Below are positions 1 through 64,000 of a stretch of DNA of 64,000 nt, one piece after another. A model generated the notes under the pieces. That model saw nothing but the letters and a program-made list of their open reading frames with translations. It ran no database searches and was not told where the DNA came from. This DNA is from Candidatus Poribacteria bacterium (lineage in GTDB: Bacteria; Poribacteria; WGA-4E; WGA-3G). A program made the translations under genes and the position numbers. Location: assembly GCA_958295945.1 (NCBI GenBank), contig OY282386.1:3094204-3158203 (forward strand), given 5' to 3'. Numbering within the stretch: position 1 is the stretch's first letter; the number at the start of each line of letters is the position of its first letter.

Positions 1-264
1 GATAAGCCAGATATCCTTGGTTGAAATTCCTTGTTCCGCTGCTTCATCAAGATTCGTAATTGCGGAACTTCTGCCGCTTTCCTGTAGGGCAAGTTCTATT
101 TCATTATTTGTCCATACGGAAACGAGAAAAGCTATTCCGAGTGTGATACCGGCTGTTGTGATAATAGAACGACCAAATCGGATTTTCAGACTTTGAAAAC
201 TTATCCGTAGTGATTCTACAAATGGAAGATCAATCTGTTCTTCTATAGGTGTTTGCTGTTGCAA
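1..264 (-). CDS. ABC-type permease, FtsX/MacB-like, N-terminal part (runs off window)
   Basis: Only the first 88 codons are inside the window and no stop is seen. The TTG start at 264 is chosen because AAGGAG lies at 273-278, eight bases upstream on the minus strand. A polar N-terminus leads into an amphipathic stretch (residues 17-30, with LRISFQSLKIRF) and then a hydrophobic segment at about 33-51 that would be the first membrane helix. This layout (short cytoplasmic arm, Arg-rich turn, GI-rich helix) is known for MacB/FtsX-type permeases of lipoprotein or efflux ABC systems; the assignment is inference from a short fragment. The ATPase partner is not visible. Confidence 0.5.
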   Translation of the reverse strand, partial: MQQQTPIEEQIDLPFVESLRISFQSLKIRFGRSIITTAGITLGIAFLVSVWTNNEIELALQESGRSSAITNLDEAAEQGISTKDIWLI

Positions 265-463
265 AATTCTGGCTCCTTGAACTCTGTATTATATGGCATT
301 GTAACATATATGCAAATTCAGGTCAAGTTCTGTTAAGTTGGATAGGGTATGTAAAGTTTTTGGCATGAACCATTTCATTTTCATGTCGGATGGGAAACTT
401 GAAATCCAATCAATGCCCTTCAAAGCCGAATGCACTTATGGCATTCATCGGATTGAAAACCCT

Positions 464-523
464 CAACTATGTAATCGTGGTTGAAAGCCACTCCAACTAT
501 GTAATCGTGGTTGAAAGCCACTC
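464..523. repeat. 30-bp tandem direct repeat, two full copies
   Basis: Positions 464-493 and 494-523 are identical 30-bp units beginning CAACTATGTAATCG and ending AAAGCCACTC. A partial third unit starts at 524 (CAAC then AATGT), and a degenerate piece precedes 464. There is no spacer between units, so this is a plain tandem array. It lies inside the 345-1370 element. No function can be assigned. Confidence 0.8.
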
Positions 524-537
524 CAACAATGTGAGAT

Positions 538-564
538 GAATGTCCGAGGTGCAATGAATTGCGC
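538..564. repeat. Dispersed CCGAGG-GCAATGAATTGCGC repeat, variant copy
   Basis: Contains AATGTCCGAGGTGCAATGAA followed by TTGCGC. Related copies occur at 2737-2770, 41645-41680 and, inverted, 51537-51571. The core GCAATGAATTGC is nearly self-complementary. It is always intergenic here. Confidence 0.7.
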
Positions 565-642
565 TTGGTGAATATGCATAAGACATTCACATTGAAAGCG
601 TGTCTTGTTAATGAAATCCGAGATTTTTCCTTTGTCAAAACC

Positions 643-690
643 GTACAATTGACGTACAAATTCACGTACAACTTGTACGTCTTTGTACGT
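643..690. promoter_or_regulatory. GTAC-rich operator-like array
   Basis: Five GTAC cores lie within 46 bp (643, 654, 666, 675, 685). The centre is a perfect dyad, ACGTACAA (664-671), one base, TTGTACGT (673-680). Further half-sites in matching orientation sit at 652-659 and 683-690, and another TTGTACGT is at 755-762. The symmetry resembles repressor binding sites, but no adjacent gene is obvious: the nearest start is the permease at 264. Regulatory role is inference. Confidence 0.35.
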
Positions 691-876
691 CGCTGTAAGA
701 GTAGTGGACATAAAGGTTCGTAAGGTGTCTATTAAAAAACAGAAATTTTTTAAATTGTACGTTTTCTGTATATTCTCTATGTCTTGAAAAGATTGCTTGT
801 AGGATGATCATTATTCCTTGTGTCCGTTGTTTTGTTTTCATAATTCTCTTCCTTATTCAACAAGTTATATGTGACG

Positions 877-1240
877 TATATTATACTATAGTTTGGACAA
901 TTTTTGTTCAGTGGAAGTTGAGTCTTCAACGGAGAAACTATTTTCAGCGAGTTTCCCATATCGGGGGAACCCCACGAAAAATGCTGCACTCCAGTGGAGT
1001 GCTATGTTTATAGAAACGTTATGGCATATTCTCGCACTCCAGCGGAGTGCTATGTGTTAATTCATACATACCGCTCCGCTGGAGCGGGGAGGTTGTTCCA
1101 TACTGTGGCTATAAACATATTGCTCCGCTGGAGCAAAGAGCGTTTGGGTATTGTGTCAGAATTGGGTAACAGATGTCGTCCAACAAATTTCTTGTCCTAA
1201 ACTCACGTATGAAAATTGTCCAAAGTATAGTATATTATAA
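877..1240. mobile_element. 364-bp element bounded by about 24-bp inverted repeats, nested in the 345-1370 element
   Basis: The left end (about 877-905) contains ACTATAGTTTGGACAATTTT. The right end (1211-1240) is its inverted counterpart with ACTATACTTTGGACAATTTT; over the best 24 bases only two differ. No open frame of transposase type is inside. The interior is the four-hairpin array at 986-1136. The TATAGT...GGACAATT end resembles one end of the 119-bp element at 1707-1825, suggesting related mobilising enzymes (inference). Confidence 0.6.
986..1136. repeat. Four-hairpin array, two direct plus two inverted units (copy 1)
   Basis: Four self-complementary 17-mers centred on CTCCAGYGGAG or its inverse lie at 986-1002, 1034-1050, 1071-1087 and 1120-1136. 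The first two read forward, the last two inverted. The outer pair is each followed (read outward to inward) by a TATGTTTATAG tail (1003-1013 and, inverted, 1109-1119). The array at 9945-10120 has a different palindrome but the same order and the same tail. No coding frame fits. Confidence 0.75.
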
Positions 1241-1706
1241 CACAATTAAATTACTTAAGTCAAATTATTATTTACAATTTTTAACATTTCTTTTAATATT
1301 TTACAGTTTTTTGGAAAAACGTGTCCATTTCATCGGATATTGAGTTTAGTGCCAAAAACTTTACACACTCAATTGGATATAAGGCGGCTTAGTTTCTTGT
1401 ATTTCTAATGCATTTTTCACATAAGTTAAAGATGTGCTAAATGACTTGGTCGTTTTTTTGTCTGCTTTTGTTGCAAGTTTGGGTTTCGCTCCTTAACCCA
1501 ACCTATGGATATATTTCGGTTTATTTATCAAACTTGTGTTAATATATATCTGGTTTGGGTGTTGGGTGGCATGGATTTTTGTGTTTAGGAACAATGGATT
1601 TCACGTATATTTTGGGTTATATTTGGTTGTAGTTGCGGATATTTCGCATGGTCGGTGCGAAATGTGTAGAAAGTGAATTCGGTGTAAATAGTATTATAGC
1701 ATAAAC

Positions 1707-1825
1707 TATAGTGGAATGGACAATTAATAGGACACGTCTCAGAGGGCGAGGAAACCTCGCCCCTACGGGACTTGTGGTACTTGCAAGTGCATTGAAATGT
1801 CTTCTTAATTCTAAACTTTACTATA
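1707..1825 (+). mobile_element. 119-bp MITE-like repeat, copy 1 of 4
   Basis: Starts TATAGTGGAATGGACAATTA and ends AATTCTAAACTTTACTATA; the two ends are imperfect inverted repeats (about 19 of 27 positions). The centre holds the hairpin GGGCGAGGAAACCTCGCCC. Three further copies of the same length, inverted, lie at 43480-43598, 49957-50075 and 52839-52957. No coding capacity. The ends start with TATA, which would fit TA-targeting elements, but the mobilising enzyme is not in the window. Confidence 0.75.
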
Positions 1826-1889
1826 AATGAAGATTAAGACATAGATTTGGGATTTTGCTATCAAAGTCTAGCGCGCTTACAAAGCACCA

Positions 1890-1922
1890 AATCAACGGTA
1901 TGAATGCCTTTTGGCATTCCCC
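1890..1922. repeat. Hairpin repeat, CCGTTGATT family
   Basis: AATCAACGGTATGAATGCC, a four-base loop, then GGCATTCCCC. The stem GAATGCC/GGCATTC is perfect. Related units with different stem sequence but the same flanks (GGGGAA...TTCATACCGTTGATT) occur near 39709-39765 and 43240-43335. Confidence 0.65.
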
Positions 1923-2023
1923 GCCTACGAGGTTTGGAACAAATCAGAATTACCGAATTAATGAATTAATCTTCATCAAAGCGCGCCAACTGTTTGTCCA
2001 TAAGTCCAATGAAATTAAAGAAC

Positions 2024-2647
2024 CTAACTGCGTATCTGTTCGTTTAGGTTGGCAGGATATATTTCAAGGTCGGAACGGTCGATGAGCATGCCGACGTAAA
2101 AGGTTAACCAGTTGCCGCAGAGTTCAATAGACATCAATTCTTCATTATCGTTGATGTATTCATGGAGTTCTGCTTCAAATTCCTCTTTATTCTCTGCATC
2201 CGTGACGGTGAGTTTTGCCGGAACAATCTCCTGTCTGTAGTATTCAACAGCGATTTCCTCATCCTCATTGTCTGGGTCTGGATAAAAAAGTGTCATCTCA
2301 TCTGGTATTGGATCACCGAGTTCTTGTTCGCCATCAACAATCCATCGTGAGATTTCGTATTCGTCTTTTGTTCCGGCGATTTGATCTACCCCGACAACGA
2401 GTTCACCCTCTACATCCTTGATGTGATACATATATCGTAGAAGCCCGTTACCTTCATACTTTTTTCTTGTATAAAGTGTGAAGGCATGAGAGGTATCACC
2501 TGTTTCCTGATATGTCGTCAGGTCAGAGAGTTCAATGATACTGTTGATTGGAATATCAACTAACTCATGCCGTTCTGGTTTTTTCGCGTCATCTTCGTTC
2601 CGCTTGCTAAAGAGTGATTTTCCTTCTTTTTTGCCAAATAGTGCCAT
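2024..2647 (-). CDS. Unknown acidic cytoplasmic protein, 207 aa
   Basis: Function not recognised. The start at 2647 follows AGGTGG at a reasonable distance. The protein begins MALFGKK, has a charged 30-residue lead, then a beta-rich body with LYTRKKYEG and a very acidic middle (DPDNEDEE at about 126-133). No signal peptide or membrane helix is visible. It lies 151 bp downstream of the Ser/Arg-rich membrane protein at 2799-3926 on the same strand, so the two may be cotranscribed. The arrangement loosely recalls the DUF2491/YjfK neighbourhoods next to low-complexity membrane proteins, but this is only a hint; a profile search would decide. Confidence 0.75.
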   Translation of the reverse strand: MALFGKKEGKSLFSKRNEDDAKKPERHELVDIPINSIIELSDLTTYQETGDTSHAFTLYTRKKYEGNGLLRYMYHIKDVEGELVVGVDQIAGTKDEYEISRWIVDGEQELGDPIPDEMTLFYPDPDNEDEEIAVEYYRQEIVPAKLTVTDAENKEEFEAELHEYINDNEELMSIELCGNWLTFYVGMLIDRSDLEIYPANLNEQIRS

Positions 2648-2702
2648 ATCACCACCTAAAGAGTTAGTTTATAGTAGATTTTAGAATCAATTTGTCACTG
2701 TG

Positions 2703-2771
2703 AATAGGCGAGGTTAGGGGACCTCGCCTACCAGTGAATGTCCGAGGCGCAATGAATTTAGCGACTACGAA
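2703..2771. repeat. Hairpin plus dispersed CCGAGG repeat
   Basis: GGCGAGGTTAGGGGACCTCGCC (about 2707-2728) forms a hairpin of the same type as those in the 119-bp elements. It is followed by a copy of the AATGTCCGAGGCGCAATGAA repeat. Located between two minus-strand genes; the hairpin could also attenuate transcription, but no clear U-run follows on either strand. Confidence 0.6.
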
Positions 2772-2798
2772 AGGTCTCTGTTTTAAGCTGAATTTAGG

Positions 2799-3926
2799 CT
2801 AAAAATAACCTTTGTTATATAATACCAACATTATGCCGCCAACGATGAGGAGACTACAAAATACGAGAATGAACCAAGTTGCCCCTGAAGTTTTCTTCTC
2901 AACGATAATCCTTTGTTGAACGTTTTCTGGCGGTGCGCGTTGTGTATTCGTATTGACAGACGGCGTTTCTGCAGTAGCGAGAAGTTCCTGTTTTATTGCC
3001 TCTTCATCAGGTAATTCATCGACCGTTACTACCTCTACATTGTCACCGTAGAATTTATCAGGATTTTCTTCAACGTAACTTGCGACAAAATCTTCATCCC
3101 GATTTGTGCCAGGGTCTACGTAGTTCTCATTTGGTTCAACCCCTTGGCTTTCGTAATAATCTTTGTAAAATTCGTACTCTTTCTGTTTTTCGTCAGTCCA
3201 ATGCTGTCTGTCGTAGTTTGGGTGGTGATAGTGCCATAAATAACTACGACGGATCGCATGGTTGTAGTAGTCATGAAAATAGAGGCCGAACATCAGATTA
3301 TTATACAACATAGCCCTCTCAATACTATACATAGAGTAGGGTGAATAGGGATTATAGTATCCACGGTAGTTTGCAACAGTGATAGTCTGTCGTTGTTGTC
3401 TACGAGCACTTGCAGTTTGCCGGTTTGCAGTCGTGACCTTTCGTTTCAAACTACGGTTTTCTGCTTTTAGCTGCCGCACTTGTTTGCGATTTTGGGCTGT
3501 GGTTGCGCGGTTGGTAGTGGTTTTACGTGTTGTCGGTGTGTTGGTTGCCTTTGCTCGATTCGTAGCAGTCTGTTTTTGACGTGCAGATGTGCTTGGCCGG
3601 GTCGTTGGAGTTTTTGATGTGCGGCTTCCGCTGTAACTGCTTCCTGTGCTACGTGATGAAGTAGTCCGGGGTTTTGTATACGAACTCCGAGAGGAGGAAG
3701 TACTACTGCGTGAACTGCTACTATATGTGCGTTTCGGTGTTGAATAACTCCTTGAACTGCGTGAATAACTCCGACTTGAACTACGACTGAAACTACGTCC
3801 CCCGCCAAAACTTCTTCGACTTTCTACGATATCGGGGGCAATAGAAAATAAAAATAAAACTATTCCGAATATTGACAATATCCGTTTACATTTGCTTCCA
3901 AATGTTGGTTGATGGTATTTGTTCAT
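2799..3926 (-). CDS. Secreted or membrane-anchored Ser/Arg/Thr-rich protein of unknown function, 375 aa
   Basis: The ATG at 3926 follows AGGAGG on the minus strand. Residues about 14-35 are a hydrophobic export signal (ILSIFGIVLFLFSIAP). Next comes a low-complexity region to about 175, built of SRSYSRSS, SSSRSS and TTNRATT-like runs and ending in a short coiled-coil-like basic stretch. A Tyr/His-rich globular part follows (about 185-300), then an acidic linker and a C-terminal membrane helix (GATWFILVFCSLLIVGGIML region, about 347-370). This suggests a periplasmic or surface domain held by two anchors. No catalytic motif is seen. Likely in one unit with the 2024-2647 gene. Confidence 0.8.
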   Translation of the reverse strand: MNKYHQPTFGSKCKRILSIFGIVLFLFSIAPDIVESRRSFGGGRSFSRSSSRSYSRSSRSYSTPKRTYSSSSRSSTSSSRSSYTKPRTTSSRSTGSSYSGSRTSKTPTTRPSTSARQKQTATNRAKATNTPTTRKTTTNRATTAQNRKQVRQLKAENRSLKRKVTTANRQTASARRQQRQTITVANYRGYYNPYSPYSMYSIERAMLYNNLMFGLYFHDYYNHAIRRSYLWHYHHPNYDRQHWTDEKQKEYEFYKDYYESQGVEPNENYVDPGTNRDEDFVASYVEENPDKFYGDNVEVVTVDELPDEEAIKQELLATAETPSVNTNTQRAPPENVQQRIIVEKKTSGATWFILVFCSLLIVGGIMLVLYNKGYF

Positions 3927-3965
3927 TATACTGAAATCCTCCTACAAGTACTATAGACAAAAAAC

Positions 3966-3995
3966 TTGACAAACAATATCTATATTTGTTAAACT
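3966..3995 (+). promoter_or_regulatory. Probable promoter of tRNA-Arg
   Basis: TTGACA at 3966-3971 is a perfect -35 box. TAAACT at 3990-3995 is a partial -10 at 18-bp spacing. The mature tRNA starts at 4015, which fits. The -10 match is weak. Confidence 0.45.
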
Positions 3996-4014
3996 AATAT
4001 AACCTTTATAGTAT

Positions 4015-4088
<74 letters not shown>

Positions 4089-4197
4089 TTTTTTGTTCCT
4101 TCTCTGTTTGGTAAACCTCTTGAACCTTTACTGGCATCTCATTTTAATTATGTTAACATGAAAGAAAATGAGTGTCAAGGATATAGAAAGGAAAAAT

Positions 4198-5070
4198 ATG
4201 GCACTTGATGTACGTGATGAAAAACTATTGGAATTAGTTGATTCAGAAGTAGAAGTTGAACAGTTGGCTACTGGATTTCAATTTACCGAAGGACCTCTCT
4301 GGAATTCTATTGGACGATATTTGCTCTTTAGTGATATTCCTGCGAATAAAATACGTAAATGGAATGAAGAATCCGGTATGTCCGTTTTTAGAGACCCATC
4401 TGGTAAGTCAAACGGTTTAACCTACGATAAAGGTGGTCACTTGATTACTTGTGAACACGCGAACCGTAGTGTTTCAAGAACCACTGCGGATGGAGATGTG
4501 CAAACGATTGCATCGCATTATGAAGGGAAACGTTTGAATAGTCCTAACGATATTGTTGTCAAATCGGATGGGAGTATCTATTTTACGGATCCACCGTACG
4601 GGATAACATCGGAATCAGAGAAAGAACTTGATTTTCATGGTGTTTACCGATTGTCTCCTGATAAACAGGACTTGACTTTGCTTGTTGATGATTTTGATAG
4701 ACCGAATGGTATTTGCTTTTCACCTGATGAGTCTGTCTTATATATTAATGACACGAAACGGATGCATGTGCGTGCATTTGATGTGCAAGATGATGGCACA
4801 ATAGGCAATGGTCGTGTTTTCGCAGAGGAAGAGGGAAAGAATGGCGTTCCAGATGGTATGAAGGTAGATGTGAATGGTAATGTTTATCTGACAGGACCCA
4901 ATGGTATATGGATATTCGCTCCAGATGGGACACATCTTGGTATTATTCTTGTTCCAGAACGCACAGCGAATCTTGCATGGGGTGGCGATTTTTGGAAGAG
5001 TCTTTTTATCACTGCGAGCACATCTATCTATCGCGTAGAATGCAAAGTAGAGGGGATAGCTGTATCCTAA
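4198..5070 (+). CDS. SMP-30/gluconolactonase-family beta-propeller
   Basis: Predicted calcium-dependent lactonase or related sugar-acid hydrolase of the SMP-30/gluconolactonase/LRE family. Visible family marks are FTEGPLW near the N-terminus (a metal-ligand Glu in the family), FSDIPANKI, RLNSPNDIVV, IYFTDPPYG and RPNGICFSPDE. The length (290 aa) is typical. The ATG at 4198 is preferred over an in-frame ATG at 4168 because GAAAGGA (4186-4192) is well spaced before it and the extra ten residues lack family similarity. No signal peptide, so cytoplasmic. Its TAA shares one base with the ATG of the dUTPase, so the two are translationally coupled. Substrate unknown. Confidence 0.88.
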   Translation: MALDVRDEKLLELVDSEVEVEQLATGFQFTEGPLWNSIGRYLLFSDIPANKIRKWNEESGMSVFRDPSGKSNGLTYDKGGHLITCEHANRSVSRTTADGDVQTIASHYEGKRLNSPNDIVVKSDGSIYFTDPPYGITSESEKELDFHGVYRLSPDKQDLTLLVDDFDRPNGICFSPDESVLYINDTKRMHVRAFDVQDDGTIGNGRVFAEEEGKNGVPDGMKVDVNGNVYLTGPNGIWIFAPDGTHLGIILVPERTANLAWGGDFWKSLFITASTSIYRVECKVEGIAVS

Positions 5071-5501
5071 TGAAAGTAAGAATCAAAAGGGTGGACAAAT
5101 CTCTGCCGTTACCAAAATATGAGACCGAGGGTTCGGTTGGATTTGACTTGCTTTGTCGTGAATCTGCTGAAATTGCGCCGCATGAAATAGTTCTAATTCC
5201 AGCGAATGTAATTGTGGAAACACCTCCAGGATATATGTTAATGTTGTGTATGCGGAGTAGTACGCCTCGTAAATTTGGATTGATGATGGCACAAAGTGTC
5301 GGCATTATTGACACTGACTATTGCGGAGAAGAAGATGAGATAAAAATCCAAGTTTACAATTTCACTGATGAAACTGTGACCATTGAACGGGGGAGTCGGA
5401 TCGCACAAGCGATATTTGTTCGTGTTGCGACTGTAGAGTGGCATGAAGTAGAAGAGATGACAGAGTCTTCGCGTGGAGGATTTGGGAGTACTGACAAGTA
5501 A
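5070..5501 (+). CDS. dut: dUTP diphosphatase (dUTPase)
   Basis: Hydrolyses dUTP to dUMP, supplying ThyA and keeping uracil out of DNA. 143 aa, normal for the trimeric family. All five motifs can be found: GFDL near residue 24, MRSS at 61-64, GIIDTDYCGE at 78-87 (catalytic Asp and substrate Tyr present), GSRIAQ at 108-113 and the C-terminal RGGFGSTD. Cys in motif 3 where Arg is common is a small deviation. The start overlaps the stop of the preceding gene (TAATG). thyA follows 65 bp downstream, which fits dTMP synthesis from dUTP. Confidence 0.95.
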   Translation: MKVRIKRVDKSLPLPKYETEGSVGFDLLCRESAEIAPHEIVLIPANVIVETPPGYMLMLCMRSSTPRKFGLMMAQSVGIIDTDYCGEEDEIKIQVYNFTDETVTIERGSRIAQAIFVRVATVEWHEVEEMTESSRGGFGSTDK

Positions 5502-5566
5502 CTTAATTCTCTACAATTTCGTATTTATTAGGAAGTACGAAATTGAAGGGAGATATTAAACTCAAT

Positions 5567-6364
5567 ATGAAACAGTATCTTGAAGGACTACAGCAGATTT
5601 TAGACACGGGTGTTGATCGTGATGGTAGAAACGGGAAAACGCGTGCCCTATTTGGCATGCAGATGCGGTATAATCTGGAAGATGGTTTTCCTGCGGTAAC
5701 GACAAAGAAGCTTGCCTTTCGTTCTGTTAAAGCGGAGCTTCTCGGTTTTTTACGGGGTTATGATCACGTCAAACAATTTCAAAAATTGGGAACGAAAATA
5801 TGGAATGCAAACGCTGATGCATGGGGACGTGATGGTGCTCTCGGTTGTATTTATGGCGTTCAGTGGCGGCGGTGGCGAACAGAAAACAGCAGAATTGATC
5901 AATTGGCAGAGGTGATTGAACAGATAAAGACAAATCCGAATAGTCGGAGGCATGTCGTAACGGCCTGGAATCCGGGAGAATTGGATAAGATGGCATTAGC
6001 ACCGTGTCACATGTTTTTCCAATTCTTTGTTGCTGATGGCAAATTGTCGTTGCAGATGTATCAACGTAGTTGCGATATGTTTTTGGGTGTGCCTTTTAAT
6101 ATAGCTTCCTATTCGTTACTCCTTTCTATGGTTGCTCAGATAACGGGTCTTCAAGCGAGTGAATTTATTCATGTATTAGGAGACGCACATATTTACCATG
6201 CCCATTTTGATCAAGTCAAAACACAACTCAAACGCCAACCTTATCCTCTACCTGAACTTGTCCTTAACACGAAGGTGACCTCAATTGATAATTTCAAAAT
6301 GCAGGATTTGCAGTTGGAAAACTATCAGTCTCATGATGCAATTCGTGCCAAAATGATTGTTTAA
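5567..6364 (+). CDS. thyA: Thymidylate synthase
   Basis: Converts dUMP and methylene-tetrahydrofolate to dTMP and dihydrofolate. 265 aa from this ATG, as in E. coli (264), with the same MKQYLE-type N-terminus. The catalytic Cys147 is in LAPCHMFFQF, and RQRS-type phosphate ligands (QRSCDMFLGVPFN) are present. A TTG at 5543 in frame has a better-spaced AGGAAG (5530-5535), so an eight-residue longer form is possible; length and homology favour 5567. It sits just after dut, and folA, which recycles its product, lies 4 kb on. Confidence 0.95.
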   Translation: MKQYLEGLQQILDTGVDRDGRNGKTRALFGMQMRYNLEDGFPAVTTKKLAFRSVKAELLGFLRGYDHVKQFQKLGTKIWNANADAWGRDGALGCIYGVQWRRWRTENSRIDQLAEVIEQIKTNPNSRRHVVTAWNPGELDKMALAPCHMFFQFFVADGKLSLQMYQRSCDMFLGVPFNIASYSLLLSMVAQITGLQASEFIHVLGDAHIYHAHFDQVKTQLKRQPYPLPELVLNTKVTSIDNFKMQDLQLENYQSHDAIRAKMIV

Positions 6365-6376
6365 GAGAAGCATGGA

Positions 6377-7153
6377 ATGACTAACATAAAAGGTCAGTTA
6401 ATACTCTTCATAAGCCTTGCATTAGTAATATGTGGATGCGGCAAACCCTCCCCTGGTTTCAAAATCTATAGAAACAGTGATATGGTTTTAATCTTTTTAG
6501 CATTGCAGGATACATCTGGAATTGTTGACGCAACAATTGATAATGACAATAATGAGCTGCAATTGGATATTGATACGGGTCAAGAGGTAGTGAATCATAT
6601 CATGTCTCTTAAACGGAAATTATTTGTTAGTCTCATCAAACCTGATGAGACGCTTGAAATTAAAGAAAGAGTCAGGATAAATGGATACGGGATCGTTCAT
6701 TTAACAGTATCTTCCCCTATACCCAACAGAGGGTCAATGTCTGTTAACTGGACAGGTATAAAGAAACCTGGTATTCCTCAGCAAGCGGGACTTTTCAGCA
6801 ATTCCGGTGCATTCCGTGTTGACGATAGGATTTTGGCATACTGTCGTATTCCAGAACACGAAGAGTCGTCTTGGAAAATTTCTAAATTTGGCGTGACAGT
6901 TGAAGTTACAGACACTACAACTTTTGAGAATCTTGAGATTGATACTGAGGGGAATCCTGTTTTGGAGATTTTAACTGGTGATGAAGAAATAGGAAGCCAG
7001 AAACTTAGTTTTGTTCTTAAAGAACTGCAACCACATGAAACAGTTGAAGTAGAGAATAAACAGAAATTAGGTGATGATGTTTTTCTTGTCAACCTGAAGG
7101 TTGTTCCAAAGAATAACCAGAATCTAAATGATGATATTTTGTCAGATCGTTGA
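6377..7153 (+). CDS. Putative lipoprotein of unknown function, 258 aa
   Basis: Not recognised. The N-terminus is a lipoprotein signal: hydrophobic ILFISLALVI followed by CGC, with the second Cys the likely lipidated residue at about position 22. The rest is beta-rich and without visible repeats or catalytic motifs. AGAGAAG lies just before the ATG. The gene starts 12 bp after thyA stops, so it is probably cotranscribed with it, although a functional link is not evident. Its last codons and stop were copied along with the downstream 787-bp tandem duplication. Confidence 0.75.
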   Translation: MTNIKGQLILFISLALVICGCGKPSPGFKIYRNSDMVLIFLALQDTSGIVDATIDNDNNELQLDIDTGQEVVNHIMSLKRKLFVSLIKPDETLEIKERVRINGYGIVHLTVSSPIPNRGSMSVNWTGIKKPGIPQQAGLFSNSGAFRVDDRILAYCRIPEHEESSWKISKFGVTVEVTDTTTFENLEIDTEGNPVLEILTGDEEIGSQKLSFVLKELQPHETVEVENKQKLGDDVFLVNLKVVPKNNQNLNDDILSDR

Positions 7154-7189
7154 GAAAATGTTCACAGTGTAAAATGGGAGAATTTCCTT

Positions 7190-7915
7190 ATGAAAACCAA
7201 CATTCTTTATATTATCAGTCTGTTACTGTTGTGTGTTAGTTGTAATGTTGAACAGAAACAACAACTAAGTTATGTGGGAGGTGGTGGCAACAGTGAATAT
7301 CGAATACTTGAGGTCCGTATGCCAGAAAGCTGGAAAATAGTTAATGCAGAACTTACCCCCAAACAGGTGAACTTAGAGTTAGATAGAGGTAATGGTATTG
7401 AAAAACAGAGTTTACTGCTACCGTTCCCAATTAAAAAACTGAATGAGAATATAAAATTCAGAGGTGCAAATAGATTAGATGGACTAACACTATTACATTT
7501 TTCCATAGAGGAAGATCCGCAGAGTGAGTTTAACCCACCAATTGGCACTACCAAGATTTCGTCAGGAATAAAAAAACGTGAAGAATTTGCCATCTTTCGG
7601 ACAAGTAATTGGCTTGTGATTCATTACTCAATTAAGAATACGGTTCTCGGTGATTTGACTTTTCACGACCTTACAAAACGTTACGCAAAAGACCCAAACA
7701 ATAAAGGAAACACGGCTTCTTTTGAAACTATTGACGGTAAAATGCGCTATAATTTAGCGTTTAATAATAAGGAGAAACGAAGTTTTCTCATTGATGGATA
7801 TTATGGTCAGCATGAGACTTATAACAGAAGATCAGTTGGTAGTAGTAAAAGCAACAATGAATTGAGTTGGACTTGGCGTTACAGGATTAACTCTAAACAG
7901 GAAAAGGATAGGTAA
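7190..7915 (+). CDS. Putative lipoprotein, tandem paralogue 1 (241 aa)
   Basis: Family not recognised. It begins with a lipoprotein signal (IISLLLLCVSC, lipidation Cys near residue 18). A beta-rich body carries the phrases RGNGIEKQSL, KFRGANRL and ISSGIKKREEFAI, shared with the next gene. TGGGAG sits before the ATG. This gene and the following one are the two arms of a tandem duplication with a period of 787 bp: the 45 bp before both ATGs are almost identical, including the end of the upstream gene. Presumably anchored in the outer or inner membrane, facing the periplasm. Confidence 0.75.
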   Translation: MKTNILYIISLLLLCVSCNVEQKQQLSYVGGGGNSEYRILEVRMPESWKIVNAELTPKQVNLELDRGNGIEKQSLLLPFPIKKLNENIKFRGANRLDGLTLLHFSIEEDPQSEFNPPIGTTKISSGIKKREEFAIFRTSNWLVIHYSIKNTVLGDLTFHDLTKRYAKDPNNKGNTASFETIDGKMRYNLAFNNKEKRSFLIDGYYGQHETYNRRSVGSSKSNNELSWTWRYRINSKQEKDR

Positions 7916-7976
7916 GTATAAAATCAATTCAGATCGTTGAGAAAATGTTCACAGTGTAAAATGGGAGAATTTCCTT

Positions 7977-8711
7977 ATGAAAACCAACATTTTTTATATT
8001 ATCAGTCTCTTATTGCTGTGTGTTAGTTGTAATGTTGAGCAGAAACAACAACTGAGTTATGTGGAAGGTAGTGGCGGTCATGAATACCGTATGCATGAGA
8101 TCCGTATACCAGAAAATTGGAAAATAGTGGATGCGGAACTTGATTTCAGACAGTTGAACTTAGAGTTTGATAGAGGTAATGGTATTGAAAAACAGAGTTT
8201 AAGATATCCATACAGAGCTACTGACATCATTGATGACTACTATGAGTATTTTAAATTCAGAGGGGCAAATAGGTTAGCTGGACGAACTTTATTACATTTT
8301 TCCACAGATGAAGATCCGCAAAGCGAGTTTAACCCTCCTATTGGAACATCCAAGATTTCGTCAGGCATAAAAGAACGTGAAGAATTTGCCATCTATCGGA
8401 CAAGTAGATTGCTTGTAATCCATTTCTCAATTAAGAATACGGCTCTCGGTAATTTGACTTCTCACGACCTTACAAAACGTTACGCAAAAGACCCACATAA
8501 TAGAGAAAAAACGGCTTATTTTGAAATCATTGATGGCAAAATGCATTATAATATAGTGCTTAATAATAAAGAAACACGAAGCTTTCTCATTGATGATTAT
8601 TATAAGAATGAAACTTATAACGGTAGTGGAGAAAGCAGTAGTATAAGCAATAATGAGGTAAGTTGGACTTGGAGTTATAGGATTAACTCTAAACATGAAA
8701 AGGATAGGTAA
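7977..8711 (+). CDS. Putative lipoprotein, tandem paralogue 2 (244 aa)
   Basis: Closely similar to the gene before it, with the same signal (IISLLLLCVSC) and the same leader sequence up to the ribosome site. Differences cluster after residue 50, including a short Asp/Tyr-rich insertion (DDYYEY near 83-88). The C-terminal SWTWSYRINS matches SWTWRYRINS of paralogue 1. Both frames are intact, so both copies are probably expressed. Function unknown. Confidence 0.75.
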   Translation: MKTNIFYIISLLLLCVSCNVEQKQQLSYVEGSGGHEYRMHEIRIPENWKIVDAELDFRQLNLEFDRGNGIEKQSLRYPYRATDIIDDYYEYFKFRGANRLAGRTLLHFSTDEDPQSEFNPPIGTSKISSGIKEREEFAIYRTSRLLVIHFSIKNTALGNLTSHDLTKRYAKDPHNREKTAYFEIIDGKMHYNIVLNNKETRSFLIDDYYKNETYNGSGESSSISNNEVSWTWSYRINSKHEKDR

Positions 8712-8771
8712 TTATAAAATCAATTCAGACCGTTGAGTTAATCTTTGCGGTGTATATCCGGAGAACGACAA

Positions 8772-9539
8772 ATGAAAACTTGGATAGTTTACATAATTAG
8801 TCTTTTATTGCTGTGTAGTAGTTGCCAGATAGAACAACGGAGCCTGATGGAACAAAAGTCACGTGACTTTTTTGAACAAAAACCGCGGACAATATCCATA
8901 GGTAGTGATGGATGGAGTACGTTTCAGATAGTCATGCCGGTCTATTGGAAAATAGCTGATGCTCAACTTAATTTAAACCCAATAAATGAAGAATTTGATT
9001 TACACTTAGCGTTTGATAGAGGTAGAGGAATAGAAAAACATAGTTTACCGGTTGACTTCCTGCCTGATGATTATGCCGAAGATATTCAATTCAGTGGTGC
9101 AAACAGGATTGATGGGTTGGCATTCTTACATTTTAGTAAAAAAGATCCTCAAATTATAGCAAAACCTTCGGTGGGTATATCCAGAATTAATAAAGAGGCA
9201 AAATTCCATGAGATCATACTTGCTTATCGAAGCGGTAATCAACTTCAGGTACATTTTTTAGCCGAGAATACTCCGTTTGGTAATCTCCAATCTCACGATC
9301 TTCACCATTACTATTTTGGGAAAGCTGAGATTAAAGACCACGCGAAGTATAGATTAGAACTCAATAATGGTGAATTACAATTCAATTTTGGTCCGAACTC
9401 TAAAAGTAACCGAAATTTTTCCATTCACAAGTTGGTCCATCGGCATGAAAAATTTGGCCCCGGCGGCCACGTGGCTGCTATGGGGACAGTTAGGTTGCAG
9501 GTAACGGCGCGCTATGAATTAGACTCTAAACATAAATAA
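8772..9539 (+). CDS. Putative lipoprotein, diverged tandem paralogue 3 (255 aa)
   Basis: The third member of the array is more diverged. The ATG at 8772 is chosen over an upstream in-frame codon at 8745 because GGAG (8759-8762) precedes it and it restores the signal MKTWIVYIISLLLLCSSC. Shared phrases include FDRGRGIEKHSL and FSGANRIDGLAFLHFS. It has an extra Gln/Arg-rich stretch after the lipidation Cys. The upstream region keeps only fragments of the leader seen in copies 1 and 2. No terminator hairpin is visible after the stop. Confidence 0.72.
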   Translation: MKTWIVYIISLLLLCSSCQIEQRSLMEQKSRDFFEQKPRTISIGSDGWSTFQIVMPVYWKIADAQLNLNPINEEFDLHLAFDRGRGIEKHSLPVDFLPDDYAEDIQFSGANRIDGLAFLHFSKKDPQIIAKPSVGISRINKEAKFHEIILAYRSGNQLQVHFLAENTPFGNLQSHDLHHYYFGKAEIKDHAKYRLELNNGELQFNFGPNSKSNRNFSIHKLVHRHEKFGPGGHVAAMGTVRLQVTARYELDSKHK

Positions 9540-9626
9540 TATGGGTGAAATACAACTAACCGTTTTGCATACCGTAGGAGGACCAGGGTTATTTAGTTTT
9601 CGGATAGATTTTATCACAAACGTTAG

Positions 9627-9759
9627 TCAATACCTTCGCCATTTTTACGTGTTTCAATTGAATGAGAATATAGTGTTGATCTATCATTGATCTGTGATAA
9701 TGTCCGATAGCATGAATAAAATTAACTTCAGGTTTTTGTTGAAGTGTTTTTAATTATCA
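9627..9759 (+). repeat. 133-bp repeat with IS-like end TCAATACCTTCGCCA (copy 1)
   Basis: Begins TCAATACCTTCGCCATTTTT and ends GAAGTGTTTTTAATTATC. A near-identical copy occupies 63870-64000, and an inverted, interrupted one lies around 50225-50475. The first 15 bases equal the terminal inverted repeat of the insertion sequence at 11583-13039, so this may be a non-autonomous relative that the same transposase could move (inference). Confidence 0.7.
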
Positions 9760-9849
9760 TAGATCCTAATTTGACAATAAAATGACTATATCAGCGATCT
9801 AACAGAATAATTTATATGTACACCTGGAAAAATGTGTTTCAACTGCATG

Positions 9850-9868
9850 CACAATCTGGCAGATTGTG
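9850..9868. repeat. Palindromic CACAATCTGGCAGATTGTG repeat
   Basis: Nineteen-base near-perfect palindrome. Related forms with CTGCCAG at the centre occur at 50166-50182, 50194-50212 and 54530-54548. All are intergenic. Confidence 0.6.
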
Positions 9869-9944
9869 GCACAGTTGTCCGTCGGGTAGAGCGTTAGCGA
9901 AACCTATAGGTGTGCAGTTAAGGAATATATGAATATGAGAAATG

Positions 9945-10120
9945 CTCTTTAGTCCCGTCCGGACGATATGTTTATAGGTGTCCGTTTGTCCCCCCTCCTC
10001 TTTAGTTCTGTCCGAACGATATGTTGTCCGTTGCGGCTAGTACAAACATATCGTCCGGACGGGACTAAAGAACGGTGTTTCATGCAGGATCTATAAACAT
10101 ATCGTCCAGATGGGACTAAA
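9945..10120. repeat. Four-hairpin array, two direct plus two inverted units (copy 2)
   Basis: Units run CTCTTTAGTCCCGTCCGGAC... at 9945-9977 and CTCTTTAGTTCTGTCCGAAC... at 9999-10027 forward, then inverted at 10042-10070 and 10091-10120. Each has a short palindromic core (CGTCCGGACG in two copies). The outer units end in ATATGTTTATAG, as in the array at 986-1136, though the palindrome itself differs. No open frame. The 9540-10431 interval holds only such repeats and no gene was found in it. Confidence 0.75.
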
Positions 10121-10240
10121 TATGGGACAATCCCAATAACAATGGGGACTGAGAAGGTTCATAGTCCGACAACCGTTTTCTTAAGTGGACACCTAATGAA
10201 CTTTGACGTTCAAGTTGTGTCCTCGTCCGGGCGAGGTTTC

Positions 10241-10398
10241 TACGCCCGATAGACAGAAACAGACAAAACAAGCGGGTTGGGAGACCCAACCCCTACGCGG
10301 ACAGGACCGATTTTGGTGGTCTCTACGCCCGATAAACAAAAACAGACAAAACAAGCGGGTTGGGAGACCCAACCCCTACGCGGACAGGACCGATTTTG
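10241..10398. repeat. 75-bp tandem duplication with a GGGTTGGGAGACCCAACCC hairpin
   Basis: Positions 10241-10315 and 10324-10398 are near-identical (two base differences noted), period 83 bp. Each contains a perfect hairpin GGGTTGG/CCAACCC and ends GGACAGGACCGATTTTG. The second unit ends about 15 bp before the folA ribosome site, so the hairpins lie in or near the folA leader. Confidence 0.8.
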
Positions 10399-10431
10399 AA
10401 TATCAAAGTTCATTAGGAGGACTAAAGTACA

Positions 10432-10935
10432 TTGCAAATTTCAATGATTGCTGCGATAGATAAGAATAGACTCATTGGCAACGGACCGCACATCCCTTGG
10501 AAACTTCCTGCTGATCTCAAACACTTCCGTGAGATGACAGTTGGCAAACCTGTCGTCATGGGACGAAAAACCTTTGAAACGCTTCCTTGTCCGTTGGCAA
10601 AGCGAAAAAATATTATACTCACCCGCAATCAGAACTACACTGCACCAAAAGGTTGTATTGTTGCTCACTCTGTAGAGGAGATCATTACAACTGTCAGCGA
10701 AATCTATGACGACGTGACAACGGAACTTATGATTTGTGGTGGTGCGCCTATCTACACTGCTTTTTTACCTCACGCAAGTAGACTTTATCTCACGCAGGTT
10801 CATGCTACGTTTGAAGGGGATGTCTATTTTCCTGAATTTGATTGGAATGCGTGGGATGAAGTGAAGCGGATTGACTGTGATGCGGATGAGAAGAATCCGT
10901 ATCCCTACAGTTTTTTGGTTTTAGGTAAGATATAG
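10432..10935 (+). CDS. folA: Dihydrofolate reductase
   Basis: Reduces dihydrofolate to tetrahydrofolate, closing the cycle opened by ThyA. 167 aa. Visible motifs: SMIAAIDKNRLIGNG at the start, PWKLPADLKHFREMT with Asp28 as the active-site acid, VVMGRKTFE, and ICGGAPIYTAFLP for NADPH binding. The TTG at 10432 follows TAGGAGG (10414-10420); a downstream ATG at 10444 would delete the first beta strand, so TTG is preferred. The upstream 75-bp hairpin duplication may affect expression. The ThuA-like gene starts 17 bp after its stop. Confidence 0.93.
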   Translation: MQISMIAAIDKNRLIGNGPHIPWKLPADLKHFREMTVGKPVVMGRKTFETLPCPLAKRKNIILTRNQNYTAPKGCIVAHSVEEIITTVSEIYDDVTTELMICGGAPIYTAFLPHASRLYLTQVHATFEGDVYFPEFDWNAWDEVKRIDCDADEKNPYPYSFLVLGKI

Positions 10936-10952
10936 AAAAATGGAGTGAATTA

Positions 10953-11651
10953 GTGCTTAACTTATGTATGCTTTCTGGTTCTTTTGAATATGACTCAGAA
11001 ACATCTTTGACTATTTTCAAAAAGTATGTTGAGAAAAACTACCCCATCCAAGCCAATATGATTGTCTATGAATCAGAAGATGATGACCCATCATTAGCTG
11101 CGATAGATGATGCGGATGCTCTGTTAGTCTTTACACGGCGGCTCAATACAGATGGAGATTCGCTTGCGAAATTTCAGTCATATTGTGAGCAAGGTAGACC
11201 AATTGTCGGTGTTAGAACTGCAAGCCACGCCTATCAGAACTGGTTAGATTTTGATAAAGAGGTATTGGGAGGGGATTACCAAGGACATTATGGTCACGGT
11301 CCCACTGTTCAATTAGAAACATTAGCACCAGAACATCCAATCCTAAAAGATATACCCAAATTTGAAAGTTATGGGAGTCTATATAGGAATCCTTCAATTA
11401 GTGATGATGCATCTGTGCTTCAGATGGGACATACGGATGAACATACGGAACCCGTTGCTTGGACGCGTTTGCATAATGGTGGACGTATCTGCTATACTTC
11501 CTTAGGACATCAGAAGAATTTTGAAGTATATGCGTTTTTGCAGTTTCTTGCACAGAGTGTTCTTTGGGTGTCAGAACAGATATCAATACCTTCGCCAAAA
11601 AAATTGTTGAATAAATTGGGCAAATGTCCTAAAGTTATGCAAATATATTAA
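10953..11651 (+). CDS. ThuA-like protein, C-terminus altered by IS insertion
   Basis: ThuA/trehalose-utilisation domain proteins have a class I glutamine-amidotransferase-like fold; their reaction is usually unknown. Marks here are DADALLVFTRR, GRPIVGVRTASHAY (nucleophile-elbow region without Cys), LGGDYQGHYGHGP and HPILKDIP. The IS at 11583 lies exactly at the end: ATA-TCA now continues 22 codons into the IS and stops at 11649-11651. Joining the flanks across the GATA duplication restores ATA-TAG, so the original protein was about 210 aa. The domain itself is intact and probably still functional. Confidence 0.82.
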   Translation: MLNLCMLSGSFEYDSETSLTIFKKYVEKNYPIQANMIVYESEDDDPSLAAIDDADALLVFTRRLNTDGDSLAKFQSYCEQGRPIVGVRTASHAYQNWLDFDKEVLGGDYQGHYGHGPTVQLETLAPEHPILKDIPKFESYGSLYRNPSISDDASVLQMGHTDEHTEPVAWTRLHNGGRICYTSLGHQKNFEVYAFLQFLAQSVLWVSEQISIPSPKKLLNKLGKCPKVMQIY

Positions 11652-11681
11652 TAAAATAACTTTGAAAGGACAATTGCCCAT
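11617..11681 (+). promoter_or_regulatory. Stem-loop covering the transposase ribosome site
   Basis: TGGGCAAATGTCCT (11617-11630) pairs with AGGACAATTGCCCA (11667-11680), 13 of 14 positions. The 3' arm includes part of GAAAGGA and the A of the start codon at 11680. Transcripts entering from the ThuA-like gene would contain both arms and hide the start; transcripts starting inside the IS after the 5' arm would not. Such protection is known for IS10 and IS50. Confidence 0.6.
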
Positions 11682-13023
11682 GCAAGTAATTATAGCACTT
11701 TTTGCAGTTTTTGCACCACATATATCTGCAACGACAGGACGCCAATTATCATGTGTTGTCCTCGCAGTGCTTGCGATGACAGGACGGGTCACCATGTTAA
11801 ATATCTCTCGTTGGACATCAAAAGGCGGTAGCTACCGCACACTTCAACGCTTTTTCAACACGGTGCTGCCTTGGCCGACCCTCTTCTGGGTGTTTTTTCG
11901 CACACACCTGCTTGATCGTGAAAGCGAATATATCATCGTAGGAGACGAAACAATCAAGCCCAAAACGGGTTCAAAGACTTTTGGTTTAGACCGTTTCTTT
12001 TCTTCAACACATGGCAAAGCGATCCCAAGTTTGTCATTCTTAGCCGTGTCCTTAGTGAGTGTCAATGAACGGCGTTCTTATCCAATGGCTATAGAACAAA
12101 TCGTCCGAGATGACACATCATCGACTTCAGCTGCCAAACAAGATGCTACCCCAAAGGACCCCTTGAAACGCCCGCGTGGACGCCCAAAAGGGAGCAAAAA
12201 CCGAGATAAAACCGATGTCGTGATTATCGGTGTTTTGAAACAACTTCAAATTATGATCAAAACGCTACTGTCAAAAGTCGGAGGTGCGATCCAACTCCGG
12301 TATTTAGTGCTTGATGGATATTTTGGACATAATAACGGAGGACAAATGACAAGACAATGTGATCTCCATCTCATCTCAAAACTTCGCTCGGATGCCGCAC
12401 TGTTTTGGCAACCGACAGACGAAAAAGAAGGCCCCGGACGCCCACGGCTCTACGGGGAAAGGTTCAACCCACAACAGATTGATCCGAAATATCGCATCTC
12501 TATCCAAACCGATGGAAATATCAGAACCGACATCTATCAAGGACACCTGCGAAACCAAAAGTTCCCAGAACTTCTAAACGTCGTTTGCCTCCTCAAGACA
12601 AACTTGAAAACAAAAAAGCAATCACACATCCTATTGTTTAGTTCTGATTTAGCATTAGACGCAGAAAAGATGATTGACTATTATTCCCTTCGTTTCCAAA
12701 TCGAGTTCAACTTCCGGGATGCGAAACAATATTGGGGATTGCAAGATGCTATGAATGTCAACAAAGAACCCGTGAACACTGCAGCAAATCTATCAATGTT
12801 TATGATCCATGTCAGTGCGAAACTCATGGAAAAGGACAGATGTCAGAATCCCGAATATAGTGTATTAGATCTCAAATCGCGCTACCGAGGGCTGAAATAT
12901 GTGCATGAAACATTAAAAATGCTTCCGCAAAAACCTGAACCAATTGTTATTCAGCAAATCACTGAACATCTGGGTTCAATCGGTGCTATTCATCACACAC
13001 AACCCAATCTTAACCCAGGATAA
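11680..13023 (+). CDS. Transposase, IS4/IS701-type DDE enzyme
   Basis: 447 aa from the ATG at 11680, preceded by GAAAGGA. DDE residues are in IIVGDETIKPK (Asp89), YLVLDGYFG (Asp212) and the signature Y335-x2-R338-x3-E342-x6-K349 (YSLRFQIEFNFRDAK), which matches the IS4-family Y(2)R(3)E(6)K pattern exactly. A basic RPRGRPKGSKN segment at about 165-175 is AT-hook-like. The frame is complete and the stop abuts the right inverted repeat. It could also act on the shorter repeats that share its terminal sequence. Confidence 0.93.
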   Translation: MQVIIALFAVFAPHISATTGRQLSCVVLAVLAMTGRVTMLNISRWTSKGGSYRTLQRFFNTVLPWPTLFWVFFRTHLLDRESEYIIVGDETIKPKTGSKTFGLDRFFSSTHGKAIPSLSFLAVSLVSVNERRSYPMAIEQIVRDDTSSTSAAKQDATPKDPLKRPRGRPKGSKNRDKTDVVIIGVLKQLQIMIKTLLSKVGGAIQLRYLVLDGYFGHNNGGQMTRQCDLHLISKLRSDAALFWQPTDEKEGPGRPRLYGERFNPQQIDPKYRISIQTDGNIRTDIYQGHLRNQKFPELLNVVCLLKTNLKTKKQSHILLFSSDLALDAEKMIDYYSLRFQIEFNFRDAKQYWGLQDAMNVNKEPVNTAANLSMFMIHVSAKLMEKDRCQNPEYSVLDLKSRYRGLKYVHETLKMLPQKPEPIVIQQITEHLGSIGAIHHTQPNLNPG

Positions 13024-13199
13024 TTGGCGAAGGTATTGAGATATAGGAAGATTTAATTTTTCTACCTTATTCAATTTATGATGAAATCATGAGACCGTGC
13101 GGTGTATGCAATACAGATTCGCATGGATGATATCTCAACATTTTCATAGATTTGGTTAAATCATAACATGGTAAAAACATACAAGGAATAAGAACTACC

Positions 13200-14168
13200 A
13201 TGGGATTTTATACACCACTGTTTCCCCTCAAGACAGTTGAACAGGCAAAAGAAATTCGCAATCAGTCTTGGCAAAAATGCACGTTGATACCTACCTGGGT
13301 AGATCAAGAAGAAGTAGACTTAGATTGTTTCTACACACATCCTGATATAGCACAAGAATGTAGTGAAAGTCTATATAATGTAATGCAGAATGATAGCGTA
13401 ACCCCTAACGATTACCACTATATTGATCCAGGCGTTGGAACTGGGGTATTCTATAATCTGATGCCAGAAGAAAGACGGATTGGTATAGATGTGCTACCGA
13501 CGCAACCAGAGTTTATAGCGCAAGATTTTCTAACTTGGTCACCGCCAAATACCCATAATAGACATTATGCTGTTTTAGGTAACCCTCCATTTGGCTATCG
13601 TGCGTGGCTTGCCCTTGCTTTTTTGAATCATTCTGCAACCTTTGCTGACTATATAGGTTTTATATTACCAATGGCGTTCCAAAGCGATGGCAAGGGCAGT
13701 CCCAAACATAGAGTTAAGGGGGCTGAATTGATTTTATCAAGGCAATTACCAGTTAATACTTTTGTTGATATAGATGGAAATGCGGTAAAACTCAATACTC
13801 TCTGGCAAATATGGAGACGTGGTGTAAACCGCATACAAACATCTAAGACTTGTAATGATTGGATAGATTTGTTTACTGTAGACACACGAAAAGAACGTCT
13901 ATGTGGACAAAATCGTATGGAAGAAGCAGATTATTTTCTTCAAAGGACATTTTACGGAAATCCTCCCCATCTTGTCAAGGATTTTTCAAAAGTTCGTTAC
14001 GCCTGCGGATATGGATTGATTCTAAAAAAAGAGAGTGATAAAATTGTCCATCTTTTAAATAACACCGATTGGTTTCATTATTCTAATCTGGCAGTTCACA
14101 ACTGTAGGCATATATCCATGTATCATATTCGACAAGCAATTATTGATGGAGGATATGTTGATGGTTGA
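13200..14168 (+). CDS. DNA adenine-N6 methyltransferase of a restriction-modification pair
   Basis: 322 aa. Motif order is X, I, IV: FYTHPDIAQEC (44-54), DPGVGTGVF (76-84, SAM-binding) and the catalytic NPPF (128-131), followed by a recognition region. This is the gamma order known for M.TaqI-like N6-adenine enzymes. AAGGA upstream is weakly spaced before the ATG. The downstream gene overlaps its stop by 8 bp and encodes a nuclease-like protein, so this is the protecting partner. Recognition sequence cannot be read from the protein. Confidence 0.88.
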   Translation: MGFYTPLFPLKTVEQAKEIRNQSWQKCTLIPTWVDQEEVDLDCFYTHPDIAQECSESLYNVMQNDSVTPNDYHYIDPGVGTGVFYNLMPEERRIGIDVLPTQPEFIAQDFLTWSPPNTHNRHYAVLGNPPFGYRAWLALAFLNHSATFADYIGFILPMAFQSDGKGSPKHRVKGAELILSRQLPVNTFVDIDGNAVKLNTLWQIWRRGVNRIQTSKTCNDWIDLFTVDTRKERLCGQNRMEEADYFLQRTFYGNPPHLVKDFSKVRYACGYGLILKKESDKIVHLLNNTDWFHYSNLAVHNCRHISMYHIRQAIIDGGYVDG

Positions 14169-14667
14169 TCCTATTGAGTTATTGAAAAGCGTAATAGCAA
14201 CGTATGCAAATAATCCGAAATGGGTGGGTGCTCCATTAGGAGATATCAAGATACTAAGCAATACACATGTTGGAGATGCTGGACAAGATTTTATTAAGGA
14301 ATGGTGTCAGGTACATAATTTAGTATGTGAATCTCCTGAAAGTTCTCAAAGTCCTTGGGATATTCAAATAGAATCTATAACATTTGAAATCAAAACAGCT
14401 ACAGAAGATGTAAATGGTAATTTTCAGTTCAATCATATACGACACCATCGTGATTACCAAGCCTTGATCTGTTTAGGAATTTCACCAGATATGATTCTAT
14501 TTGATGTGTGGAGAAAAGGTGATGTTTGGGAAGGAAAAGCCGGACATTTGGTTTCTATGGACAAAGATTCATCTGCTACATTTAAACTTACCAAGAAACC
14601 TGCCGAATTACTTCCTATCTCAGAATTTTCTGATAAAATCAGAAATTTAGTTATCACTCTCACATAA
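14161..14667 (+). CDS. Probable type II restriction endonuclease (PD-(D/E)xK)
   Basis: 168 aa. The ATG at 14161 is chosen because GGAGG (14148-14152) sits eight bases upstream; earlier in-frame codons are too close to it. A PD-(D/E)xK-like centre is visible: SPWD with Asp67, then FEIK with Glu76 and Lys78. No close family is recognised. Overlap with the methyltransferase gene (8 bp) means coupled translation, usual for type II pairs. Function as the cognate nuclease is inferred from position and motif. Confidence 0.78.
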   Translation: MVDPIELLKSVIATYANNPKWVGAPLGDIKILSNTHVGDAGQDFIKEWCQVHNLVCESPESSQSPWDIQIESITFEIKTATEDVNGNFQFNHIRHHRDYQALICLGISPDMILFDVWRKGDVWEGKAGHLVSMDKDSSATFKLTKKPAELLPISEFSDKIRNLVITLT

Positions 14668-14763
14668 GGTGACTTACTGTGTTTGTACAGATTTGACCTA
14701 ATTTACCTATGGTCAGGAATTGAAGTATGTATACCTCTGTGATTCTTGTAGAGGTCTTTAGAT

Positions 14764-15990
14764 ATGGAAACACTTGCGATAACGAATGGCGACATTTATA
14801 CACCGACATATTACGGTCACGGTAATCTCGTCATTCAAGGTGATACAATATCAGCAATTACTAAAGAGCAACTGCCTCCATCTGATGAGGTGATTGATGC
14901 ATCTGGTTGCCTCGTCATTCCTGGCTTAATTGATGGATTGATTCACGGCGGTGGTGGTTGTGATAGCATGACCGGAAAAGTTGAAGATATTGAGACAATT
15001 GCACGCGCACATGCATCAGACGGTGTGACTTCTTTGGTGGTTGGTATATCCTCTGGGAGTATGGAGCAGATAAACGCATCTTTAGAGGCAATTGCACAAG
15101 TTGCTGATGAACCCATGTCAGATGGATCCGGGATTATAGGGTCGTACGTTGAAGGTAAATTCGGTAGTCTTGCCAAGAATGGTGCACAGAATGCGAAATA
15201 CATTACACCACCGAACTTTGAAGAATTTCATGCAATGTGGGCAGCTTCTGATGGTACATTAAAGGTGATTTCTGTCGCACCAGAAAACGATGAAGATTTT
15301 CAGTTTATCAAACATCTTGCTGAATTTGGGATAGATGCTTATAACAATATCGTTATCGCGATGGGACACACAAATGCTACATATCAACAAGCGATGGATG
15401 CGATTGATGCGGGGGTTACACGGGCAACGCATACTTACAACGGCATGAGCGGCATGCACCACCGTGATCTCGGTGCACTTGAGGCAGTTTTAGACCATCC
15501 AAACATACACGCTGAATTAATCGTTGACGAACACCACGTTAAGCCATTTTGGGGTAAGCATCTGATAGAAGCAAAAGGTGTTTCAGGTGTAGGATTGATA
15601 ACAGATTGCACCGAACATGCTGGACTATCTGCTGAGGAATGGCAGAAGGATGCTGTTTATGAAGCAAGACATGACGCGTTTCGACTTAAGGATATGGTTG
15701 ATTCGGATACCCATAAATATATAAAAGATGGTGCAATGTGGTTGGATGTTGGCAAACCGACTGAACGGCTCGCTGGAGCAATCATAACGTTGATGGATGG
15801 TGTCCGTAATGTTGTGGAGTGGGGATTCTCATTGGAAGATGCGTTGACGATGGCGACATTGACACCTGCACGAAATTTGGGAGTGGAGGATCGCGTGGGT
15901 TCAATTGCACCTGAGAAAGCTGCGGATATCGTTATTGTTGATGACAGTTTAAATGTGCAAAAGGTGATTTTACGTGGGAAAGTGATATAA
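14764..15990 (+). CDS. nagA: N-acetylglucosamine-6-phosphate deacetylase (NagA-like)
   Basis: Amidohydrolase that would convert GlcNAc-6-phosphate to GlcN-6-phosphate in amino-sugar recycling. 408 aa. Visible: PGLIDGLIHGGGG, YVEGKFG (metal Glu), AMGHTNATYQQA (metal His), THTYNGMSGMHHRDLG (metal His and substrate contacts) and LITDCTEHAG (catalytic Asp). The first HxH motif is LxH, and LEGPF is VEGKF; E. coli NagA also lacks HxH, so activity is still plausible. AGAGG precedes the ATG. Other deacetylases of the same fold are the main alternative. No nagB is in the window. Confidence 0.82.
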   Translation: METLAITNGDIYTPTYYGHGNLVIQGDTISAITKEQLPPSDEVIDASGCLVIPGLIDGLIHGGGGCDSMTGKVEDIETIARAHASDGVTSLVVGISSGSMEQINASLEAIAQVADEPMSDGSGIIGSYVEGKFGSLAKNGAQNAKYITPPNFEEFHAMWAASDGTLKVISVAPENDEDFQFIKHLAEFGIDAYNNIVIAMGHTNATYQQAMDAIDAGVTRATHTYNGMSGMHHRDLGALEAVLDHPNIHAELIVDEHHVKPFWGKHLIEAKGVSGVGLITDCTEHAGLSAEEWQKDAVYEARHDAFRLKDMVDSDTHKYIKDGAMWLDVGKPTERLAGAIITLMDGVRNVVEWGFSLEDALTMATLTPARNLGVEDRVGSIAPEKAADIVIVDDSLNVQKVILRGKVI

Positions 15991-16133
15991 TGAATACAAT
16001 ATGATGGTAAAACTCCTCATATATCCCAATTTAAAAAAAGTGATCCACATTTCCTGATTTAGGTGTAAATTGTAAGAAATTTAGCAATTTTACAATAAAT
16101 CTATAATAATTCGGACAATTTTTTGATTTAAAC

Positions 16134-16162
16134 TTGACAACACCTTAATTTTTGATTACAAT
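16134..16162 (+). promoter_or_regulatory. Strong sigma-70-type promoter of the str operon
   Basis: TTGACA (16134-16139), 17 bp, TACAAT (16157-16162). Transcription would start near 16169, giving a leader of about 170 nt before rpsL. The rest of 15991-16336 holds no gene. Confidence 0.8.
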
Positions 16163-16275
16163 ATAAGTTTTGAGTGTAGTTATAAGTCTTGTCCACAGAA
16201 ATTCAAGGGGGCATTCAATTTGAAAACAGTCTAACGTCGTTTTGCAGCAGCGTTAATATGTTCAGTTGAATCAGA

Positions 16276-16299
16276 AGCCCCGCGAGGGCTTTTTCTTTT
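16276..16299 (+). terminator. Intrinsic terminator-like hairpin inside the rpsL leader
   Basis: AGCCC, loop CGCGA, GGGCT, then TTTTCTTTTG. It lies between the promoter at 16134-16162 and the rpsL ATG at 16337, in the direction of transcription, so it would act as an attenuator. What controls it is not visible. Confidence 0.65.
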
Positions 16300-16336
16300 G
16301 TCTATCTAGTAGTTATCATGGTAGTGAGGAGTAGAG

Positions 16337-16711
16337 ATGCCGACAATAAATCAGTTAATCAAAAAACCGCGTAAGAAATATCGCAAAAAAACGAAATCCC
16401 CGATTCTGCAGCAGTGTCCACAACGTAGAGGTATCTGTCTACAGGTGAAAACGGTAACACCGAACAAACCGAACTCTGCCTTACGAAAGGTTGCTCGTGT
16501 CCGATTTACCTCTTCTGCTGATGAAGCAACGTGTTATATTCCTGGGATTGATCACAATTTACAGGAGCACTCAGTTGTGTTGGTGCGTGGTGGTAGAGTC
16601 AAGGATTTGTCAAACGTGCGGTATCACATTGTACGTGGGAAATTAGATACAGCAGGTGTGGAAAATCGTAGACAAGGTCGTTCAAAATATGGTGCACGCA
16701 AGCCCAGTTAA
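16337..16711 (+). CDS. rpsL: Ribosomal protein uS12
   Basis: Decoding-centre protein of the 30S subunit, 124 aa. Family stretches include [21 protein letters not shown] and [18 protein letters not shown]. Two conserved spots are changed: the usual PKKPNS reads PNKPNS (Asn43, codon AAC at 16463), and KDLPGVR reads KDLSNVR (Ser92-Asn93). Both regions contact streptomycin. First gene of the str operon, behind a strong promoter and an attenuator-like hairpin. Confidence 0.97.
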
Positions 16712-16742
16712 TAATGCTCAAGTTTGTTTGGAGGAGTTATAG

Positions 16743-17213
16743 ATGCCGAGACGTGGAAACGTCCCAAAACGGGAAGTCAATCCTGATCCTATTCATAACA
16801 GCAAATTGGTTTCAAAATTTATCAACCACATGATGTGGGATGGTAAAAAAGGTACAGCACAAAATATCGTCTACACCAGTTTCAAGATTATTGAAGAGCG
16901 AACGAGTGAAGACGGTTTTGAAGTGTTTCGTGAAGCGATCAATAAAGTGAAACCAGTGCTTGAAATCCGCCCCCGTCGTGTTGGTAGTCAGACGTATCAG
17001 GTTCCTGTTGATGTGAAAACAGAACGTAGAATAACATTAGCAATTAACTGGATTATTGAATCTGCGCGAAGCCGAGGCGAAAAGGGTATGGCTGCTCGGT
17101 TAGCAGGAGAACTTATGGATGCTGCAAAAGAAGAAGGCTCGGCGATAAATAGGAAAAGAGACCAACATCGGATGGCAGAAGCGAATAGAGCATTTGCACA
17201 CTATAGATGGTAA
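16743..17213 (+). CDS. rpsG: Ribosomal protein uS7
   Basis: 30S head assembly protein, 156 aa, standard length. Recognised by MPRRGNVPKREVNPDP, NHMMWDGKKGTAQ, RPRRVGSQTYQVP and the C-terminal HRMAEANRAFAHYRW. GGAG precedes the ATG. It is 31 bp behind rpsL and ahead of fusA, the usual str order. In E. coli S7 represses its own operon; no such site was identified here. Confidence 0.97.
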   Translation: MPRRGNVPKREVNPDPIHNSKLVSKFINHMMWDGKKGTAQNIVYTSFKIIEERTSEDGFEVFREAINKVKPVLEIRPRRVGSQTYQVPVDVKTERRITLAINWIIESARSRGEKGMAARLAGELMDAAKEEGSAINRKRDQHRMAEANRAFAHYRW

Positions 17214-17278
17214 TTGAACTAAGAATGTACATATTGAAGTGGGTTGGATGAGACCTACGAACTGAGAGAATTGAAACT

Positions 17279-19384
17279 ATGGCGGACAGAAATCAAAGGG
17301 TGCTACGAAGGTCAACCCTATCGCACACGCGAAACATCGGTATTATGGCGCACATTGATGCGGGTAAAACAACCGTTACTGAACGTATTCTATTCTATAC
17401 GGGTAGAGTATATCGCATCGGTGAAGTTGACGAAGGCACAACTACAATGGATTGGATGGTGCAGGAGCAGGAGCGCGGCATTACGATTACTGCTGCGGCG
17501 ACTACTTGTAACTGGAAAGAACATCATATCAATATCATTGATACACCAGGACATATTGACTTTACTGTTGAAGTTGAACGTTCTTTGAGAGTTCTTGATG
17601 GAGCGGTTGCTGTGTTCTGTGCAGTAGGCGGCGTTGAACCCCAATCCGAGACCGTTTGGCGACAAGCGGATAAATATGAAATCCCTCGTATTGCTTACGT
17701 CAATAAGATGGACAGAACGGGTGCTGATTTTTTCCGTACCGTTGAAATGATGGAAGAACGTTTAGGCACAACTGCTGTACCTATTCAATTGCCGATCGGT
17801 TCCGCTGAACAATTCAAAGGGATCGTGGACCTCATCTCAATGAAAGGGCAATTGTGGGACGAAGGTAGCCAAGGTGCTGTTATTCATGAAACCGACATTC
17901 CACCAGAAATGGAAGAGATGGTGCACGAATATCGGGATCAATTGTTTGAAGCTGTTGCTGAATGGGATGAAGAATTATGTGAGAAATACCTCGATGGTGT
18001 TGAAATCACACCTGAAGAGATAAAAGTGGGTTTACGACAAGCGGTGCTTAGCAGTAAGGTCGTTCCAGTACTTTGTGGTAGTGCCCTAAAGAACAAAGGT
18101 GTCCAACCCCTTTTAGATGGCATAATCTCGTATCTCCCTTCCCCGACAGATGTCAAACCAGTCGTTGGTTTTAACCCAAAAACAGAAGAAGAAGAAACAC
18201 GTAAATCAGATAAAGATGATCCGTTCTGTGCGTTAGCATTTAAAATTACCACTGATCCACACGTTGGCAAACTGACATATCTGCGCGTTTACTCTGGGGT
18301 ATTGAACAAAGGTGATACTGTTTACAATAGTAAGAGGGAAAAATATGAACGTATAGGTCGTTTGATGCAGATGCATGCGAACAAACGTGAAGAACATCAA
18401 TCTGTTAGTGCGGGTGACATCGTTGCAGCGATTGGTCTAAAAGACCTAAGTACCGGCGATACTCTCTGTGATCCGAAAGCTCATATAGCACTGGAAACGA
18501 TGGTATTTCCGTTACCAGTTATGTCAATTGCAGTTGAACCGCGTTCGCAATCAGATATAGACAAATTGAACCTTGCCCTCTCAAAATTGGCTGAAGAAGA
18601 TCCAACTTTCAAAGTTCATCAAGACCCGGATACAGGACAAACACTGCTATCTGGTATGGGTGAGCTTCACTTGGAAATCATCGTGGATAGACTTGTCCGC
18701 GAGTTTAATGTTTCAGCGAACGTAGGTTCACCTGAAGTGGCGTATCGTGAAACACTTATGAAACCGGTCAAAGCTGAAGGCAGATTCGTACGGCAATCGG
18801 GTGGTAGAGGTCAGTTTGGTCATGTTGTTATTGAAGTCACACCACTTGAAAAAGGTTTTGGTTTTGAATTTACTGATGAGACGAAAGGCGGAGCGGTCCC
18901 ACAAGAGTTCGTTCCTGCAGTAAGAAAAGGCATTGAAAACGCCATGAATGTCGGTACTTTAGCAGGATATCCTGTTGTTGATGTGGGAGTTCGTCTCGTA
19001 GATGGTTCTTATCATCAGGTAGATTCCTCTGAGATGTCATTTTCAATTGCTGGTTCAATGGCATTCAAAGAAGCGGCAAAAAAGGCAGGTTCTGTTTTGC
19101 TTGAACCGATCATGGCTGTTGAGGTAATCGTACCAGATGAGTATCTTGGCAAAGTGATCGGTGATCTTAATTCCCGCCGAGCACATATTAGAGATACGGA
19201 AGTGCAAACTAAATCTCGGATACAAGTTGTTCGTGTAGATGTGCCACTTTCTGAAATGTTCGGTTATGTTAAGTCGCTTCGTTCGCTGACACAAGGACGG
19301 GCAAACTATACTATGGAGTTCGCACATTATCGAGAAGTGCCAACAAGCGTTGCGGAAGAATTGATTACAAATACGACATCGTAA
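17279..19384 (+). CDS. fusA: Elongation factor G
   Basis: Ribosomal translocase GTPase, 701 aa. G1 HIDAGKTT, G2 region [12 protein letters not shown]3 DTPGHIDF and G4 NKMDRTGAD are present, followed by domains II-V with [11 protein letters not shown] and [13 protein letters not shown]. The ATG at 17279 follows a modest GAGAG. One copy only in the window; the gene is complete and typical. Confidence 0.97.
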
Positions 19385-19684
19385 TGTAGATAAAACATGT
19401 TGATGTTTCAACCCGCTTGAAGCAATACAGATCGGCAAAGTTTAGTAAATATTGCTTTTAAGCAAACATTCGTCAATACAGCGAAAAAAAGAAATTTATC
19501 TCAGCAAATAATAGATGACATGCCGAAGCGAACTATCACTCGGCAGTATATGCAAGTTCGAAGATATTCGGACAATTTGAAACACGTTGTGCGCCTACTT
19601 AGTGCGCTGATGAGAACATAGCAACCAAGGTTAATTGATACTAAAACCTTATACTTAAACCTATAATTTGGAGTTTGGACAGAA
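19385..19684. other. Intergenic region between fusA and tuf; no gene seen
   Basis: About 300 bp without a plausible reading frame. It contains ATTCGGACAATTT at 19565-19577, a 13-mer also found upstream of the str promoter (16109-16121). No clear promoter or terminator pair was identified, though tuf probably has its own promoter here. Confidence 0.5.
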
Positions 19685-20884
19685 ATGGCAAAGCAAGCAT
19701 TTGAAAGGACAAAGCCACACGTTAATATTGGGACTATCGGCCACGTTGACCATGGTAAAACGACGCTGACAGCAGCGATAACTATGGTTTTATCTAAACT
19801 CGCTGACAAAGACTATGTGATGACCTATGAGGACATTGACAAAGCACCCGAGGAAAAAGAACGTGGCATAACAATTAACACAGCACACGTTGAATACGAG
19901 ACAGATAACCGACACTATGCTCACGTTGACTGTCCTGGTCACGCTGACTACATTAAAAATATGATTACTGGTGCTGCACAGATGGATGGTGCCATTCTGG
20001 TTGTTTCCGCAGCAGATGGTCCAATGCCGCAGACTCGTGAACACGTGCTCCTTGCACGGCAGGTAAACGTACCTTCCTTGGTTGTCTTTCTTAATAAGGC
20101 GGACATGGTTGACGACGAAGAACTGCTTGAACTCGTTGAATTGGAAGTTCGCGAATTATTAGATGAGTACGAATTTCCCGGAGACGACACACCCATCATC
20201 GCAGGTTCCGCTTTAGAAGCGATGGAATCTGCAGGTGACCCAACCAGTGATGCCTGTAAACCGATTCTTGATTTGATGTCGTCTGTTGATGACTTTATTC
20301 CGGAACCGGTTCGTGATACTGAAAAACCTTTCTTGATGCCGATTGAAGACATCTTTACTATCAGTGGTCGTGGTACTGTTGTTACAGGCCGTGTTGAACG
20401 CGGTATCATTGAAGTCAATAATACGGTAGAAATCGTAGGACTTCGGGACACACAGGAAACGGTTGTCACTGGTGTGGAAATGTTCAATAAGTTTCTTGAT
20501 GAAGGTAGAGCAGGTGACAACATTGGAGCACTGCTCCGTGGTGTTGATCGAGATGATGTTGAACGTGGACAGGTATTGGCAATTCCCGGAACGGTTACAC
20601 CCCATACTAAGTTTGAAGCAGAAGCCTATATCTTAACAAAAGAGGAAGGCGGACGCTGGAATCCATTCTTTAGTGGGTATCGTCCACAGTTTTATTTCAG
20701 GACAACAGATGTCACAGGTGAAATGCATCTCGCTGAAGGTATTGAAATGATTATGCCTGGTGACAATGCACAGATTAGCGTACAACTTTCTAAACCAATC
20801 GCAATGGAAGAGCAGCTCCGATTTGCTATACGTGAAGGTGGACACACTATCGGAGCAGGTGTAGTCTCTAAAATTCTTGAGTAA
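19685..20884 (+). CDS. tuf: Elongation factor Tu
   Basis: Delivers aminoacyl-tRNA to the ribosome. 399 aa. [30 protein letters not shown] and [12 protein letters not shown] are the GTPase motifs; domains II and III are complete ([29 protein letters not shown]). GGAG lies before the ATG. The 300-bp gap to fusA suggests separate or attenuated transcription. Confidence 0.98.
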
Positions 20885-21070
20885 CGAGGAAGTCTTTATA
20901 GTTAAAATTCCTCAGTTCACTTACAAACAATGTGTTTCTGTATCTCGTCGGAGCGTTCATGACTAGTTGCTGAATTGTTGATAAGTCTGAACTGCTTCGA
21001 CAGATACATCATAATTGTAGCAGAGTGATACATGAGGAATACCCGTTACTTTAGATGAAGGAACTAAGAG

Positions 21071-21382
21071 ATGAACAATCAGAAAATACGGATTAGACTC
21101 AAAGCGTTTGATCATCGTTTACTTGACCAGTCTGCACAGCAAATTGCGTCTATTGCTAAACGGACTCAGGCGAGAGTCTCAGGACCGATTCCATTGCCGA
21201 CAAAGAAGCATATCTATACCGTGCAGCGTTCTACATTCACGGACAAGAAGTCACGGGAGCAATTTGAAATGCGTATTCACAAACGGTTACTGGATATTCT
21301 TGAAACAGCACCGAAGACAGTTCACGCACTCATGCAGCTTGACTTACCCGCTGGGGTTGATGTCAAAATAACGCTTCTGTAG
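21071..21382 (+). CDS. rpsJ: Ribosomal protein uS10
   Basis: 103 aa; 30S protein and NusG/NusB antitermination partner in other bacteria. [23 protein letters not shown] and [14 protein letters not shown] are diagnostic. It opens the S10 cluster, 186 bp after tuf; no clear promoter was read in that gap. Confidence 0.97.
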
Positions 21383-21395
21383 CGGAGGTAGGAAA

Positions 21396-22052
21396 ATGGT
21401 TACCGGTATTATTGGTAGAAAAGTCGGTATGACACAAATCTATGAAGAATCTGGAAAAGCGATTCCCGTTACTGTAATAGAAGCTGGACCTTGTCCAATT
21501 GTCCAGTTGAAAACGCAAGAACGTGATGGCTATCAAGCAATTCAATTAGGTTTTGGCAACCGTAAAGAAAACAAATTTAATAGTCCTGAGCGCGGACATT
21601 TTGCTAAAGCAGACGTGCAACCTACACGAGTCCTCCGTGAATTTCGTGTTGACAGTCTTGATGAAGTAACAGTCGGTGATACTGTTGATGCCAGTCTGTT
21701 TTCAGAAGGTGAACGCGTTGATGTGACAGGTACATCTAAAGGACATGGGTTCACAGGTGTTGTAAAACGGTGGGGATTTAAAGGTGGTAGGAAGAGTCAC
21801 GGCGGTGAACAAGACCTACGGCGTCCTGGTGCTATCGGGGCAAGTGCAACACCCTCACGCGTTTTCAAAGGTAAGAAAATGCCTGGACGATACGGTGCCA
21901 AACGGCATACAGTCCAAAATTTACAAGTCATCCAAGCAGACGCGGAGCGAAATTTGTTAGTTGTAAAAGGCTCAATCCCAGGACCACCTAATGGTCTCCT
22001 TCTAATTAGAAAGGCAGTAAAAGCATCTGAAGGAGACACAACAGAAAGTTAA
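21396..22052 (+). CDS. rplC: Ribosomal protein uL3
   Basis: 218 aa; early 50S assembly protein near the peptidyl-transferase centre. IIGRKVGMTQIY at the N-terminus and the central loop with GHGFTGVVKRWGFKGG and KMPGRYG are present. The Gln of GGEQ in the loop is the residue methylated by PrmB in other bacteria. Starts 13 bp after rpsJ with GGAGG. Confidence 0.97.
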   Translation: MVTGIIGRKVGMTQIYEESGKAIPVTVIEAGPCPIVQLKTQERDGYQAIQLGFGNRKENKFNSPERGHFAKADVQPTRVLREFRVDSLDEVTVGDTVDASLFSEGERVDVTGTSKGHGFTGVVKRWGFKGGRKSHGGEQDLRRPGAIGASATPSRVFKGKKMPGRYGAKRHTVQNLQVIQADAERNLLVVKGSIPGPPNGLLLIRKAVKASEGDTTES

Positions 22053-22147
22053 CTTGGTAAAATATATTTCGTTAAAAACCCCAGCCCCTCTATAAGGATC
22101 GCAGGGGTAATTCATGCCGAGTACTTCGGAGAAGAGATAAAAGAGTT

Positions 22148-22774
22148 ATGGCAACATTAAATGTTCACAATCGTTCAGGAGAAGTTCTTCGAGAGAAAAA
22201 CCTTGCGGATGCGTTTACACATGCAGAGGTCAACAAGGATGTTGTTCACCAATGTGTTGTGGCGTATCTGGCAAATCAGAGAAGTGGCACTGCATCTACC
22301 AAAAGCCGTAGTGAAGTGAGAGGTAGTGGTAGGAAATTATACCGTCAAAAAGGAACTGGTAGAGCACGTGTAGGTGATGCTAGATCTCCCATTCGAGTGC
22401 ATGGTGGTGTAGCATTTGGTCCGAAACCCCGTAGTTACCGTCAAAACACACCAAAGCAAGTCCGTAGACTCGGATTAAAAAGTGCTATCGCTGATCGATT
22501 TCAAAATGACCAATGTATTCTCATTGAAGATTTCACGCTTGAACGACCACGAACAAAGGATATGTTGTCTGTCTTGAATGCACTGAATTTGGAAGGAAAA
22601 GTGTTGTTTGTTCTTGACGAACACAATCCGAATATTCATCTGTCCTTACGGAATATACCGCAAACCAATTGCTGCACTTGGGATTTACTCAACATATACC
22701 AAGTGATGTGGCATCACAAACTTGTGATAACCGAACGCGCTGCAGAGAAATTGGAAGCAAAATTTGTAGATTAG
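22148..22774 (+). CDS. rplD: Ribosomal protein uL4
   Basis: 208 aa; lines the exit tunnel. The extended loop RQKGTGRARVGDARSP is clear. The C-terminal part is more diverged than usual (CCTWDLLNIYQ). A 95-bp gap separates it from rplC and includes a CCCCT...AGGGG inverted repeat near 22084-22110, possibly a leader structure; L4 autoregulates S10 operons in some bacteria. Confidence 0.95.
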   Translation: MATLNVHNRSGEVLREKNLADAFTHAEVNKDVVHQCVVAYLANQRSGTASTKSRSEVRGSGRKLYRQKGTGRARVGDARSPIRVHGGVAFGPKPRSYRQNTPKQVRRLGLKSAIADRFQNDQCILIEDFTLERPRTKDMLSVLNALNLEGKVLFVLDEHNPNIHLSLRNIPQTNCCTWDLLNIYQVMWHHKLVITERAAEKLEAKFVD

Positions 22775-22786
22775 AAGGTTAGAATT

Positions 22787-23086
22787 ATGAAAGACAATTA
22801 CCAAATTATTTTGAAACCACATATCACTGAAAAAAGCACACTTCTCCGTGAGGATAATAAATACTGTTTTGTTGTGAACCGACAGGCAAGCAAAACGGAA
22901 ATTAAAAGGGCGGCTGAGGAGTTATTCGACATTAAAGGTAGTGTCCTTGATGTTCATACGATGCAAGTGAGAGGAAAGATCAAAGGAAGAATGAATCGCT
23001 ATCAACGTGGGCGACGTCCTCATTGGAAAAAGGCAATTATTACAGTGGTAGAAGGAACTCGCATCCCTGTTTTTGAGAGTATCTAA
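22787..23086 (+). CDS. rplW: Ribosomal protein uL23
   Basis: 99 aa; sits at the tunnel exit and binds SRP and trigger factor. LKPHITEKSTLL at the start, YCFVVNRQASKTEIK and KAIITVVEG at the end. It lies 12 bp after rplD, the normal position. Confidence 0.96.
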   Translation: MKDNYQIILKPHITEKSTLLREDNKYCFVVNRQASKTEIKRAAEELFDIKGSVLDVHTMQVRGKIKGRMNRYQRGRRPHWKKAIITVVEGTRIPVFESI

Positions 23087-23150
23087 ATTTGTAAACAGTT
23101 TCATTCATAAGACAAGACGTATAAAAGCAAACTAACGAGAGGATTTGAGA

Positions 23151-23966
23151 GTGGCAAAAACATATAGACCCGTCACACCGAGTCGTCGGTTCATGACCGG
23201 ATATACCTTTGAAGAGATAACCCGACAAAAACCGGAAAAATCACTTGTCAAAGGTGCAAAGAAAAATGCTGGAAGAAATAACAAAGGTCGCATGACAGTA
23301 CGTAGGCGCGGTGGTGGACACAAACGTCGTTACCGGATTATTGATTTCAAACGAGATAAATTTGATATTCCTGCTAAGGTTGCTGCGATTGAATATGATC
23401 CAAACCGTTCAGCACATATTGCTTTGCTTCACTATGCAGATGGAGAAAAACGCTATATAATCGCTCCTCTCGGTCTTCAAGTAGGTGATACTGTTACATC
23501 TGGACCGAATTCCGAGATCAAAGTCGGAAATGCATTGCCCCTTGAGAACATTCCATTAGGTTCTTCAATTCATAACATAGAAATGCAACCTGGTAAAGGT
23601 GGACAACTTGTTCGAAGTGCTGGTGGTGCAGCGCAATTAGTTGATCGTGAAGGTAAATATGCACGTATACGTTTGCCCTCCAGTGAAATACGACTTGTTC
23701 CAGTAAAATCAATGGCTACAATCGGTCAGGTTGGCAATGTAACAACTATCACAATTGGGAAAGCAGGACGATCAAGATGGTTAGGTAAACGTCCTAAAGT
23801 ACGCGGTGTTGCTATGAATCCGGTTGATCATCCACACGGCGGTGGTGAAGGAAAAAGTTCCGGTGGAAGGCACCCCGTTACACCTTGGGGTGTGCCGACA
23901 AAAGGATATAAAACACGAAATCGTAAGAAGAAATCAAGTCAGTATATTTTCGGAAAACGGAAATAA
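23151..23966 (+). CDS. rplB: Ribosomal protein uL2
   Basis: 271 aa; essential for subunit joining and peptidyl transfer. The GTG at 23151 is chosen because GAGAGGA (23137-23143) precedes it, giving [32 protein letters not shown] and the C-terminal [15 protein letters not shown] (with the functional His) are present. Confidence 0.97.
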
Positions 23967-24023
23967 TTTGATACACAATTTGTCAATATGGAAACCGACA
24001 CCTCTGTCTAAAGGAGACTTCTA

Positions 24024-24293
24024 ATGGCGCGTTCTATTAAAAAAGGACCTTATGTAGACGCTAAACTTGCGAAACATATAGCAGAAATGGAACAATCAGG
24101 TAGTAAACGTGTCATTCGCACTTGGGCACGAAGCTCTACCATTACACCAGAATTTGTTGGACATACCGTCGCTATTCATAATGGAAAAAAGTTCTTTCCA
24201 GTTTATATCACCGAAAACATGGTCGGTCATAAACTCGGAGAATTCGCACCGACTCGCACTTTCCGTTCACACGCAGGCGGTCAAAGAAGGTAA
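24024..24293 (+). CDS. rpsS: Ribosomal protein uS19
   Basis: 89 aa; 30S head protein. [35 protein letters not shown] and [13 protein letters not shown] are diagnostic. AGGAGA precedes the ATG. Follows rplB, precedes rplV. Confidence 0.97.
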
Positions 24294-24426
24294 CTTGGTT
24301 TAACATTGTATATTCAGGTTTAGTGCATCTCTAAAGACTGCACTTACAGAAATAATTTGTAGTTAAGAAAAATAGAAAGCAAAACAGTATGCACTACTTG
24401 TGTATGAGTTTTGTTAGGAGAAACTG

Positions 24427-24780
24427 ATGGAAGGAAGGGCAAAGATTCGGAACGTTTCGGTTGCACCGCGCAAAGCACGCCTTGTTGCCGATTTAGTTAG
24501 GAATCAGTATGTTGATGATGCACTGAATCAACTGCTCTTTACACATAAAGCGGCCGCACCTATTATTTATAAGTTGATCAAATCCGCAGCAGCAAATGTA
24601 CAATATCAGGAACCTAATGTGGATGCCGCTAATTTGTACGTCAAAGAGATTCGTGTTGATGAAGGAATTACACGAAAATGGATACGACCCCGAGCACGAG
24701 GTATGGCAAATCGTATCTTAAAAAGACAAAGTCATATTACTGTTGTTGTGGATGAGGAGAGCGATGATGATTTCGAGTAA
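24427..24780 (+). CDS. rplV: Ribosomal protein uL22
   Basis: 117 aa; tunnel protein whose hairpin contacts macrolides in other bacteria. VAPRKARLVADLVR and the C-terminal RARGMANRILKRQSHITVVV are visible, then an acidic tail (EESDDDFE). TTAGGAG precedes the ATG. The 133 bp before it hold no gene. Confidence 0.96.
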   Translation: MEGRAKIRNVSVAPRKARLVADLVRNQYVDDALNQLLFTHKAAAPIIYKLIKSAAANVQYQEPNVDAANLYVKEIRVDEGITRKWIRPRARGMANRILKRQSHITVVVDEESDDDFE

Positions 24781-24838
24781 ACGAAACCGTCTATGCATCC
24801 AATGCCGCATACGGGATAGTGTCTAAGAGGAGGTTTGT

Positions 24839-25651
24839 GTGGGACAAAAAACTCATCCACGTGGATTACGCTTAGGAATAATCGAAACGTGGGATTCAAA
24901 GTGGTATAGTGACCGAGATTATGCTAAGTGGCTACATGAAGACTTCACAATTCAGAAATATATAAAGGGACAGTTATTGCGAGCGGGAATCTCGCGCATT
25001 GAAGTTGAGCGTGTTGCAGAAAAATGCACTATCAATATCCATACTGCTAGACCCGGGATTGTCATTGGACGCCGTGGAGTAGAAAGAGAAAAATTGCAGA
25101 CAGAACTTGGCAAACTCATTGATCGTCCGGTAAAGATTAACGTTACAGAAATTAAAGTGCCAGAACTTGATGCACAACTCCTCGCTGAAGCAGTTGCAAC
25201 ACAAATTGAACGGCGAACAAGCTTTAAGCAAGCAATGAGACGTAACATTGCTGATTCAATACAAGCTGGAGCACAAGGCGTTAAAGTCATGGTTAGTGGT
25301 AGACTTGATGGAAAAGAGATCGCAAGATCCGAATCCAGTTTGGAAGGTCGTGTGCCGCTGCATACACTCAGAGCCAATGTTGACTACGGGTTCACTGAAG
25401 CAAATACTACTTATGGAAAAATTGGTGTCAAGAGTTGGATTTTCAAAGGCGAAATCCTCGGTGTGCCAGAAGCCTTAAGTGGAGAAACGAGTACACGCCG
25501 CCAACAAAGTTCTAAACGATCCGATTCCAGAAGTTCACGTTCAGACAACCGACAATCAGGAAATCGATCTTCAAGCAATAGACAACGAAATCAGAGTCGT
25601 AACAACAGACGAAGACAACAAAGAAGTAACACAAAGCAAGAAGGCAACTAA
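24839..25651 (+). CDS. rpsC: Ribosomal protein uS3 with a long basic C-terminal tail
   Basis: 270 aa, longer than the usual 210-235. GTG start after GAGGAGG. The KH domain (RPGIVIGRRGVEREKL) and the C-domain (GVKVMVSGRLDGKEIARSE, PLHTLRANVDYG) are normal. The extra length is a C-terminal tail of about 45 residues made of Arg, Ser, Asn and Gln (QQSSKRSDSRSS, NRRRQQRSN), probably disordered and RNA-binding. Confidence 0.97.
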   Translation: MGQKTHPRGLRLGIIETWDSKWYSDRDYAKWLHEDFTIQKYIKGQLLRAGISRIEVERVAEKCTINIHTARPGIVIGRRGVEREKLQTELGKLIDRPVKINVTEIKVPELDAQLLAEAVATQIERRTSFKQAMRRNIADSIQAGAQGVKVMVSGRLDGKEIARSESSLEGRVPLHTLRANVDYGFTEANTTYGKIGVKSWIFKGEILGVPEALSGETSTRRQQSSKRSDSRSSRSDNRQSGNRSSSNRQRNQSRNNRRRQQRSNTKQEGN

Positions 25652-25706
25652 CCAATAGCACGCTTTCTGCTGAGACTTTTCATAAATTATTTGAGGAGTA
25701 GTTCAA

Positions 25707-26120
25707 ATGTTAATGCCGAAACGCGTGATGCACCGCAAGGTTCATCGCGGAAAACGCCGGGGAAAGCCTCGTAGAGGTTCACAGATTAGCTTTGGTGAAT
25801 ACGGTTTACAAGCTATGGAAGCTGGATGGATAACAAGCAATCAAATTGAATCCGGTAGGGTTGCAATCACGCGTGCTGTTCGTCGGGGCGGAAAACTGTG
25901 GATAAAGATATTTCCTCACAAACCGATCACAAAAAAACCCGCTGAAACCAGAATGGGTGGTGGAAAAGGTGCACCAGAATTCTGGGTCGCTGTTGTTAAA
26001 CCCGGCAGAATTATGTATGAATTAAGTGGTGTTTCCCGTGAAGTCGCTAAAGAAGCGATGGAACGTGCCGCACATAAATTTCCAATTAAGACGAAATTTG
26101 TTGTGCGCGATGAGGTATAG
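25707..26120 (+). CDS. rplP: Ribosomal protein uL16
   Basis: 137 aa; positions A-site tRNA. Begins [15 protein letters not shown] after GAGGAG and contains [21 protein letters not shown], which in other bacteria includes the hydroxylated Arg and antibiotic contacts. rpmC follows after 2 bp. Confidence 0.97.
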
Positions 26121-26122
26121 TT

Positions 26123-26323
26123 ATGAAAGCTCACGAGTTACGAACCCGATCTGCAGAAGACTTGGAAAACGAATTAGAAAATCTCAAAGAAAACTTGTTT
26201 AACCAAAGATCCAGAAGTATTTTGGGACAGTTGGAAGATTCAACGCTTATAGGTAAGATTCGCAAAGACATTGCACGTGTTAAGACTGAGTTGCGCGCAC
26301 GCGAGTTAGCCTCTCAAAAGTAG
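26123..26323 (+). CDS. rpmC: Ribosomal protein uL29
   Basis: 66 aa, two helices. [28 protein letters not shown]-type pattern and [16 protein letters not shown] identify it. Starts 2 bp after rplP, so translation is coupled. Confidence 0.95.
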
Positions 26324-26393
26324 ACACTGTGTAAGGAACGACTAATCAGTATGCATGTTTGCAATTACTGATGGTCTTTGAAAAAGGATAAAA

Positions 26394-26666
26394 TTGAACG
26401 TGGAAAGAATAAGACATCGGAAAGTTCGAACGGGTACGGTTGTCAGTAATCGCATGGATAAGTCTGTCACCGTGGCGATAGTTCGGAGGTATCAACATCC
26501 GCTTTACAAAAAAGTTGTCCGTTCAACAAAAAAGGTTTTGGCGCATGATGAACAGAATAACTGCAAAGTTGGCGATGTTATTCAGGTGATTGAAACCCGT
26601 CCCCTTAGCAAACGTAAACGATGGCGGGTACAATCTGTAATTACAGCAGCACAGACTGCTGATTAA
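26394..26666 (+). CDS. rpsQ: Ribosomal protein uS17
   Basis: 90 aa, OB fold, early 30S assembly. [16 protein letters not shown] and [19 protein letters not shown] are diagnostic. TTG at 26394 (AAGGA five bases upstream) is used; a GTG at 26400 would be two codons shorter and cannot be excluded. Confidence 0.95.
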
Positions 26667-26685
26667 TTGGAAGGAAGGTACGGCA

Positions 26686-27054
26686 ATGGTTCAAAATTAT
26701 ACGCGACTAACCTGCGCCGATAATACAGGTGCAAGAAACCTGATGTGCATCAGTGTACTTGGTGGAACACGGCGACGATATGCACGGGTCGGTGACATTA
26801 TTGTTGCCAGTATTAAAGAAGCAGCACCGAATACACAGGTAAAAGCAGGTGAAGTCGTTCGCGCTGTTGTTGTTCGAACTGCCAAGGAATATCGTCGTCC
26901 AGATGGATCTTACATTAAGTTCGATCAGAATGCTGCTGTTCTGGTTACAGACGAAAATGAACCACGGGGAACACGTATTTTTGGTCCGGTTGCTCGTGAA
27001 CTACGAGAAAAATCGTTCACCAGAATCGTATCATTAGCCCCTGAAGTCATTTAG
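26686..27054 (+). CDS. rplN: Ribosomal protein uL14
   Basis: 122 aa; forms an intersubunit bridge and binds Rsf[32 protein letters not shown] and [15 protein letters not shown] are typical. AAGGAAGG precedes the ATG. Confidence 0.98.
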
Positions 27055-27061
27055 GAGTTTT

Positions 27062-27298
27062 ATGATGTCAAAGAAAAAGCTGCATATCAAAAAAGACGAC
27101 TTGGTGTTGGTCTTGAGTGGTCAAGACCGCGGCAAGCAAGGTGTTGTGTTGGAGGTATATCCAAAGAAAAATAGAGCTGTCGTTGAAGGTATTAATTTCG
27201 TGACATGTCATTTGCGTCCAAATCAAATGGGGCAAGGTGGCATCGTTGAAAGAGAAGGCACTATACACATCTCTAACTTGAAAAAGATTGATGGATAG
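27062..27298 (+). CDS. rplX: Ribosomal protein uL24
   Basis: 78 aa, shorter than the usual 100 or so, but the KOW core is complete: HIKKDDLVLVLSGQDRGKQG and NRAVVEGINFVT. It ends after GIVEREGTIHISNLKKID, so the usual C-terminal part is trimmed. Two ATGs (27062, 27065) are possible; GGAG precedes both. Confidence 0.93.
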   Translation: MMSKKKLHIKKDDLVLVLSGQDRGKQGVVLEVYPKKNRAVVEGINFVTCHLRPNQMGQGGIVEREGTIHISNLKKIDG

Positions 27299-27378
27299 AA
27301 AATTAACACATTTATAAATCGGTATAAGGATTTTAATATATTAATAACTCAACCGTTATGCTATAGGATCGTAGGCGA

Positions 27379-27942
27379 ATGAGCCAATTTAAAACATTTT
27401 ATCAAACAGAAGTTGTCCCTGCTTTACAGAAAGAATTTAATTACAAAAATGTAATGCAGGTTCCAAAATTGGAAAAAGTAACATTAAATATTGGGGTAGG
27501 TGAAGCAGTTCAGAATCCGCAGGCACTTGAAGATGCCGTTGAGGAGATGACTCGTATTGCGGGTCAACGGGCTATCATCACACGTGCAAGAAAATCTATC
27601 TCTGCATTCAAAATTAGAGGTCCTTCAAGGATGACACGTTCTCCCGGTAATGCAATCGGGTGTAAAGTTACACTACGAAGGATTCGTATGTATGAATTCC
27701 TAAACCGCCTCATTAACGTTGTGCTGCCTCAAATTAGAGATTTCCGAGGTGTTTCCCCAGACGCTTTTGATGGACGCGGAAATTATTCGTTAGGATTAAC
27801 CGAGCAACTCATATTTCCAGAAATCGACTATGACGATGTTAATGAAATCCGCGGTATGAATGTGACAGTTGGAACATCCGCTGGCACTGATGAAGAAGCA
27901 AGAGCGTTGTTACGTGAACTCGGAATGCCCTTCAGGCAATAA
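27379..27942 (+). CDS. rplE: Ribosomal protein uL5
   Basis: 187 aa; binds 5S r[29 protein letters not shown] and [20 protein letters not shown] are diagnostic. Standard place between rplX and rpsN. Confidence 0.97.
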
Positions 27943-27998
27943 ACACTAATGGTCTATCAAGATAGCACAAGAAAGTTTCGTTAAAAGGAGAACTTAAG

Positions 27999-28184
27999 TT
28001 GGCAAGTAAATCATGGATTGCCAGAAATAAGAAAACCCCTCGATTCAGCACACGGAAATATAACCGCTGCAGAAACTGTGGTCGTGCAAGAGGGTATCTG
28101 CGTAAGTTTGAATTATGTCGAATCTGCTTTCGCTTGTTTGCGCGAGCGGGAAAAATTCCCGGCGTGAAAAAGGCGAGTTGGTAA
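27999..28184 (+). CDS. rpsN: Ribosomal protein uS14, zinc-binding form
   Basis: 61 aa. Two Cys pairs, CRNC and CRIC, make this the short zinc-binding (type Z) S14. TTG start preceded by [16 protein letters not shown] and [19 protein letters not shown] are typical. Confidence 0.97.
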
Positions 28185-28198
28185 AAGGAGATTAATTC

Positions 28199-28600
28199 AT
28201 GTCAATGACTGACCCAATCGCAGATATGTTAACGCGGATACGCAATGCTAATATGGCTGGGCATGAGCGCGTTGAGATTTCTGCATCCAAACTGAAATTA
28301 GAAATTGCTCGTGTTTTGTCTGATGAAGGTTTCATCAGAAACTACCGCTTAATTGAAGATGGAAAACAAGGCATTATACGAATATACCTTAAATATGGTG
28401 CAAACAATAAAGAAAAGGCTATTACCAACCTAAAGCGAATCAGTAAACCTGGTAGACGGGTTTACGCAGGATCCGATAAGCTTCCGCGAGTTTTTGGTGA
28501 CTTGGGAATCGCTATACTGTCTACATCACATGGAGTCAAGACTTCTATGGAGTGTAGACATACCAAAGTCGGTGGCGAAGTTCTCTGCTATGTTTGGTAA
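28199..28600 (+). CDS. rpsH: Ribosomal protein uS8
   Basis: 133 aa; central 30S assembly protein and, in E. coli, repressor of the spc operon. [15 protein letters not shown] and the C-terminal [10 protein letters not shown] with GGEVLCYVW are diagnostic. AAGGAG before the ATG. Confidence 0.97.
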
Positions 28601-28659
28601 ACATTTCTTTCGTCCATCACTACATATCGGTAGCAACAAATGTTAATTGGAGAAATAGA

Positions 28660-29226
28660 ATGTCACGCATAGGTCAAATTCCAATTCCGATACCGAATTC
28701 AGTGAAAGTAGCTTTCAACGACAGCGAAGTCCAAGTTGAGGGTCCCAAAGGTTCATTGAATTGGGCTATCCCACAAGGAATTGAAGCAACTATAGAAGAA
28801 AATAATATTACTATTTCACGCGCAAACGATCATAGAAAGCAGAAAGCTTTACACGGTTTGACACGGAGTCTCATCGCCAATATGGTGACTGGAGTATCAG
28901 AGGGATTTGAAAAAAAATTACGCGTCGTAGGGACAGGATATCGAGCAGATGTCACTCGTCAAAATGTTCTAACCCTTGATGTTGGATATTCACATACTGT
29001 AACCTACACACCTCCTGATGGAATTACATTGACTGTTGATCCTCCAGAGAGTATAGATGGTCAAACACACATTCCAATTGTAGTGAGTGGGATAGATAAA
29101 CAAGTAGTGGGGCAGGTCGCTGCCTCTATTCGTCAAATAAAGAAACCTGAAACATACAAACCGAGTAAAGGTATCCGATATGACGGTGAACGAGTACGAG
29201 ACAAAGAAGGTAAGGTCGCAGGATAA
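28660..29226 (+). CDS. rplF: Ribosomal protein uL6
   Basis: 188 aa. MSRIGQIPIPIPNSVKV and the C-terminal KPETYKPSKGIRYDGE are diagnostic. The ATG at 28660 follows TTGGAG; a longer frame opening at 28594 lacks family similarity. Confidence 0.97.
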   Translation: MSRIGQIPIPIPNSVKVAFNDSEVQVEGPKGSLNWAIPQGIEATIEENNITISRANDHRKQKALHGLTRSLIANMVTGVSEGFEKKLRVVGTGYRADVTRQNVLTLDVGYSHTVTYTPPDGITLTVDPPESIDGQTHIPIVVSGIDKQVVGQVAASIRQIKKPETYKPSKGIRYDGERVRDKEGKVAG

Positions 29227-29256
29227 TAGTAATATCCATGCCTTGGAGGAAATCCG

Positions 29257-29625
29257 TTGGATAAGTCTAAGAGAAAACAGAATAGCCATCTCAGGCGAAA
29301 ACGTAGAGTTCGCCGAAAAATCAGCGGCACAACCCATCGCCCTCGGCTTTCTGTTAGTAGAAGTTTAAAACATATATATGCCCAAATCATTGATGATGAG
29401 AATGGTAAGACAATTGCTCATGCCTCCAGTTTATCTCCTGAAGTCAGAGAGAATACCGCTGAAGGTGGAAAAATACAAGTCGCAAAGAATGTTGGACAAC
29501 TCATCGCGCAAAAGGCAAAAGATAAACAGGTTGAGGGGGTTGTCTTTGACAGGGGTGGTAATCTATATCATGGTCGAATCAAAGCCCTCGCTGAAGCTGC
29601 AAGGGAAAGCGGACTTAAATTCTAA
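29257..29625 (+). CDS. rplR: Ribosomal protein uL18
   Basis: 122 aa; binds 5S rRNA with L5. TTG start with TTGGAGGA six bases upstream. [28 protein letters not shown] and [20 protein letters not shown] are typical. Confidence 0.97.
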
Positions 29626-29657
29626 ATACCCGTATTATCTCTTGAGAGGAGACTTTT

Positions 29658-30188
29658 TTGCAAAAAGATAGAATCAATCCTGAAGATTATGAATTTGAAG
29701 AACGACCTATTTCAATAAATCGCGTCATGCGTGTCGGTAAAGGAAGAAGAACGCCCAGTTTTAACGCACTTTCTGTTGTCGGCAATCGAGATGGAATCGT
29801 GGGAATAGGTTTTGGAAGTGCAAGTGAAATTACTGGGGCATTACGTAAGAGTTTAGCCGATGCACGAAAAAACCTGATACGTGTCCCCTTATCCGATGGT
29901 ACACTTCCCCATGAAATAATCTGTGAATTCAAAGCTGCTAAAGTATTACTAAAACCGGCAAGACCCGGTACTGGTATCATTGCTGGACACGCTACACGTG
30001 CTATTTTGGAATACGCTGGTGTCAGTGATGCACTCACAAAATGTCTCTCTTCCCGAAACGTCAAGAATATCGCTGAGGCAACCATGATCGGTTTAAAAAG
30101 CCTCAAAGATGTCAATGAAGTTGCCAGAATTCGAGGCAAAACTGTTGAAGAAATCTTACATAAACGTCCTAAAAACTCTAACAACTGA
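29658..30188 (+). CDS. rpsE: Ribosomal protein uS5
   Basis: 176 aa; decoding fidelity protein. TTG start after GAGGAGA. RVMRVGKGRRTPSFNALSVVG, VGIGFGSASEI and LKPARPGTGIIAG are family marks. rpmD (L30), which normally follows, is absent: rplO begins 36 bp later. Confidence 0.97.
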   Translation: MQKDRINPEDYEFEERPISINRVMRVGKGRRTPSFNALSVVGNRDGIVGIGFGSASEITGALRKSLADARKNLIRVPLSDGTLPHEIICEFKAAKVLLKPARPGTGIIAGHATRAILEYAGVSDALTKCLSSRNVKNIAEATMIGLKSLKDVNEVARIRGKTVEEILHKRPKNSNN

Positions 30189-30223
30189 GACAACTCAGTT
30201 ATTTCTAAGGAATGACAGATTAA

Positions 30224-30670
30224 ATGAAACTCAATGAACTTAAACCTGCCCCCGGTTCAAAACGTAAACGTAAACGTATTGGACGTGGAAACGGATCAGG
30301 GAAAGGTGGGACTGCCGGACGTGGACACAAAGGTCAAAAATCACGATCTGGTGCTTCAATCCCAGCTTGGTTTGAAGGTGGACAGATGCCTTTGGTCAGA
30401 CGCGTTCCAAAACGCGGTCCACGCAGAATCGCACATAAACGCTTCGAATATGATGTCGTAAATATAGAGACACTGAATTTATTTGAAGATGAACTGGAAG
30501 TAAATCCTGAACGCTTGCGAGAAGCAGGAATTGTCAAACGAAAAAACGCGCTCATAAAAATACTCGGTGATGGTGAACTTAACAAAAAGTTGAAAGTCTG
30601 CGCGCATCGTTTTTCTAAAACAGCAATCGAAAAAATTGAGGCACAAGGCGGCACAGTTGAGGTGATTTAA
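30224..30670 (+). CDS. rplO: Ribosomal protein uL15
   Basis: 148 aa. KLNELKPAPGSKRKRKRIGRG and GRGHKGQKSRSGASIPAWFEGGQMPL identify it. Its TAA directly abuts the GTG of secY, so the two are coupled as in most bacteria. Confidence 0.97.
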   Translation: MKLNELKPAPGSKRKRKRIGRGNGSGKGGTAGRGHKGQKSRSGASIPAWFEGGQMPLVRRVPKRGPRRIAHKRFEYDVVNIETLNLFEDELEVNPERLREAGIVKRKNALIKILGDGELNKKLKVCAHRFSKTAIEKIEAQGGTVEVI

Positions 30671-32014
30671 GTGATCAAGGCTATTCAAAATGCTTTCAAA
30701 ATACCTGAATTACGTAAGCGGATTATTTTTTCTTTGCTGCTATTAGTTGTATATCGACTCGGCGCACATATAACATTACCCGGTATTGATGATGGAGCCC
30801 TTGAGATATTCTTCAATCAACTCATGGAACGGACAGGAAATGTCCTCGCGTTGATCAATGTCTTCTCAGGCGGTGCATTCGGGCAAATGACGATTTTCGC
30901 ACTCGGAATACAACCCTATATCACCGCGGCGATTATAATGCAGTTGCTGCCGATGATTATTCCGTCCTTGGAAAAACTCTCAAAGGAACCGGATGGACGC
31001 AAAAAGATCACTCAATATACACGTTATGGAACCGTCATCCTCAGTATTGTCCAAGGTATAACTATCACAATTCTGTTGAGAAATCCAGAACAACTAATCG
31101 GTGCTGGAGCAGGCGTAATCGTTAACAATCCTACTATTTGGTGGCACGCTCTATCTGTTCTAACACTGACAGCAGGTACAGCTTTCGTGATGTGGCTCGG
31201 TGAACAGATTACTGAACGTGGAATTGGACAAGGAATCTCTATTATTATCACCGTCGGTATTATGGCGGGATTCCCAAGTGGTGTCGCTACTGTATTTACC
31301 AGATTATTTAGTCCTGAGGCGGGTTTTGAAATTATACATCTTGCCGGATTAATATTACTCATTGTAGTCGCAGTATCAGGCACAATCTTTATCCATCTGT
31401 CTGTCCGAAAGATCCCTATCCAATACGGAAGGCAAATACGGGGTGGCAAAGTGTTCGGTGGACGTTCTATGCATTTCCCACTACGAGTCAACGCTGCAGG
31501 TATGATACCAATTATTTTTGCTGTCTACTTGATGACGTTCCCAGGATTCATTATCGGAATTATGCCACAAGATTGGACTTGGGTTGGAACATTGGCGAAT
31601 ATGATGGACCCAACAAATCCTTCTATATTCTACTTAGGCATATATGCCTTCTTAATCATAGGATTTACATACTTCTACACAGCAGTACAAATCAACCCTG
31701 TTCAAATTGCTGAGGACTTACAGAAAAACGGGGGGTTTGTCCCAGGTCTACGACCCGGTAAACAAACTGCAGATTATTTCAATACAACCTTGACCCGAAT
31801 CACACTCCCCGGTGCATTATTCCTCGCGGGTATTGCTGTAATTCCTATCGCTATTACCAGTGGACTTGGGGTCGGTAATATGGTTGATGGCGCATCTATC
31901 CTCATTGTTGTTGGTGTTGTGCTGGATACTGTATCACAAATCGAATCTTACTTAACGATGCGTCATTATGATGGATTCTTAAAAGACCGACGTTTGAAAG
32001 GACGTAGAAGATAA
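30671..32014 (+). CDS. secY: Preprotein translocase subunit SecY
   Basis: 447 aa, about ten membrane helices forming the protein-export channel. Plug and pore-ring region ALINVFSGGAFGQMTIFALG, then PIQYGRQIRGGKVFG and NPVQIAEDLQKNGGFVPGLRPGKQT are typical. GTG start directly after the rplO stop. adk and map, often next, are absent; rpmJ follows. Confidence 0.97.
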   Translation: MIKAIQNAFKIPELRKRIIFSLLLLVVYRLGAHITLPGIDDGALEIFFNQLMERTGNVLALINVFSGGAFGQMTIFALGIQPYITAAIIMQLLPMIIPSLEKLSKEPDGRKKITQYTRYGTVILSIVQGITITILLRNPEQLIGAGAGVIVNNPTIWWHALSVLTLTAGTAFVMWLGEQITERGIGQGISIIITVGIMAGFPSGVATVFTRLFSPEAGFEIIHLAGLILLIVVAVSGTIFIHLSVRKIPIQYGRQIRGGKVFGGRSMHFPLRVNAAGMIPIIFAVYLMTFPGFIIGIMPQDWTWVGTLANMMDPTNPSIFYLGIYAFLIIGFTYFYTAVQINPVQIAEDLQKNGGFVPGLRPGKQTADYFNTTLTRITLPGALFLAGIAVIPIAITSGLGVGNMVDGASILIVVGVVLDTVSQIESYLTMRHYDGFLKDRRLKGRRR

Positions 32015-32080
32015 ACGAAGAACTTGCAATTGTTCTTTATAGATGAACAAGTAACGTTAAATGAATGAAAAGGGAAAAAT

Positions 32081-32197
32081 ATGAAAGTCCGACCATCAGT
32101 TAAGAAAATGTGTAACCGCTGTAAAATAATAAAGAGAAAAGGAATTGTGCGCGTCATTTGCCCTTCAAATCCGAAGCACAAACAACGACAAGGATAA
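32081..32197 (+). CDS. rpmJ: Ribosomal protein bL36
   Basis: 38 aa. [20 protein letters not shown] with the zinc ligands CNRC, then [14 protein letters not shown], supplying a further Cys and a His. An AGGG precedes the ATG. It is in the classic place between secY and rpsM, with infA missing. Confidence 0.97.
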
Positions 32198-32226
32198 TTC
32201 CAATCTACATATAAAAGGAGACTACC

Positions 32227-32622
32227 ATGGCACGTATAGCAGGAGTAGATTTACCTCGTACGAAACGCATTGACATCGCATTGACAGCTATCTACGGCAT
32301 TGGTCGTTATACTGCATCTCAAATCGTCAATGACCTTAACATCGACCCAGCTAAGAAGGTTGATGCTTTAGCAGAAAACGAAGTGAGTAGACTCAGAGAT
32401 AAAATCACTGAAGAACATCAAGTTGAAGGTGACTTAAGGCGCGAAGTTGACCAGAACATCAAACGGCTTATGGATATTAACAGTTATCGTGGACTCCGCC
32501 ACAGACGGCAATTGCCTGTGCGAGGACAACGTACAAATACCAATGCACGCACACGCAAAGGTAAAGCACGCACAATTTCTGTCGGTAGAAAAGCCAAAGA
32601 GGCAGCACGTAAAGGCGGTTGA
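32227..32622 (+). CDS. rpsM: Ribosomal protein uS13
   Basis: 131 aa; contacts tRNA and the 50S subunit. [28 protein letters not shown] and the basic C-terminus [17 protein letters not shown] are diagnostic. AAGGAG precedes the ATG. Opens the alpha cluster. Confidence 0.97.
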
Positions 32623-32722
32623 TATTTACAGAATTTGGCAACAGTGGTTTTCTCATTCTTTTCAAGAATACATTGCTGCTAACTCTACACCACACTTTAT
32701 GCCTATATAAAGGAGAAATAGT

Positions 32723-33094
32723 TTGCGTTCACGAAGACGGGAACGAAAAAATGTGCCGGAAGGCATTGCACACATACAGGCTACGTTCAATAACACAATT
32801 GTGACAATCACTGACCTCAGCGGGAATACGGTCGCTTGGGCAAGCGCAGGAATGACGTTCCCCGGTTCAAGAAAATCTACACCTTTTGCTGCACAACAGA
32901 CAGCAGAAGCATGTGCAAGAAAAGCTATGGAACACGGGGTGAAACGCGTTGAAGTGAGAGTCAAAGGCCCCGGTTCAGGACGAGAATCCTCTATACGAGC
33001 ACTCGCCGCTGCCGGTCTGGAAATTACTTTGATGAAGGACATGACACCCATTCCACATAACGGATGTCGTCCACCAAAAAGACGAAGAGTGTAA
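32723..33094 (+). CDS. rpsK: Ribosomal protein uS11
   Basis: 123 aa; platform of the 30S. TTG start after [36 protein letters not shown] and [15 protein letters not shown] at the C-terminus are diagnostic. The 100 bp before it hold no gene. Confidence 0.97.
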
Positions 33095-33107
33095 TTCAAG
33101 GAGACAC

Positions 33108-33740
33108 ATGAGTAGGTATTTAGATTCTGTCTGTAAACTATGTCGTCGGGAGGGTGAAAAACTTTTTCTGAAAGGTCGCAGATGCCTCGGACCAAAATGT
33201 TCATTTGAACGCAGAAGTTATCCACCCGGAGACCACGGACAAAAACCACCCACACGAACTCGCGGTGAATTCCGACGACAATTAAGAACTAAACAAAAAG
33301 CAAAGCGAATCTACGGGGTTTTTGAAAAACAATTCCGCAATTACTATTTTAAAGCTGCACGACAAACCGGTATCACCGGCGAGAACCTAATCGCTCTTCT
33401 TGAACGACGATTAGACAACGTCGTTTACCGACTCGGGTTTGCAACTTCACGTAAACAAGCAAGACAATTGGTGAAGCACAACCACTTCACAGTCAACGGA
33501 AAGCGCGTAAATATCCCATCATATTTGGTTCAAATTGGTGATATTATTACACCACGCGAAAAAAGCCGTAATAGCATCACGATCCAAGAGGCGTTAGAAT
33601 TTTCAAAGCAACGCGGTGCACCAGAATGGCTCGAAATTGATGCAGATATTCCTGAGGGACGCGTACAGAGAACACCAATTGTTGAGCAAATTGCAGCTGA
33701 ATTAGACACACAACTTATTATTGAATTGTACTCAAGATAA
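33108..33740 (+). CDS. rpsD: Ribosomal protein uS4, zinc-binding form
   Basis: 210 aa. The N-terminus has CKLC and CLGPKC, the Cys set of zinc-binding S4. S4 domain: LERRLDNVVYRLGFA and ARQLVKHNHFTVNGKRVNIPS. AAGGAG precedes the ATG. It is 13 bp behind rpsK. Confidence 0.97.
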   Translation: MSRYLDSVCKLCRREGEKLFLKGRRCLGPKCSFERRSYPPGDHGQKPPTRTRGEFRRQLRTKQKAKRIYGVFEKQFRNYYFKAARQTGITGENLIALLERRLDNVVYRLGFATSRKQARQLVKHNHFTVNGKRVNIPSYLVQIGDIITPREKSRNSITIQEALEFSKQRGAPEWLEIDADIPEGRVQRTPIVEQIAAELDTQLIIELYSR

Positions 33741-34129
33741 CTACATTTAGTCTCTTGATTCTGTCTAAATATTGCACATTCAGTTGTCTTTATACTACTG
33801 GCATATTGGACAGTATGATAGGTAAGAAACCGTTTTGTCATCAAGCATCCCGATAGAACAAAACATATTATGATTCATACTTATCCACACAAGGAGATAT
33901 ATCACGTTGTAATCTCATGACCGCTTTGTTGATGTTTCACTCTCATTGTTACTTGAGACACTGCGGTGTTACAAAGAGTGGTATTAATGAGTACATAGGC
34001 TAAATATAACTATACAGTTCTTGCACACCACGAACACCCACAAATATGTGATGGGTAAATGGTTATGTTTGAAGAACTGAATCTGTTTGCCTTTCAAAAT
34101 AAAAAACTTAAGCCTATAGGAGGAAATTG
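33741..34129. other. Intergenic region between rpsD and rpoA; no gene seen
   Basis: About 390 bp inside an otherwise tight cluster. No frame with a credible start and composition was found, and no clear -35/-10 pair. An AAGGAGATAT at about 33891 is followed by TTGTAA, which cannot encode a protein. An internal promoter or leader for rpoA is possible. Confidence 0.4.
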
Positions 34130-35119
34130 ATGGATAGTTTGAAATTAACAGTGCCAGAACGTCTGGTAGCCGATACCGAAACCTTACAGTCCAATTATGC
34201 AAAGTACACCGCGGAACCACTTGAAAGAGGATTCGGAACTACATTGGGAAACTCGTTGCGACGAGTACTTCTGTCATCAATCAAAGGGGCTGCCGTCACT
34301 GCAATTCAAATTGATCAAGTCAAGCATGAATATTCAACTATTCCAGGTATTTTAGAAGATGTAGTACAAATAATTCTTAACCTCAAGGCAATTCGATTTC
34401 GGCTTCTATCAGACGACCCTCTGTTATTGGAACTCAAAGGGGATGGTTCAGGAGAACTTACTGCTGCTGATATCCGTTCAAATGCACTCGTTGAGATCAT
34501 TAACCCTGACCAACACATCGCCACACTTGATAAGTGCCAAGGCATAGATATGGAAATTCAGATTGAGCCGGGACGCGGATACTCACTCGCTGAAGAACAT
34601 CGAGATACAAATCAACCCATTGGATGGATTCCGATTGACGCAAAATTCTCTCCTGTTGAAAAGGTTAACTTCTATGTACATGAAACACGCGTTGAGGATA
34701 TGACTAATTTTGATCAACTCAACCTTGAAATCTGGACAGATGGAAGTATTACTCCAAAACAAGCAATTACACAGGCTGCAGAGATCTTACGTAATCAACT
34801 CAACATCTTCACTGAATTTGATGAATCTTATGTTGAACCAGAACCCGATATCGACGAAGCGATGATACTCAGAAATAGGTATCTGTCTAAACCTGTCGCC
34901 GACTTGGAGCTCTCAGTACGAGCTGGCAACTGTCTTGAGACTGCAAATATCAAAACTATCCATGACCTTGTCGTTAAAAGTGAGAAAGAAATGTTGGAAT
35001 ACAAGAATTTTGGGAAAACTTCTCTCAATGAAATCAAAGACCAACTTGCTAATATGGGGCTAACTCTCGGAATGGATTTGGATGACGACCCCTATGTTAA
35101 CAGTGATGAGGAGGATTAA
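34130..35119 (+). CDS. rpoA: RNA polymerase alpha subunit
   Basis: 329 aa. The N-terminal assembly domain shows ERGFGTTLGNSLRRVLLSSIKGAAV; the C-terminal domain (from about 245) has LELSVRAGNCLETANIKTI and the EMLEYKNFGKTSLNEIKDQL-type helices that bind UP elements and activators. The ATG at 34130 follows TAGGAGGA. rplQ starts immediately after the stop. Confidence 0.97.
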   Translation: MDSLKLTVPERLVADTETLQSNYAKYTAEPLERGFGTTLGNSLRRVLLSSIKGAAVTAIQIDQVKHEYSTIPGILEDVVQIILNLKAIRFRLLSDDPLLLELKGDGSGELTAADIRSNALVEIINPDQHIATLDKCQGIDMEIQIEPGRGYSLAEEHRDTNQPIGWIPIDAKFSPVEKVNFYVHETRVEDMTNFDQLNLEIWTDGSITPKQAITQAAEILRNQLNIFTEFDESYVEPEPDIDEAMILRNRYLSKPVADLELSVRAGNCLETANIKTIHDLVVKSEKEMLEYKNFGKTSLNEIKDQLANMGLTLGMDLDDDPYVNSDEED

Positions 35120-35521
35120 ATGCGACACAGAAAACGTGGTAGGAAATTAGGACGTACCACAAGCCACAGAACTGCACTCTTCCGCAACCAAGCCACCGCG
35201 CTATTTGAACATGAACAAATCCGAACCACTTTGCACAAATGCAAAGAACTCCGGCGTGTTGCAGAAAAACTGATTACACTCGCTAAACAAGATACCCTTC
35301 AGGCACGACGACGGGCCGCAGGTATGTTATATGGGAGCAACTTACACTATAAACCGCGGCGTGGGGAATCAGGGAACCTACAAAAACAAGCTATACTTCA
35401 GAAACTATTTGAGGATATAGCACCTCGATACCAAGATCGGAATGGTGGTTATACACGGATAATTCGAGGTGAATTGAGACGCGGTGATGGTGCACAGATG
35501 GCATACATTCAACTTGTTTGA
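35120..35521 (+). CDS. rplQ: Ribosomal protein bL17
   Basis: 133 aa; last gene of the cluster. [35 protein letters not shown] and the C-terminal [12 protein letters not shown] are diagnostic. A strong hairpin follows 40 bp after the stop. Confidence 0.97.
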
Positions 35522-35560
35522 CCAGATTGGTATGGCAGTTTCCTAACAACATCACATTAT

Positions 35561-35601
35561 AAACAATGAAGGGCGGAGTACAACTCCGCCCTTCATTGTT
35601 T
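35561..35601. terminator. Bidirectional terminator after rplQ
   Basis: AAACAATGAAGGGCGGAGT, a three-base loop, then its exact inverse complement. The 19-bp stem is flanked by A- and T-runs on both sides, so it can serve rplQ (plus) and the outer-membrane protein gene (minus). Confidence 0.9.
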
Positions 35602-35617
35602 AATCAATATTTTCAAA

Positions 35618-36901
35618 TTAAAACCTGTATGCCCCTGATACGAAAAATCTGTGAGAATTGCGTTCTGTCATCAACTCGGCTCTTTCATGCAGCCAATTCC
35701 CCCACATATAGGCAAGATCAAATTTCACGGATCCCTCAAAAACTTTCCCTATGCCGAATGTCAGGTAATCACGCTCATTTTCGATCTCAGCATCTGTAAA
35801 GGGAATCGTGTCACGAAAATATCCTGCCCGAACATACGAATCAATCACAGGTATACGAAATTCAACTCCTATCCTCGCTTGAAGTGTCGTTGCGTAGTAC
35901 TCTTCAAAAAAGTCGTCTGGAATGTTTTCTGCGGGTGCGGGATCATAACGGGTTTGCCGCCAATCCGTTAGTTGAACATCTCCCGCTAAAATCAACTGTT
36001 CATCTAACAGTTTAATAGCAACACCAGTTGCAATCTCAAAAGGTCTTTCAATATCAAAACCAATCACACCATCACCAACAACGGATTCACCTTCGCCATT
36101 ATCATTTTGATATGTTTTCGCATATTGATACCAATATTCGTCAACTGTCAACTGTGTTGGTGCTATAAACGTAACACCAAGACTGACAACATCTATAAAA
36201 TTAGCCAAAATACCCACCCGACCACCAATACCTGAGTATTCTCGGTCAATTTCATCACTACCTTGTATTCTGGACAAATCTTTGTTTATATTTAAGGTGT
36301 TTGTCGCAGTCACTTCCACATCCTTAAGGCTACTTCCATTCCAATAATCTACTGAACCGCCTATCAAGAAGTTTTCTGAGATGTATACGCTTCCACCAAA
36401 ACTCCAAATCCCTATACCACCTGAGTTCCTATGGGTTTCGTCAACATAAAATCCGTTATATATGCTTAATGAACTCGGGTCAATACCATTTACATTTGTC
36501 TGGAAATCAAAGTTTTGAGTACGATTATAGCCAAATGCTATTGCAAGTCCTCCCTGCTCGGCGTAAAATGGATAAACCATCCCGATTGAATTTGGACGTA
36601 GCTGCGAACGACTTGAACCAATGGGATCATCATTACCGAAGAATGTATCCGTACTTGCGATATTGTGTGAAAAACTTGTGAACAATTCAAACTTCTTAAT
36701 CTGTGCAAGTCCCGCAGGATTCCAATATAGCGCAGTGAAATCATCGGCAAGACCGAGAGTAGCACCACCCATACCCATTGTTCTTGCGCCAACACCAAAT
36801 GTGTTACCGATTGCTATCTCCTCATCTTGTGCTAGACATACTATAGCAAACAGATTTATGCTAAGTAGACAGACAAATACCCCCAGAACTAGTCGTTTCA
36901 T
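35618..36901 (-). CDS. Outer-membrane beta-barrel, PorV/FadL-like
   Basis: 427 aa. Signal peptide at 1-24 (VFVCLLSINLFAIVCLA). The N-terminus of the mature part, GVGARTMGMGGATLGLADD followed by FTALYWNPAGLAQI, is the hallmark of UPF0164/PorV and FadL/TodX-type proteins. Alternating strands follow to a C-terminal GAYRF, with terminal Phe as in many outer-membrane proteins. AAAGGAG precedes the ATG. Ligand unknown; roles in the family range from hydrophobic transport to surface-protein export. Confidence 0.85.
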   Translation of the reverse strand: MKRLVLGVFVCLLSINLFAIVCLAQDEEIAIGNTFGVGARTMGMGGATLGLADDFTALYWNPAGLAQIKKFELFTSFSHNIASTDTFFGNDDPIGSSRSQLRPNSIGMVYPFYAEQGGLAIAFGYNRTQNFDFQTNVNGIDPSSLSIYNGFYVDETHRNSGGIGIWSFGGSVYISENFLIGGSVDYWNGSSLKDVEVTATNTLNINKDLSRIQGSDEIDREYSGIGGRVGILANFIDVVSLGVTFIAPTQLTVDEYWYQYAKTYQNDNGEGESVVGDGVIGFDIERPFEIATGVAIKLLDEQLILAGDVQLTDWRQTRYDPAPAENIPDDFFEEYYATTLQARIGVEFRIPVIDSYVRAGYFRDTIPFTDAEIENERDYLTFGIGKVFEGSVKFDLAYMWGNWLHERAELMTERNSHRFFVSGAYRF

Positions 36902-36962
36902 CTCTTTTCTCCTTTATTGCTTGTATTTCTGTATTTAACGTCCTATACGCAGTAGTTATTGT

Positions 36963-37478
36963 TTATCTTCGTTTCTCTTGAGAACGTCTTGATAGAGAGT
37001 TTCTTGATGTTACACTACGTGTATACTGTGCCCGACGTTGTCCTTTCAACACAGTCCTATTTTTGTAAGTGCCACGGGAAGTGTGATAAATTCTGCTGCC
37101 TTGATATCTCCCATAATATCCACGATACGGATAATAACTTCTGTAAGGATAATATCCATAATAAGGTGTATAATACCCATAGTGCCAAGGATGGTAATAA
37201 GAGAAAGCGTAATGTGGATAATACGAATAATAGTGTGGCGTATATGGTACCCAATAGGAGTTACCTACATAAGAACGAGAATCTCGGTATGTAGGTTTAC
37301 GATGACCATAATAACCGTCTGATGTGTCTGATTCTGTCTGATTTTCAGTTTTTTCTACATGACTGTCTTCTTTCTGCTTTAGATTTCCCGCTTCGTAATA
37401 ACTGAGTTTTGTATAACAACCTACAAATATAATCGTTGTTAACAGAAGTAGCAGTGTAAGGACGTATTTGATATTCAT
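36963..37478 (-). CDS. Tyr-rich lipoprotein of unknown function, 171 aa
   Basis: Lipoprotein signal LLLLLTTIIFVGC (lipidation Cys at about 21). Residues about 55-130 are very rich in Tyr, His and Pro (PHYYSYYPHYAF, YGYYPYRSYYPYRG), and the C-terminus is Arg/Ser-rich. Such composition suggests an extended or aggregating surface protein, not an enzyme. GGAGGT precedes the ATG. It is 61 bp upstream of the outer-membrane barrel on the same strand, so the two may be one unit. Confidence 0.75.
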   Translation of the reverse strand: MNIKYVLTLLLLLTTIIFVGCYTKLSYYEAGNLKQKEDSHVEKTENQTESDTSDGYYGHRKPTYRDSRSYVGNSYWVPYTPHYYSYYPHYAFSYYHPWHYGYYTPYYGYYPYRSYYPYRGYYGRYQGSRIYHTSRGTYKNRTVLKGQRRAQYTRSVTSRNSLSRRSQEKRR

Positions 37479-37655
37479 TTATTTCTACCTCCATAGATCC
37501 AGCCATAGATGATGTTGCTGAATCCATACTAAATATTCTCACATACACCAATGAATAACCTTAGGTTGACACCTATGGGTTATTATAACATGACCCATCT
37601 AACCTGTCCATACTTTTCACTTGTCTATTCCAGATGTAGATGGTAAACTGAAAAC

Positions 37656-38561
37656 ATGAAGGTCTTTATCCAAATTGGACACGGCATTGTCGGTGCTGCT
37701 GTTATATCCTTTCTCTGTATCTGGCAAGCAGGCAGTTTCGGAGAAGCGAGACATACAATCAGCATCATCGGTACTATTGCCATTATCATCGCAAGTCTTT
37801 ATCTTCTCCGAAGCCGATGGATACGTTGGGGTAGTCGACAGATATGGTTAAAATACCATCAACGTATAGCGTCTCTCGGTCTATGTCTTGTGTTGTTCCA
37901 TTCTGCATTTTATCCACTTGCGTGGCATTCATGGTTAACCTTTCTACTCGCTTTGTCAAATTTAGGCACAGGAATTGCTGTGAGTCTTACTTCACGAAAA
38001 GTGCGTCAAACACTGCTGAAGTGCCATCTCATCCTCGCACCAATCTTAATAATTTCCATTGTATTTCACGGACAAGCGAAACTTGACCACGATGACTTCT
38101 TCCCGCTTACAGATGTACACGATGTGCCTTGTACCAGATGTCATACTTCTGAGCCATTACTTTTTCATTCAGAAACCACAGCACAAATTGACTTAGACAC
38201 ATCCGATACGATTCCAGAGGATCTACATTGGTGGTTTTTGCAGCATGATATAAAAATATCTCAAACTGCTAAAATCTTCCCCAAGCAAATTGGCAATACT
38301 TGGGTAATAAAAGATTCTGAAAATCGGCGCAGCTACGATGTGATGAAAAAGGACGAACAACTTGTCCTCTACGCCGACAACCCATACCGCAGCTATACTT
38401 GTATCACCTGCCACGAACATAACACACCAGAAATCATTTCCGCACATGAACTACATGGCGTAAGCGATTTTCATAGATGTCTTGTCTGCCATCAAACTGA
38501 AATAAACGGCGTACTTTACGGTAGACAACGTATCAATTGGGAATATGATCCGAATTGGTAG
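37656..38561 (+). CDS. Membrane cytochrome: b-type helices fused to a three-haem c-type domain
   Basis: 301 aa, not assigned to a named family. Five hydrophobic segments span residues 1-140. Two of them carry His pairs 14 residues apart (H68/H82 and H124/H138), the spacing used to hold two b haems in cytochrome b bundles. The remaining periplasmic part has three CxxCH motifs: CTRCH (159-163), CITCH (249-253) and CLVCH (275-279). This suggests an electron path across the membrane to a c-type acceptor. It is transcribed away from the Tyr-rich lipoprotein; the respiratory Rieske/cytochrome b pair lies 1.4 kb downstream. The reaction is unknown. Confidence 0.8.
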   Translation: MKVFIQIGHGIVGAAVISFLCIWQAGSFGEARHTISIIGTIAIIIASLYLLRSRWIRWGSRQIWLKYHQRIASLGLCLVLFHSAFYPLAWHSWLTFLLALSNLGTGIAVSLTSRKVRQTLLKCHLILAPILIISIVFHGQAKLDHDDFFPLTDVHDVPCTRCHTSEPLLFHSETTAQIDLDTSDTIPEDLHWWFLQHDIKISQTAKIFPKQIGNTWVIKDSENRRSYDVMKKDEQLVLYADNPYRSYTCITCHEHNTPEIISAHELHGVSDFHRCLVCHQTEINGVLYGRQRINWEYDPNW

Positions 38562-38581
38562 ATTCTATATAAAAATAAAAA

Positions 38582-38614
38582 GGCTTGAATTCAGCACTAT
38601 ACTGAACCCAAGCC
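38582..38614. terminator. Terminator hairpin between convergent genes
   Basis: GGCTTGAATTCAG, loop, CTGAACCCAAGCC, with an A-run on the left side serving the minus-strand LamG gene poorly but flanking both stops. Placed 20 bp from each convergent gene end. Confidence 0.65.
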
Positions 38615-38636
38615 ATAATCAGAATAGACTGTTACG

Positions 38637-39419
38637 CTATAAACGAGACTTGATGTTTCCCCATGTTGTCGTGAGTTTATCTGCTGGTGCCACATCCAGA
38701 AAGTCACCATCCTTAACCTGATTTATCTCATTTTCAGACAAAGCGCGCCCAAACAGATAATACTCATCCAACAGTCCTTCATACCAACGACCATTCTTAT
38801 GATTTCCGATTCCTGCTGTGACACCCCATTCAGCCGACATTTTTCCGTTTCCTTTGCCTGAATGCGTCTCTTTCCCATCAATATAGGTTTTTATATCGCC
38901 ACTATCACTATCATAAGTTCCAGCAAAATGAACCCACTTATTTGCTTCAATCACTGGACCAGGATTTATTTCGAAAACAGTTGTATTTGTTTCATCTCGG
39001 TGGAAAAACCTAACTCCTCCAGGCCTAATCTCTACGTGATAGAGTCCACTTTCGTGTCCGTTTCCAATCGCATCAAGTAGTGTCTGCACGTCTTGTGTGC
39101 CAGTATGGTTGACCCAAACAGCAAGTGTGAATCCATCTTCCGGTCCGTTTTGGAACTCCGGTCCATTCATATTAATCCAGACTTGGGGTGCTAATTCAAT
39201 AGCACTACCGATGACACCTTTCTCCCATTTAGCAGCACCTTCCACCGTTCCATCATTACCGTTTGGTGAACCATCCTTAACAGTAGCATCTTCTTCATCA
39301 AAACTATAGTAAACAGATAAGGTCGGATCTTTTAGATCAGCTTGGGTTGAGAGCACACACGGTCCTAATATGACCGTAATAGTAAAAGCGAATTGAATAA
39401 ATCTTATCATTATTGGCAT
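38637..39419 (-). CDS. Secreted LamG (concanavalin-like) domain protein
   Basis: 260 aa. Signal peptide at 1-27. The body is a single LamG jelly-roll: YYSFDEEDATVKDGSPNGNDGTV, WVHFAGTYDSDSGDIKTYIDG and GLLDEYYLFGRALSENEI are classic for the family, which binds sugars or surface ligands. It ends in KLTTTWGNIKSRL, a short tail that may be a sorting or lineage-specific motif. AGGAGG precedes the ATG. Ligand unknown. Confidence 0.88.
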   Translation of the reverse strand: MPIMIRFIQFAFTITVILGPCVLSTQADLKDPTLSVYYSFDEEDATVKDGSPNGNDGTVEGAAKWEKGVIGSAIELAPQVWINMNGPEFQNGPEDGFTLAVWVNHTGTQDVQTLLDAIGNGHESGLYHVEIRPGGVRFFHRDETNTTVFEINPGPVIEANKWVHFAGTYDSDSGDIKTYIDGKETHSGKGNGKMSAEWGVTAGIGNHKNGRWYEGLLDEYYLFGRALSENEINQVKDGDFLDVAPADKLTTTWGNIKSRL

Positions 39420-39598
39420 ACAATCCTCCTATAAGTTAATTTGGAATTTAAAATAATTGAATATCCAACGTAATTTGTAGGTAATCAATGTTCTTATCTA
39501 CTATTTCATAACCTTTACATGAGTTTCTATGAGATAGGTTATGACTTTGAATAACATATCTCATTTTGCCTTTTTTCTCAAGTATATTTCAATGGTGG

Positions 39599-39819
39599 GG
39601 GTGTGTAAAGTTCTTGGCACTAACTTCTTACCATCCATTGTAGGGCGGGGGCTCTGTGCCCCGCAATTGATAGAAGGAAAAATGGCGGGGCACGGAGACC
39701 CGGGGAATGCTATATAGCATTCATACCCGGGGAACGCCTACAGGCGTTCATACCGTTGATTACTTGATTTGGCACTACAATGGTTAACTGGGATATTATG
39801 CCAAAAACTTTACACACCC
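39599..39819. mobile_element. 221-bp element with GGGTGTGTAAAGTT ends
   Basis: Inverted repeats at 39599-39619 and 39799-39819 (20 of 21 identical). The interior has a hairpin unit of the CCGTTGATT family and G/C-rich stems. The last 50 bp match the 65-bp element at 43072-43136. No clear target duplication. The rest of 39420-39924 holds no gene. Confidence 0.65.
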
Positions 39820-39854
39820 ATATCCAGAATCTCTTTCTATACAAGTTTGAATTG

Positions 39855-39863
39855 TGATATAAT
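39855..39863 (+). promoter_or_regulatory. Possible extended -10 promoter for the Rieske/cytochrome b operon
   Basis: TGATATAAT is an extended -10 (TGN before TATAAT at 39858-39863), 62 bp before the Rieske start. The -35 region is poor. Confidence 0.4.
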
Positions 39864-39924
39864 AGTTTTAAATATAGACAATTTATTGATGATACCTTGT
39901 AAAAAGTAATGAAGGAGAATTCGG

Positions 39925-40392
39925 ATGTCAAATGAAGGAAGACGTTCTTTTTTACAAATCGCAACCGCCTTCATTGGTGGAATAGTCGGTTTGGCTACCG
40001 GTATTCCACTGATCGGATTTGCCATCTCACCTGCATGGAAAAAAGAAGAATCGCAGTGGGTTGACCTCGGTTTGGTAGACCGTCTAAAAAACAGCCGCTT
40101 CAAAAAGGTAAATTATACTTTCACAGCGAAAGATGGTTGGGTGAAAGCAACGAAAAAACGTTCTGTCTACGTGACGGATATAGGTAATGGGGAGTGGGAT
40201 GTCTTTTCACGGACGTGTTCACATCTCGGCTGCCTTGTCCGATGGAATGAGAGCCAAGAATCCTTCCTCTGTCCGTGCCACGGTGCTGTGTTTGATAAGA
40301 ACGGTGCTGTTGTTGCAGGTCCACCACCAGAACCTTTGCAAAAACTTGAGGTTAAAGTAGAAGCCGGCGTTTTGTATGTAAAGGAGGCGTAA
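39925..40392 (+). CDS. Rieske iron-sulfur protein of a cytochrome bc-type complex
   Basis: 155 aa. N-terminal RRSFLQ suggests Tat export, followed by one membrane helix (about 10-34). The 2Fe-2S ligands are in CSHLGC (Cys97, His99) and CPCHG (Cys115, His118), with the disulfide Cys pair present. GAAGGAG precedes the ATG. Cytochrome b starts directly after its stop, so both belong to one quinol-oxidising complex (PetA/QcrA type). No cytochrome c1 or f gene is nearby; the acceptor may be encoded elsewhere. Confidence 0.93.
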   Translation: MSNEGRRSFLQIATAFIGGIVGLATGIPLIGFAISPAWKKEESQWVDLGLVDRLKNSRFKKVNYTFTAKDGWVKATKKRSVYVTDIGNGEWDVFSRTCSHLGCLVRWNESQESFLCPCHGAVFDKNGAVVAGPPPEPLQKLEVKVEAGVLYVKEA

Positions 40393-41592
40393 ATGAAGCA
40401 ATTTCTAAATGATCGTCTCCCGTTAGATGGAATGATGGCACATCTGCGAAAACCGCTGCCGAAACATATCAATCTGCTTTTCTCACTGGGCAGCTTAGCC
40501 GTGTTCCTACTACTGCTTCAAGCGGCGACAGGTGCATTCTTAGCCATGTCCTATTCTCCTTCACCAGACCATGCCCACAATGCTGTCACATATATCAGCG
40601 AAGAAATGCCTTTCGGTAGTTTTGTACGCGGATTGCATCATTGGGGTGCCAGTGCGATGGTCATCATCGTCTTTCTCCATATACTCCGCGTCGTGTTATA
40701 TGGGTCATACAAGGCACCGCGCGAACTCACGTGGGTTGTTGGTGTTCTCTTGTTCTTGGTAACGCTCGGTTTCGGATTTACGGGGTATCTGTTGCCGTGG
40801 GATGAAAAGGCGTATTGGGCAACAGTTGTCGGTGTAGAAATTGCAGGCACCGCACCTGTGTTGGGTGAGGTAGTTGCGAAAGTGCTGCGCGGTGGTGCTG
40901 AAATTGGCGCGGTAACGCTATCACGATTTTACGCACTGCATACGATATGGCTGCCATGGATTGCATTCGGTTTAGTCGGTGTACACCTGTTCCTTGTCAG
41001 ATATTACGGATCTTCAGGGTTACCGAAAAACACATCAGAGGAGATGAAAACCGGCAAACCTTTCTTTCCGGATCAGGTATTTGAAGACGTTGTCGGCATG
41101 TTCATTCTATTTGTCGTGCTTGCTTGTGCTGCGTTGTTCGCTGAGGTGCCACTTGAGAAAGTCGCAGACCCGACAAACGCAAATTACGATCCGCGTCCCG
41201 AATGGTATTTCCTATTCCTCTTTCAACTGCTGAAATACTTCCAAGGACCTTTTGAAATCCTTGGCACGTTTGTGATCCCGACAGTCGGCATGTTGCTACT
41301 GCTATTCCTCCCGTTCTTAGACAGGAGTGAACGTAAAGTACTTTGGAAACGTCCGATTGCACTCACAGTAACAACAGTATCTGTCGTTGCGATTGTTGGG
41401 TTGACGATACTTGGTGCAACTGCTCCGAAACTTGATATGCAGGAAGAAACACCTCCCACAGAAGAAGTGCAGCAGGTCACTCCGTCTGATACACAAACAC
41501 CCGATACAGAGGAAGAGGAAGATGTGTTTGAATTCAATTTGACTGAGGAGGAAATTGATGCGGCACAAGAAGTGGGAGAAGAATCGGAATAA
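40393..41592 (+). CDS. Cytochrome b subunit (fused b6/subunit IV type)
   Basis: 399 aa. Haem-ligand His pairs H82/H96 and H183/H198 have 13 and 14 residues between them; the second spacing is the b6-like one. The quinol-site RPEWYFLFLFQLLK is present. About eight membrane helices. The last 60 residues are an acidic, Pro/Thr/Glu-rich tail (EETPPTEEVQ, EEEEDVFEF) that is unusual for the family. AAGGAGG overlaps the end of the Rieske gene; translation is coupled. Confidence 0.94.
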   Translation: MKQFLNDRLPLDGMMAHLRKPLPKHINLLFSLGSLAVFLLLLQAATGAFLAMSYSPSPDHAHNAVTYISEEMPFGSFVRGLHHWGASAMVIIVFLHILRVVLYGSYKAPRELTWVVGVLLFLVTLGFGFTGYLLPWDEKAYWATVVGVEIAGTAPVLGEVVAKVLRGGAEIGAVTLSRFYALHTIWLPWIAFGLVGVHLFLVRYYGSSGLPKNTSEEMKTGKPFFPDQVFEDVVGMFILFVVLACAALFAEVPLEKVADPTNANYDPRPEWYFLFLFQLLKYFQGPFEILGTFVIPTVGMLLLLFLPFLDRSERKVLWKRPIALTVTTVSVVAIVGLTILGATAPKLDMQEETPPTEEVQQVTPSDTQTPDTEEEEDVFEFNLTEEEIDAAQEVGEESE

Positions 41593-41644
41593 CTCATCTG
41601 AAAAGAAGGCTTTATTATGGGGTATAGGTTCACACTTAGCTGAA

Positions 41645-41680
41645 GAATGTCCGAGGCGCAATGAATTGCGCGACTACAAA
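41645..41680. repeat. Dispersed CCGAGGCGCAATGAATTGCG repeat
   Basis: Full-length copy: AATGTCCGAGGCGCAATGAA, then TTGCGCGACTACAAA. Matches 538-564, 2737-2770 and inverted 51537-51571. Confidence 0.7.
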
Positions 41681-41742
41681 CAGTCTATCTCTAAAGCGCA
41701 TGTTATCTTTAATAAATGGTATTACAAGACCCATAGGCACTG

Positions 41743-43044
41743 ATGATAAATTACAATATGGAAGAACAACTCACGCTTTTTCCCGTAGATACCGAATTTG
41801 AAGTCCCAAATGAAAGGACGACATCTGACAAGGTAGAGTTAGTCTCATTTCGTGAAATAGTCTCCGAAATCACCGATACCGGCTACCTAACACACGCCAT
41901 CGTATCCTATCCCGCAAAATTCATCCCACAAGTTGTCAGATATGCAATTAACACCTACACGAAAGAAAATGACTGGATCATTGATCCATTCGCAGGTTCT
42001 GGCACTGTAGGCGTTGAAGCGTCCCTCTGCGAACGCAATGCACTTCTCTTTGACTTAAACCTACTCCTAAATCACATCATGCCTTTGAAGGTCTATCGTG
42101 GTGAAGCACGGTTAAGTAAAGAAAATCTCTGTAAATTACTGGACGACATGCAGAACAGTAAGACACATCAGTTCACACCTGTTTGGTCTAATGTTGAATA
42201 CTGGTACGCCCCTGAAATCTTAACGTTGCTCTCACAATATTGGGGATTCGGACACAACATAGAACAAGATGTCTATACGGGTATAATCAAATCCGCACTG
42301 CTAAAGGTTAGCAAACGGTTCTCTTACACGGAGCATAGGACACCAAAGTTAGCCAGATCCAAACGAAAATTAGCAGCAATAGATGAATTGCTTCAGGAAA
42401 ATTGGCAGGAGCAGCTGAATCAGATGGTTCATGACCACGCCTTGAAAACACTCACAGATATCAACAACTTTATGATGCACACACATCATCGTCAGAATCA
42501 TGTTGAATTTCAGGGAGGCGTGGATTCCTCCTATATTGAAGTGCCACGCGAATGTGACGCATTGATAACATCACCACCCTATCTGCAAGCACAGGAATAT
42601 ATCCGCTCTACAAAATTGGATCTCTTTTGGTTAGGGCACACTGAGGAAGAGGTTCGCGAGTTATCGCGTCTTGAAATTCCGTATCGGAAGGCAGATAGAA
42701 TAATTTACACGGAGACATTGGATACAGTTAGAAAACAACTGACTCGGAAAGATCTGATTAACCGTCTTGACTCATATTTTTGCCATACGATAAATGCACT
42801 TGAAAATGCTATGAGCAGCTTGAAACCTAACGCAGCCGCATGCATTTTTGTCGGTAATCCCTGTATTGATGGAAAGACCGTTGAGTTGTGGAGAATCCTG
42901 TCGGAATACTTCACGGAACGAGGATTTTCGCACATAAAAGTTTATGAAGATAGAATAAAAACACGGCAGCTGTTCGGTGTGCGGAAGAATAAGAACCCTG
43001 ATGGAATGAAGTCAGAATTCTTGCTGATTTTGAGAAAGACGTAA
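41743..43044 (+). CDS. Orphan DNA methyltransferase (SPPY type)
   Basis: 433 aa. The SAM-binding motif DPFAGSGTVG starts at 81 and is preceded by a motif X-like SYPAKFIPQ; the catalytic TSPPY is at about 274-278. Order X-I-IV suggests an amino-methyltransferase (m4C or m6A). No nuclease gene is adjacent, so it is either solitary or part of a scattered system. Two starts are possible (41743, 41758), neither with a strong ribosome site. An RNA methyltransferase of the TRM11-like group is the main alternative. Confidence 0.8.
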   Translation: MINYNMEEQLTLFPVDTEFEVPNERTTSDKVELVSFREIVSEITDTGYLTHAIVSYPAKFIPQVVRYAINTYTKENDWIIDPFAGSGTVGVEASLCERNALLFDLNLLLNHIMPLKVYRGEARLSKENLCKLLDDMQNSKTHQFTPVWSNVEYWYAPEILTLLSQYWGFGHNIEQDVYTGIIKSALLKVSKRFSYTEHRTPKLARSKRKLAAIDELLQENWQEQLNQMVHDHALKTLTDINNFMMHTHHRQNHVEFQGGVDSSYIEVPRECDALITSPPYLQAQEYIRSTKLDLFWLGHTEEEVRELSRLEIPYRKADRIIYTETLDTVRKQLTRKDLINRLDSYFCHTINALENAMSSLKPNAAACIFVGNPCIDGKTVELWRILSEYFTERGFSHIKVYEDRIKTRQLFGVRKNKNPDGMKSEFLLILRKT

Positions 43045-43071
43045 TGCTGTTAATATTCTTGTCCCTCCCAT

Positions 43072-43136
43072 GGGTGTGTAAAGTTCTTGGCACTACAATG
43101 GTTACTGGGATATTATGCCAAAAACTTTACACACCC
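43072..43136. mobile_element. 65-bp element with GGGTGTGTAAAGTT ends
   Basis: Inverted repeats 43072-43092 and 43116-43136, one mismatch in 21. Only 23 bp lie between them, identical (bar one base) to the right interior of the 221-bp element. Likely an internal-deletion form. Confidence 0.65.
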
Positions 43137-43206
43137 TTCCCCAGGGTTGTTTAGTTTTCGGTTTTTCTTGTGATTTCTTCACAAATGCTAAATGCCTCCA
43201 GACGGG

Positions 43207-43426
43207 AGGTGCGGTTTCCTAACCAATGCAGAATACCACACGGGGAATCATGGCGAATACCACACGCGTATTCGTCCAATGGCATTCATACCGTTGATTT
43301 GGGGGAACGCCAAAAGGCGTTCATACCGTTGATTTCTTGATTTGGCGCGTATTCTGGCGAATTTGTGATAAAACCTTTCATAGTCAGTTTTCTTGCGGGT
43401 TCCTGTGCGGTTAGGAAACCGCACCT
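43207..43426. repeat. Inverted repeat pair GGTGCGGTTTCCTAACC with hairpin units between
   Basis: AGGTGCGGTTTCCTAACC (43207-43224) and its exact inverse (43409-43426) enclose two hairpin units of the CCGTTGATT family (about 43240-43335, including GGGGGAACGCC and GGCGTTCATACC). No gene in 43045-43706. The 43138-43160 stretch CCAGGGTT-TTTAGTTTTCGG also occurs near 9585. Confidence 0.6.
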
Positions 43427-43479
43427 ACCGTCTTGGGATTGACTTCCAGTCCATCTCTATTTTGGAAAATTCTTTAAAC

Positions 43480-43598
43480 TATAGTAAAGTTTAGAATTAA
43501 GAAGACATTTCAATGCACTTGCAAGTACCACAAGTCCCGTAGGGGCGAGGTTTCCTCGCCCTCTGAGGCGTGTCCTATTAATTGTCCACTCCACTATA
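43480..43598 (-). mobile_element. 119-bp MITE-like repeat, copy 2
   Basis: Inverted copy of 1707-1825: same ends (TATAGTAAAGTTTAGAATTA ... ACTATA) and the same hairpin GGGCGAGG/CCTCGCCC in the middle. Lies 28 bp upstream of the sppA promoter. Confidence 0.75.
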
Positions 43599-43625
43599 AA
43601 TAACCCTGACCAACCCCATTTTTCA

Positions 43626-43654
43626 TTGACACGTACCGCTTTATGTTATAAAAT
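43626..43654 (+). promoter_or_regulatory. Promoter of the sppA-like gene
   Basis: TTGACA (43626-43631), 17 bp, TAAAAT (43649-43654), 53 bp before the ATG. Confidence 0.7.
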
Positions 43655-43706
43655 AGAACAAAAATAATAGTGGAGATCCTACCATCAGCGTCAGCGAGGA
43701 GACATC

Positions 43707-45527
43707 ATGAAACCTAAACACATCTTATACCAATCAATAACAGCACTGCTCATCACACTCCTTTTTGTGTTACCACTGTCAGCAGACGATCATCAAGAAG
43801 AGGCGACACCATCCCTAAAAAAATACGTTGAATTCACGCTAAGTGGCACCTATTCCGATACTAAAGAAATGAGTATCTTTGGAACCGCAACATCGAAAAC
43901 ACTACGCGGACTATTCAAGAAATTGGACGCACTCAAAAATGACCGTAAAGTTGCCGGAATCGTATTCAAAATCGGCAACCTCGGGATAGGATGGGCGAAC
44001 CTACAAGAAATTAGAGAAAAACTCAGCGAATTACATGATGCTGATAAAGAAATGATTGCCTATCTTGAAGGTAGTGGCAATGCAGCCTATCTACTCGCAA
44101 CGGCAATGGATCGGATTGTGTTAATGCCTACAGGCAGTCTCAATCTAATCGGTCTCCGTTCAGAAATCATCTTTTTAAAAGGGTTATTGGAAAAACTGGA
44201 TATTGAAGCGGATATGCTCGCAATGGGTAAATTCAAGTCTGGTGTTGAGCCCTATACGCGGGACAGCATGTCGGATGAATTCCGTGAATCAATGACAGTT
44301 CTACTTGACGATCTATATAATCAAATGTTGCAAAAGATTGCTGACGGTAGAGACGATATTACGTCAGAAATCGCTGCAGACTTGATTGATAGCGGTCCTT
44401 TCACGGCACAAGAAGCACATCACGCAAAACTCGTTGATGAACTAAGATACTACGATGAACTCCTTGAGGCAATAGATGAAGAAAAAGAGGGTGAAGCACA
44501 GGTCGTCAAAGAGACTGATACAAAAAAACGGAAGATACCGGATATGAACAGTTTTGCTGGTCTGATGCAGCTGTTTAGTATGTTCAACCCGCAACCACGT
44601 GCAAAGGCACGTCCCGCAGACAAGCAAATCGCGCTCATCTATGCCAGCGGTCCCATTTTACCCGATCTCAACTCACCTTTCACCACCACGTCCATGATTA
44701 CACCCAAAACATTGAAAAAAGCGTTTAAGAAAGCACGAAACGACGACGCTGTTCAGGCTGTTGTACTGCGTGTCGACAGTCCCGGTGGTTCCGCACTTGC
44801 ATCTGACCTGATATGGCGAGAAGTTATGCTAACACAACGCGAAAAACCTGTCATCGTATCTATGGCAAATATGGCCGCCTCAGGTGGTTATTATATCTCA
44901 ATGGCGGCACAAAAAATCGTAGCACAACCCGGCACACTCACCGGTTCAATCGGGGTTTACGGTGGCAAACTCAATCTCAAAGGTCTCTATAACAAAGTCG
45001 GTCTGAATAAAGAAATCATCGCACATGGACAAAACGCAACAATCTATTCGGATTACGGAAACTTTACGGAGTCAGAACGCGAACGCGTTGAAAAGATGAT
45101 GGAAACCGTCTATGAACAATTTGTGAACAAAGCAGCTGCCGGCAGACAAACCACCTTTGACGAAATTGATGCAGTCGCACAGGGAAGAGTCTGGACAGGA
45201 AAACAGGCAAAAGAACTCGGACTCGTGGATGAACTCGGTGGACTTGACACTGCGCTCGCTATCGCTAAGAAAGAAGTGGGAATTACAGATAAAGATAAAG
45301 TGGACATCGTTGTCCTGCCAGAGCAGAAAACGTTCTTTGAACAAGTTATGGAAAGCATGCTTGATGAAGAGATGAGCATCTCAGAAACATTGTCCTTACA
45401 GTTGGCACAAAACCACCCGCTATTCCCGATACTAAAATCGCAATGGCGTCGGATAATGACATGGTTAACGCTATTTGAAAATGAACGGGTAGTTACTGCA
45501 TTACCTTATGATATTATAATTCGGTGA
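43707..45527 (+). CDS. sppA: Signal peptide peptidase SppA, 67-kDa form
   Basis: Membrane-bound S49 serine protease that degrades cleaved signal peptides. 606 aa, two tandem S49-like halves as in E. coli. Signal/anchor at 8-26. The catalytic Lys177 is in GKFKSGVEPYTRDSMS in the first half; the nucleophile Ser392 is in MAASGGYY in the second, with GTLTGSIGVYGGK after it. GAGGAGA precedes the ATG. The PhyH gene begins 4 bp after its stop, so they are one transcript despite no obvious link in function. Confidence 0.93.
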   Translation: MKPKHILYQSITALLITLLFVLPLSADDHQEEATPSLKKYVEFTLSGTYSDTKEMSIFGTATSKTLRGLFKKLDALKNDRKVAGIVFKIGNLGIGWANLQEIREKLSELHDADKEMIAYLEGSGNAAYLLATAMDRIVLMPTGSLNLIGLRSEIIFLKGLLEKLDIEADMLAMGKFKSGVEPYTRDSMSDEFRESMTVLLDDLYNQMLQKIADGRDDITSEIAADLIDSGPFTAQEAHHAKLVDELRYYDELLEAIDEEKEGEAQVVKETDTKKRKIPDMNSFAGLMQLFSMFNPQPRAKARPADKQIALIYASGPILPDLNSPFTTTSMITPKTLKKAFKKARNDDAVQAVVLRVDSPGGSALASDLIWREVMLTQREKPVIVSMANMAASGGYYISMAAQKIVAQPGTLTGSIGVYGGKLNLKGLYNKVGLNKEIIAHGQNATIYSDYGNFTESERERVEKMMETVYEQFVNKAAAGRQTTFDEIDAVAQGRVWTGKQAKELGLVDELGGLDTALAIAKKEVGITDKDKVDIVVLPEQKTFFEQVMESMLDEEMSISETLSLQLAQNHPLFPILKSQWRRIMTWLTLFENERVVTALPYDIIIR

Positions 45528-45531
45528 TTTT

Positions 45532-46350
45532 ATGAATAATAATGCTAAGAAAAATAACAAATTTCACGTTGATGTAACTGACGAACAGGTTACCTTCTTC
45601 CAAGAAAACGGATATCTGAGCATTCCACGCATCACAACGGATGAAGAAATTGAATGGCTGAAAGGTATCTACGACACACTCTTCAATGACCGCACAGGTG
45701 AGGAACAGGGACGCTATTTTGATTTAGCAGGTCCCCGCGCACATACTGGAAAAGAGACGCTACCACAAGTCCTGGGTCCAGAGGGACAATTTCCCGAACT
45801 GCGAGAATCTATCTATTTCCATAACGCACGCAGGCTCGCAGCAAAACTGCTCAGTGTTGAAATGGAGAAGGTCGGTGGTGGCGGACACATGATACTAAAA
45901 CCTGCAAACTACGGAAACGAAACACCTTGGCATCAGGACGAAGCATATTGGAATCCAGAAGTCTTACCCCATAGTTTGAGCGTATGGCTTCCGTTGGACA
46001 GAGCAACGCTTGAAAGTGGTTGTCTCCAGTTTATCCCAAAATCCAACAAAGGGGACGTGCGTTGGCATCGGCACATTAACAATGACCCGCTTGTGCACGG
46101 CTTGGTGACAGATGATGTTGACCCATCCGAAGCAGTCGCATGCCCCATACCCGCAGGTGGTGCAACGTTCCATCACTGCAGAACTTTACACTATTCCGCA
46201 CCAAACAGCACAGACAAAGTACGTAGGGCATATATCCTTGTCTTTAGTGGTCCACATCAGAAATTAGAAAAACCCGCAGAACGTCCGTGGATAAAAGAGG
46301 AGCAGGAGGCACTTGCAAAGTTAAAGTCGTTGGCGGCAGATAGGGAATAG
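45532..46350 (+). CDS. Phytanoyl-CoA dioxygenase (PhyH) family enzyme
   Basis: 272 aa Fe(II)/2-oxoglutarate oxygenase. The iron triad is in TPWHQDEAYW (His134, Asp136) and RTLHYSAPNST (His220); Arg in KVRRAY (about 231) would hold 2-oxoglutarate. No signal peptide. The family hydroxylates many small molecules and the substrate cannot be inferred. The start is only 4 bp past sppA and has no strong ribosome site of its own, so it may rely on coupled translation. Confidence 0.9.
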   Translation: MNNNAKKNNKFHVDVTDEQVTFFQENGYLSIPRITTDEEIEWLKGIYDTLFNDRTGEEQGRYFDLAGPRAHTGKETLPQVLGPEGQFPELRESIYFHNARRLAAKLLSVEMEKVGGGGHMILKPANYGNETPWHQDEAYWNPEVLPHSLSVWLPLDRATLESGCLQFIPKSNKGDVRWHRHINNDPLVHGLVTDDVDPSEAVACPIPAGGATFHHCRTLHYSAPNSTDKVRRAYILVFSGPHQKLEKPAERPWIKEEQEALAKLKSLAADRE

Positions 46351-46418
46351 AAATTTAAAGTAGTAAGAACACTAAATTAATCAACAATGCGTGATGTACA
46401 ACCACGAGAAATACAATT

Positions 46419-46799
46419 GTGAAAAAAATGGGATTATGGCGCGAGTACCTTATTGAAAAACTTGCTGACAGAGAAAGAGCAATTAACTATCTCCAAGCTA
46501 TCCTTGAAGATTATCAAATCTTTGAGGATTCGACAGTAGTTCTAAGAGCTCTCCATACCGTTGTTGAAGCACAAGGAGGTATTTCTGAACTGGCAAAGCA
46601 GACAGATATTCCACCACAAGTGCTTTCAAAAGCACTTTCTAATGGAGATACACCTTTGATTGGTGTTTTAACAGTTGTCCTTAATGCACTTGGTTATCAA
46701 CTTTCGATCCAACCCATAGACTCTGAAAACCTAAACCTTGAAGCGTCCACTGATGTATTAGAAACACAAAACACATCGACACAGATAGCAGAAAATTAG
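46419..46799 (+). CDS. Orphan antitoxin-like HTH protein (HigA/addiction-module antidote type)
   Basis: 126 aa. The N-terminal LIEKLADRERAINYLQAILED and the helix-turn-helix GGISELAKQTDIPPQVLSKAL, then TVVLNALGYQLSIQP, match the pattern of addiction-module antidote proteins normally paired with a RelE/HigB-like toxin. No toxin gene lies directly up- or downstream. The C-terminal 30 residues are a polar extension. GTG at 46419 is used; an ATG at 46428 is possible. May be a stand-alone regulator. Confidence 0.7.
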   Translation: MKKMGLWREYLIEKLADRERAINYLQAILEDYQIFEDSTVVLRALHTVVEAQGGISELAKQTDIPPQVLSKALSNGDTPLIGVLTVVLNALGYQLSIQPIDSENLNLEASTDVLETQNTSTQIAEN

Positions 46800-46985
46800 T
46801 TACAGGCAAAGGAATGAGAACGAAAAACTAAAATCAATAGTAGCAGATAGAAAATAACAACTACATAAGAGCAGCCCTATCGGAGATTTGTCAATCAGTT
46901 CAAGCACGGCGGGTACCAATTCTGTAGGAATCGCCATCAACGTGCTGGACTCATCCCACCTAGGCGGAAATTTATTCTGCGTCAT
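46800..46985 (-). pseudogene. Small ORF, possibly a truncated antitoxin-like protein
   Basis: 61 codons, start at 46985 with AAGGAG upstream. The first residues, NKFPPRWDES, resemble short KFPPGWDE proteins often found beside toxins; then IPTELVPAVLELIDKSP follows and the tail is hydrophobic and unlike a normal end. It runs antisense into the end of the 46419-46799 gene. Probably a remnant; weakly supported. Confidence 0.3.
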
Positions 46986-47082
46986 CGTCTGTTTCTCCTT
47001 CGTCTTCGGTATGTCCTCAAAGGCTTTCCAGACAATTCGTAAGCTGTAATCACAAAAACTGATAAAAATTGTAAAAATATAT

Positions 47083-47111
47083 TTGACTTACGTTATTTAC
47101 TGTGTTATAAT
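47083..47111 (+). promoter_or_regulatory. Near-consensus promoter in front of a non-coding stretch
   Basis: TTGACT (47083-47088), 17 bp, TATAAT (47106-47111). The next convincing gene begins at 47745 and has its own promoter, so this one should make a transcript of the 47118-47530 region. A weak 126-codon frame from 47149 exists but has an atypical, Asn/Phe/Cys-rich composition. Confidence 0.6.
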
Positions 47112-47476
47112 ATGTGTCACATATATCTTAATGTCAAGGCATTCAATTATGAATACAAAACATCATACCCAAAAGATAAAGATTATCCTACAAGCAATCG
47201 TTTCATTACATAAAAACATATTTTGCAAAAACGAGAATTCACATACATTCAATAAAAATGGCATTCGCCTAAACATCAAGGACTTATGCATCGCGCCGCT
47301 CTTAACATTTAGAAACAATCTAATCTGTATTGGGAAAATAAGGGACAATTGGCATTCTCAGTCAACCGATTTCACACGACAAAAGACGAAAAGTGAAAGT
47401 GTACAATTTAATTTTTTTTTACTTTTTTATAAATCTTTTACCAACCTTTATGGAAACTGCTCTGAAAGCACCAAAA

Positions 47477-47523
47477 AAAACTGTACAGATGTACGAAATA
47501 ATGTACAATTTCTGTACAGTTTT
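47477..47523. promoter_or_regulatory. GTAC dyad, operator-like
   Basis: AAAACTGTACAGA (47477-47489) and its exact inverse TCTGTACAGTTTT (47511-47523) flank two more GTAC sites (47491-47494, 47503-47506). Placed 150 bp before the promoter at 47671. It resembles the array at 643-690. Regulator unknown. Confidence 0.45.
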
Positions 47524-47670
47524 GATTAGGGAAAATTCCATAAATTAGAAGGAAATCACAGATGTCAAATGACACACAGAATTCATGAATACTTCAACTG
47601 CTGTCAATCAAATCGCGCAATGAAATCTTAACATTAAAATTTACGCAAATCATTTTGATACACAAATTCC

Positions 47671-47699
47671 TTGAATTCTCATAGCAATCGTGATATACT
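47671..47699 (+). promoter_or_regulatory. Promoter of the kinase-like/deoxyribosyltransferase-like gene
   Basis: TTGAAT (47671-47676), 17 bp, TATACT (47694-47699). The start codon at 47745 fits; an upstream in-frame ATG at 47709 would fall at the transcript start. Confidence 0.65.
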
Positions 47700-47744
47700 T
47701 CATATTGTATGCGGAGTTTCAGAATAAGTAAAGGGTACGAAACA

Positions 47745-48776
47745 ATGAACATCTTCTGCACAGGTATCAGCTGCTCAGGACGCAAAGAACTTATCAAAGA
47801 CTTTGAAGCACTCTGCGTCCAACGACAACTCAACATCGGCTTCTTCAACATTGGCGACTACATGCACCGAGTCGCAGCAGAAGCACGCGTTCACTTCACA
47901 GAAAAAGTCCTAGACTCAGACCCAGCAGTTCTATCCTTAGCGCGCCGCAACGCCTTCTACGAAATCGCACGAGACGCACAAGCATATCACCACGCAATCA
48001 TCGGATTGCACGCATGTTTCCGATGGAGAGGCAGTCTACAGGAAGGATTTACATTCAAAGACATTGAAATCCTACCACCCGATATGTTCATCAACGTAGT
48101 AGACAACATTGCCGACATTTACGGACGGATGGAAAAAAATACACAATGGGCAGGACTACAAAAGACCGCACTCAATGTCTGGTTAGACGAGGAAGAATTC
48201 CTCACCAGACATCTCGCACATCTCACAGAAAAACCATATTACACCGTCGCACGGCAACACGACCTCGCAAATTTCTTTGAACTCCTATTTACAGACAAAC
48301 CCAAATTCTATCTCAGTTATCCGATAACACTCCTAAGAGACACACCAGAAGAAATAAATAAAATTCGTGAGTTAGGTCGCAAGTTATCCCGATCTTATAT
48401 ATGTTTTGATCCGCTTGCAATAAAGGACATGGCACTCGTTACCTTCTCAAAAGCAGAAAATGACGACCAAGATTTAGATGTCCCAGAAACGATGAGCGAA
48501 TTGGACGATCAGGTAATAGAGCAGATAAAAACCCGAACAATCTCGCGCGATTATCAATTTGTCCACCAGAGTGATTTCGTCGTAGTAATCTATCCGACAG
48601 ACAAATTATCTCCCGGTGTTCTTAGCGAAATGAACTATGCTACACGACATAACAAACCTGTATATGCTGTCTACAACGAAACCCGCAGCATCTTCTTTGA
48701 AAACCTATGCGATAAGATTTTTGACACTTATGAGGAGTTAGACGACTTTCTGAAACAAACATATCAAACTGGATAA
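47745..48776 (+). CDS. P-loop (adenylate-kinase-like) plus nucleoside-deoxyribosyltransferase-like fusion
   Basis: 343 aa, not a named family to me. The N-terminus, IFCTGISCSGRKEL, has a P-loop-like GxxxSGRK pattern as in adenylate-kinase or AAA_33-type proteins. The C-terminal part (about 277-312) reads DFVVVIYPTDKLSPGVLSEMNYA then NKPVYAVY, as in nucleoside 2-deoxyribosyltransferase-like folds, with Glu295 at the catalytic-Glu position. The ATG at 47745 follows AAAGGG. Codon use (many CAA, ACA, GCA) differs from the ribosomal genes. It could sense or cleave nucleotides; function is inference. Confidence 0.75.
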   Translation: MNIFCTGISCSGRKELIKDFEALCVQRQLNIGFFNIGDYMHRVAAEARVHFTEKVLDSDPAVLSLARRNAFYEIARDAQAYHHAIIGLHACFRWRGSLQEGFTFKDIEILPPDMFINVVDNIADIYGRMEKNTQWAGLQKTALNVWLDEEEFLTRHLAHLTEKPYYTVARQHDLANFFELLFTDKPKFYLSYPITLLRDTPEEINKIRELGRKLSRSYICFDPLAIKDMALVTFSKAENDDQDLDVPETMSELDDQVIEQIKTRTISRDYQFVHQSDFVVVIYPTDKLSPGVLSEMNYATRHNKPVYAVYNETRSIFFENLCDKIFDTYEELDDFLKQTYQTG

Positions 48777-48827
48777 AATAGATAAAATTTAAATCTACCG
48801 TAATTGGATATACATAAGGAAGAATTA

Positions 48828-49955
48828 TTGCTCAATAAACAGAGAATTCAGAAAGCACAAGATAGGATGAAGCAGCAAGGAATTGATGCATATCTCATTC
48901 TCACTCATGATGATTATATCTATTTTTTTGGTGAAGATCGGTATCAACCCAGGGCGGTAATCCCTGCTGAAGGTCCACCCATAATTGTCACATTTTCTGG
49001 AGAGGAAGCTGAAGTAAGAGAATCAATTGGAGCAAGCGATGTACGAATCTTCGGTTCAGTTGGTCAACAGATCAAAGATGTCGTCCAAGTGATGCGCGGT
49101 ATGATAGGCAACAAAGACAAACTTAAAGTAGGTGTTCAGATGTGGTTCGGAACGCCTGCGTTCCTATTGAACATGTTCCAGAAAGCAAATCCGATCGTTG
49201 ATGTAGTGGATATCGCATCAGTTATGGATGAACTGCGAATGGTGAAGGACAAATCTGAGATAGCACTCATGCAACATGCAGCAGTGATTGCTGAGACCGG
49301 TATGGAAGCAGCTGTCAATACGCTAAGACCGGGGATAACAGAAAATGAAGTTGCTGCAGAAGTAGAATACGCCATGCGGAAAGCAGGAGGACACGGAGTC
49401 GCAACACCTGTATTCGTCAACTCGGGGATACGTTCAGGATGGTTGCATGGAACCGCATCTGACAAGGAAATTGAAGATGGAGACCTTGTCGTTCTTGACT
49501 TGGTTCCCAAGTATAAAGGTTATTGTGCAAATCTATGCAGAACGTTTGTAATTGGGAAACCTAACCCCGAACAAGAGGAATTGTTCATAACCTACAAGAA
49601 CGCGCAAACTGCAGCTATAGATTCGTTAAGGACAGGAGTAAAGATGCGTGATGTTGATACTGCAGCAAAGAAAGTTGTTACTGAAGCTGGCTACGGAGAA
49701 TATTATGTTGCTGGCATTAGTCATAGCATAGGATTGAGTTTTGAAGAAACCCCTGCGCCTACAATACATCCTGGAGATTCTGGCATTCAAATTCGTGAAG
49801 GGATGACAGTAACCGCTGGTCATCCTGTGCTTTCTGTTCCTGGAATAGGTGGGGTTAGGTTGGAAGACACTTTTCACATTTCATCAGGAGTAGCAAAACC
49901 TTTAACAGACTTTCCTTTAGAGTTAGAGTTGGAAAAATATGAGATAGAAATTTGA
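48828..49955 (+). CDS. M24 (Xaa-Pro peptidase/creatinase) homologue, possibly metal-free
   Basis: 375 aa. Creatinase N-terminal domain then the pita-bread fold: MHxAA-like LMQHAAVIAETGME, HSIGLSFEETP and GGVRLEDTF. Of the five metal ligands, the second Asp is Asn (CANLCRT for SDxTRT) and the first Glu is missing (VTAGHP for FTIEPG). Metal-free members such as creatinase exist, so it may be a hydrolase of another type. TTG at 48828 is chosen for AAGGAAG at 48816-48822; an earlier TTG at 48804 lacks one. Confidence 0.82.
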   Translation: MLNKQRIQKAQDRMKQQGIDAYLILTHDDYIYFFGEDRYQPRAVIPAEGPPIIVTFSGEEAEVRESIGASDVRIFGSVGQQIKDVVQVMRGMIGNKDKLKVGVQMWFGTPAFLLNMFQKANPIVDVVDIASVMDELRMVKDKSEIALMQHAAVIAETGMEAAVNTLRPGITENEVAAEVEYAMRKAGGHGVATPVFVNSGIRSGWLHGTASDKEIEDGDLVVLDLVPKYKGYCANLCRTFVIGKPNPEQEELFITYKNAQTAAIDSLRTGVKMRDVDTAAKKVVTEAGYGEYYVAGISHSIGLSFEETPAPTIHPGDSGIQIREGMTVTAGHPVLSVPGIGGVRLEDTFHISSGVAKPLTDFPLELELEKYEIEI

Positions 49956-49956
49956 T

Positions 49957-50075
49957 TATAGTCCAGTTTAGAATTAAGAAGACATTTCAATGCACTTGCA
50001 AGTACCACAAGTCCCGTAGGGGCGAGGTTTCCTCGCCCTCTGAGACGTGTCCTATTAATTGTCCATTCCACTATA
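49957..50075 (-). mobile_element. 119-bp MITE-like repeat, copy 3
   Basis: Inverted copy of 1707-1825, starting one base after the stop of the M24 gene. Ends TATAGT and ACTATA intact; central GGGCGAGG/CCTCGCCC hairpin present. Confidence 0.75.
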
Positions 50076-50165
50076 GTATCCATTGAGAACTTCTTTGTTA
50101 TGTATTGATTTACCTTGATAATAATAAAAGGTTCTCTAAAAGTCAATACCTTCGCCAATATTAGA

Positions 50166-50212
50166 CATTCTGCCAGATTGTGGTTCTTTGTAGCACATTC
50201 TGCCAGATTGTG
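50166..50212. repeat. Two palindromic ATTCTGCCAGATTGTG repeats
   Basis: CATTCTGCCAGATTGTG at 50166-50182 and 50196-50212, 30 bp apart. Same family as 9850-9868 and 54530-54548. Confidence 0.6.
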
Positions 50213-50319
50213 CGGGTAGTAGAAATTAAAAAAACTACAACGAAACCTGAAGGTATTTTAATCATGTAATCTTACAATATCACAGATCAATACTGGATCA
50301 ACATTACATGTTAATTCAA

Positions 50320-50441
50320 CAGGACTTACGCATTCCCCCCGCTTGCGGGGGGTTAGGGGGGTAAAATAGGCAGAAATTGGAGTGTTTAACCCCCTAAATC
50401 ACCTTATCAGTGGGAATTTAAAAGAAACTGCGTAAGTCCTG
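50320..50441. mobile_element. 122-bp insertion with CAGGACTTACGCA ends and 5-bp target duplication
   Basis: CAGGACTTACGCA (50320-50332) and its exact inverse (50429-50441) bound the element. TTCAA directly flanks both sides (50315-50319, 50442-50446). The interrupted host repeat reads ATTCAATTGAAACAC in uninterrupted form, so the empty site can be reconstructed. A C6/G6 hairpin lies near the left end. No coding frame. Confidence 0.8.
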
Positions 50442-50622
50442 TTCAATTGAAACACTCAAAAATGGCGAAAGTTTTGTAAAAGTCATAATAGTTTTCAAAT
50501 TTACAGAGAATATGATAGCAGATACAGAAATCGTTCCTTTGGAATGCATTTTAACTATTTAATCTTGGACACCTGGAATTCCAGTAAATCCTAATTCAGA
50601 TAAAAAAGAAAACATCTTGACT

Positions 50623-51522
50623 ATGAAAATAGCCATTCTTTCCCGAGGACCCCAAAACTACTCAACCCGCAGCCTTGTTGAAGCTGCCCAAAAAGCAGGA
50701 CATACCGCCAACGTCTGCGACCCCTTCGGATTCTACCTACAAATCGGTGGAACCGGACACCGAATCATTTATGAAGGTGCGCCAGCAGAAGATTATGATG
50801 TCGTTATTCCAAGACTCTCAGGCGCAACGGCAAGATACGGAGGAGAAGTCCTCTCCCATTATGAATGGGTCGGCATTCCTGTTGTGAATTCTGCAAGCGC
50901 AATCGCTGAAGCACGACACAAGTTCAAATCACTACGTGTTCTCGCACAACACGGCTTACCGATTCGACCTAGTCTCACCGTAGGTTCAGCAACCTATTTA
51001 GAAGATAAATCGCAGGAAATAGGAGACTATCCATATATCATCAAACCATTCTACGGCACACACGGAATCGGGGTGATGTTATTAGATACACCGACCTCTC
51101 TGACCTCAACGGTGGAGGCGATGTGTGACTTACATCGAGATTACATCATTCAATCCTTTATCGAAGAAGCGGCAGGCGTAGACATACGAGTTCTTATCGT
51201 GGGTGGAGATGTAATCGCAGCGATGGAAAGATCCGCAGTACCCGGAGAATTCAGATCAAACATACACCAAGGGGCTCATGGGACACAGATCAAACTCTCA
51301 GACGAAAACAAGCAAATTGCAATTGATGCCGCAACCGCATTGAATTTAGACATTGCTGGTGTGGACATGATGAAGACAAAAAACGGACCCGTAATCCTTG
51401 AAGTCAACCCGTCTCCCGGATTTGAGGAGTTGGAATCTGTTTCGGGATTAGATATTGCAAAAGCAATGATTGACTTTGCAATCTATCTCGCTGAAAATGC
51501 ACCTAAAGGATCAAGAAATTAA
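50623..51522 (+). CDS. RimK-type ATP-grasp ligase
   Basis: 299 aa. RimK-like: ILSRGPQNYSTRSLVEAAQKAG at the start, PYIIKPFYGTHGIGVML (nucleotide-binding loop), QSFIEEAAGVDIRVLIVGG and GPVILEVNPSPGFEELE (metal ligands). RimK in E. coli adds Glu to ribosomal protein S6; relatives make other amide bonds, so substrate is open. The ATG at 50623 has only a weak A-rich ribosome site. Confidence 0.88.
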   Translation: MKIAILSRGPQNYSTRSLVEAAQKAGHTANVCDPFGFYLQIGGTGHRIIYEGAPAEDYDVVIPRLSGATARYGGEVLSHYEWVGIPVVNSASAIAEARHKFKSLRVLAQHGLPIRPSLTVGSATYLEDKSQEIGDYPYIIKPFYGTHGIGVMLLDTPTSLTSTVEAMCDLHRDYIIQSFIEEAAGVDIRVLIVGGDVIAAMERSAVPGEFRSNIHQGAHGTQIKLSDENKQIAIDAATALNLDIAGVDMMKTKNGPVILEVNPSPGFEELESVSGLDIAKAMIDFAIYLAENAPKGSRN

Positions 51523-51536
51523 TACAATTGCCGCGT

Positions 51537-51571
51537 TTGTAGTCGCGCAATTCATTGCACCTCTTACATTC
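51537..51571. repeat. Dispersed CCGAGG-GCAATGAATTGCGC repeat, inverted copy
   Basis: TTTGTAGTCGCGCAATTCAT then TGCACCTCTTACATT: inverted relative of 41645-41680. Confidence 0.65.
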
Positions 51572-51635
51572 CAATTCAAATAAGAAAGTCCATTTATAGA
51601 ATTGGTATCGCTTACCAAAAGGTTGGGTTAGTTAA

Positions 51636-52817
51636 TTGGCTTCTCATCAACGAAAAATCATGATGTTCAATCACGAATTCCCACCCATAGGCGGTGGTGG
51701 GGGTTGGGTCAGTTATTATTTAGGCAAACATTACGCAAATGCTGGACACGATGTACATCTCATTACATCACAATACCGCGACACCAAAAGTATGGAGGAA
51801 GTAGATGGAATCCATATACATCGCGTGCCCGCACTACGCAAAAATCCAAATGTGTGTGCTGTTCACGAAATGTTCACTTACGCAATAAGTTCCAGCATCT
51901 ATGGATTAAAACTCGCAAAGCAGTTCAAACCCGATATCGTCCAAGTTTTTTTCGGCATCCCAGCAGGAGGCGGTGCTTATCTGCTACAAAAATTCAGAAA
52001 TGTTCCTTATGTTGTCTTTTTAGGCGGGAGAGATGTACCACGCCACGACCCCGATCCACCTTACTACCGATGGTTATACCGGCTACTAAAACCGTTTATC
52101 CGGGCAATATGGAAGAATGCAGCAGCAGTCGTTTCGTGTAGCGAAGGACTGAGAGACCTTGCACACGCAACCGATACAAATGTCAACATTGACATCATAC
52201 CCGACGGTTTAGACCCCGACAGTTTTGAACCGACACAGCGCGAAGCACACCCAAAGGTAGTTAGATGTTTATCCATCGGCAGGCTCATTCCACGCAAAGG
52301 ATTCCAATTTCTCATTCGCGCACTTCCACAGATACTTGACAAAGTGAAGCATAAATTTGAGATTGAAATTGTCGGTGATGGACCCTATGAAGAAGAACTC
52401 ACAAGGATAGCAAAACACCTTAACGTGAATGCTTACATTCATTTTACAGGTGCGGTGGAATATTCAGAATTACCACAGAAATACTGCAACGCAGACGTAT
52501 TCATTCTCCCCTCACTTGCAGAAGGCATGCCTCTTGTCGTATTAGAAGCGATGGGAACAGGACTACCGATTATCGCAAGTCGCGTTCAAGGGATTGACGA
52601 ACTTGTCGCAGATGGTGTCAACGGCACATTGTTTGCCCCAGGCGATGTTGACGGTCTGGCAGACTGCATCATCAAACTCATAGACGCAGGACAAACACGC
52701 CTTGAAATGGGCAACGCAAGCATAGAAATGCTAAAACAGAACGAACGATACAATTGGAAAAACATCGCAGAGGAATATCTAACACTCTATGACAACATTC
52801 TAACAAAAGACCCGTAG
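51636..52817 (+). CDS. Glycosyltransferase family 4
   Basis: 393 aa GT-B fold enzyme. N-terminal Gly-rich donor loop FPPIGGGGGWVSYYLG, IVQVFFGIPAGG, then SIGRLIPRKGF and the C-terminal EGMPLVVLEAMGTGLPI (EX7E motif) of GT4. It probably moves a nucleotide-activated sugar to a lipid or polysaccharide. TTG at 51636 is used; ATG at 51660 is possible and nearly as likely. No other cell-surface sugar genes are adjacent. Confidence 0.9.
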   Translation: MASHQRKIMMFNHEFPPIGGGGGWVSYYLGKHYANAGHDVHLITSQYRDTKSMEEVDGIHIHRVPALRKNPNVCAVHEMFTYAISSSIYGLKLAKQFKPDIVQVFFGIPAGGGAYLLQKFRNVPYVVFLGGRDVPRHDPDPPYYRWLYRLLKPFIRAIWKNAAAVVSCSEGLRDLAHATDTNVNIDIIPDGLDPDSFEPTQREAHPKVVRCLSIGRLIPRKGFQFLIRALPQILDKVKHKFEIEIVGDGPYEEELTRIAKHLNVNAYIHFTGAVEYSELPQKYCNADVFILPSLAEGMPLVVLEAMGTGLPIIASRVQGIDELVADGVNGTLFAPGDVDGLADCIIKLIDAGQTRLEMGNASIEMLKQNERYNWKNIAEEYLTLYDNILTKDP

Positions 52818-52838
52818 GAAAGGTCTCCCGGGCACAAT

Positions 52839-52957
52839 TATAGTAAAGTTTAGAATTAAGAAGACATTTCAATGCACTTGCAAGTAACACAAGTCCCGTA
52901 GGGGCGAGGTTTCCTCGCCCTCTGAGACGTGTCCTATTAATTGTCCATTCCACTATA
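52839..52957 (-). mobile_element. 119-bp MITE-like repeat, copy 4
   Basis: Inverted copy, between the GT4 stop and the dehydrogenase start. Its right end ACTATA is 25 bp before the start codon, so the leader of the dehydrogenase mRNA may derive from the element. Confidence 0.75.
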
Positions 52958-52982
52958 AATGAAAAGGAGAACTGACAAACAC

Positions 52983-54443
52983 ATGCTGCCAATCAAAATA
53001 CTTGCCATCGGTGCAGGCGGCCTACAACGCGCCCTAACACATCAATTCGTTCACATCCTAAACCAAAGGAATCTCTATAACGGAGGAATCTATGTCGGAC
53101 AACCCCGAGGCACAGAGAAAGCAGACGCATTTAACAGACAAAATGGTGTATATCATGTCGTCACATTTGACCTTAACGGCATCCACGACATTCAGAAGAT
53201 TTCAAGTGTAGTCGGTGCGACAACGCTCGCAACGGAAAACGGACGCGAACAATTCTACGCACAAACCGATAATCCATTAGACCTGATTCTCATCGGCGTA
53301 ACCGAAGCAGGTATCGCAAAAGGTGAACTTGCAATGGATGTGTTAGATGAAACCCTATACCGCTATTATTGCAAGCACAGTGCTGATTCCACGCTATGTG
53401 TTGTCAATACCGATAACCTACGGAATAATGGAGACGTTATCCGTCATATTCTATGCAATGAATATCACAAGCGGACTGATGCGTATACGGATTGGTTGGA
53501 CACCAAAGTCGGATTTCTCAATGAGATGGGAGACAGACTTGTCCCACAAGTTTACGCTGTTCCCGATGAAATAAAGGAAGCAGCACAAGCACAGATAGAA
53601 GGTTCAGACGAGTTGATTACTTATGCAGAGCAGATGCCTGCAACATCGTTTATCCTTGAAGACATGGACAATATACTTCGCGTCCCTTTTGCCAAACTTG
53701 ACGACTATGGAGTTGTTGTCAAACAAGAGAGCATTGAACCCTTTCACGATTGGAAACTGCTACTCGTGAACTCTGTGCATGTTCCGGGGATTACACACAA
53801 AGGTTTTCTCGCGGGGTTTGAATATGTAAACGAGGCTGCAACACATCCACTGTTCGCCCCGCATCTCGAAAGGTTGATGAAAGGGTATTCACAAATCGTA
53901 GAAGCGGATATACCGATCACAGACAAGAGTGCTGAAGCATACACATTGGAATTCGTTGACCGAATTCGTCGCGTCAAAGACGACAATGCGCGGATAAATA
54001 TCATTGAAACAGTGAAACTCCGTGAACGGGCAGCGGACATCGTCCGTTCACCGAACTACAATAAGAGTACCGAACTGTTCAAATCAGACTTCGCTTATTC
54101 CTTCGCTACGGTTCTCCGATTTCTGACACCACACACCATCGCTGGTGATGACGACTACCGTGGCATTACCGATACTGGCACAGAATATGAAATCCGAGAT
54201 CCTGACCGAACAATACAGAGTATTCTAAAACAGGCATTCGGTGCAGATATTTCAGACGTAACTACCCGTCTTGATAAGGTCTTCTCTAATGCTGCCTTGT
54301 GGTCTCCGCAGAATGCTACGCCTGATATGGCATTGAGTCAGAACCGAGACTTTACTGAGCGCGTTGTGCAGTATTATCATCAATTAGTTAATGGTAAATC
54401 ATGCCTGGAGGTATTAGAAAGTATGAATTCTAGGAAGGCCTAA
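52983..54443 (+). CDS. Long-chain polyol/uronate dehydrogenase (mannitol dehydrogenase family)
   Basis: 486 aa. N-terminal Rossmann fold (KILAIGAGGLQRAL) and the family catalytic motif K-x4-N-x2-H in WKLLLVNSVHVPG. Known members oxidise mannitol or reduce fructuronate and tagaturonate with NAD(H); which one cannot be told. ATG at 52983 is favoured by AAAAGGAG at about 52962-52969; an earlier ATG at 52959 lies against the repeat element. Confidence 0.87.
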   Translation: MLPIKILAIGAGGLQRALTHQFVHILNQRNLYNGGIYVGQPRGTEKADAFNRQNGVYHVVTFDLNGIHDIQKISSVVGATTLATENGREQFYAQTDNPLDLILIGVTEAGIAKGELAMDVLDETLYRYYCKHSADSTLCVVNTDNLRNNGDVIRHILCNEYHKRTDAYTDWLDTKVGFLNEMGDRLVPQVYAVPDEIKEAAQAQIEGSDELITYAEQMPATSFILEDMDNILRVPFAKLDDYGVVVKQESIEPFHDWKLLLVNSVHVPGITHKGFLAGFEYVNEAATHPLFAPHLERLMKGYSQIVEADIPITDKSAEAYTLEFVDRIRRVKDDNARINIIETVKLRERAADIVRSPNYNKSTELFKSDFAYSFATVLRFLTPHTIAGDDDYRGITDTGTEYEIRDPDRTIQSILKQAFGADISDVTTRLDKVFSNAALWSPQNATPDMALSQNRDFTERVVQYYHQLVNGKSCLEVLESMNSRKA

Positions 54444-54494
54444 AGGAAATGGCGAGGCACAGCGACCTCGCCTAACAAATGTTTTATGAGTAAT

Positions 54495-54603
54495 ACCATT
54501 TCTAATAGAAAACGCCGCATTTTTGTACCACAAACTGCCAGTTTGTGCCTTCCTTCAAAACATTCTTAACAATGTTAATGGGATAAACATTTATAGAAAT
54601 GGT
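54495..54603. repeat. Inverted repeat pair ACCATTTCTA with CTGCCAG palindrome
   Basis: ACCATTTCTA (54495-54504) and TAGAAATGGT (54594-54603) enclose the perfect palindrome CACAAACTG-C-CAGTTTGTG (54530-54548). Looks like a small mobile or folded element. Confidence 0.5.
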
Positions 54604-54606
54604 CCA

Positions 54607-54698
54607 ATACCAAATTAACCTAAATCGTAGGGGCAGGGTTCCCCTGCCCACCAGTGTTTTCAGCATCAAAAACAAGACAGATCTCGTTAATTTGGTAT
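54607..54698. repeat. 92-bp element with ATACCAAATTAAC ends
   Basis: ATACCAAATTAAC (54607-54619) and its exact inverse GTTAATTTGGTAT (54686-54698). The centre has the hairpin GGGGCAGGGTTCCCCTGCCC. No coding frame. Adjacent to the end of the Gfo/Idh gene. Confidence 0.6.
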
Positions 54699-54710
54699 AA
54701 GATTGATTCA

Positions 54711-55664
54711 TCAACTAGCAAGTGAGATAACACCCTTTTTCTGTTGCAGAACGGCATCATAAAACCGCATCGTTCCAACACAGTCCTGAATACTGGAAAT
54801 CGGTTCTCGATCTTCACGGATCGCATTGGCAAACTCCGTAAGACTGATACCATCCCCAGTCAATTCACCATTCCGCTGATCGGAAAAATTGGACGTGAAA
54901 GTATTACCACTACCTGTATAATGCTTAACACCCCACAGGCCATCCAATTGAATGTATTCACCTTGTCCAGTTATCTCAATATGGTCATAGTTGCGTCCCC
55001 ACAGCCGTTGACTACTCAGCTGCAAAGTCCCTACTGCTCCGTTTGCATATTCAACAGCAACTGCAAATGAACCTTGATTGTTGACTACGTTGTGAAAATA
55101 GCATAGTTCTTTGACATCAGCACCAGCAATGTGACGCGCCAAATCAAAGTGATGAATGGCAAAATCAAGCAAATAATGCTTGACTGATCCATAAGGTCCA
55201 CTGCAAAACGAACAGAAAAGTTGCGTCAGTTGACCAAAAGATTCGGTCTGCATGATTCTCCGTGCTTCTCGTACCCCAAGACTAAACCGACGTTGGAAGT
55301 TTATCATCAATGTCTTGCCATGTTTTTCGGATGCTTCTGCCAAGGCAAGTGATTCTTCAAGTGAGGGTGCCGGAGGCTTCGGCACAAAAACATGATATCC
55401 AGCTGCAAGGGTTTCTAACACCAAAGGCTGCCTCGGATCCGGTCCCATACAGATTATGACCGCTTCCAAGTCTTCCTTCTCAAACATCTCGTGTCGATCT
55501 AAGTAGTATCTACCCGTGCCAAATTTTCCAGCAACGGATTTTGCTCTGTTTTCATCTACATCACAGACTGCCTGTAATGCAACTGGTGCTAAATGCAACG
55601 CGGGATAAATTGTACCTCTCGCGAAGCCACCACCACCGATAAATCCAATTCGAAGAGGGTCCAT
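54711..55664 (-). CDS. Gfo/Idh/MocA-family oxidoreductase
   Basis: 317 aa. NAD(P)-binding IGFIGGGGFARGT, then CDVDENRA, and HVFVPKPPAPSLEE, where the usual EKP is VPKP with the Lys kept. The C-terminal half is the alpha/beta substrate domain (HYLLDFAIHHFDLARHI with the catalytic-type His). AAAGGA precedes the ATG. Family members oxidise sugars, inositols or sugar nucleotides; substrate unknown. It converges with the polyol-type dehydrogenase gene. Confidence 0.88.
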   Translation of the reverse strand: MDPLRIGFIGGGGFARGTIYPALHLAPVALQAVCDVDENRAKSVAGKFGTGRYYLDRHEMFEKEDLEAVIICMGPDPRQPLVLETLAAGYHVFVPKPPAPSLEESLALAEASEKHGKTLMINFQRRFSLGVREARRIMQTESFGQLTQLFCSFCSGPYGSVKHYLLDFAIHHFDLARHIAGADVKELCYFHNVVNNQGSFAVAVEYANGAVGTLQLSSQRLWGRNYDHIEITGQGEYIQLDGLWGVKHYTGSGNTFTSNFSDQRNGELTGDGISLTEFANAIREDREPISSIQDCVGTMRFYDAVLQQKKGVISLAS

Positions 55665-55706
55665 ATTTTTTCCTTTATGTGTTTCAATGATTAATATATA
55701 CCAAAT

Positions 55707-55985
55707 TTACCATAAATATCGTTCATTGTAAAGAAAATTGAGAATCCAATCTGATCCATTCAAATGATGGTGGCGGGCGATGCGTGAAGCATTTTTGCGA
55801 TGGCATTCATGGATAGCCCATGGCAATAGAGCCTGGCAATAGAGCCTGGCAGCGAGTGCCTTCTCTGTGAGGGGTCTCCCGCGGGGCACACGGTTTTCTG
55901 TCCATTGATAGTTGCAGGCTTTGCACTTATAGCGTTGTTTTTCGTTGATGAACCCGTTTTTGACGAAGTGTGAGTGTTGACATCT
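55707..55985 (-). pseudogene. Remnant of an IS1-like transposase (InsA-type N-terminus)
   Basis: On the minus strand, from 55982, codons read CQHSHFVKNGFINEKQRYK, then CKACNYQW and PRGRPLTEKALAARLYCQAL, the zinc-ribbon and helix of IS1-type InsA. A 13-bp tandem duplication (CAGGCTCTATTGC twice, about 55824-55850) shifts the frame: the expected SMNAIAKML continues in another frame. No start codon and no orfB remain. Clearly decayed. The rest of 55665-56168 holds no gene. Confidence 0.65.
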
Positions 55986-56168
55986 TGTTCATTTTATTAG
56001 AAGAAAGTTGACATGAAAAATGAATTATCATAGAATGTAAGATACAATTCTGATAGGGCTCTAAAAAGGCACGACCCATCCACCCATGTAAAAAGTAGTC
56101 TACGAGATTTCAAAAAGATCGTACTGCGGTATATCATATTCAAAGATGTACCAAAGGAGTATATAGCC

Positions 56169-57236
56169 ATGAGAAATAGGTTATTATCATTTATAATAAT
56201 GCTATATACAGTCCTCACATTTGTCTCTAGTAGCATCGCCCAAAACCTGCAGGACGATCCACAGCAAGGAGATTCCCATGATGGCGAGAAAGCGCAGCAT
56301 AAGACAAGACCGATCTTTAATATCCAGTATTCACCGGATGGTAAGAAACTCGCGGTTGCCGGTTTACTCAGCATTCGATTCTGCGACGTACAGACAAGTA
56401 AGGAACTTGATGGACTCACTGTGGCTGGGTATGTGTTTGTACCCATAAGCGTAGCATATAGTCCTGATGGCAAGACACTCGCAAGTGGATGTAGGTTGGG
56501 AACCATTCACCTGTGGGATACCGACAAAGGCATACCCCGACATACACTATCTGGGCATACGAAAGCAGTCTTGAGCGTGAATTATAATCCTGATGGCAAG
56601 ACACTTGCAAGTGTAAGTACCGACAAAACCCTCCGTTTATGGGATGCAAACACCGGACAACTCCTACGAACACTCAAAGGGCATAAGGGACCGGTATTAA
56701 GTGTGGACTACAACCATGATGGCAGGATGATTGCTACTGGGAGTCAAGATCGAACTGTTCGTCTGTGGGATGCAAACACTGGACAACAAATACGAACATT
56801 CAAATGGGATAAGGGATACGTCCGGAGCGTAGTGTTCAGTCCTGATGGCAGTACTATCGCAACTGCCAGTCGGAACAATACCGTTAGTCATATTTGTCTG
56901 TGGGATGTAAACACTGGACAACAAATACGAACACTATCTGGTTATACGAGGAGACATAGTGAGGGGTCAAGAATTTCTGCCGAGGGTGTTGAGTCTAATA
57001 GCATAGCATTTAGTCCGGATGGTAAGACGATTGCAAGTGCAAGTTTTGGTGAAACCCATCAGTGGGATGTGAATACGGGACAACATCTACGAACACTTGA
57101 TGGGCAAAGGTCGTGGACCTTTAATGTAGCGTTCAGTCCGGATGGTAAGACGATTGCAAGTGCCAGTGCGTATGAAGTTCATGTGTGGGATGCAAATACA
57201 GGACAACTCATCAGAACACTCATTAGTCGTTATTGA
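56169..57236 (+). CDS. Secreted WD40 beta-propeller protein 1 (355 aa)
   Basis: Signal peptide at 1-24 (FIIMLYTVLTFVSSSIA). Seven WD40 units follow, each with a YSPDGK- or FSPDGK-type strand and LWDANTGQ-type end; seven units make one closed propeller. Probably a periplasmic or surface interaction platform; no enzyme motif. AAAGGAG precedes the ATG. It differs more from the two downstream propellers than they do from each other. Confidence 0.88.
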   Translation: MRNRLLSFIIMLYTVLTFVSSSIAQNLQDDPQQGDSHDGEKAQHKTRPIFNIQYSPDGKKLAVAGLLSIRFCDVQTSKELDGLTVAGYVFVPISVAYSPDGKTLASGCRLGTIHLWDTDKGIPRHTLSGHTKAVLSVNYNPDGKTLASVSTDKTLRLWDANTGQLLRTLKGHKGPVLSVDYNHDGRMIATGSQDRTVRLWDANTGQQIRTFKWDKGYVRSVVFSPDGSTIATASRNNTVSHICLWDVNTGQQIRTLSGYTRRHSEGSRISAEGVESNSIAFSPDGKTIASASFGETHQWDVNTGQHLRTLDGQRSWTFNVAFSPDGKTIASASAYEVHVWDANTGQLIRTLISRY

Positions 57237-57338
57237 TACTACTACCCTCCTGTATATTCAAGTGTCAATTTTGCTTCGTCAGTTCCCTGTCTTTTTATAC
57301 AATAGATATTTGGAACAAAACATAGGAGAAACTAACCG

Positions 57339-58490
57339 ATGAAAAACAGATCCTTTCCAATATTGATGACATTGTTGATAGCATTCCCAATTATGTCTTG
57401 TAGTCTCCCCCAAGGTTCATTGGAGGATACGATATATGAACCACAGCAAAAGCGTCCACACCAAGACGTGAATGTTTCCCTGAGAAAATTAAAGACCATT
57501 ATGGATGTGCAGTTTTCACCCGATGGCACACTGCTCGCGATTGCGACGGACATTGGGATTTTGCTTTACAGGACGAAGACTTATGGCAATCCTGAAATAC
57601 TAAAAGGGCACACTGGTAATATATGGAGTATAGCGTTTCGTCCGGATGGAAAGGTGCTTGCCAGTGCAGGACAGGACAAAACTGTCCGTTTGTGGGACGT
57701 TAACAGTAGACAACAAATAAGAACCTTCGGAATAAACCTATGCCCTAGAACTAACATTGTGTTTAGTCCAGATGGAAAGATGCTCGCGAGTGGAGGTATG
57801 AATGATGATACGGTTGCTAACGCTTATCTGTGGGATGCGGATACAGGTAAAAGTTTACGTGCATTTTCTGGACGGACGGTTTCTGGACATAGGTTAGCAG
57901 TGATCGGTGTGGCATTGAGTCCGGATGGAAAAATGCTCGCAAGTACGTATGATGATCAAACCGTCCGTCTATGGGATGTGAACACGGGACAACAAATAAG
58001 AACGTTAACTGAACAAATAAGAACACCGTCTGGGTATAGGAGGATGTGTAGAAGCGTTGCATTTAGTCCAGACGGAAATATGCTTGTAAGTGGAGGTGGA
58101 CATAGAAACACTGTTGATCTGTGGGATGTGAACACAGGAGAACAAATTAGATTACTTACTATCAATGCCCACTTTGAACAAAAAATAAATTCCCTCATAG
58201 GTACAGGATGGAGTACGATTAATGGTGAAGATGTGGCGTTCAGTCCGGATGGAAACACTATCGCAATTACTGGACCTTCTGCCATCCATCTATGGGATAC
58301 AGGCACAGGACAACACCATAGAATACTCCATAACGGACAGTATCCTGGACAGTATCCTGTTGAAGTAATAACAGATATAGCGTTCAGTCCGGATGGAAGT
58401 ATCGCATGTATTGGTCGGCTTGAAGCGCATGTATGGGATATGGAAACGGAGACACTCATCCACTTACTGATAGATATTACTGATAAATAA
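57339..58490 (+). CDS. WD40 beta-propeller lipoprotein 2 (383 aa)
   Basis: Lipoprotein signal LLIAFPIMSC (Cys near 21). Seven WD40 units: VQFSPDGTLLAIATD, IAFRPDGKVLASAGQ, IVFSPDGKMLASGG, VALSPDGKMLAST, VAFSPDGNMLVSGG, VAFSPDGNTIAIT and IAFSPDGSI. AGGAGA before the ATG. DNA from about 57515 to 58300 is nearly identical to gene 3, pointing to recent duplication or gene conversion. Confidence 0.88.
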   Translation: MKNRSFPILMTLLIAFPIMSCSLPQGSLEDTIYEPQQKRPHQDVNVSLRKLKTIMDVQFSPDGTLLAIATDIGILLYRTKTYGNPEILKGHTGNIWSIAFRPDGKVLASAGQDKTVRLWDVNSRQQIRTFGINLCPRTNIVFSPDGKMLASGGMNDDTVANAYLWDADTGKSLRAFSGRTVSGHRLAVIGVALSPDGKMLASTYDDQTVRLWDVNTGQQIRTLTEQIRTPSGYRRMCRSVAFSPDGNMLVSGGGHRNTVDLWDVNTGEQIRLLTINAHFEQKINSLIGTGWSTINGEDVAFSPDGNTIAITGPSAIHLWDTGTGQHHRILHNGQYPGQYPVEVITDIAFSPDGSIACIGRLEAHVWDMETETLIHLLIDITDK

Positions 58491-58508
58491 ACATTAGTCC
58501 TATATAAT

Positions 58509-58715
58509 TATGTTAACCTCCATGAAGATTTTGAAAATGGCATTCGTCGTATCGTTAAGGTAATTCTCCCCGAATTCTCATCTGAACAAAGATTACTGGT
58601 TTCTGAAGAGTTAGCTGCTGATGAATCTATTGATTCAGAAGAAAGGGAATCAGCGGTTGATATTTATTTAGAAGCCATTGAGTATGCTAGTAACGGTAAT
58701 CTTATTAAGTGGTGA
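58509..58715 (+). pseudogene. Orphan 3' gene fragment without a start codon
   Basis: 68 codons reading NLHEDFENGIRRIVKVILP, SEQRLLVSEELAADESID and ESAVDIYLEAIEYASNG to a TGA at 58713-58715. No ATG, GTG or TTG is available in frame. Acidic-helical composition is protein-like, so it is probably the tail of a lost gene. A lone half of the GTGTGTAAAG repeat (ACTTTACACACTC) lies just after it, near 58750. Confidence 0.4.
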
Positions 58716-58919
58716 CAACTTTGCAAACGTGTTCGGGCATTTGTGACAAGACTTTACACACTCATTGACATATAAATAAAAGATGATAGAATTTAGGTAG
58801 GGATTTCAATAGAAATTGAAAAGATAGAACACACCTACCACATAAAAGTAGTTTACAATATTTCCCAGAGAACCCACTGCTATATATGACATACCAACCA
58901 GAAATAGGAAAACTAACCC

Positions 58920-60077
58920 ATGAAAAACATATTGTCCTCAACTTTGATAGCATTGTTTATAGCACTTCCATTCTTGGCATGCAGTCTCTCTGAAGATTCA
59001 CTGAATAATCCACAGCAAAAGCATTTGTCCGATAGCGTGCAATTGGATTCCGGGGAAGTAAGGTGTTTTGATATACAGTTTTCACCCGATGGCACACTGC
59101 TCGCGATAGCGACGGACATCGGGATTTTGCTATACAATACAAAGACTTATGGCAATCCTGAAATACTTAAAGGGCACACTGGTAATATATGGAGTATAGC
59201 GTTTCGTCCGGATGGAAAGGTGCTTGCAAGTGCAGGACAGGACAAAACTGTCCGTTTGTGGGACGTTAACAGTAGACAACAAATAAGAACCTTCGGAATA
59301 AACCTGTACCCTATAACTAACATCGTGTTTAGTCCGGATGGAAAGATGCTCGCAAGTGGAGGTATCGGTGGTGATAAGGTTGATAACGCCTATCTGTGGG
59401 ATGCGGATACAGGTAAAAGTTTACGTGCATTTTCTGGACAGACGGTTTCTGGACATAGGTTAGCAGTGACCGGTGTGGCATTTAGTCCGGATGGAAAAAT
59501 GCTCGCAAGTACGTATAATGAGCAAACCGTCCGTCTGTGGGATGTGAACACGGGACAACAAATAAGAACGTTAACTGAACAAATAAGAACACCGTCTGGG
59601 TATAAGAGGAAGTGTTGGAGCGTTGCATTTAGTCCAGACGGAAATATGCTTGTAAGTGGAGGTGGACATAGAAATGCTGTTGATCTGTGGGATGTGAACA
59701 CAGGAAAACAAATTAGATTACTTACTCTCAATGCACACTTTGAACAAAAAATAAATTCCCTCATAGGTACAGGATGGAGTAAAATTAATGGTCAAGATGT
59801 GGTGTTCAGTCCGGATGGAAACACTATCGCAATTACTGGACCTTCTTCCATCCATCTGTGGGATACAGAATCGGGACAGTCCCATAGAATACTCTATAAC
59901 GGACAGTATCCTGCTTATGCAATGAGAGATGTGGCATTCAGTCCAGATGGAAGCACAATCGCTTGTACAGGGTGGCAGGAAGCACATGTATGGGATGTCC
60001 AGACAGAAAAGCTTATCCGAGTACTCATAAGTCATCCGAGTATTCATAAGCCAGTACTAGGGAGAATCAACAAATGA
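58920..60077 (+). CDS. WD40 beta-propeller lipoprotein 3 (385 aa)
   Basis: Lipoprotein signal LFIALPFLAC (Cys near 21). Seven WD40 units in the same order as gene 2, with GNPEILKGHTGNIWSIAF and EQIRTPSGYKRK; differences from gene 2 are scattered. The stop overlaps the ATG of the decayed fourth copy (ATGA). Possibly part of a family that recombines to vary the propeller face. Confidence 0.88.
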   Translation: MKNILSSTLIALFIALPFLACSLSEDSLNNPQQKHLSDSVQLDSGEVRCFDIQFSPDGTLLAIATDIGILLYNTKTYGNPEILKGHTGNIWSIAFRPDGKVLASAGQDKTVRLWDVNSRQQIRTFGINLYPITNIVFSPDGKMLASGGIGGDKVDNAYLWDADTGKSLRAFSGQTVSGHRLAVTGVAFSPDGKMLASTYNEQTVRLWDVNTGQQIRTLTEQIRTPSGYKRKCWSVAFSPDGNMLVSGGGHRNAVDLWDVNTGKQIRLLTLNAHFEQKINSLIGTGWSKINGQDVVFSPDGNTIAITGPSSIHLWDTESGQSHRILYNGQYPAYAMRDVAFSPDGSTIACTGWQEAHVWDVQTEKLIRVLISHPSIHKPVLGRINK

Positions 60078-60337
60078 AAGACATATTGTCCTCAATTTTG
60101 AATGGAAGGGTGCTTGCAAGTGCCGGTGAGGATAGGACTGTCCGTTTGTGGGACGTTAACAGTAAACAGCAAATCAGAACCTTTGGAAACCTGTACCCTT
60201 TAGCAAGCATAGTGTTTAGTCCGGATGGAAAGATGCTTGCAAATGGGGTGATGATGACGTTAATAACGCTTACCTGTGGGATGCAGATACAGGCAAAATT
60301 AAGGAAATGCACATCAACTAAATCTTGGCAGATATGA
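60074..60337 (+). pseudogene. Decayed fourth WD40 lipoprotein copy
   Basis: Starts with MKDILSSIL, the signal start of gene 3, then jumps directly to NGRVLASAGEDRTVRLWDVNS of the second WD40 unit: an internal deletion joined through the similar words AATGGAAGGG/GATGGAAAGG. After FSPDGKMLANG the frame is lost (the homologous DNA continues as CTTACCTGTGGGATGCAGAT in another frame). Nothing recognisable follows 60340. Confidence 0.8.
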
Positions 60338-60431
60338 GCAAAATCAAGACTTGTGCGCGTGTTGGTTACTTCAACATGCCGAAATCCTTCAAGTGGCGCG
60401 AAAATCATGAAAAGATTACTCTATAATGTTG

Positions 60432-61985
60432 TTACCCCTCTGTGCGGAGATGAATCAGTTTATTGACTGCGTGGATATATGCTTTCGCACTCGCTTCAAT
60501 GATGTCAGTGCTGGCACCATTACCAGTGATAATGTGTCCGTTATCCTGCACCTTTAAGGTCACCTCACCGATAGCATCTTCACCTTCCGTTACAGAACGG
60601 AGTTGGTAATCTATCAGGTTCAGTTTGATTTTGACAATCTGATTGATAGCCTTGAAAGCAGCGTCTACCGGACCATCGCCAGTTGAGGCATTTTCAACCA
60701 AACCTTCCTCAGTGTGAATACCAACAGTCGTTGTTGGAGATATTTTCGTCCCACTGACAACTTGAATGTAATCCAACTCATAGGTAGAGGGTATCGTCCG
60801 AATTTCATCACCCATGATCGCCTCAAGATCGGCATCATGAATTTCTTTCTTCTTATCCGCTACACGTAGGAATCTTTCGTAGACCTTTTCTAACTGCTCT
60901 TGATCCAGTTCATATCCGAGTTCGCTTAGGCGATGTCTCAGAGCGTTTCGTCCTGAACGCGGACTGAGAATGAGTTGACTCTCTTTCCATCCGATCTCTT
61001 TCGGATCAATGATTTCAAAAGTTACTCTTGACTTTATTATTCCATCTTGATGAATGCCAGAACTGTGGGCAAATGCGTTTTCACCAACGATTGCCTTATT
61101 CGGTTGGACAGGAATACCCATAGTCCGACTGACACGTCTGCTGATGGGGACAATCTCTTTTGCATTTATATCGGTATAATAGGATTTGAAGTAATCACGA
61201 CGGGTTCGGATTGCCATTACGACTTCTTCTAACGATGTATTTCCAGCGCGTTCACCGAGTCCATTGACAGTACACTCAACTTGCCGAGCACCTTGTTCAA
61301 TCGCAATTAGACTGTTTGCTACTGCCAACCCCAGATCGTTGTGGCAGTGCACACTGATTACAGCATCGTCAATATTTGAAACATTTTCTTTGATACCTGC
61401 GATGAGTCCACCGAATTCAGCCGGAACTGTCCACCCAACTGTTTCTGGTATATTAACAACTGTCGCACCTGCGGCGATAGTGGCTTCAACCACCTTATAC
61501 AGATAGTTCAATTCTGTGCGTCCTGCATCCATCGGAGAAAACTCAACTGTGGCATCAGCATGATCTACACATAAACTCTTTGCGTAAGCAACAGCGTCAA
61601 CAGCCATTTCCAATGTTCTCTCTGGTGTTGTGCGAGTGATACGCTCCATGTGGATATTAGATGTGCCGACAAAGGTATGAATACGTGCACGTGGGGCATC
61701 CTCAATTGCTTTCCATGCTGCCGTGATGTCCTTTTCAACCACACGCGAAAGCGCGCAGATTTCAGGTCCCTTAACCTCGTTCGCTATCTGTTCAACAGCA
61801 TCAAAGTCTCCCGGTGACGAAATTGGAAATCCAGCTTCTATGACATCAACATTTAATTTCGCAAGGTGCTTGGCAATCTCAAATTTTTCTTCAATGCCGA
61901 GTGCGGCTCCGGGAGTTTGCTCCGCATCTCGGAGTGTTGTATCAAATATTAGAACCTTTTCTTGGTTAGATTCAAAATCGTCCAC
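60432..61985 (-). CDS. leuA: 2-isopropylmalate synthase
   Basis: First enzyme of leucine synthesis: acetyl-CoA plus 2-oxoisovalerate. 517 aa from the GTG at 61985, chosen because GGAGGA lies seven bases upstream; an ATG at 62000 lacks a ribosome site. Catalytic domain marks: [28 protein letters not shown] (metal His pair) and NGLGERAGN. The C-terminal regulatory domain (from about 385) is complete. It is 72-87 bp behind the DAHP synthase gene, so probably cotranscribed. Confidence 0.94.
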
Positions 61986-62072
61986 GGTTGTGTCCTCCAT
62001 AAGAGTTTACTATTTATTGTAAGTACAAATTGTTTTACCTTACAACATAATATTTTATATCTGTTTCTTCAC

Positions 62073-63089
62073 TTATATTTCGCGACCAACAGCGATAGCA
62101 ATCGGTTTTAGTTCTTGCATTAATGTCTCAAATTGTTCAGGAAACAGTGACTGCGCTCCATCACCTGTCATTGAATGGTCTGGATCATGGTGAACTTCCA
62201 ATAATAGGCCATCGGCTCCTGAGGCAACGGATGCTTTTGTCATGTCACTCACAAGACTTCTAATCCCAGTACCATGACTTGGGTCAACGACGATGGGAAG
62301 ATGACTCAATTCATGAATGACAGGTACTGCATTAAGGTCAAGTGTGTTTCGTGTGTGGGTTTCAAAAGTTCGGATTCCCCGTTCACAGAGGATAACGTCT
62401 GGATTCCCTTCAGAAAGAATATATTCTGCAGCGAGTAACCATTCCTCAATTGTTGAAGCCATGCCACGTTTGAGTATTACAGGTTTTTGGAAACGTCCCA
62501 CTTCACGCAATAGATAGAAGTTTGTCATGTTCCGCGTGCCGAGTTGAAAGATGTCTGTATATTCCCCGACGAGATCAACTTCATGAGGTGTCATGACTTC
62601 TGTAACAATGCCTAAACCAGTTTCCTGTTTTGCTGTGACAAGCATCTTCAACGCATCAGTGCCAAAACCTTGGAAACTGTATGGACCAGTGCGAGGTTTA
62701 AATGCACCCCCTCTAATAAAACCGGCTCCTGCATTTTTCACGAGTTTTGCAATAGTTACAATCTGTTCGGTGCTCTCAACTGCACAAGGACCCGCCATGA
62801 CTGCTAACTTCCGTCCTCCAATCTTTGTCCCGTTTGAAGAGATAACAGTCGGTTCTTCCCGAAACTGACGGCTTGCTAATTTATATGGGGCAGTGATCGG
62901 CATCGTCCTATCTACGCCTGACATTGACCCTATCGGTATATCACCAAGCAATGTTTTATCTCCTATTACACCGATGACGGTGCGTTGTTCACCAGTTGAT
63001 ACCTGTGCTTTCAACCCAACACTTTCAATTCTCTTGACAATCGCGTCAATCTGATCAGGTGTTGCATCCGTTTTGGTAATAATTACCAT
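62073..63089 (-). CDS. aroF: 3-deoxy-7-phosphoheptulonate (DAHP) synthase, AroF/AroG type I-beta
   Basis: First enzyme of the shikimate pathway to Phe, Tyr and Trp. 338 aa from the ATG at 63089, which follows GGAGGG; an in-frame codon at 63125 is less likely. N-terminal ferredoxin-like regulatory domain (residues 1-70, VIITKTDATPDQID), then the barrel: MAGPCAVES (metal Cys), RGGAFKPRTGPYSFQG (substrate loop), TRNMTNFYLL and VVDPSHGTG. The regulatory domain implies feedback control by aromatic amino acids. A terminator and an aromatic-rich short ORF lie just upstream. Confidence 0.95.
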   Translation of the reverse strand: MVIITKTDATPDQIDAIVKRIESVGLKAQVSTGEQRTVIGVIGDKTLLGDIPIGSMSGVDRTMPITAPYKLASRQFREEPTVISSNGTKIGGRKLAVMAGPCAVESTEQIVTIAKLVKNAGAGFIRGGAFKPRTGPYSFQGFGTDALKMLVTAKQETGLGIVTEVMTPHEVDLVGEYTDIFQLGTRNMTNFYLLREVGRFQKPVILKRGMASTIEEWLLAAEYILSEGNPDVILCERGIRTFETHTRNTLDLNAVPVIHELSHLPIVVDPSHGTGIRSLVSDMTKASVASGADGLLLEVHHDPDHSMTGDGAQSLFPEQFETLMQELKPIAIAVGREI

Positions 63090-63141
63090 GGTTATCAATT
63101 CCCTCCGACAAAAACTCTGTTTCAAGTCAATGTTGATGATT

Positions 63142-63184
63142 ACTAAAAAAATAACCCAACATCGAACTCTTATCGACGTTGGGT
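63142..63184 (-). terminator. Intrinsic terminator in the DAHP synthase leader
   Basis: Read on the minus strand: ACCCAACGTCGA, loop, TCGATGTTGGGT, then TATTTTTTTA. One mismatch in a 12-bp stem. It lies 52 bp before the start codon and after the aromatic-rich ORF, so it is either the end of an upstream transcript or an attenuator. Confidence 0.85.
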
Positions 63185-63234
63185 GGTGATGAATGAAATC
63201 GGTTTAGAACATTTTCATAAGTGCATATAAACTA

Positions 63235-63384
63235 TCACCACTTACCGCCGCAGTACGTAAACGGGTACAACCCGAGCGTAAAGAGTGCCCAAAGACTAAA
63301 GTAAAAGCCTCGTAATATTATTAGTGTGGATTGACTGGCACTTGTCAGTACTGTAGCGATGGTAGTGTGTTCTAACTTTTGCAT
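63235..63384 (-). CDS. Aromatic-rich 49-aa ORF, candidate leader peptide of the DAHP synthase operon
   Basis: ATG at 63384, preceded by TTAGGT nine bases upstream. The last 24 residues, GFYFSLWALF then TLGLYPFTYCGGKW, contain nine aromatic residues (four Phe, three Tyr, two Trp) and the final codon is Trp. The stop is 50 nt before the terminator and the next gene makes the common aromatic precursor. This is the layout of an amino-acid attenuator. The alternative is a tiny membrane protein, since the stretch is also hydrophobic. A longer frame from GTG 63453 exists. Confidence 0.55.
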   Translation of the reverse strand: MQKLEHTTIATVLTSASQSTLIILRGFYFSLWALFTLGLYPFTYCGGKW

Positions 63385-63453
63385 TACAAAGATACCTAAT
63401 TGTTCTATTATTCGTAAACCTTTTCTTATATTTCTTATGTCATAGTGACCCAC

Positions 63454-63760
63454 AACCTAAAGGTTGGGGAAACCTGTGCTTCCTCGCGGACAGCCGATCT
63501 GAACTACGTCTTACGTCTGCTCCACTTTAGGCAGCTAAGCCTGCCTGTTTGATTTGTTTTTCGCTAACGTCGTGGGTTGGCGTTCTTTCCACCCATTTTA
63601 CAGCTGCCCTTCCTACCAGGCACGCCGTGCGACAAGTCCGTAGACTTCGGGAGGGGATCCTCCGCTCACGCATTCCAGTCTGCGTTTATTAGACGCATTG
63701 GCTTGATATGGACGCTATCCACCAACTTTATAGGGTTTGTAGCGATGGGGTTTATTTCCA
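63454..63760 (-). other. G+C-rich structured block, possibly an IS200/IS605-type right end
   Basis: The base composition rises sharply against the flanks, and several short stems can be drawn (AGGC/GCCT near 63530-63548, GGGAGGGGATCCTCC near 63649). On the minus strand the block ends GAGGAAGCACAGG then CCCAACC-TTTA-GGTTGTGGG, a hairpin like the right ends of tnpB-bearing elements. No tnpB frame is open: the best minus-strand readings are broken by stops. A relic or a non-coding RNA is possible. Confidence 0.35.
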
Positions 63761-63869
63761 CTTTCGCCGGACATTTCGTGCTGTCCATCACATCATTAGT
63801 TCTGTCTACATCCCACAAACTAAAGCATGGGGATTTGACGGAACAGTGTTAATAATACGTGTTTCCATG

Positions 63870-64000
63870 CAATACCTTCGCCATTTTTACGTGCTTCAAT
63901 CGAATGAGAATATAGTGTTGCTCTATAATTGATCTGTGATATTGTGCGATAGCATGAATAAAAATAACTTTAGGGTTTTCTTGAAGTGTTTTTAATTATC
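63870..64000 (+). repeat. TCAATACCTTCGCCA-type repeat, copy at window end
   Basis: CAATACCTTCGCCATTTTTA onwards matches 9627-9759 to the last base of the window (GAAGTGTTTTTAATTATC), with scattered differences. It may continue beyond the edge. Confidence 0.7.

Follow-up and report, generated by a model that had tools for sequence, protein, structure and literature searches.

Four-hairpin arrays in a Candidatus Poribacteria genome: probable gene-less members of a Y1 transposon family with doubled hairpin ends

Introduction

In a Candidatus Poribacteria genome four short hairpins lie side by side, two in forward (F) and two in inverted (I) orientation. What sort of entity is such an array, and what keeps its plan constant while its stems change? 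The transposases (TnpA) of IS200/IS605 elements and of REPs bind folded single strands in a strand-specific manner and cut them with a tyrosine (PMC8266576). Here we ask whether the array belongs among the DNAs on which enzymes of this kind act. "The window" denotes the whole 64-kb stretch of the genome that was analysed; positions up to 64,000 are those of the window, and larger ones those of the genome.

Results

Two arrays with a single plan

Direct reading of 986-1136 gives four hairpins in forward-forward-inverted-inverted (FFII) order, just as an earlier note on this DNA had described. A second array, which the same note placed near 9945-10120 and credited with the same plan and another palindrome, is indeed present, with limits at 9952-10116. 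The units are as follows.

Array 1 (read from the sequence; covariance-model scores in brackets)
986-1013, + strand: U1, outer forward; hairpin GCACTCCAGTGGAGTGC (986-1002), tail TATGTTTATAG (1003-1013) (34.6 bits)
1034-1055, + strand: U2, inner forward; hairpin GCACTCCAGCGGAGTGC (1034-1050), short tail TATGT (1051-1055) (16.3 bits)
1066-1087, - strand: U3, inner inverted; hairpin CCGCTCCAGCGGAGCGG (1071-1087), short tail TATGT (1066-1070) (17.9 bits)
1109-1136, - strand: U4, outer inverted; hairpin TTGCTCCAGCGGAGCAA (1120-1136), tail TATGTTTATAG (1109-1119) (35.3 bits)

Array 2
9952-9977, + strand: outer forward unit GTCCCGTCCGGAC, tail TATGTTTATAG (evidence includes the covariance model)
10005-10024, + strand: inner forward unit GTTCTGTCCGAAC, short tail TATGT (aligned copies agree in position and plan)
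10040-10065, - strand: inner inverted unit, tail TATGTTTGTAC (evidence includes the covariance model)
10091-10116, - strand: outer inverted unit, tail TATGTTTATAG (evidence includes the covariance model)

In array 1 the full tail TATGTTTATAG is confined to the outer units, the inner ones carrying TATGT alone. All four occurrences of the core CTCCAGYGGAG in the window lie within array 1; shuffles predict 0.02. Array 2 keeps the plan with different stems, and the covariance model of the unit detects four of four units in array 1 and three of four in array 2. Units 1/4 and 2/3 had been taken for inverted copies of one another; the copies are not exact, and stems differ inside one array (GCACTCC, CCGCTCC, TTGCTCC). 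Folded as single-stranded DNA, array 1 reaches -41.7 kcal/mol (z = -7.3): in this fold U1 and U4 each make a hairpin of their own, with their 11-nt tails paired to each other, and U2 and U3 join in a single long inner stem.

A dispersed family with an orientation rule

The tail TATGTTTATAG has 84 exact sites genome-wide, compared to 11 for a reversed-sequence control. In most cases a hairpin stands before the tail at a constant distance, the kinds of stem including GCTCC, GTCCC and ACTCC. Like a REP, then, the short hairpin has many copies between genes and also flanks a Y1 gene. Single palindromes scattered at random, the outcome that would have told against the earlier note, were not what was seen.

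Pairing was counted in 60 stretches of 13-20 kb plus the window (about one-fifth of the genome), the stretches having been picked for holding units, and the counts are therefore not genome-wide rates: outer units form 26 F-to-I pairs, spanning 111-247 bp, as against 2 I-to-F pairs within 1 kb. The sole F-to-I pair of 260-1000 bp in these stretches measures 724 bp – and encloses a transposase gene. A different arrangement is seen at G000:C1:2842495-2842668 (L097), where four forward outer units, each with the full TATGTTTATAG, stand in tandem with a 49-bp period; this is not an FFII array.

A Y1 transposase gene between the hairpins

A profile search with PF01797 found one gene above cut-off in the genome (approximately C1:1609674-1610153; Y1, HUH, IS200-like), and it stands in the order F, F, gene, I, I. 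Some 120 bp from this array there is a second one, F, F, I, I, that has no gene. On both sides the gene-bearing and gene-less arrays are alike over the segment bounded by the outer hairpin base and the inner tail; comparison of these two neighbours revealed no clear likeness outside the outer hairpins or in the middle. Such a pair with matching ends is direct evidence that the four-hairpin array is the gene-bearing element reduced to its ends; the window array is accordingly taken to be a non-autonomous Y1 transposon made up of ends alone.

The encoded TnpA has 158-159 aa and, in an alignment of 12 homologues, the motifs DHIH, WQ and YIRNQENHH. A profile search matches it to the solved TnpA of ISDra2 and IS608; the predicted structure is of moderate quality, with a mean pLDDT of 78.6. 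Against NF033573, the NCBIfam IS200/IS605 model, the protein scores 72.9 bits (cut-off 55) and passes; against the RAYT model NF047646 it scores 32.5 bits (cut-off 80) and fails, and where RAYTs (TnpA-REP, class 2) have the motif Y---NP it reads YIRNQ. Compared by motifs alone with Table 1 of PMC6006769, the protein matches TnpAY1 subclass 1.2.

Homologues, geometry and covariation

Homologues of the gene in many related genomes are flanked by like hairpin units. A scan of GTDB genomes yielded 80 homologous loci, in Poribacteria, Flavobacterium, other Bacteroidota, Verrucomicrobia, KSB1, Neomarinimicrobiota and others. The association between unit and gene is close: a correctly oriented outer unit lies within 300 bp of the gene in 61 of 78 left and 55 of 78 right flanks, as against 0-3 of 71-76 flanks at 1 kb or more. 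Units in the wrong orientation also occur near the gene (17-21 of 78), extra copies are present at many loci, and about 25% of gene flanks have no unit under a strict definition. Bernardetia, which stood outside the set used to build the model, again has four units around the gene, in the order F, F, gene, I, I. At four loci of classical IS200/IS605 type no unit lay beside the gene.

The consensus common to the phyla is A-GYYCC-NNN-GGRRC-GA-NATRTYT-RTAG-AA. An outer unit comprises a 5-bp hairpin, nine bases and then the 3′ foot [AG]TAG, a geometry that is constant across phyla. Stems of outer units run to 5-8 bp, inner units retain the hairpin, usually without the full tail, and the spacing from outer to inner unit peaks at 50-51 bp. 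Because the list behind the consensus had been selected for paired stems, covariation was assessed on sites located by the tail alone. A perfect 5-bp stem stands at the predicted offset in 107 of these 154 sites, in 16 different stem sequences; shifted offsets give 0-2. The stems thus covary, and four-hairpin arrays that keep the plan while their stems change are common; the structure is constrained, as the earlier note had suggested.

Units were counted with a covariance model of the outer unit, about 150 candidates being scored per genome, so that high counts are lower bounds. On this basis Poribacteria genomes with a close tnpA homologue hold 79-152 units each (the high counts again as lower bounds) and Flavobacterium genomes 3-118; the same model found none in five genomes lacking a close homologue. 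Many units are nonetheless present in G002, G003, G004, G014 and G015 although these have no close tnpA homologue, which requires either loss of the gene, with the units outliving it, or incomplete assemblies. The number of tnpA copies is low in most genomes. Several copies occur in G005, G011, G032 and G034, and broken genes in several relatives.

Arrays of the form FoFiIiIo are found in many copies in Flavobacterium, with the plan and span seen in Poribacteria, and for one of them there are dozens of dispersed matches about 150 bp long. Across 18 array ends taken from a single Flavobacterium genome, conservation becomes strong at the AA preceding the outer stem, with a weaker T-rich stretch directly outside; the boundary of the unit is therefore the outer hairpin in both phyla. 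Another higher-order arrangement in Flavobacterium (L239, G046:C5:449300-450200) consists of three inverted outer units spaced at about 180 bp.

A second layer: carriers with terminal inverted repeats

Both arrays of the window lie inside MITEs with terminal inverted repeats (TIRs):

885-1231, no strand assigned: T1 TIR-MITE, 347 bp, terminal repeats ACTATAGTTTGGACAATTTT; carries array 1
878-884, no strand assigned: left copy of the T1 target duplication, ATATTAT (7 bp)
1232-1238, no strand assigned: right copy of the T1 target duplication, ATATTAT (7 bp)
9907-10195, no strand assigned: T3 TIR-MITE, terminal repeats TAGGTGT..CTTAAG / CTTAAG..ACACCTA; carries array 2

A 364-bp element with terminal inverted repeats of its own had been noticed around array 1. 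The element is real; its size is 347 bp, the larger figure taking in flanking bases. It forms a separate layer, a DDE-type MITE that carries the array. At 885-1231 the combination of TIRs and target duplication belongs to the carrier and not to the FFII array. Outer terminal inverted repeats are significant for the arrays of the window, at 512 kb, 1619 kb, 2465 kb and 3730 kb, and for others; they are not significant for those at 1610413, 4570677, 4131003 and 1190433, nor in Flavobacterium. Since TIR-less arrays exist, the TIRs lie outside the basic array unit.

The genome contains ten full-length copies of the T1 MITE, that of the window included, the other nine being 96-99% identical. At least four TIR-MITE families (T1, T2, T3 and T4 among them) bear hairpin pairs or arrays, and unrelated MITEs have nothing but the array in common. 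On the simplest reading Y1 arrays landed in MITEs repeatedly and were then copied along with them; the ten near-identical T1 copies, array 1 among them, would on the same reading have spread via the T1 TIRs rather than through TnpA. One class of transposon, the TIR-MITE, is thus seen repeatedly to carry the ends of another.

Several further observations concern these carriers. Between 800 and 1368 the T1 MITE is nested within another repeat family, whose flanks (800-885 and 1230-1368) are joined in about 20 copies elsewhere, that is, empty sites for the T1 insertion. F-F pairs alone – half-arrays – occur in another MITE family with TIR TAACGASTTGTGC (G000:C1, at 157651, 449313, 737380, 3193966, 3376149 and 4240060). 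Two candidate empty sites for arrays were rejected: T4 MITEs without an array share only the TIRs with array-bearing T4, and the element at 2750666 resembles an internal deletion.

Discussion

The array very probably belongs, as a non-autonomous member without a gene, to a family of Y1/HUH transposons that have at either end a pair of hairpins spaced at about 50 bp. A complete element would be F-F-[tnpA]-I-I, and the form in the window F-F-I-I. Most likely the TnpA of about 158 aa would recognise the folded units in single-stranded DNA, and its tyrosine would cut near the [AG]TAG foot; the outer hairpin and foot could then serve as the site of recognition and cleavage, and the inner hairpin as a second binding site. 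By analogy with TnpA-REP, which is thought to do the same for REPINs, TnpA would most likely mobilise the DNA between the outer hairpins. It is possible that the arrays pass through single-strand intermediates and are mobile at the present day. Poribacteria and Flavobacterium orthologues yielded no site, resolved to the base, from which a TIR-less array is missing, and transposition of the array is thus something that we infer. Candidates considered were the orthologues upstream of dfrA in 11 Poribacteria genomes, too diverged outside the coding sequence (and the array there lies in a MITE), and the Flavobacterium orthologues of one array, which were occupied or rearranged.

Could the arrays be mere internal filler of TIR-MITEs, spread wholly by DDE transposases acting on the TIRs? 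The location of array 1 in T1, a MITE that has 7-bp target duplications and is present ten times in near-identical form, speaks for this, as does that of array 2 in T3 and of further arrays in T2 and T4. But the arrays without an outer terminal repeat, which include the gene-adjacent one and those of Flavobacterium, refute it as a full account; moreover, the array alone is common to unrelated MITEs, and its plan encloses a Y1 gene across phyla. We consider it highly improbable that the family as a whole arose in this way, while for the amplification of the T1 copies the explanation stands. A role of the hairpins as RNA – a small RNA, terminator or mRNA-stability element kept by selection on RNA structure – would accord with the strong fold and the covarying stems, and known REPs have taken on such functions. 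Yet it leaves unexplained the symmetric FFII order, the conserved unpaired [AG]TAG foot and the specific flanking of one transposase gene, and no Rfam family reached threshold, the search giving sub-threshold microRNA matches to inverted repeats and nothing more. We find an RNA role scarcely credible; the evidence favours the DNA ends of a transposon of a Y1/HUH transposase over the small RNAs suggested by the earlier note, which put forward no mechanism.

There is also some chance, albeit a small one, that TnpA has been domesticated: it would then serve the host, no longer transpose, and find its recognition sites in the units. The low copy number of the gene in most genomes, which PMC6006769 reports for subclass 1.2, would fit, and domestication has been argued for RAYTs (PMC6006769, PMC8266576). 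Against it, dispersed units and a gene-less copy adjoining the gene look like mobile DNA, and the gene is broken in several relatives and multiplied in G005, G011, G032 and G034.

Taken as ends of a Y1 transposon, the arrays invite comparison with REPs, REPINs and their RAYTs (TnpA-REP, class 2). Shared features are short dispersed hairpins, a conserved tetranucleotide foot, inverted pairs, a single-copy Y1 transposase gene flanked by the repeats, and gene-less copies that are many where gene copies are few. The foot, however, is placed differently: here [AG]TAG lies nine bases 3′ of the stem, whereas the REP foot GT[AG]G stands directly 5′, and just 1 of 128 outer units has GT[AG]G 0-2 nt 5′ of the hairpin, so that these are not canonical GTAG REPs. 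Inverted outer pairs are present as in a REPIN, but the unit has four hairpins, two in tandem at each end (hence F-F-I-I), and a different foot. The transposase, too, differs from RAYTs in being of class 1 (Y---Q) and under the RAYT model cut-off. IS200/IS605 elements (TnpAY1 subclass 1.1) share a closely related Y1 transposase (PF01797, NF033573) and subterminal hairpins; they have one hairpin per end, both on the same strand, whereas the ends described here are inverted and doubled, and no tnpB was seen. To our knowledge no described HUH element has a doubled hairpin at each end. TIR-MITEs of DDE transposases carry the window arrays and have TIRs and, for T1, 7-bp target duplications, but no TIR belongs to the FFII array itself, which is found also free of MITEs. 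TIRYT elements (PMC3733652) likewise hold a Y1 gene between inverted repeats, but their long TIRs with GGGGWSAS and their subclass 2.1 protein are both absent here. CGTC-tagged REPs (PMC3733652) were rejected as a match: their stems are 8-9 bp long, their foot is CGTC, and they lack a transposase.

Subclass 1.2 was described (Quentin 2018, PMC6006769) by the motifs DH[IV]H, WQ and Y-I-x-N-Q-x-x-HH (Y---Q--HH), a length of about 148-150 aa, a conserved C-terminal stretch, low copy number and occurrence in Bacteroidetes, without REP sequences and generally without IS200-type ends. Our homologues resemble it in DH[IV]H, WQ, Y-I-x-N-Q-x-x-HH, a length of about 150 aa, low copy number and presence in Bacteroidetes; in contrast to the published account, units flank most of them, and their range extends to Poribacteria, Verrucomicrobia and others. 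The REP search rule of that study called for a GT[AG]G foot (5′) and stems no shorter than 7 bp, and units of the present kind could therefore have been missed. Our own search, confined to open-access papers, found no earlier report of these units. The four-hairpin elements are a new type of bacterial REP-like repeat.

These elements supply a candidate substrate for a Y1 subclass reported to lack cognate repeats or IS properties, and the fixed, simple geometry of the unit makes it directly testable in vitro. REP-like gene-less elements extend beyond the GTAG-type RAYTs to Poribacteria, Flavobacterium, other Bacteroidota and Verrucomicrobia, where they may number about 100 units per genome. On a broader proposal we judge the odds to be even: that TnpAY1 subclass 1.2 and its double-hairpin, 3′-foot ends make up a separate cross-phylum HUH lineage, distinct from IS200/IS605 and RAYT/REPIN, with two tandem hairpins per end for synapsis, cleavage at [AG]TAG on the 3′ side, a dominant gene-less four-hairpin form and up to about 150 units per genome.

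Other features of the window

Two direct 81-bp copies, 96% identical and akin to a dispersed repeat, lie upstream of dfrA at 10235-10398. At 11662-13023 there is a DDE_5 / IS701-like transposase gene (453 aa, under NCBIfam cut-offs), possibly representing a new IS701-type group.

Follow-up and report, generated by a model that had tools for sequence, protein, structure and literature searches.

Four-hairpin arrays in a Poribacteria genome as probable gene-less forms of an IS200-like transposon with paired hairpins at each end

Introduction

In REPtrons and BIMEs, the gene for a Y1 transposase (TnpA_REP or RAYT) lies between short palindromes in both orientations, the palindromes occur in many dispersed copies, and families of units are specific to their transposase. 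The hairpins described here share these features, with at least 147 copies, but they differ in the transposase, which carries the motif Y---Q--HH and not Y---NP (0 of 108 loci) and falls below the cut-off of the RAYT model NF047646, and in the units themselves, which lack a GTAG (GT[AG]G) foot, stand two to an end with a period of about 50 nt, and have a conserved 3' tail in place of the 5' tetranucleotide.

IS200/IS605 elements (TnpA_Y1 subclass 1.1) likewise combine a small HUH/Y1 transposase with hairpins at both ends, and the transposase studied here scores above the cut-off of their model NF033573. Classical IS608-type ends carry one hairpin each, used on one strand, whereas here there are two hairpins per end and the ends are inverted relative to each other. 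By layout and abundance our system would work like a REPtron; its enzymes appear nearest to the IS200 type, but with different ends.

TnpA_Y1 subclass 1.2 has been described from Cyanobacteria and Bacteroidetes as being without REPs and, in general, without hairpin ends of the IS200 type (PMC6006769). The enzymes considered here resemble that subclass in their Y---Q--HH, WQ and DH[IV]H motifs, a length of about 157 aa and low copy number; they differ in that hairpins are regular (22/24 and 31/52 loci), which is not a defining protein trait, and in that further phyla have the enzyme. In the open-licence papers searched, nothing was found on hairpins of subclass 1.2. REPINs, in which two inverted REPs form a mobile unit (PMC3116915), are also gene-less inverted arrays, for which mobilisation in trans by a Y1 enzyme has been proposed; ours have four hairpins, two per arm in tandem. 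Finally, PMC3733652 describes TIRtrons, in which Y1 genes (TIRYTs) lie between long inverted repeats, some of them self-complementary. The TIRs described there go mostly with class 2 enzymes with HTH tails, whereas the tnpA loci here lack consistent outer TIRs.

Results

Structure of the array

The window is the whole stretch of DNA analysed, 64,000 nucleotides of a Candidatus Poribacteria bacterium (GCA_958295945.1, contig OY282386.1, positions 3,094,204 to 3,158,203). At window positions 9944-10124, between two genes, lie four hairpin units of about 30 nt, two forward and then two inverted (++--), as an earlier note on this DNA had recognised. The features of this array and of a first array in the window are:

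9907..9925, + strand: left arm of a T2-family TIR element, TAGGTGTGCAGTTAAGGAA, an inverted repeat spanning the array (L196 464-482), with related ends elsewhere in the genome
9944..9977, + strand: hairpin unit 1 (outer), with foot, stem-loop GTCCCGTCCGGAC and tail GATATGTTTATAG; score 45.5
9997..10030, + strand: hairpin unit 2 (inner), with core GTTCTGTCCGAAC and shortened tail ATATGTT; score 12.4
10040..10073, - strand: hairpin unit 3 (inner, inverted), with core GTCCCGTCCGGAC; score 36.3
10091..10124, - strand: hairpin unit 4 (outer, inverted), with core GTCCCATCTGGAC and tail GATATGTTTATAG; score 39.3
10177..10195, - strand: right arm of the T2-family TIR element, read inverted TAGGTGTCCACTTAAGAAA, the inverted-repeat partner of the left arm
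980..1142, no strand: first window array, ++--, with ACTCC and GCTCC cores, inside a 364-bp TIR element (L195, units 372-534)

Each unit has a pyrimidine-rich foot, a 5-bp stem, a 3-nt loop and the tail GATATGTTTATAG, which is shortened in the inner units; across the family the conserved 3' tail is NNATGTTTATAG, and in 133 collected units the foot columns are pyrimidine-rich, followed by A, C or T. Aligned in register with its relatives, the hairpin of this array reads GTCC(C)-GTC-(C)GGAC, a variant form; GTCCC-GTA-GGGAC is more common. The palindrome CGTCCGGACG, which the note had taken as the core, is present but secondary to this hairpin, and the unit start that it gave, CTCTTTAG, holds for units 1 and 2 but not for units 3 and 4, whose inverted readings start with TTCTTTAG and ATATTTAG. 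Its proposal that the two window arrays share a common frame around an exchanged core stands. With up to three mismatches, CGTCCGGACGATATGTT has four matches in the window (0.10 expected), and with up to one mismatch so does ATATGTTTATAG (0.54 expected), four being reached in 0 of 100 shuffles in either case; the ATATGTTTATAG matches are confined to the outer units of both arrays. Folded as single-stranded DNA, the whole 9944-10124 array gives z = -11, mainly because the ++-- order makes one long inverted repeat. A known RNA family was considered for the array and rejected, the Rfam search of the window having returned tRNA only.

The note had also taken the array to be free of a TIR element. 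It in fact lies within one that has 19-bp arms and spans 289 bp (9907-10195), short and non-coding as MITEs are, and of a different family from the 364-bp element around the first window array, whose arms are at 877-904 and 1212-1239 (L195 269-296 and 604-631). The homology of loci L002 and L007 to the array query ends at the right TIR arm (query 296, window 10195). Directly adjoining this TIR element is a second inverted-repeat element (window 10192-10417, arms 10192-10223 and 10386-10417) that contains two 81-bp direct repeats, 96% alike. Elsewhere in the window, three tandem lipoprotein-like ORFs at 7190-9539 are repeats of one another, and the translation of 56429-60246 contains many imperfect repeats of a motif that we take to be WD40-like.

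Hairpin units across the genome

A BLAST search of the array locus against its own genome (5.34 Mb, one contig) gave 61 matches, 20 of which end exactly at the right edge of the array (query 221, window 10120), indicating that the array itself is the common part and bearing out the note's view of it as a unit of its own. With a covariance model of the unit, we found at least 147 units at E ≤ 1, with 150 of 1402 candidates scored. A chance resemblance limited to two loci, which the note had named as the outcome that would undo its reading, is excluded by this number and by the recurrence of the layout in other phyla. The units group into 90 clusters, which a custom scorer resolved into 23 of type ++--, 11 of type ++ and 11 of type --, the remainder being single, partial or longer and one having no match. 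There are three core families: GCTCC/ACTCC (first window array), GTCCC/GTTCC (the 9944-10124 array) and GCCCC/GCACC/GCCTC. Neighbouring units on the same strand are spaced 47-54 nt apart in 142 of 164 pairs from Poribacteria and in 82 of 105 from other phyla.

The stems covary. In an alignment of 52 of the 133 collected units, hand-picked and pre-filtered for the tail and for pairing at four or more of five pairs, changes on both sides were seen in 6/6 pairs, with 56 such cells against 14.3 in shuffles (0/500 as high). Because these 52 had been filtered for pairing, the count was redone on own-genome units selected by tail and without a pairing filter: 78 of 106 pair at four or more of five positions in register, and when they are slid by 1-3 positions only 0 or 1 of the 106 do so.

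Some array hairpins are interrupted at their tips. The loops of array hairpins are the exact site of a short repeat, ATGAAGATTAA, which has an inverted end and occurs in 20 distinct contexts at unit apices (L256, L235, L236, L238, L254, L042, L155, L160, L203, L204, L206, L212, L214, L227, L310); its strict end motif ATGAAGNTTAA, a slightly different pattern, occurs in 44 distinct contexts over all retrieved loci, some of the further ones resembling loops of other palindromes. The ATGAAGATTAA repeat resembles an element whose target is the tip of a hairpin. Array hairpins are also broken at the loop by a second insert, the palindromic CAAATCAACG...TTTGTCGGG (L026, L216, L053, L055).

A resident Y1 transposase between paired hairpins

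The note had suggested looking for a linked Y1 or HUH transposase, and one is present in the genome, flanked by the same paired hairpins. It is the one Y1_Tnp gene over cut-off, encodes 159 aa (L031:1378-1857, - strand), and has two + units on one side and two - units on the other, all of the GCTCC family. A second PF01797 match (L032) was rejected, being below cut-off and within the ORF of another gene. The resident TnpA scores 94.4 bits against PF01797 and 73 bits against the NCBIfam IS200 model NF033573 (cut-off 55), compared with 32.6 bits, below the cut-off of 80, against NF047646; its PDB relatives include 2xm3 (E 1.8e-8). The motifs DHIH, WQ and YIRNQENHH are the published signature of TnpA_Y1 subclass 1.2 (PMC6006769), and by this motif signature the tnpA between the paired hairpins is a member of that subclass. 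A gene-less ++-- array adjoins the resident tnpA element. On either side of the element and its gene-less neighbour, a gene start is duplicated (L031 1120-1200 and 2385-2455); the gene is presumably nitroreductase-like.

The same layout around related tnpA genes

Matches to protein P0001 at E ≤ 1e-3, counting weak Y1 ones, occur in 47 of the 58 genomes in the family. An alignment of 16 TnpA sequences was used to search named genomes, loci being selected by protein similarity alone, and gave 80 loci in Poribacteria, Bacteroidota, KSB1, Ignavibacteria, Verrucomicrobia, Neomarinimicrobiota and Acidobacteria. The scorer used to locate units had been trained only on Poribacteria (threshold 8; 0 matches in 234,151 shuffled bases), so the Poribacteria layout counts overlap its training set and the counts for other phyla are independent of it. 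The nearest units are + upstream and - downstream at 22 of 24 Poribacteria loci (one of them, L083, titled only 'bacterium') and at 31 of the 52 loci scored in other phyla, four of the 56 there having too short a flank. The full ++/-- arrangement around tnpA is reached at 17/24 and 9/52 loci, respectively, at threshold 8. Upstream of the genes of other phyla we counted 89 + and 36 - units, and downstream 20 + and 58 -; only two units lie more than 1.2 kb from the gene, in 175,842 bp. A tnpA on a Bernardetia plasmid, outside the scored set, has the same layout by eye. The scan gave no unit match at a Persicobacter gene that is 35% identical. Among 20 other Y1 genes serving as a control, hand-chosen at low identity (≤32%) from genomes of the same family, one has a nearby unit, and a weak one.

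The motif Y---Q--HH is present at 27 of 28 loci from the genome search and 75 of 80 named loci, two sets that overlap in genomes, and Y---NP at 0 of all 108; [DN]H[IVL]H is found at 28/28 and 63/80, and WQ at 28/28 and 78/80. In a same-genus genome (L053), the tnpA gene is surrounded by GTCCC-type units. Since the resident gene is of the GCTCC type and a tnpA of the GTCCC type exists in that same-genus genome, the array copy at 9944-10124 is probably orphaned; the resident tnpA would not be the cognate of this GTCCC-type array.

When the tail tetranucleotide is mapped onto a tree of TnpA (106 rows, 92 distinct), 16 changes are needed against 54.7 in shuffles (0/300 as low), a signal that may come in part simply from linked DNA being inherited together. 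In Poribacteria the core (14 changes against 32.1) and the loop (10 against 24.4) follow the tree as well; in other phyla they do not clearly follow it (core 26 against 28.7, with 20/300 shuffles as low; loop 22 against 24.3, with 25/300). This pattern is consistent with recognition of the tail through its sequence and of the stem through its shape.

Element ends, TIR elements and the orthologous site

Among 806 pairs of loci, 11 are at least 85% identical, and in six of these 11 the homology breaks off, on both sides, no more than 10 nt from the outer hairpin feet. Over all 806 pairs, both ends fall at hairpin feet in only 44; in most pairs divergence is too great for a local alignment to extend that far. 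Two GTCCC-type loci of one genome, L074 and L078, share 671 aligned columns from foot to foot in different surroundings, with a weaker match of about 90 bp just past one end. We found no empty site for the tnpA element or for a lone array, and no clean array-less copy among T2-family ends without arrays, joined T1 flanks or joined T3 flanks. A T3-type TIR element at L304 1501-1672 has a single hairpin and seems short of exactly one period of about 50 nt.

Many arrays of the genome lie inside TIR elements. These belong to at least five families, and the 364-bp type has about 16 copies whose flank matches are 95-100% identical, so another transposase probably spreads arrays as TIR cargo; the null for TIRs around own-genome arrays was contaminated by related loci, and no p-value was drawn from it. 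The 289-bp element may have been what last moved the 9944-10124 array, as cargo, to its present site. Outer TIRs were also considered as part of the tnpA element and rejected, 4 of 60 loci exceeding the 99th percentile of mismatched flank pairs; at one of these four the repeat is itself a hairpin. At the orthologous site, scanned in 11 of the 15 relatives' retrieved loci, one relative (G011) keeps the array, with a T2 end, ++ units in opposite orientation and an interrupted third unit, and in the other 10 the stretch upstream of the dihydrofolate reductase gene contains no unit.

Discussion

The array is, in our view, probably a small HUH/Y1 (IS200-like) transposon of the layout [hp+ hp+] tnpA [hp- hp-] in a non-autonomous version that lacks the gene, a reading drawn from sequence comparison. 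Two units about 50 nt apart form one end, and the other end has the same make-up, inverted. TnpA, probably as a dimer, would bind the paired hairpins on exposed single strands, such as the lagging-strand template, recognising stems by their shape and tails by their sequence; it would then cut near the outer units and move the DNA between them. An array without the gene would be mobilised only in trans, or be a relic.

The TIR elements suggest a competing account, in which the array is merely an internal part of MITEs moved by a TIR-recognising transposase and the hairpins have nothing to do with the Y1 enzyme. Our array does lie within the 289-bp element, arrays occur in five or more TIR families, the 364-bp type is present in its roughly 16 closely matching copies, and the homology of two relatives extends to the TIR end. 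We nevertheless consider this account unlikely, given that the same hairpins flank tnpA genes without a consistent outer TIR (4/60 loci), that one core family is found in several TIR families, and that the layout is also present in other phyla. TIR movement is still the likely cause of the copy at 9944-10124 being where it is.

It seems distinctly improbable that a host role independent of transposition maintains the hairpins, whether as terminators, mRNA stabilisers or chromosome-structuring sites of the kind proposed for REPs. An intergenic position between two genes and a strong fold would suit such a role, and PMC3733652 reports roles for REPs, but the array is kept at the orthologous site in only one of 11 relatives, and linkage to and co-variation with one tnpA subclass would not be expected; a secondary host role is compatible with this evidence. 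Least credible of all is that the locus encodes a structured RNA or is an array of the integron or CRISPR type: its hairpins are repeated and their stems covary, as such a locus might show, yet the tRNA at 4015-4088 is the only Rfam match at gathering score in the window, and the hairpins stand in opposite DNA orientations and track a DNA transposase.

For the Y1-linked transposon that we prefer, the best reading is of a system REP-like in behaviour yet outside RAYT/REP by motif tests. We lean towards regarding subclass 1.2 as a separate mobile system, REPtron-like and found in several phyla, whose ends follow a code of their own, in which each end has two tandem hairpins at a fixed period of about 50 nt, the stem is read by shape and the 3' tail by sequence, and gene-less four-hairpin arrays are the non-autonomous forms. 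A transposase subclass described as lacking recognisable ends would thereby gain a candidate substrate that can be tested with oligonucleotides. If true, this would set a system of paired hairpins between IS200 elements and domesticated RAYT/REP systems, with a bearing on the origin of REP sequences, and it would explain a palindromic repeat family in Poribacteria and near these genes in several other phyla.

Follow-up and report, generated by a model that had tools for sequence, protein, structure and literature searches.

Most descriptions of leader-peptide attenuation come from Proteobacteria, Actinobacteria and some Firmicutes (PMC2965389). One of the nearest counterparts of the locus reported here is the aroR-aroF system of C. 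glutamicum, where a leader with a Phe-Tyr-Phe motif is Phe-responsive (Neshat et al., 2014, as described in PMC11802643 and PMC4046766). The uORFC-13-1 motif upstream of aroF in Acholeplasma consists of a predicted uORF and a terminator (PMC8632094), and attenuation that senses Tyr-tRNA was hypothesised for E. coli aroF-tyrA (Camakaris, 1980, as cited in PMC8632094 and PMC2659441). Leader attenuators of aminoacyl-tRNA synthetase genes are described for trpS and leuS in Streptomyces (PMC1262725) and for hisS in bacilli (PMC2965389).

The window, i.e. the whole stretch of DNA analysed (64,000 nucleotides from a Candidatus Poribacteria bacterium), carries a leader open reading frame ahead of aroF and leuA that is very probably a ribosome-mediated transcription attenuator (probability about 0.9, as judged from sequence analysis). 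Like aroR-aroF, it has an aromatic-codon leader before a DAHP synthase gene, with predicted ribosome stalling and termination. By description, however, aroR has a single Phe-Tyr-Phe motif and answers Phe and not Tyr, whereas here the operon includes leuA and other genes have a similar switch. The logic is the same as that of E. coli trpL, pheL and pheM (pheST), and a trpL control gave the same folding profile. In contrast to these leaders, mainly Tyr and Phe appear to be sensed here, at the entry enzyme of the pathway; in addition, the last leader codons contain the antiterminator 5′ strand (region 2), and a protector hairpin from the N-terminal codons is not supported, while the E. coli trp leader has a protector (1:2) hairpin.

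The Acholeplasma motif, with at least one Phe codon, belongs to a different phylum and is a different motif, and the leader here has no Rfam match. The E. coli aroF-tyrA proposal is similar in that Tyr-tRNA would be sensed in the control of DAHP synthase, but in the citing papers it is only a hypothesis. As in the Streptomyces and bacilli synthetase leaders, paralogues of the present leader have a codon run that matches the downstream synthetase; unlike those, one recognisable switch core is common to loci of different specificity. The mechanism itself is known (trpL/pheL, C. glutamicum aroR-aroF). The Poribacterial attenuator family, its shared core and the dominance of Tyr appear to be new, and the open-licence papers searched, judged by title and abstract, describe no leader-peptide attenuation in Poribacteria.

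Leader, terminator and operon

The features of the locus are collected in Table 1. The first-pass annotation, made from the letters alone, had described a 49-codon minus-strand open reading frame with an aromatic-rich 3′ half, a 50-nt gap from stop to stem, a 12-bp terminator stem with a U-run, and then DAHP synthase and leuA; all of these are borne out. Phe, Tyr or Trp make up 9 of the last 24 leader residues (binomial P ~1e-4, with the amino acid frequencies of the window's long open reading frames as background and uncorrected for the choice of segment). The coding part is at 63384-63238 and the TGA stop at 63237-63235. The leader is short, runs in the same direction as aroF and has both its start and its stop upstream of that gene. 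The intrinsic terminator, with the tail sequence TATTTTTTTA, sits between the leader and aroF, the first structural gene. The aroF product matches PF00793, PF18152 and NF006421/TIGR01361, and the gene has a GGAGG Shine-Dalgarno sequence at ~63102-63106. A longer, GTG-started frame (72 aa, from 63453) begins inside the end of a mobile element and is unconserved, whereas the ATG is the conserved leader start. No terminator of this kind is found upstream of pheA and trpE in the window's genome. A search of the plasmid collection gave no match.

Table 1. Positions of the leader, its control elements and neighbouring features (window coordinates unless a locus is named)
Feature	Position	Strand	Basis
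Leader peptide ORF, 49 codons + TGA: MQKLEHTTIATVLTSASQSTLIILRGFYFSLWALFTLGLYPFTYCGGKW*	63235..63384	minus	ORF reading, homologous ORFs in relatives
Control-codon run, codons 26-44: GFYFSLWALFTLGLYPFTY (F4 Y3 W1, L4)	63253..63309	minus	
Region 2, antiterminator 5′ strand (last codons + stop): CGGCG-GTAA-GTGGTGAT	63234..63250	minus	Duplex energy, covariation
Region 3, antiterminator 3′ strand, overlaps terminator 5′ arm: ATCACCAC-CCAA-CGTCG	63174..63190	minus	
Intrinsic terminator stem-loop, 12 bp, loop 7	63154..63184	minus	Kept in orthologues examined
Terminator U-run	63144..63153	minus	
Weak Shine-Dalgarno-like sequence ahead of leader: TTAGGTATC	63391..63399	minus	Sequence
aroF, DAHP synthase (B. 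subtilis-type, ferredoxin-like domain), ATG start	62073..63089	minus	Pfam, NCBIfam
leuA, 2-isopropylmalate synthase, 72 nt after aroF	60432..62000	minus	TIGR00973; adjacency conserved
Internally deleted IS200/IS605-type (TnpB-derived) element, between promoter and leader ORF	63445..63850	minus	
Terminal inverted repeat of second small element (remainder beyond window)	63870..63883	minus	Sequence
Paralogous attenuators with Tyr, Leu or Ile runs before tyrS, leuS, ileS	L176-L194, L196-L207; G000 C1		

A conserved promoter, TTGACT-18-TATAAT, is intact ~0.95 kb upstream, compared with ~0.1 kb in a sister genome (L002); this distance and the weakness of the leader's Shine-Dalgarno-like sequence speak against the attenuator reading. 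The IS200/IS605-type element is not seen at this place in relatives. Elsewhere in the genome there are two more near-complete copies (0.4 kb) and several longer ones (L132, L133, L134-L142), one of which carries a 370-aa TnpB-like open reading frame. The element is non-autonomous. It has retained the tnpB 3′ end (IKQAGLAA*), together with a structured region that closes with a TTCCCCAACCTTTAGGTTGTGGGTCAC hairpin, and possibly a guide-RNA-like segment as well. The second element, just after the aroF promoter (L001, reverse, ~290-740), shows an inverted repeat, CAATACCTTCGCCA/TGGCGAAGGTATTG, and a 6-bp target duplication, CATGGA, at 63864-63869. No other terminator is predicted on this strand between promoter and leader, and the leader presumably still works in this genome despite the two insertions. 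In the window's genus tyrS lies directly upstream of the aroF leader (L229, G000 C1:3158688-3159923; L225-L231). In several genomes the tyrS search met a single stop within the alignment, which is probably the native stop codon of the gene, close to the C-terminus.

Conservation and the antiterminator helix

The named relatives, with DAHP synthases up to 96% identical, are Candidatus Poribacteria, which are mostly sponge symbionts. With the covariance model R1, a homologous leader and terminator are found in 70 of 73 genomes of the order and in 51/51 good genomes (completeness at least 90%, contamination at most 5%). Leader and terminator are present upstream of orthologous aroF in the genus and the family of the window as well as in three more families, and were not found upstream of the more distant DAHP synthases L044-L049. 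The leaders have ~33-80 codons. Their N-terminal halves vary in sequence and length, with in-frame insertions in several genomes, while the end is constant and consists of the aromatic-codon run, region 2 and the stop. REP-like GCTTGCAAGC...TTGCT inserts are found in frame inside leader open reading frames and also between terminator and aroF (L017-L023, L062). The open reading frame, the aromatic run and the terminator occur together across 11 genera and four families; the first-pass annotation had proposed to check the joint conservation of run and terminator. The terminator is not kept without the open reading frame, and in relatives the latter does not encode a longer membrane protein.

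A reading without any regulatory link, in which a simple terminator or an unrelated small membrane protein lies between tyrS and aroF, would fit the hydrophobic leaders and the presence of tyrS upstream in several genomes, this one included. But the N-terminal half varies, unlike the run, region 2 and the terminator, and neither the covariation of the antiterminator nor the cognate runs before tyrS, leuS and ileS (both below) would be expected, which makes this reading very improbable. T-boxes are frequent regulators of aromatic and aminoacyl-tRNA synthetase genes in other phyla, so that a T-box or other RNA-only sensor before aroF has a general argument in its favour. A search of Rfam with the leader of the window (also at a relaxed threshold) and of ten relatives, however, gave no match, T-box included, and such a sensor is extremely unlikely.

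The attenuator reading calls for an antiterminator. The first-pass annotation had noted a pairing of 63234-63241 with 63183-63190 that overlaps the terminator stem by only two bases, and had left the switching structure unsettled. The pairing is correct but incomplete, being only the outer half of a longer RNA helix, CGGCG-GUAA-GUGGUGAU (63250-63234) with AUCACCAC-CCAA-CGUCG (63190-63174), at -20.4 kcal/mol. The two-base overlap holds for the 8-bp pairing alone; a second covarying block, 63246-63250 (CGGCG) with 63174-63178 (CGTCG), lies inside the terminator stem and settles the switch. Of the 12 bases in the terminator 5′ arm, region 3 covers 11, and 7 of these are paired. By shared bases and covariation, antiterminator and terminator are mutually exclusive.

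The duplex is present in every intact copy (-14 to -30 kcal/mol). In families f2-f4 the corresponding helix reads GAUGGUGGGC with GCCCAUCAUC, and a MAFFT alignment, which is blind to pairing, sets both forms of region 2 in identical columns. Own partners give -22.0 compared with -19.3 for permuted partners, with 0/5000 permutations as good, in a control that ignores the relatedness of the sequences. For 36 distinct sequences from four families, in an alignment hand-anchored on both helix strands that leans towards the structure and with shuffles that likewise ignore relatedness, 82.8% of cells pair (75.3% shuffled, 29-55% slid), cells with both sides changed number 51 (19 in shuffles) and covariation scores 0.334, against 0.209 after shuffling and 0.05-0.17 after sliding. 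Counted by pair, those with any double change (9 against 7.8) are unexceptional in number. Double changes include G-C/A-U, C-G/U-A and U-A/C-G; they separate families, and some also vary within family f1. A protector hairpin between N-terminal ACC-ATC codons and region 2 is not supported, as 324/2000 permutations are as good.

Most leaders of the window's family end in Arg-Trp, which would suit a TnaC-type nascent-peptide arrest, with free Trp or release-factor limitation causing a stall at a conserved Arg-Trp-stop end. Yet the leaders compared share no fixed C-terminal arrest sequence with a stop: they finish in W*, WC*, WCSL* or R*, and in other families they continue past region 2. Pairing with region 3 accounts for the R-W codons, other families pair without them, and the paralogues track codon identity and not a fixed peptide end. 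Arrest of this type is highly unlikely and was rejected because the endings are variable and are explained by the pairing.

The predicted switch and the amino acids sensed

Folding of the leader with and without the open reading frame masked had also been proposed. If both terminator arms are available, equilibrium folding mostly yields the terminator even with ribosome masks, so the switch must be kinetic, as is established for trp attenuation. Because the equilibrium masks do not discriminate, truncated cotranscriptional folding was used instead: the RNA of 12 leaders was cut at the ribosome leading edge (assumed to be 13 nt) and before the terminator 3′ arm. In most of the 12, region 3 has an upstream partner as long as the A-site has not moved past approximately the last aromatic codons, and this pairing drops beyond them, with partial pairing regained near the stop in L011, L020, L024 and L066. 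In the window the boundary falls at the end of the control-codon run. The same procedure places the switch of E. coli trpL just after its Trp codons. In this model a stall in the run leaves region 2 free and a ribosome at the end of the open reading frame covers it, which supports the switch.

The proposed mechanism is as follows. RNA polymerase would start at the upstream sigma-70 promoter and a ribosome would translate the leader peptide. With charged Tyr- and Phe-tRNA (and less so Trp-tRNA) plentiful, the ribosome would reach the end of the open reading frame and cover region 2, the terminator would fold and transcription would stop before aroF. With these tRNAs scarce, the ribosome would stall within the aromatic run; region 2, left free, would capture region 3 ahead of synthesis of the terminator 3′ arm, so that the terminator could not fold and aroF-leuA would be transcribed. 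Conservation, covariation and codon placement all support what was at first only a candidate aromatic amino acid attenuator before DAHP synthase.

An equal response to Phe, Tyr and Trp together, as originally suggested, is too even. Sensing of aromatic amino acids is supported, but Tyr and then Phe probably dominate, with Trp minor. Most leaders have 3-6 Tyr codons, Phe is second to Tyr, and Trp has one occurrence in many leaders. Among 27 distinct leaders of the largest sister genus, the last four Tyr columns are invariant (27/27) with both TAT and TAC in use, and the aromatic run has a pN/pS of 0.22. In the window's own genus the run shows pS 0.08 and pN/pS 1.2, and with so little synonymous change coding selection is not demonstrable there alone.

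Leu alternates with Tyr (LYLYLYLY), and the attenuator might also sense leucine, coupling both end products of aroF-leuA; ilvGMEDA, with its mixed control codons, is the model for such co-sensing. Leu accounts for 26% of the control segment, with many synonymous codons in its columns, and in every tested part of the order leuA comes after DAHP synthase, also where another type of enzyme is present. On the other hand, the alternating Leu columns of the sister genus accept V, F and M whereas the Tyr columns are invariant, an LYLYLY leader is also found before tyrS (L176), a gene without leucine function, and family f3 leaders are Leu-poor despite the adjacent leuA. Leucine co-sensing by the aroF-leuA leader is thus possible but unproven, and we consider it unlikely.

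Probable related attenuators at other genes

Twenty R1 matches at other loci were fetched, with downstream genes named via NCBIfam or clear similarity. Of these, 17/20 precede synthetase genes for Tyr, Leu or Ile (tyrS 4, leuS 6, ileS 7); the remaining three lie before hisS (L189) and two other genes (L184, L195). The leader runs read YLYLY and FLYLFYWCY before tyrS, LRLRLLGLLRL and LLDLVLLRLR before leuS, and ISIIIII and IRIIIAIRR before ileS. Control segments, hand-taken from the frame read through region 2, contain 39% Ile (ileS), 40% Leu (leuS) and 20% Tyr (tyrS), and 34% F/Y/W in the aroF/aroG leaders. The cognate fraction is 0.35 vs 0.16 permuted (0/10000 label permutations), a test that covers loci with a readable leader and so leaves out loci such as L181, L183 and L193. 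The region 2 and region 3 pairing is present in the paralogues (-14 to -28 kcal/mol). This match of codon to gene across loci is strong, and the strongest, evidence for the predicted codon-specific stalling.

An Ile-codon leader or its remnant, with a terminator, is present in 11 of the 12 genomes sampled for ileS, among them the window's own genome (G000), where it is outside the window (~C1:2715.7-2715.9 kb). Among the leuS and tyrS genes sampled in the window's family, only tyrS in G075 has a comparable leader. At L189 (G040 C18:23293-23407) a similar terminator is found ahead of hisS, with no clear His-codon leader.

Five genomes without orthologous aroF (four of genus g8 of family f4 and one of g7) have the attenuator before an aroG-type DAHP synthase, with leuA directly after the aroG-type gene or after one gene. 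In G049 the order is attenuator, aroF, aroG, one further gene, leuA. The predicted regulator thus persisted while the enzyme that it controls differed. In G046, which also encodes a different type of DAHP synthase, the aroG leader (L161) has lost region 2; this leader is a natural mutant, expected to be locked in termination.

We favour, with some reserve, the view that one homologous core, made up of region 2, region 3 and the terminator, serves Poribacteria at several amino acid loci as a module whose codon run is exchanged per locus and which outlived replacement of the enzyme. The runs of this module would be Tyr/Phe before DAHP synthase, Tyr before tyrS, Leu before leuS and Ile before ileS. 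With a Tyr-dominated sensor on DAHP synthase, the long-standing question whether attenuation can respond to Tyr becomes directly testable, and the natural variants (intact, region 2 lost, leader separated from promoter) are ready-made mutants. If one core is indeed shared and its codon runs are exchangeable, Poribacteria would have an analogue of the T-box family built on leader peptides. The rapid divergence of leaders tends to obscure the evolution of such attenuators, and a shared core of this kind would make it visible.
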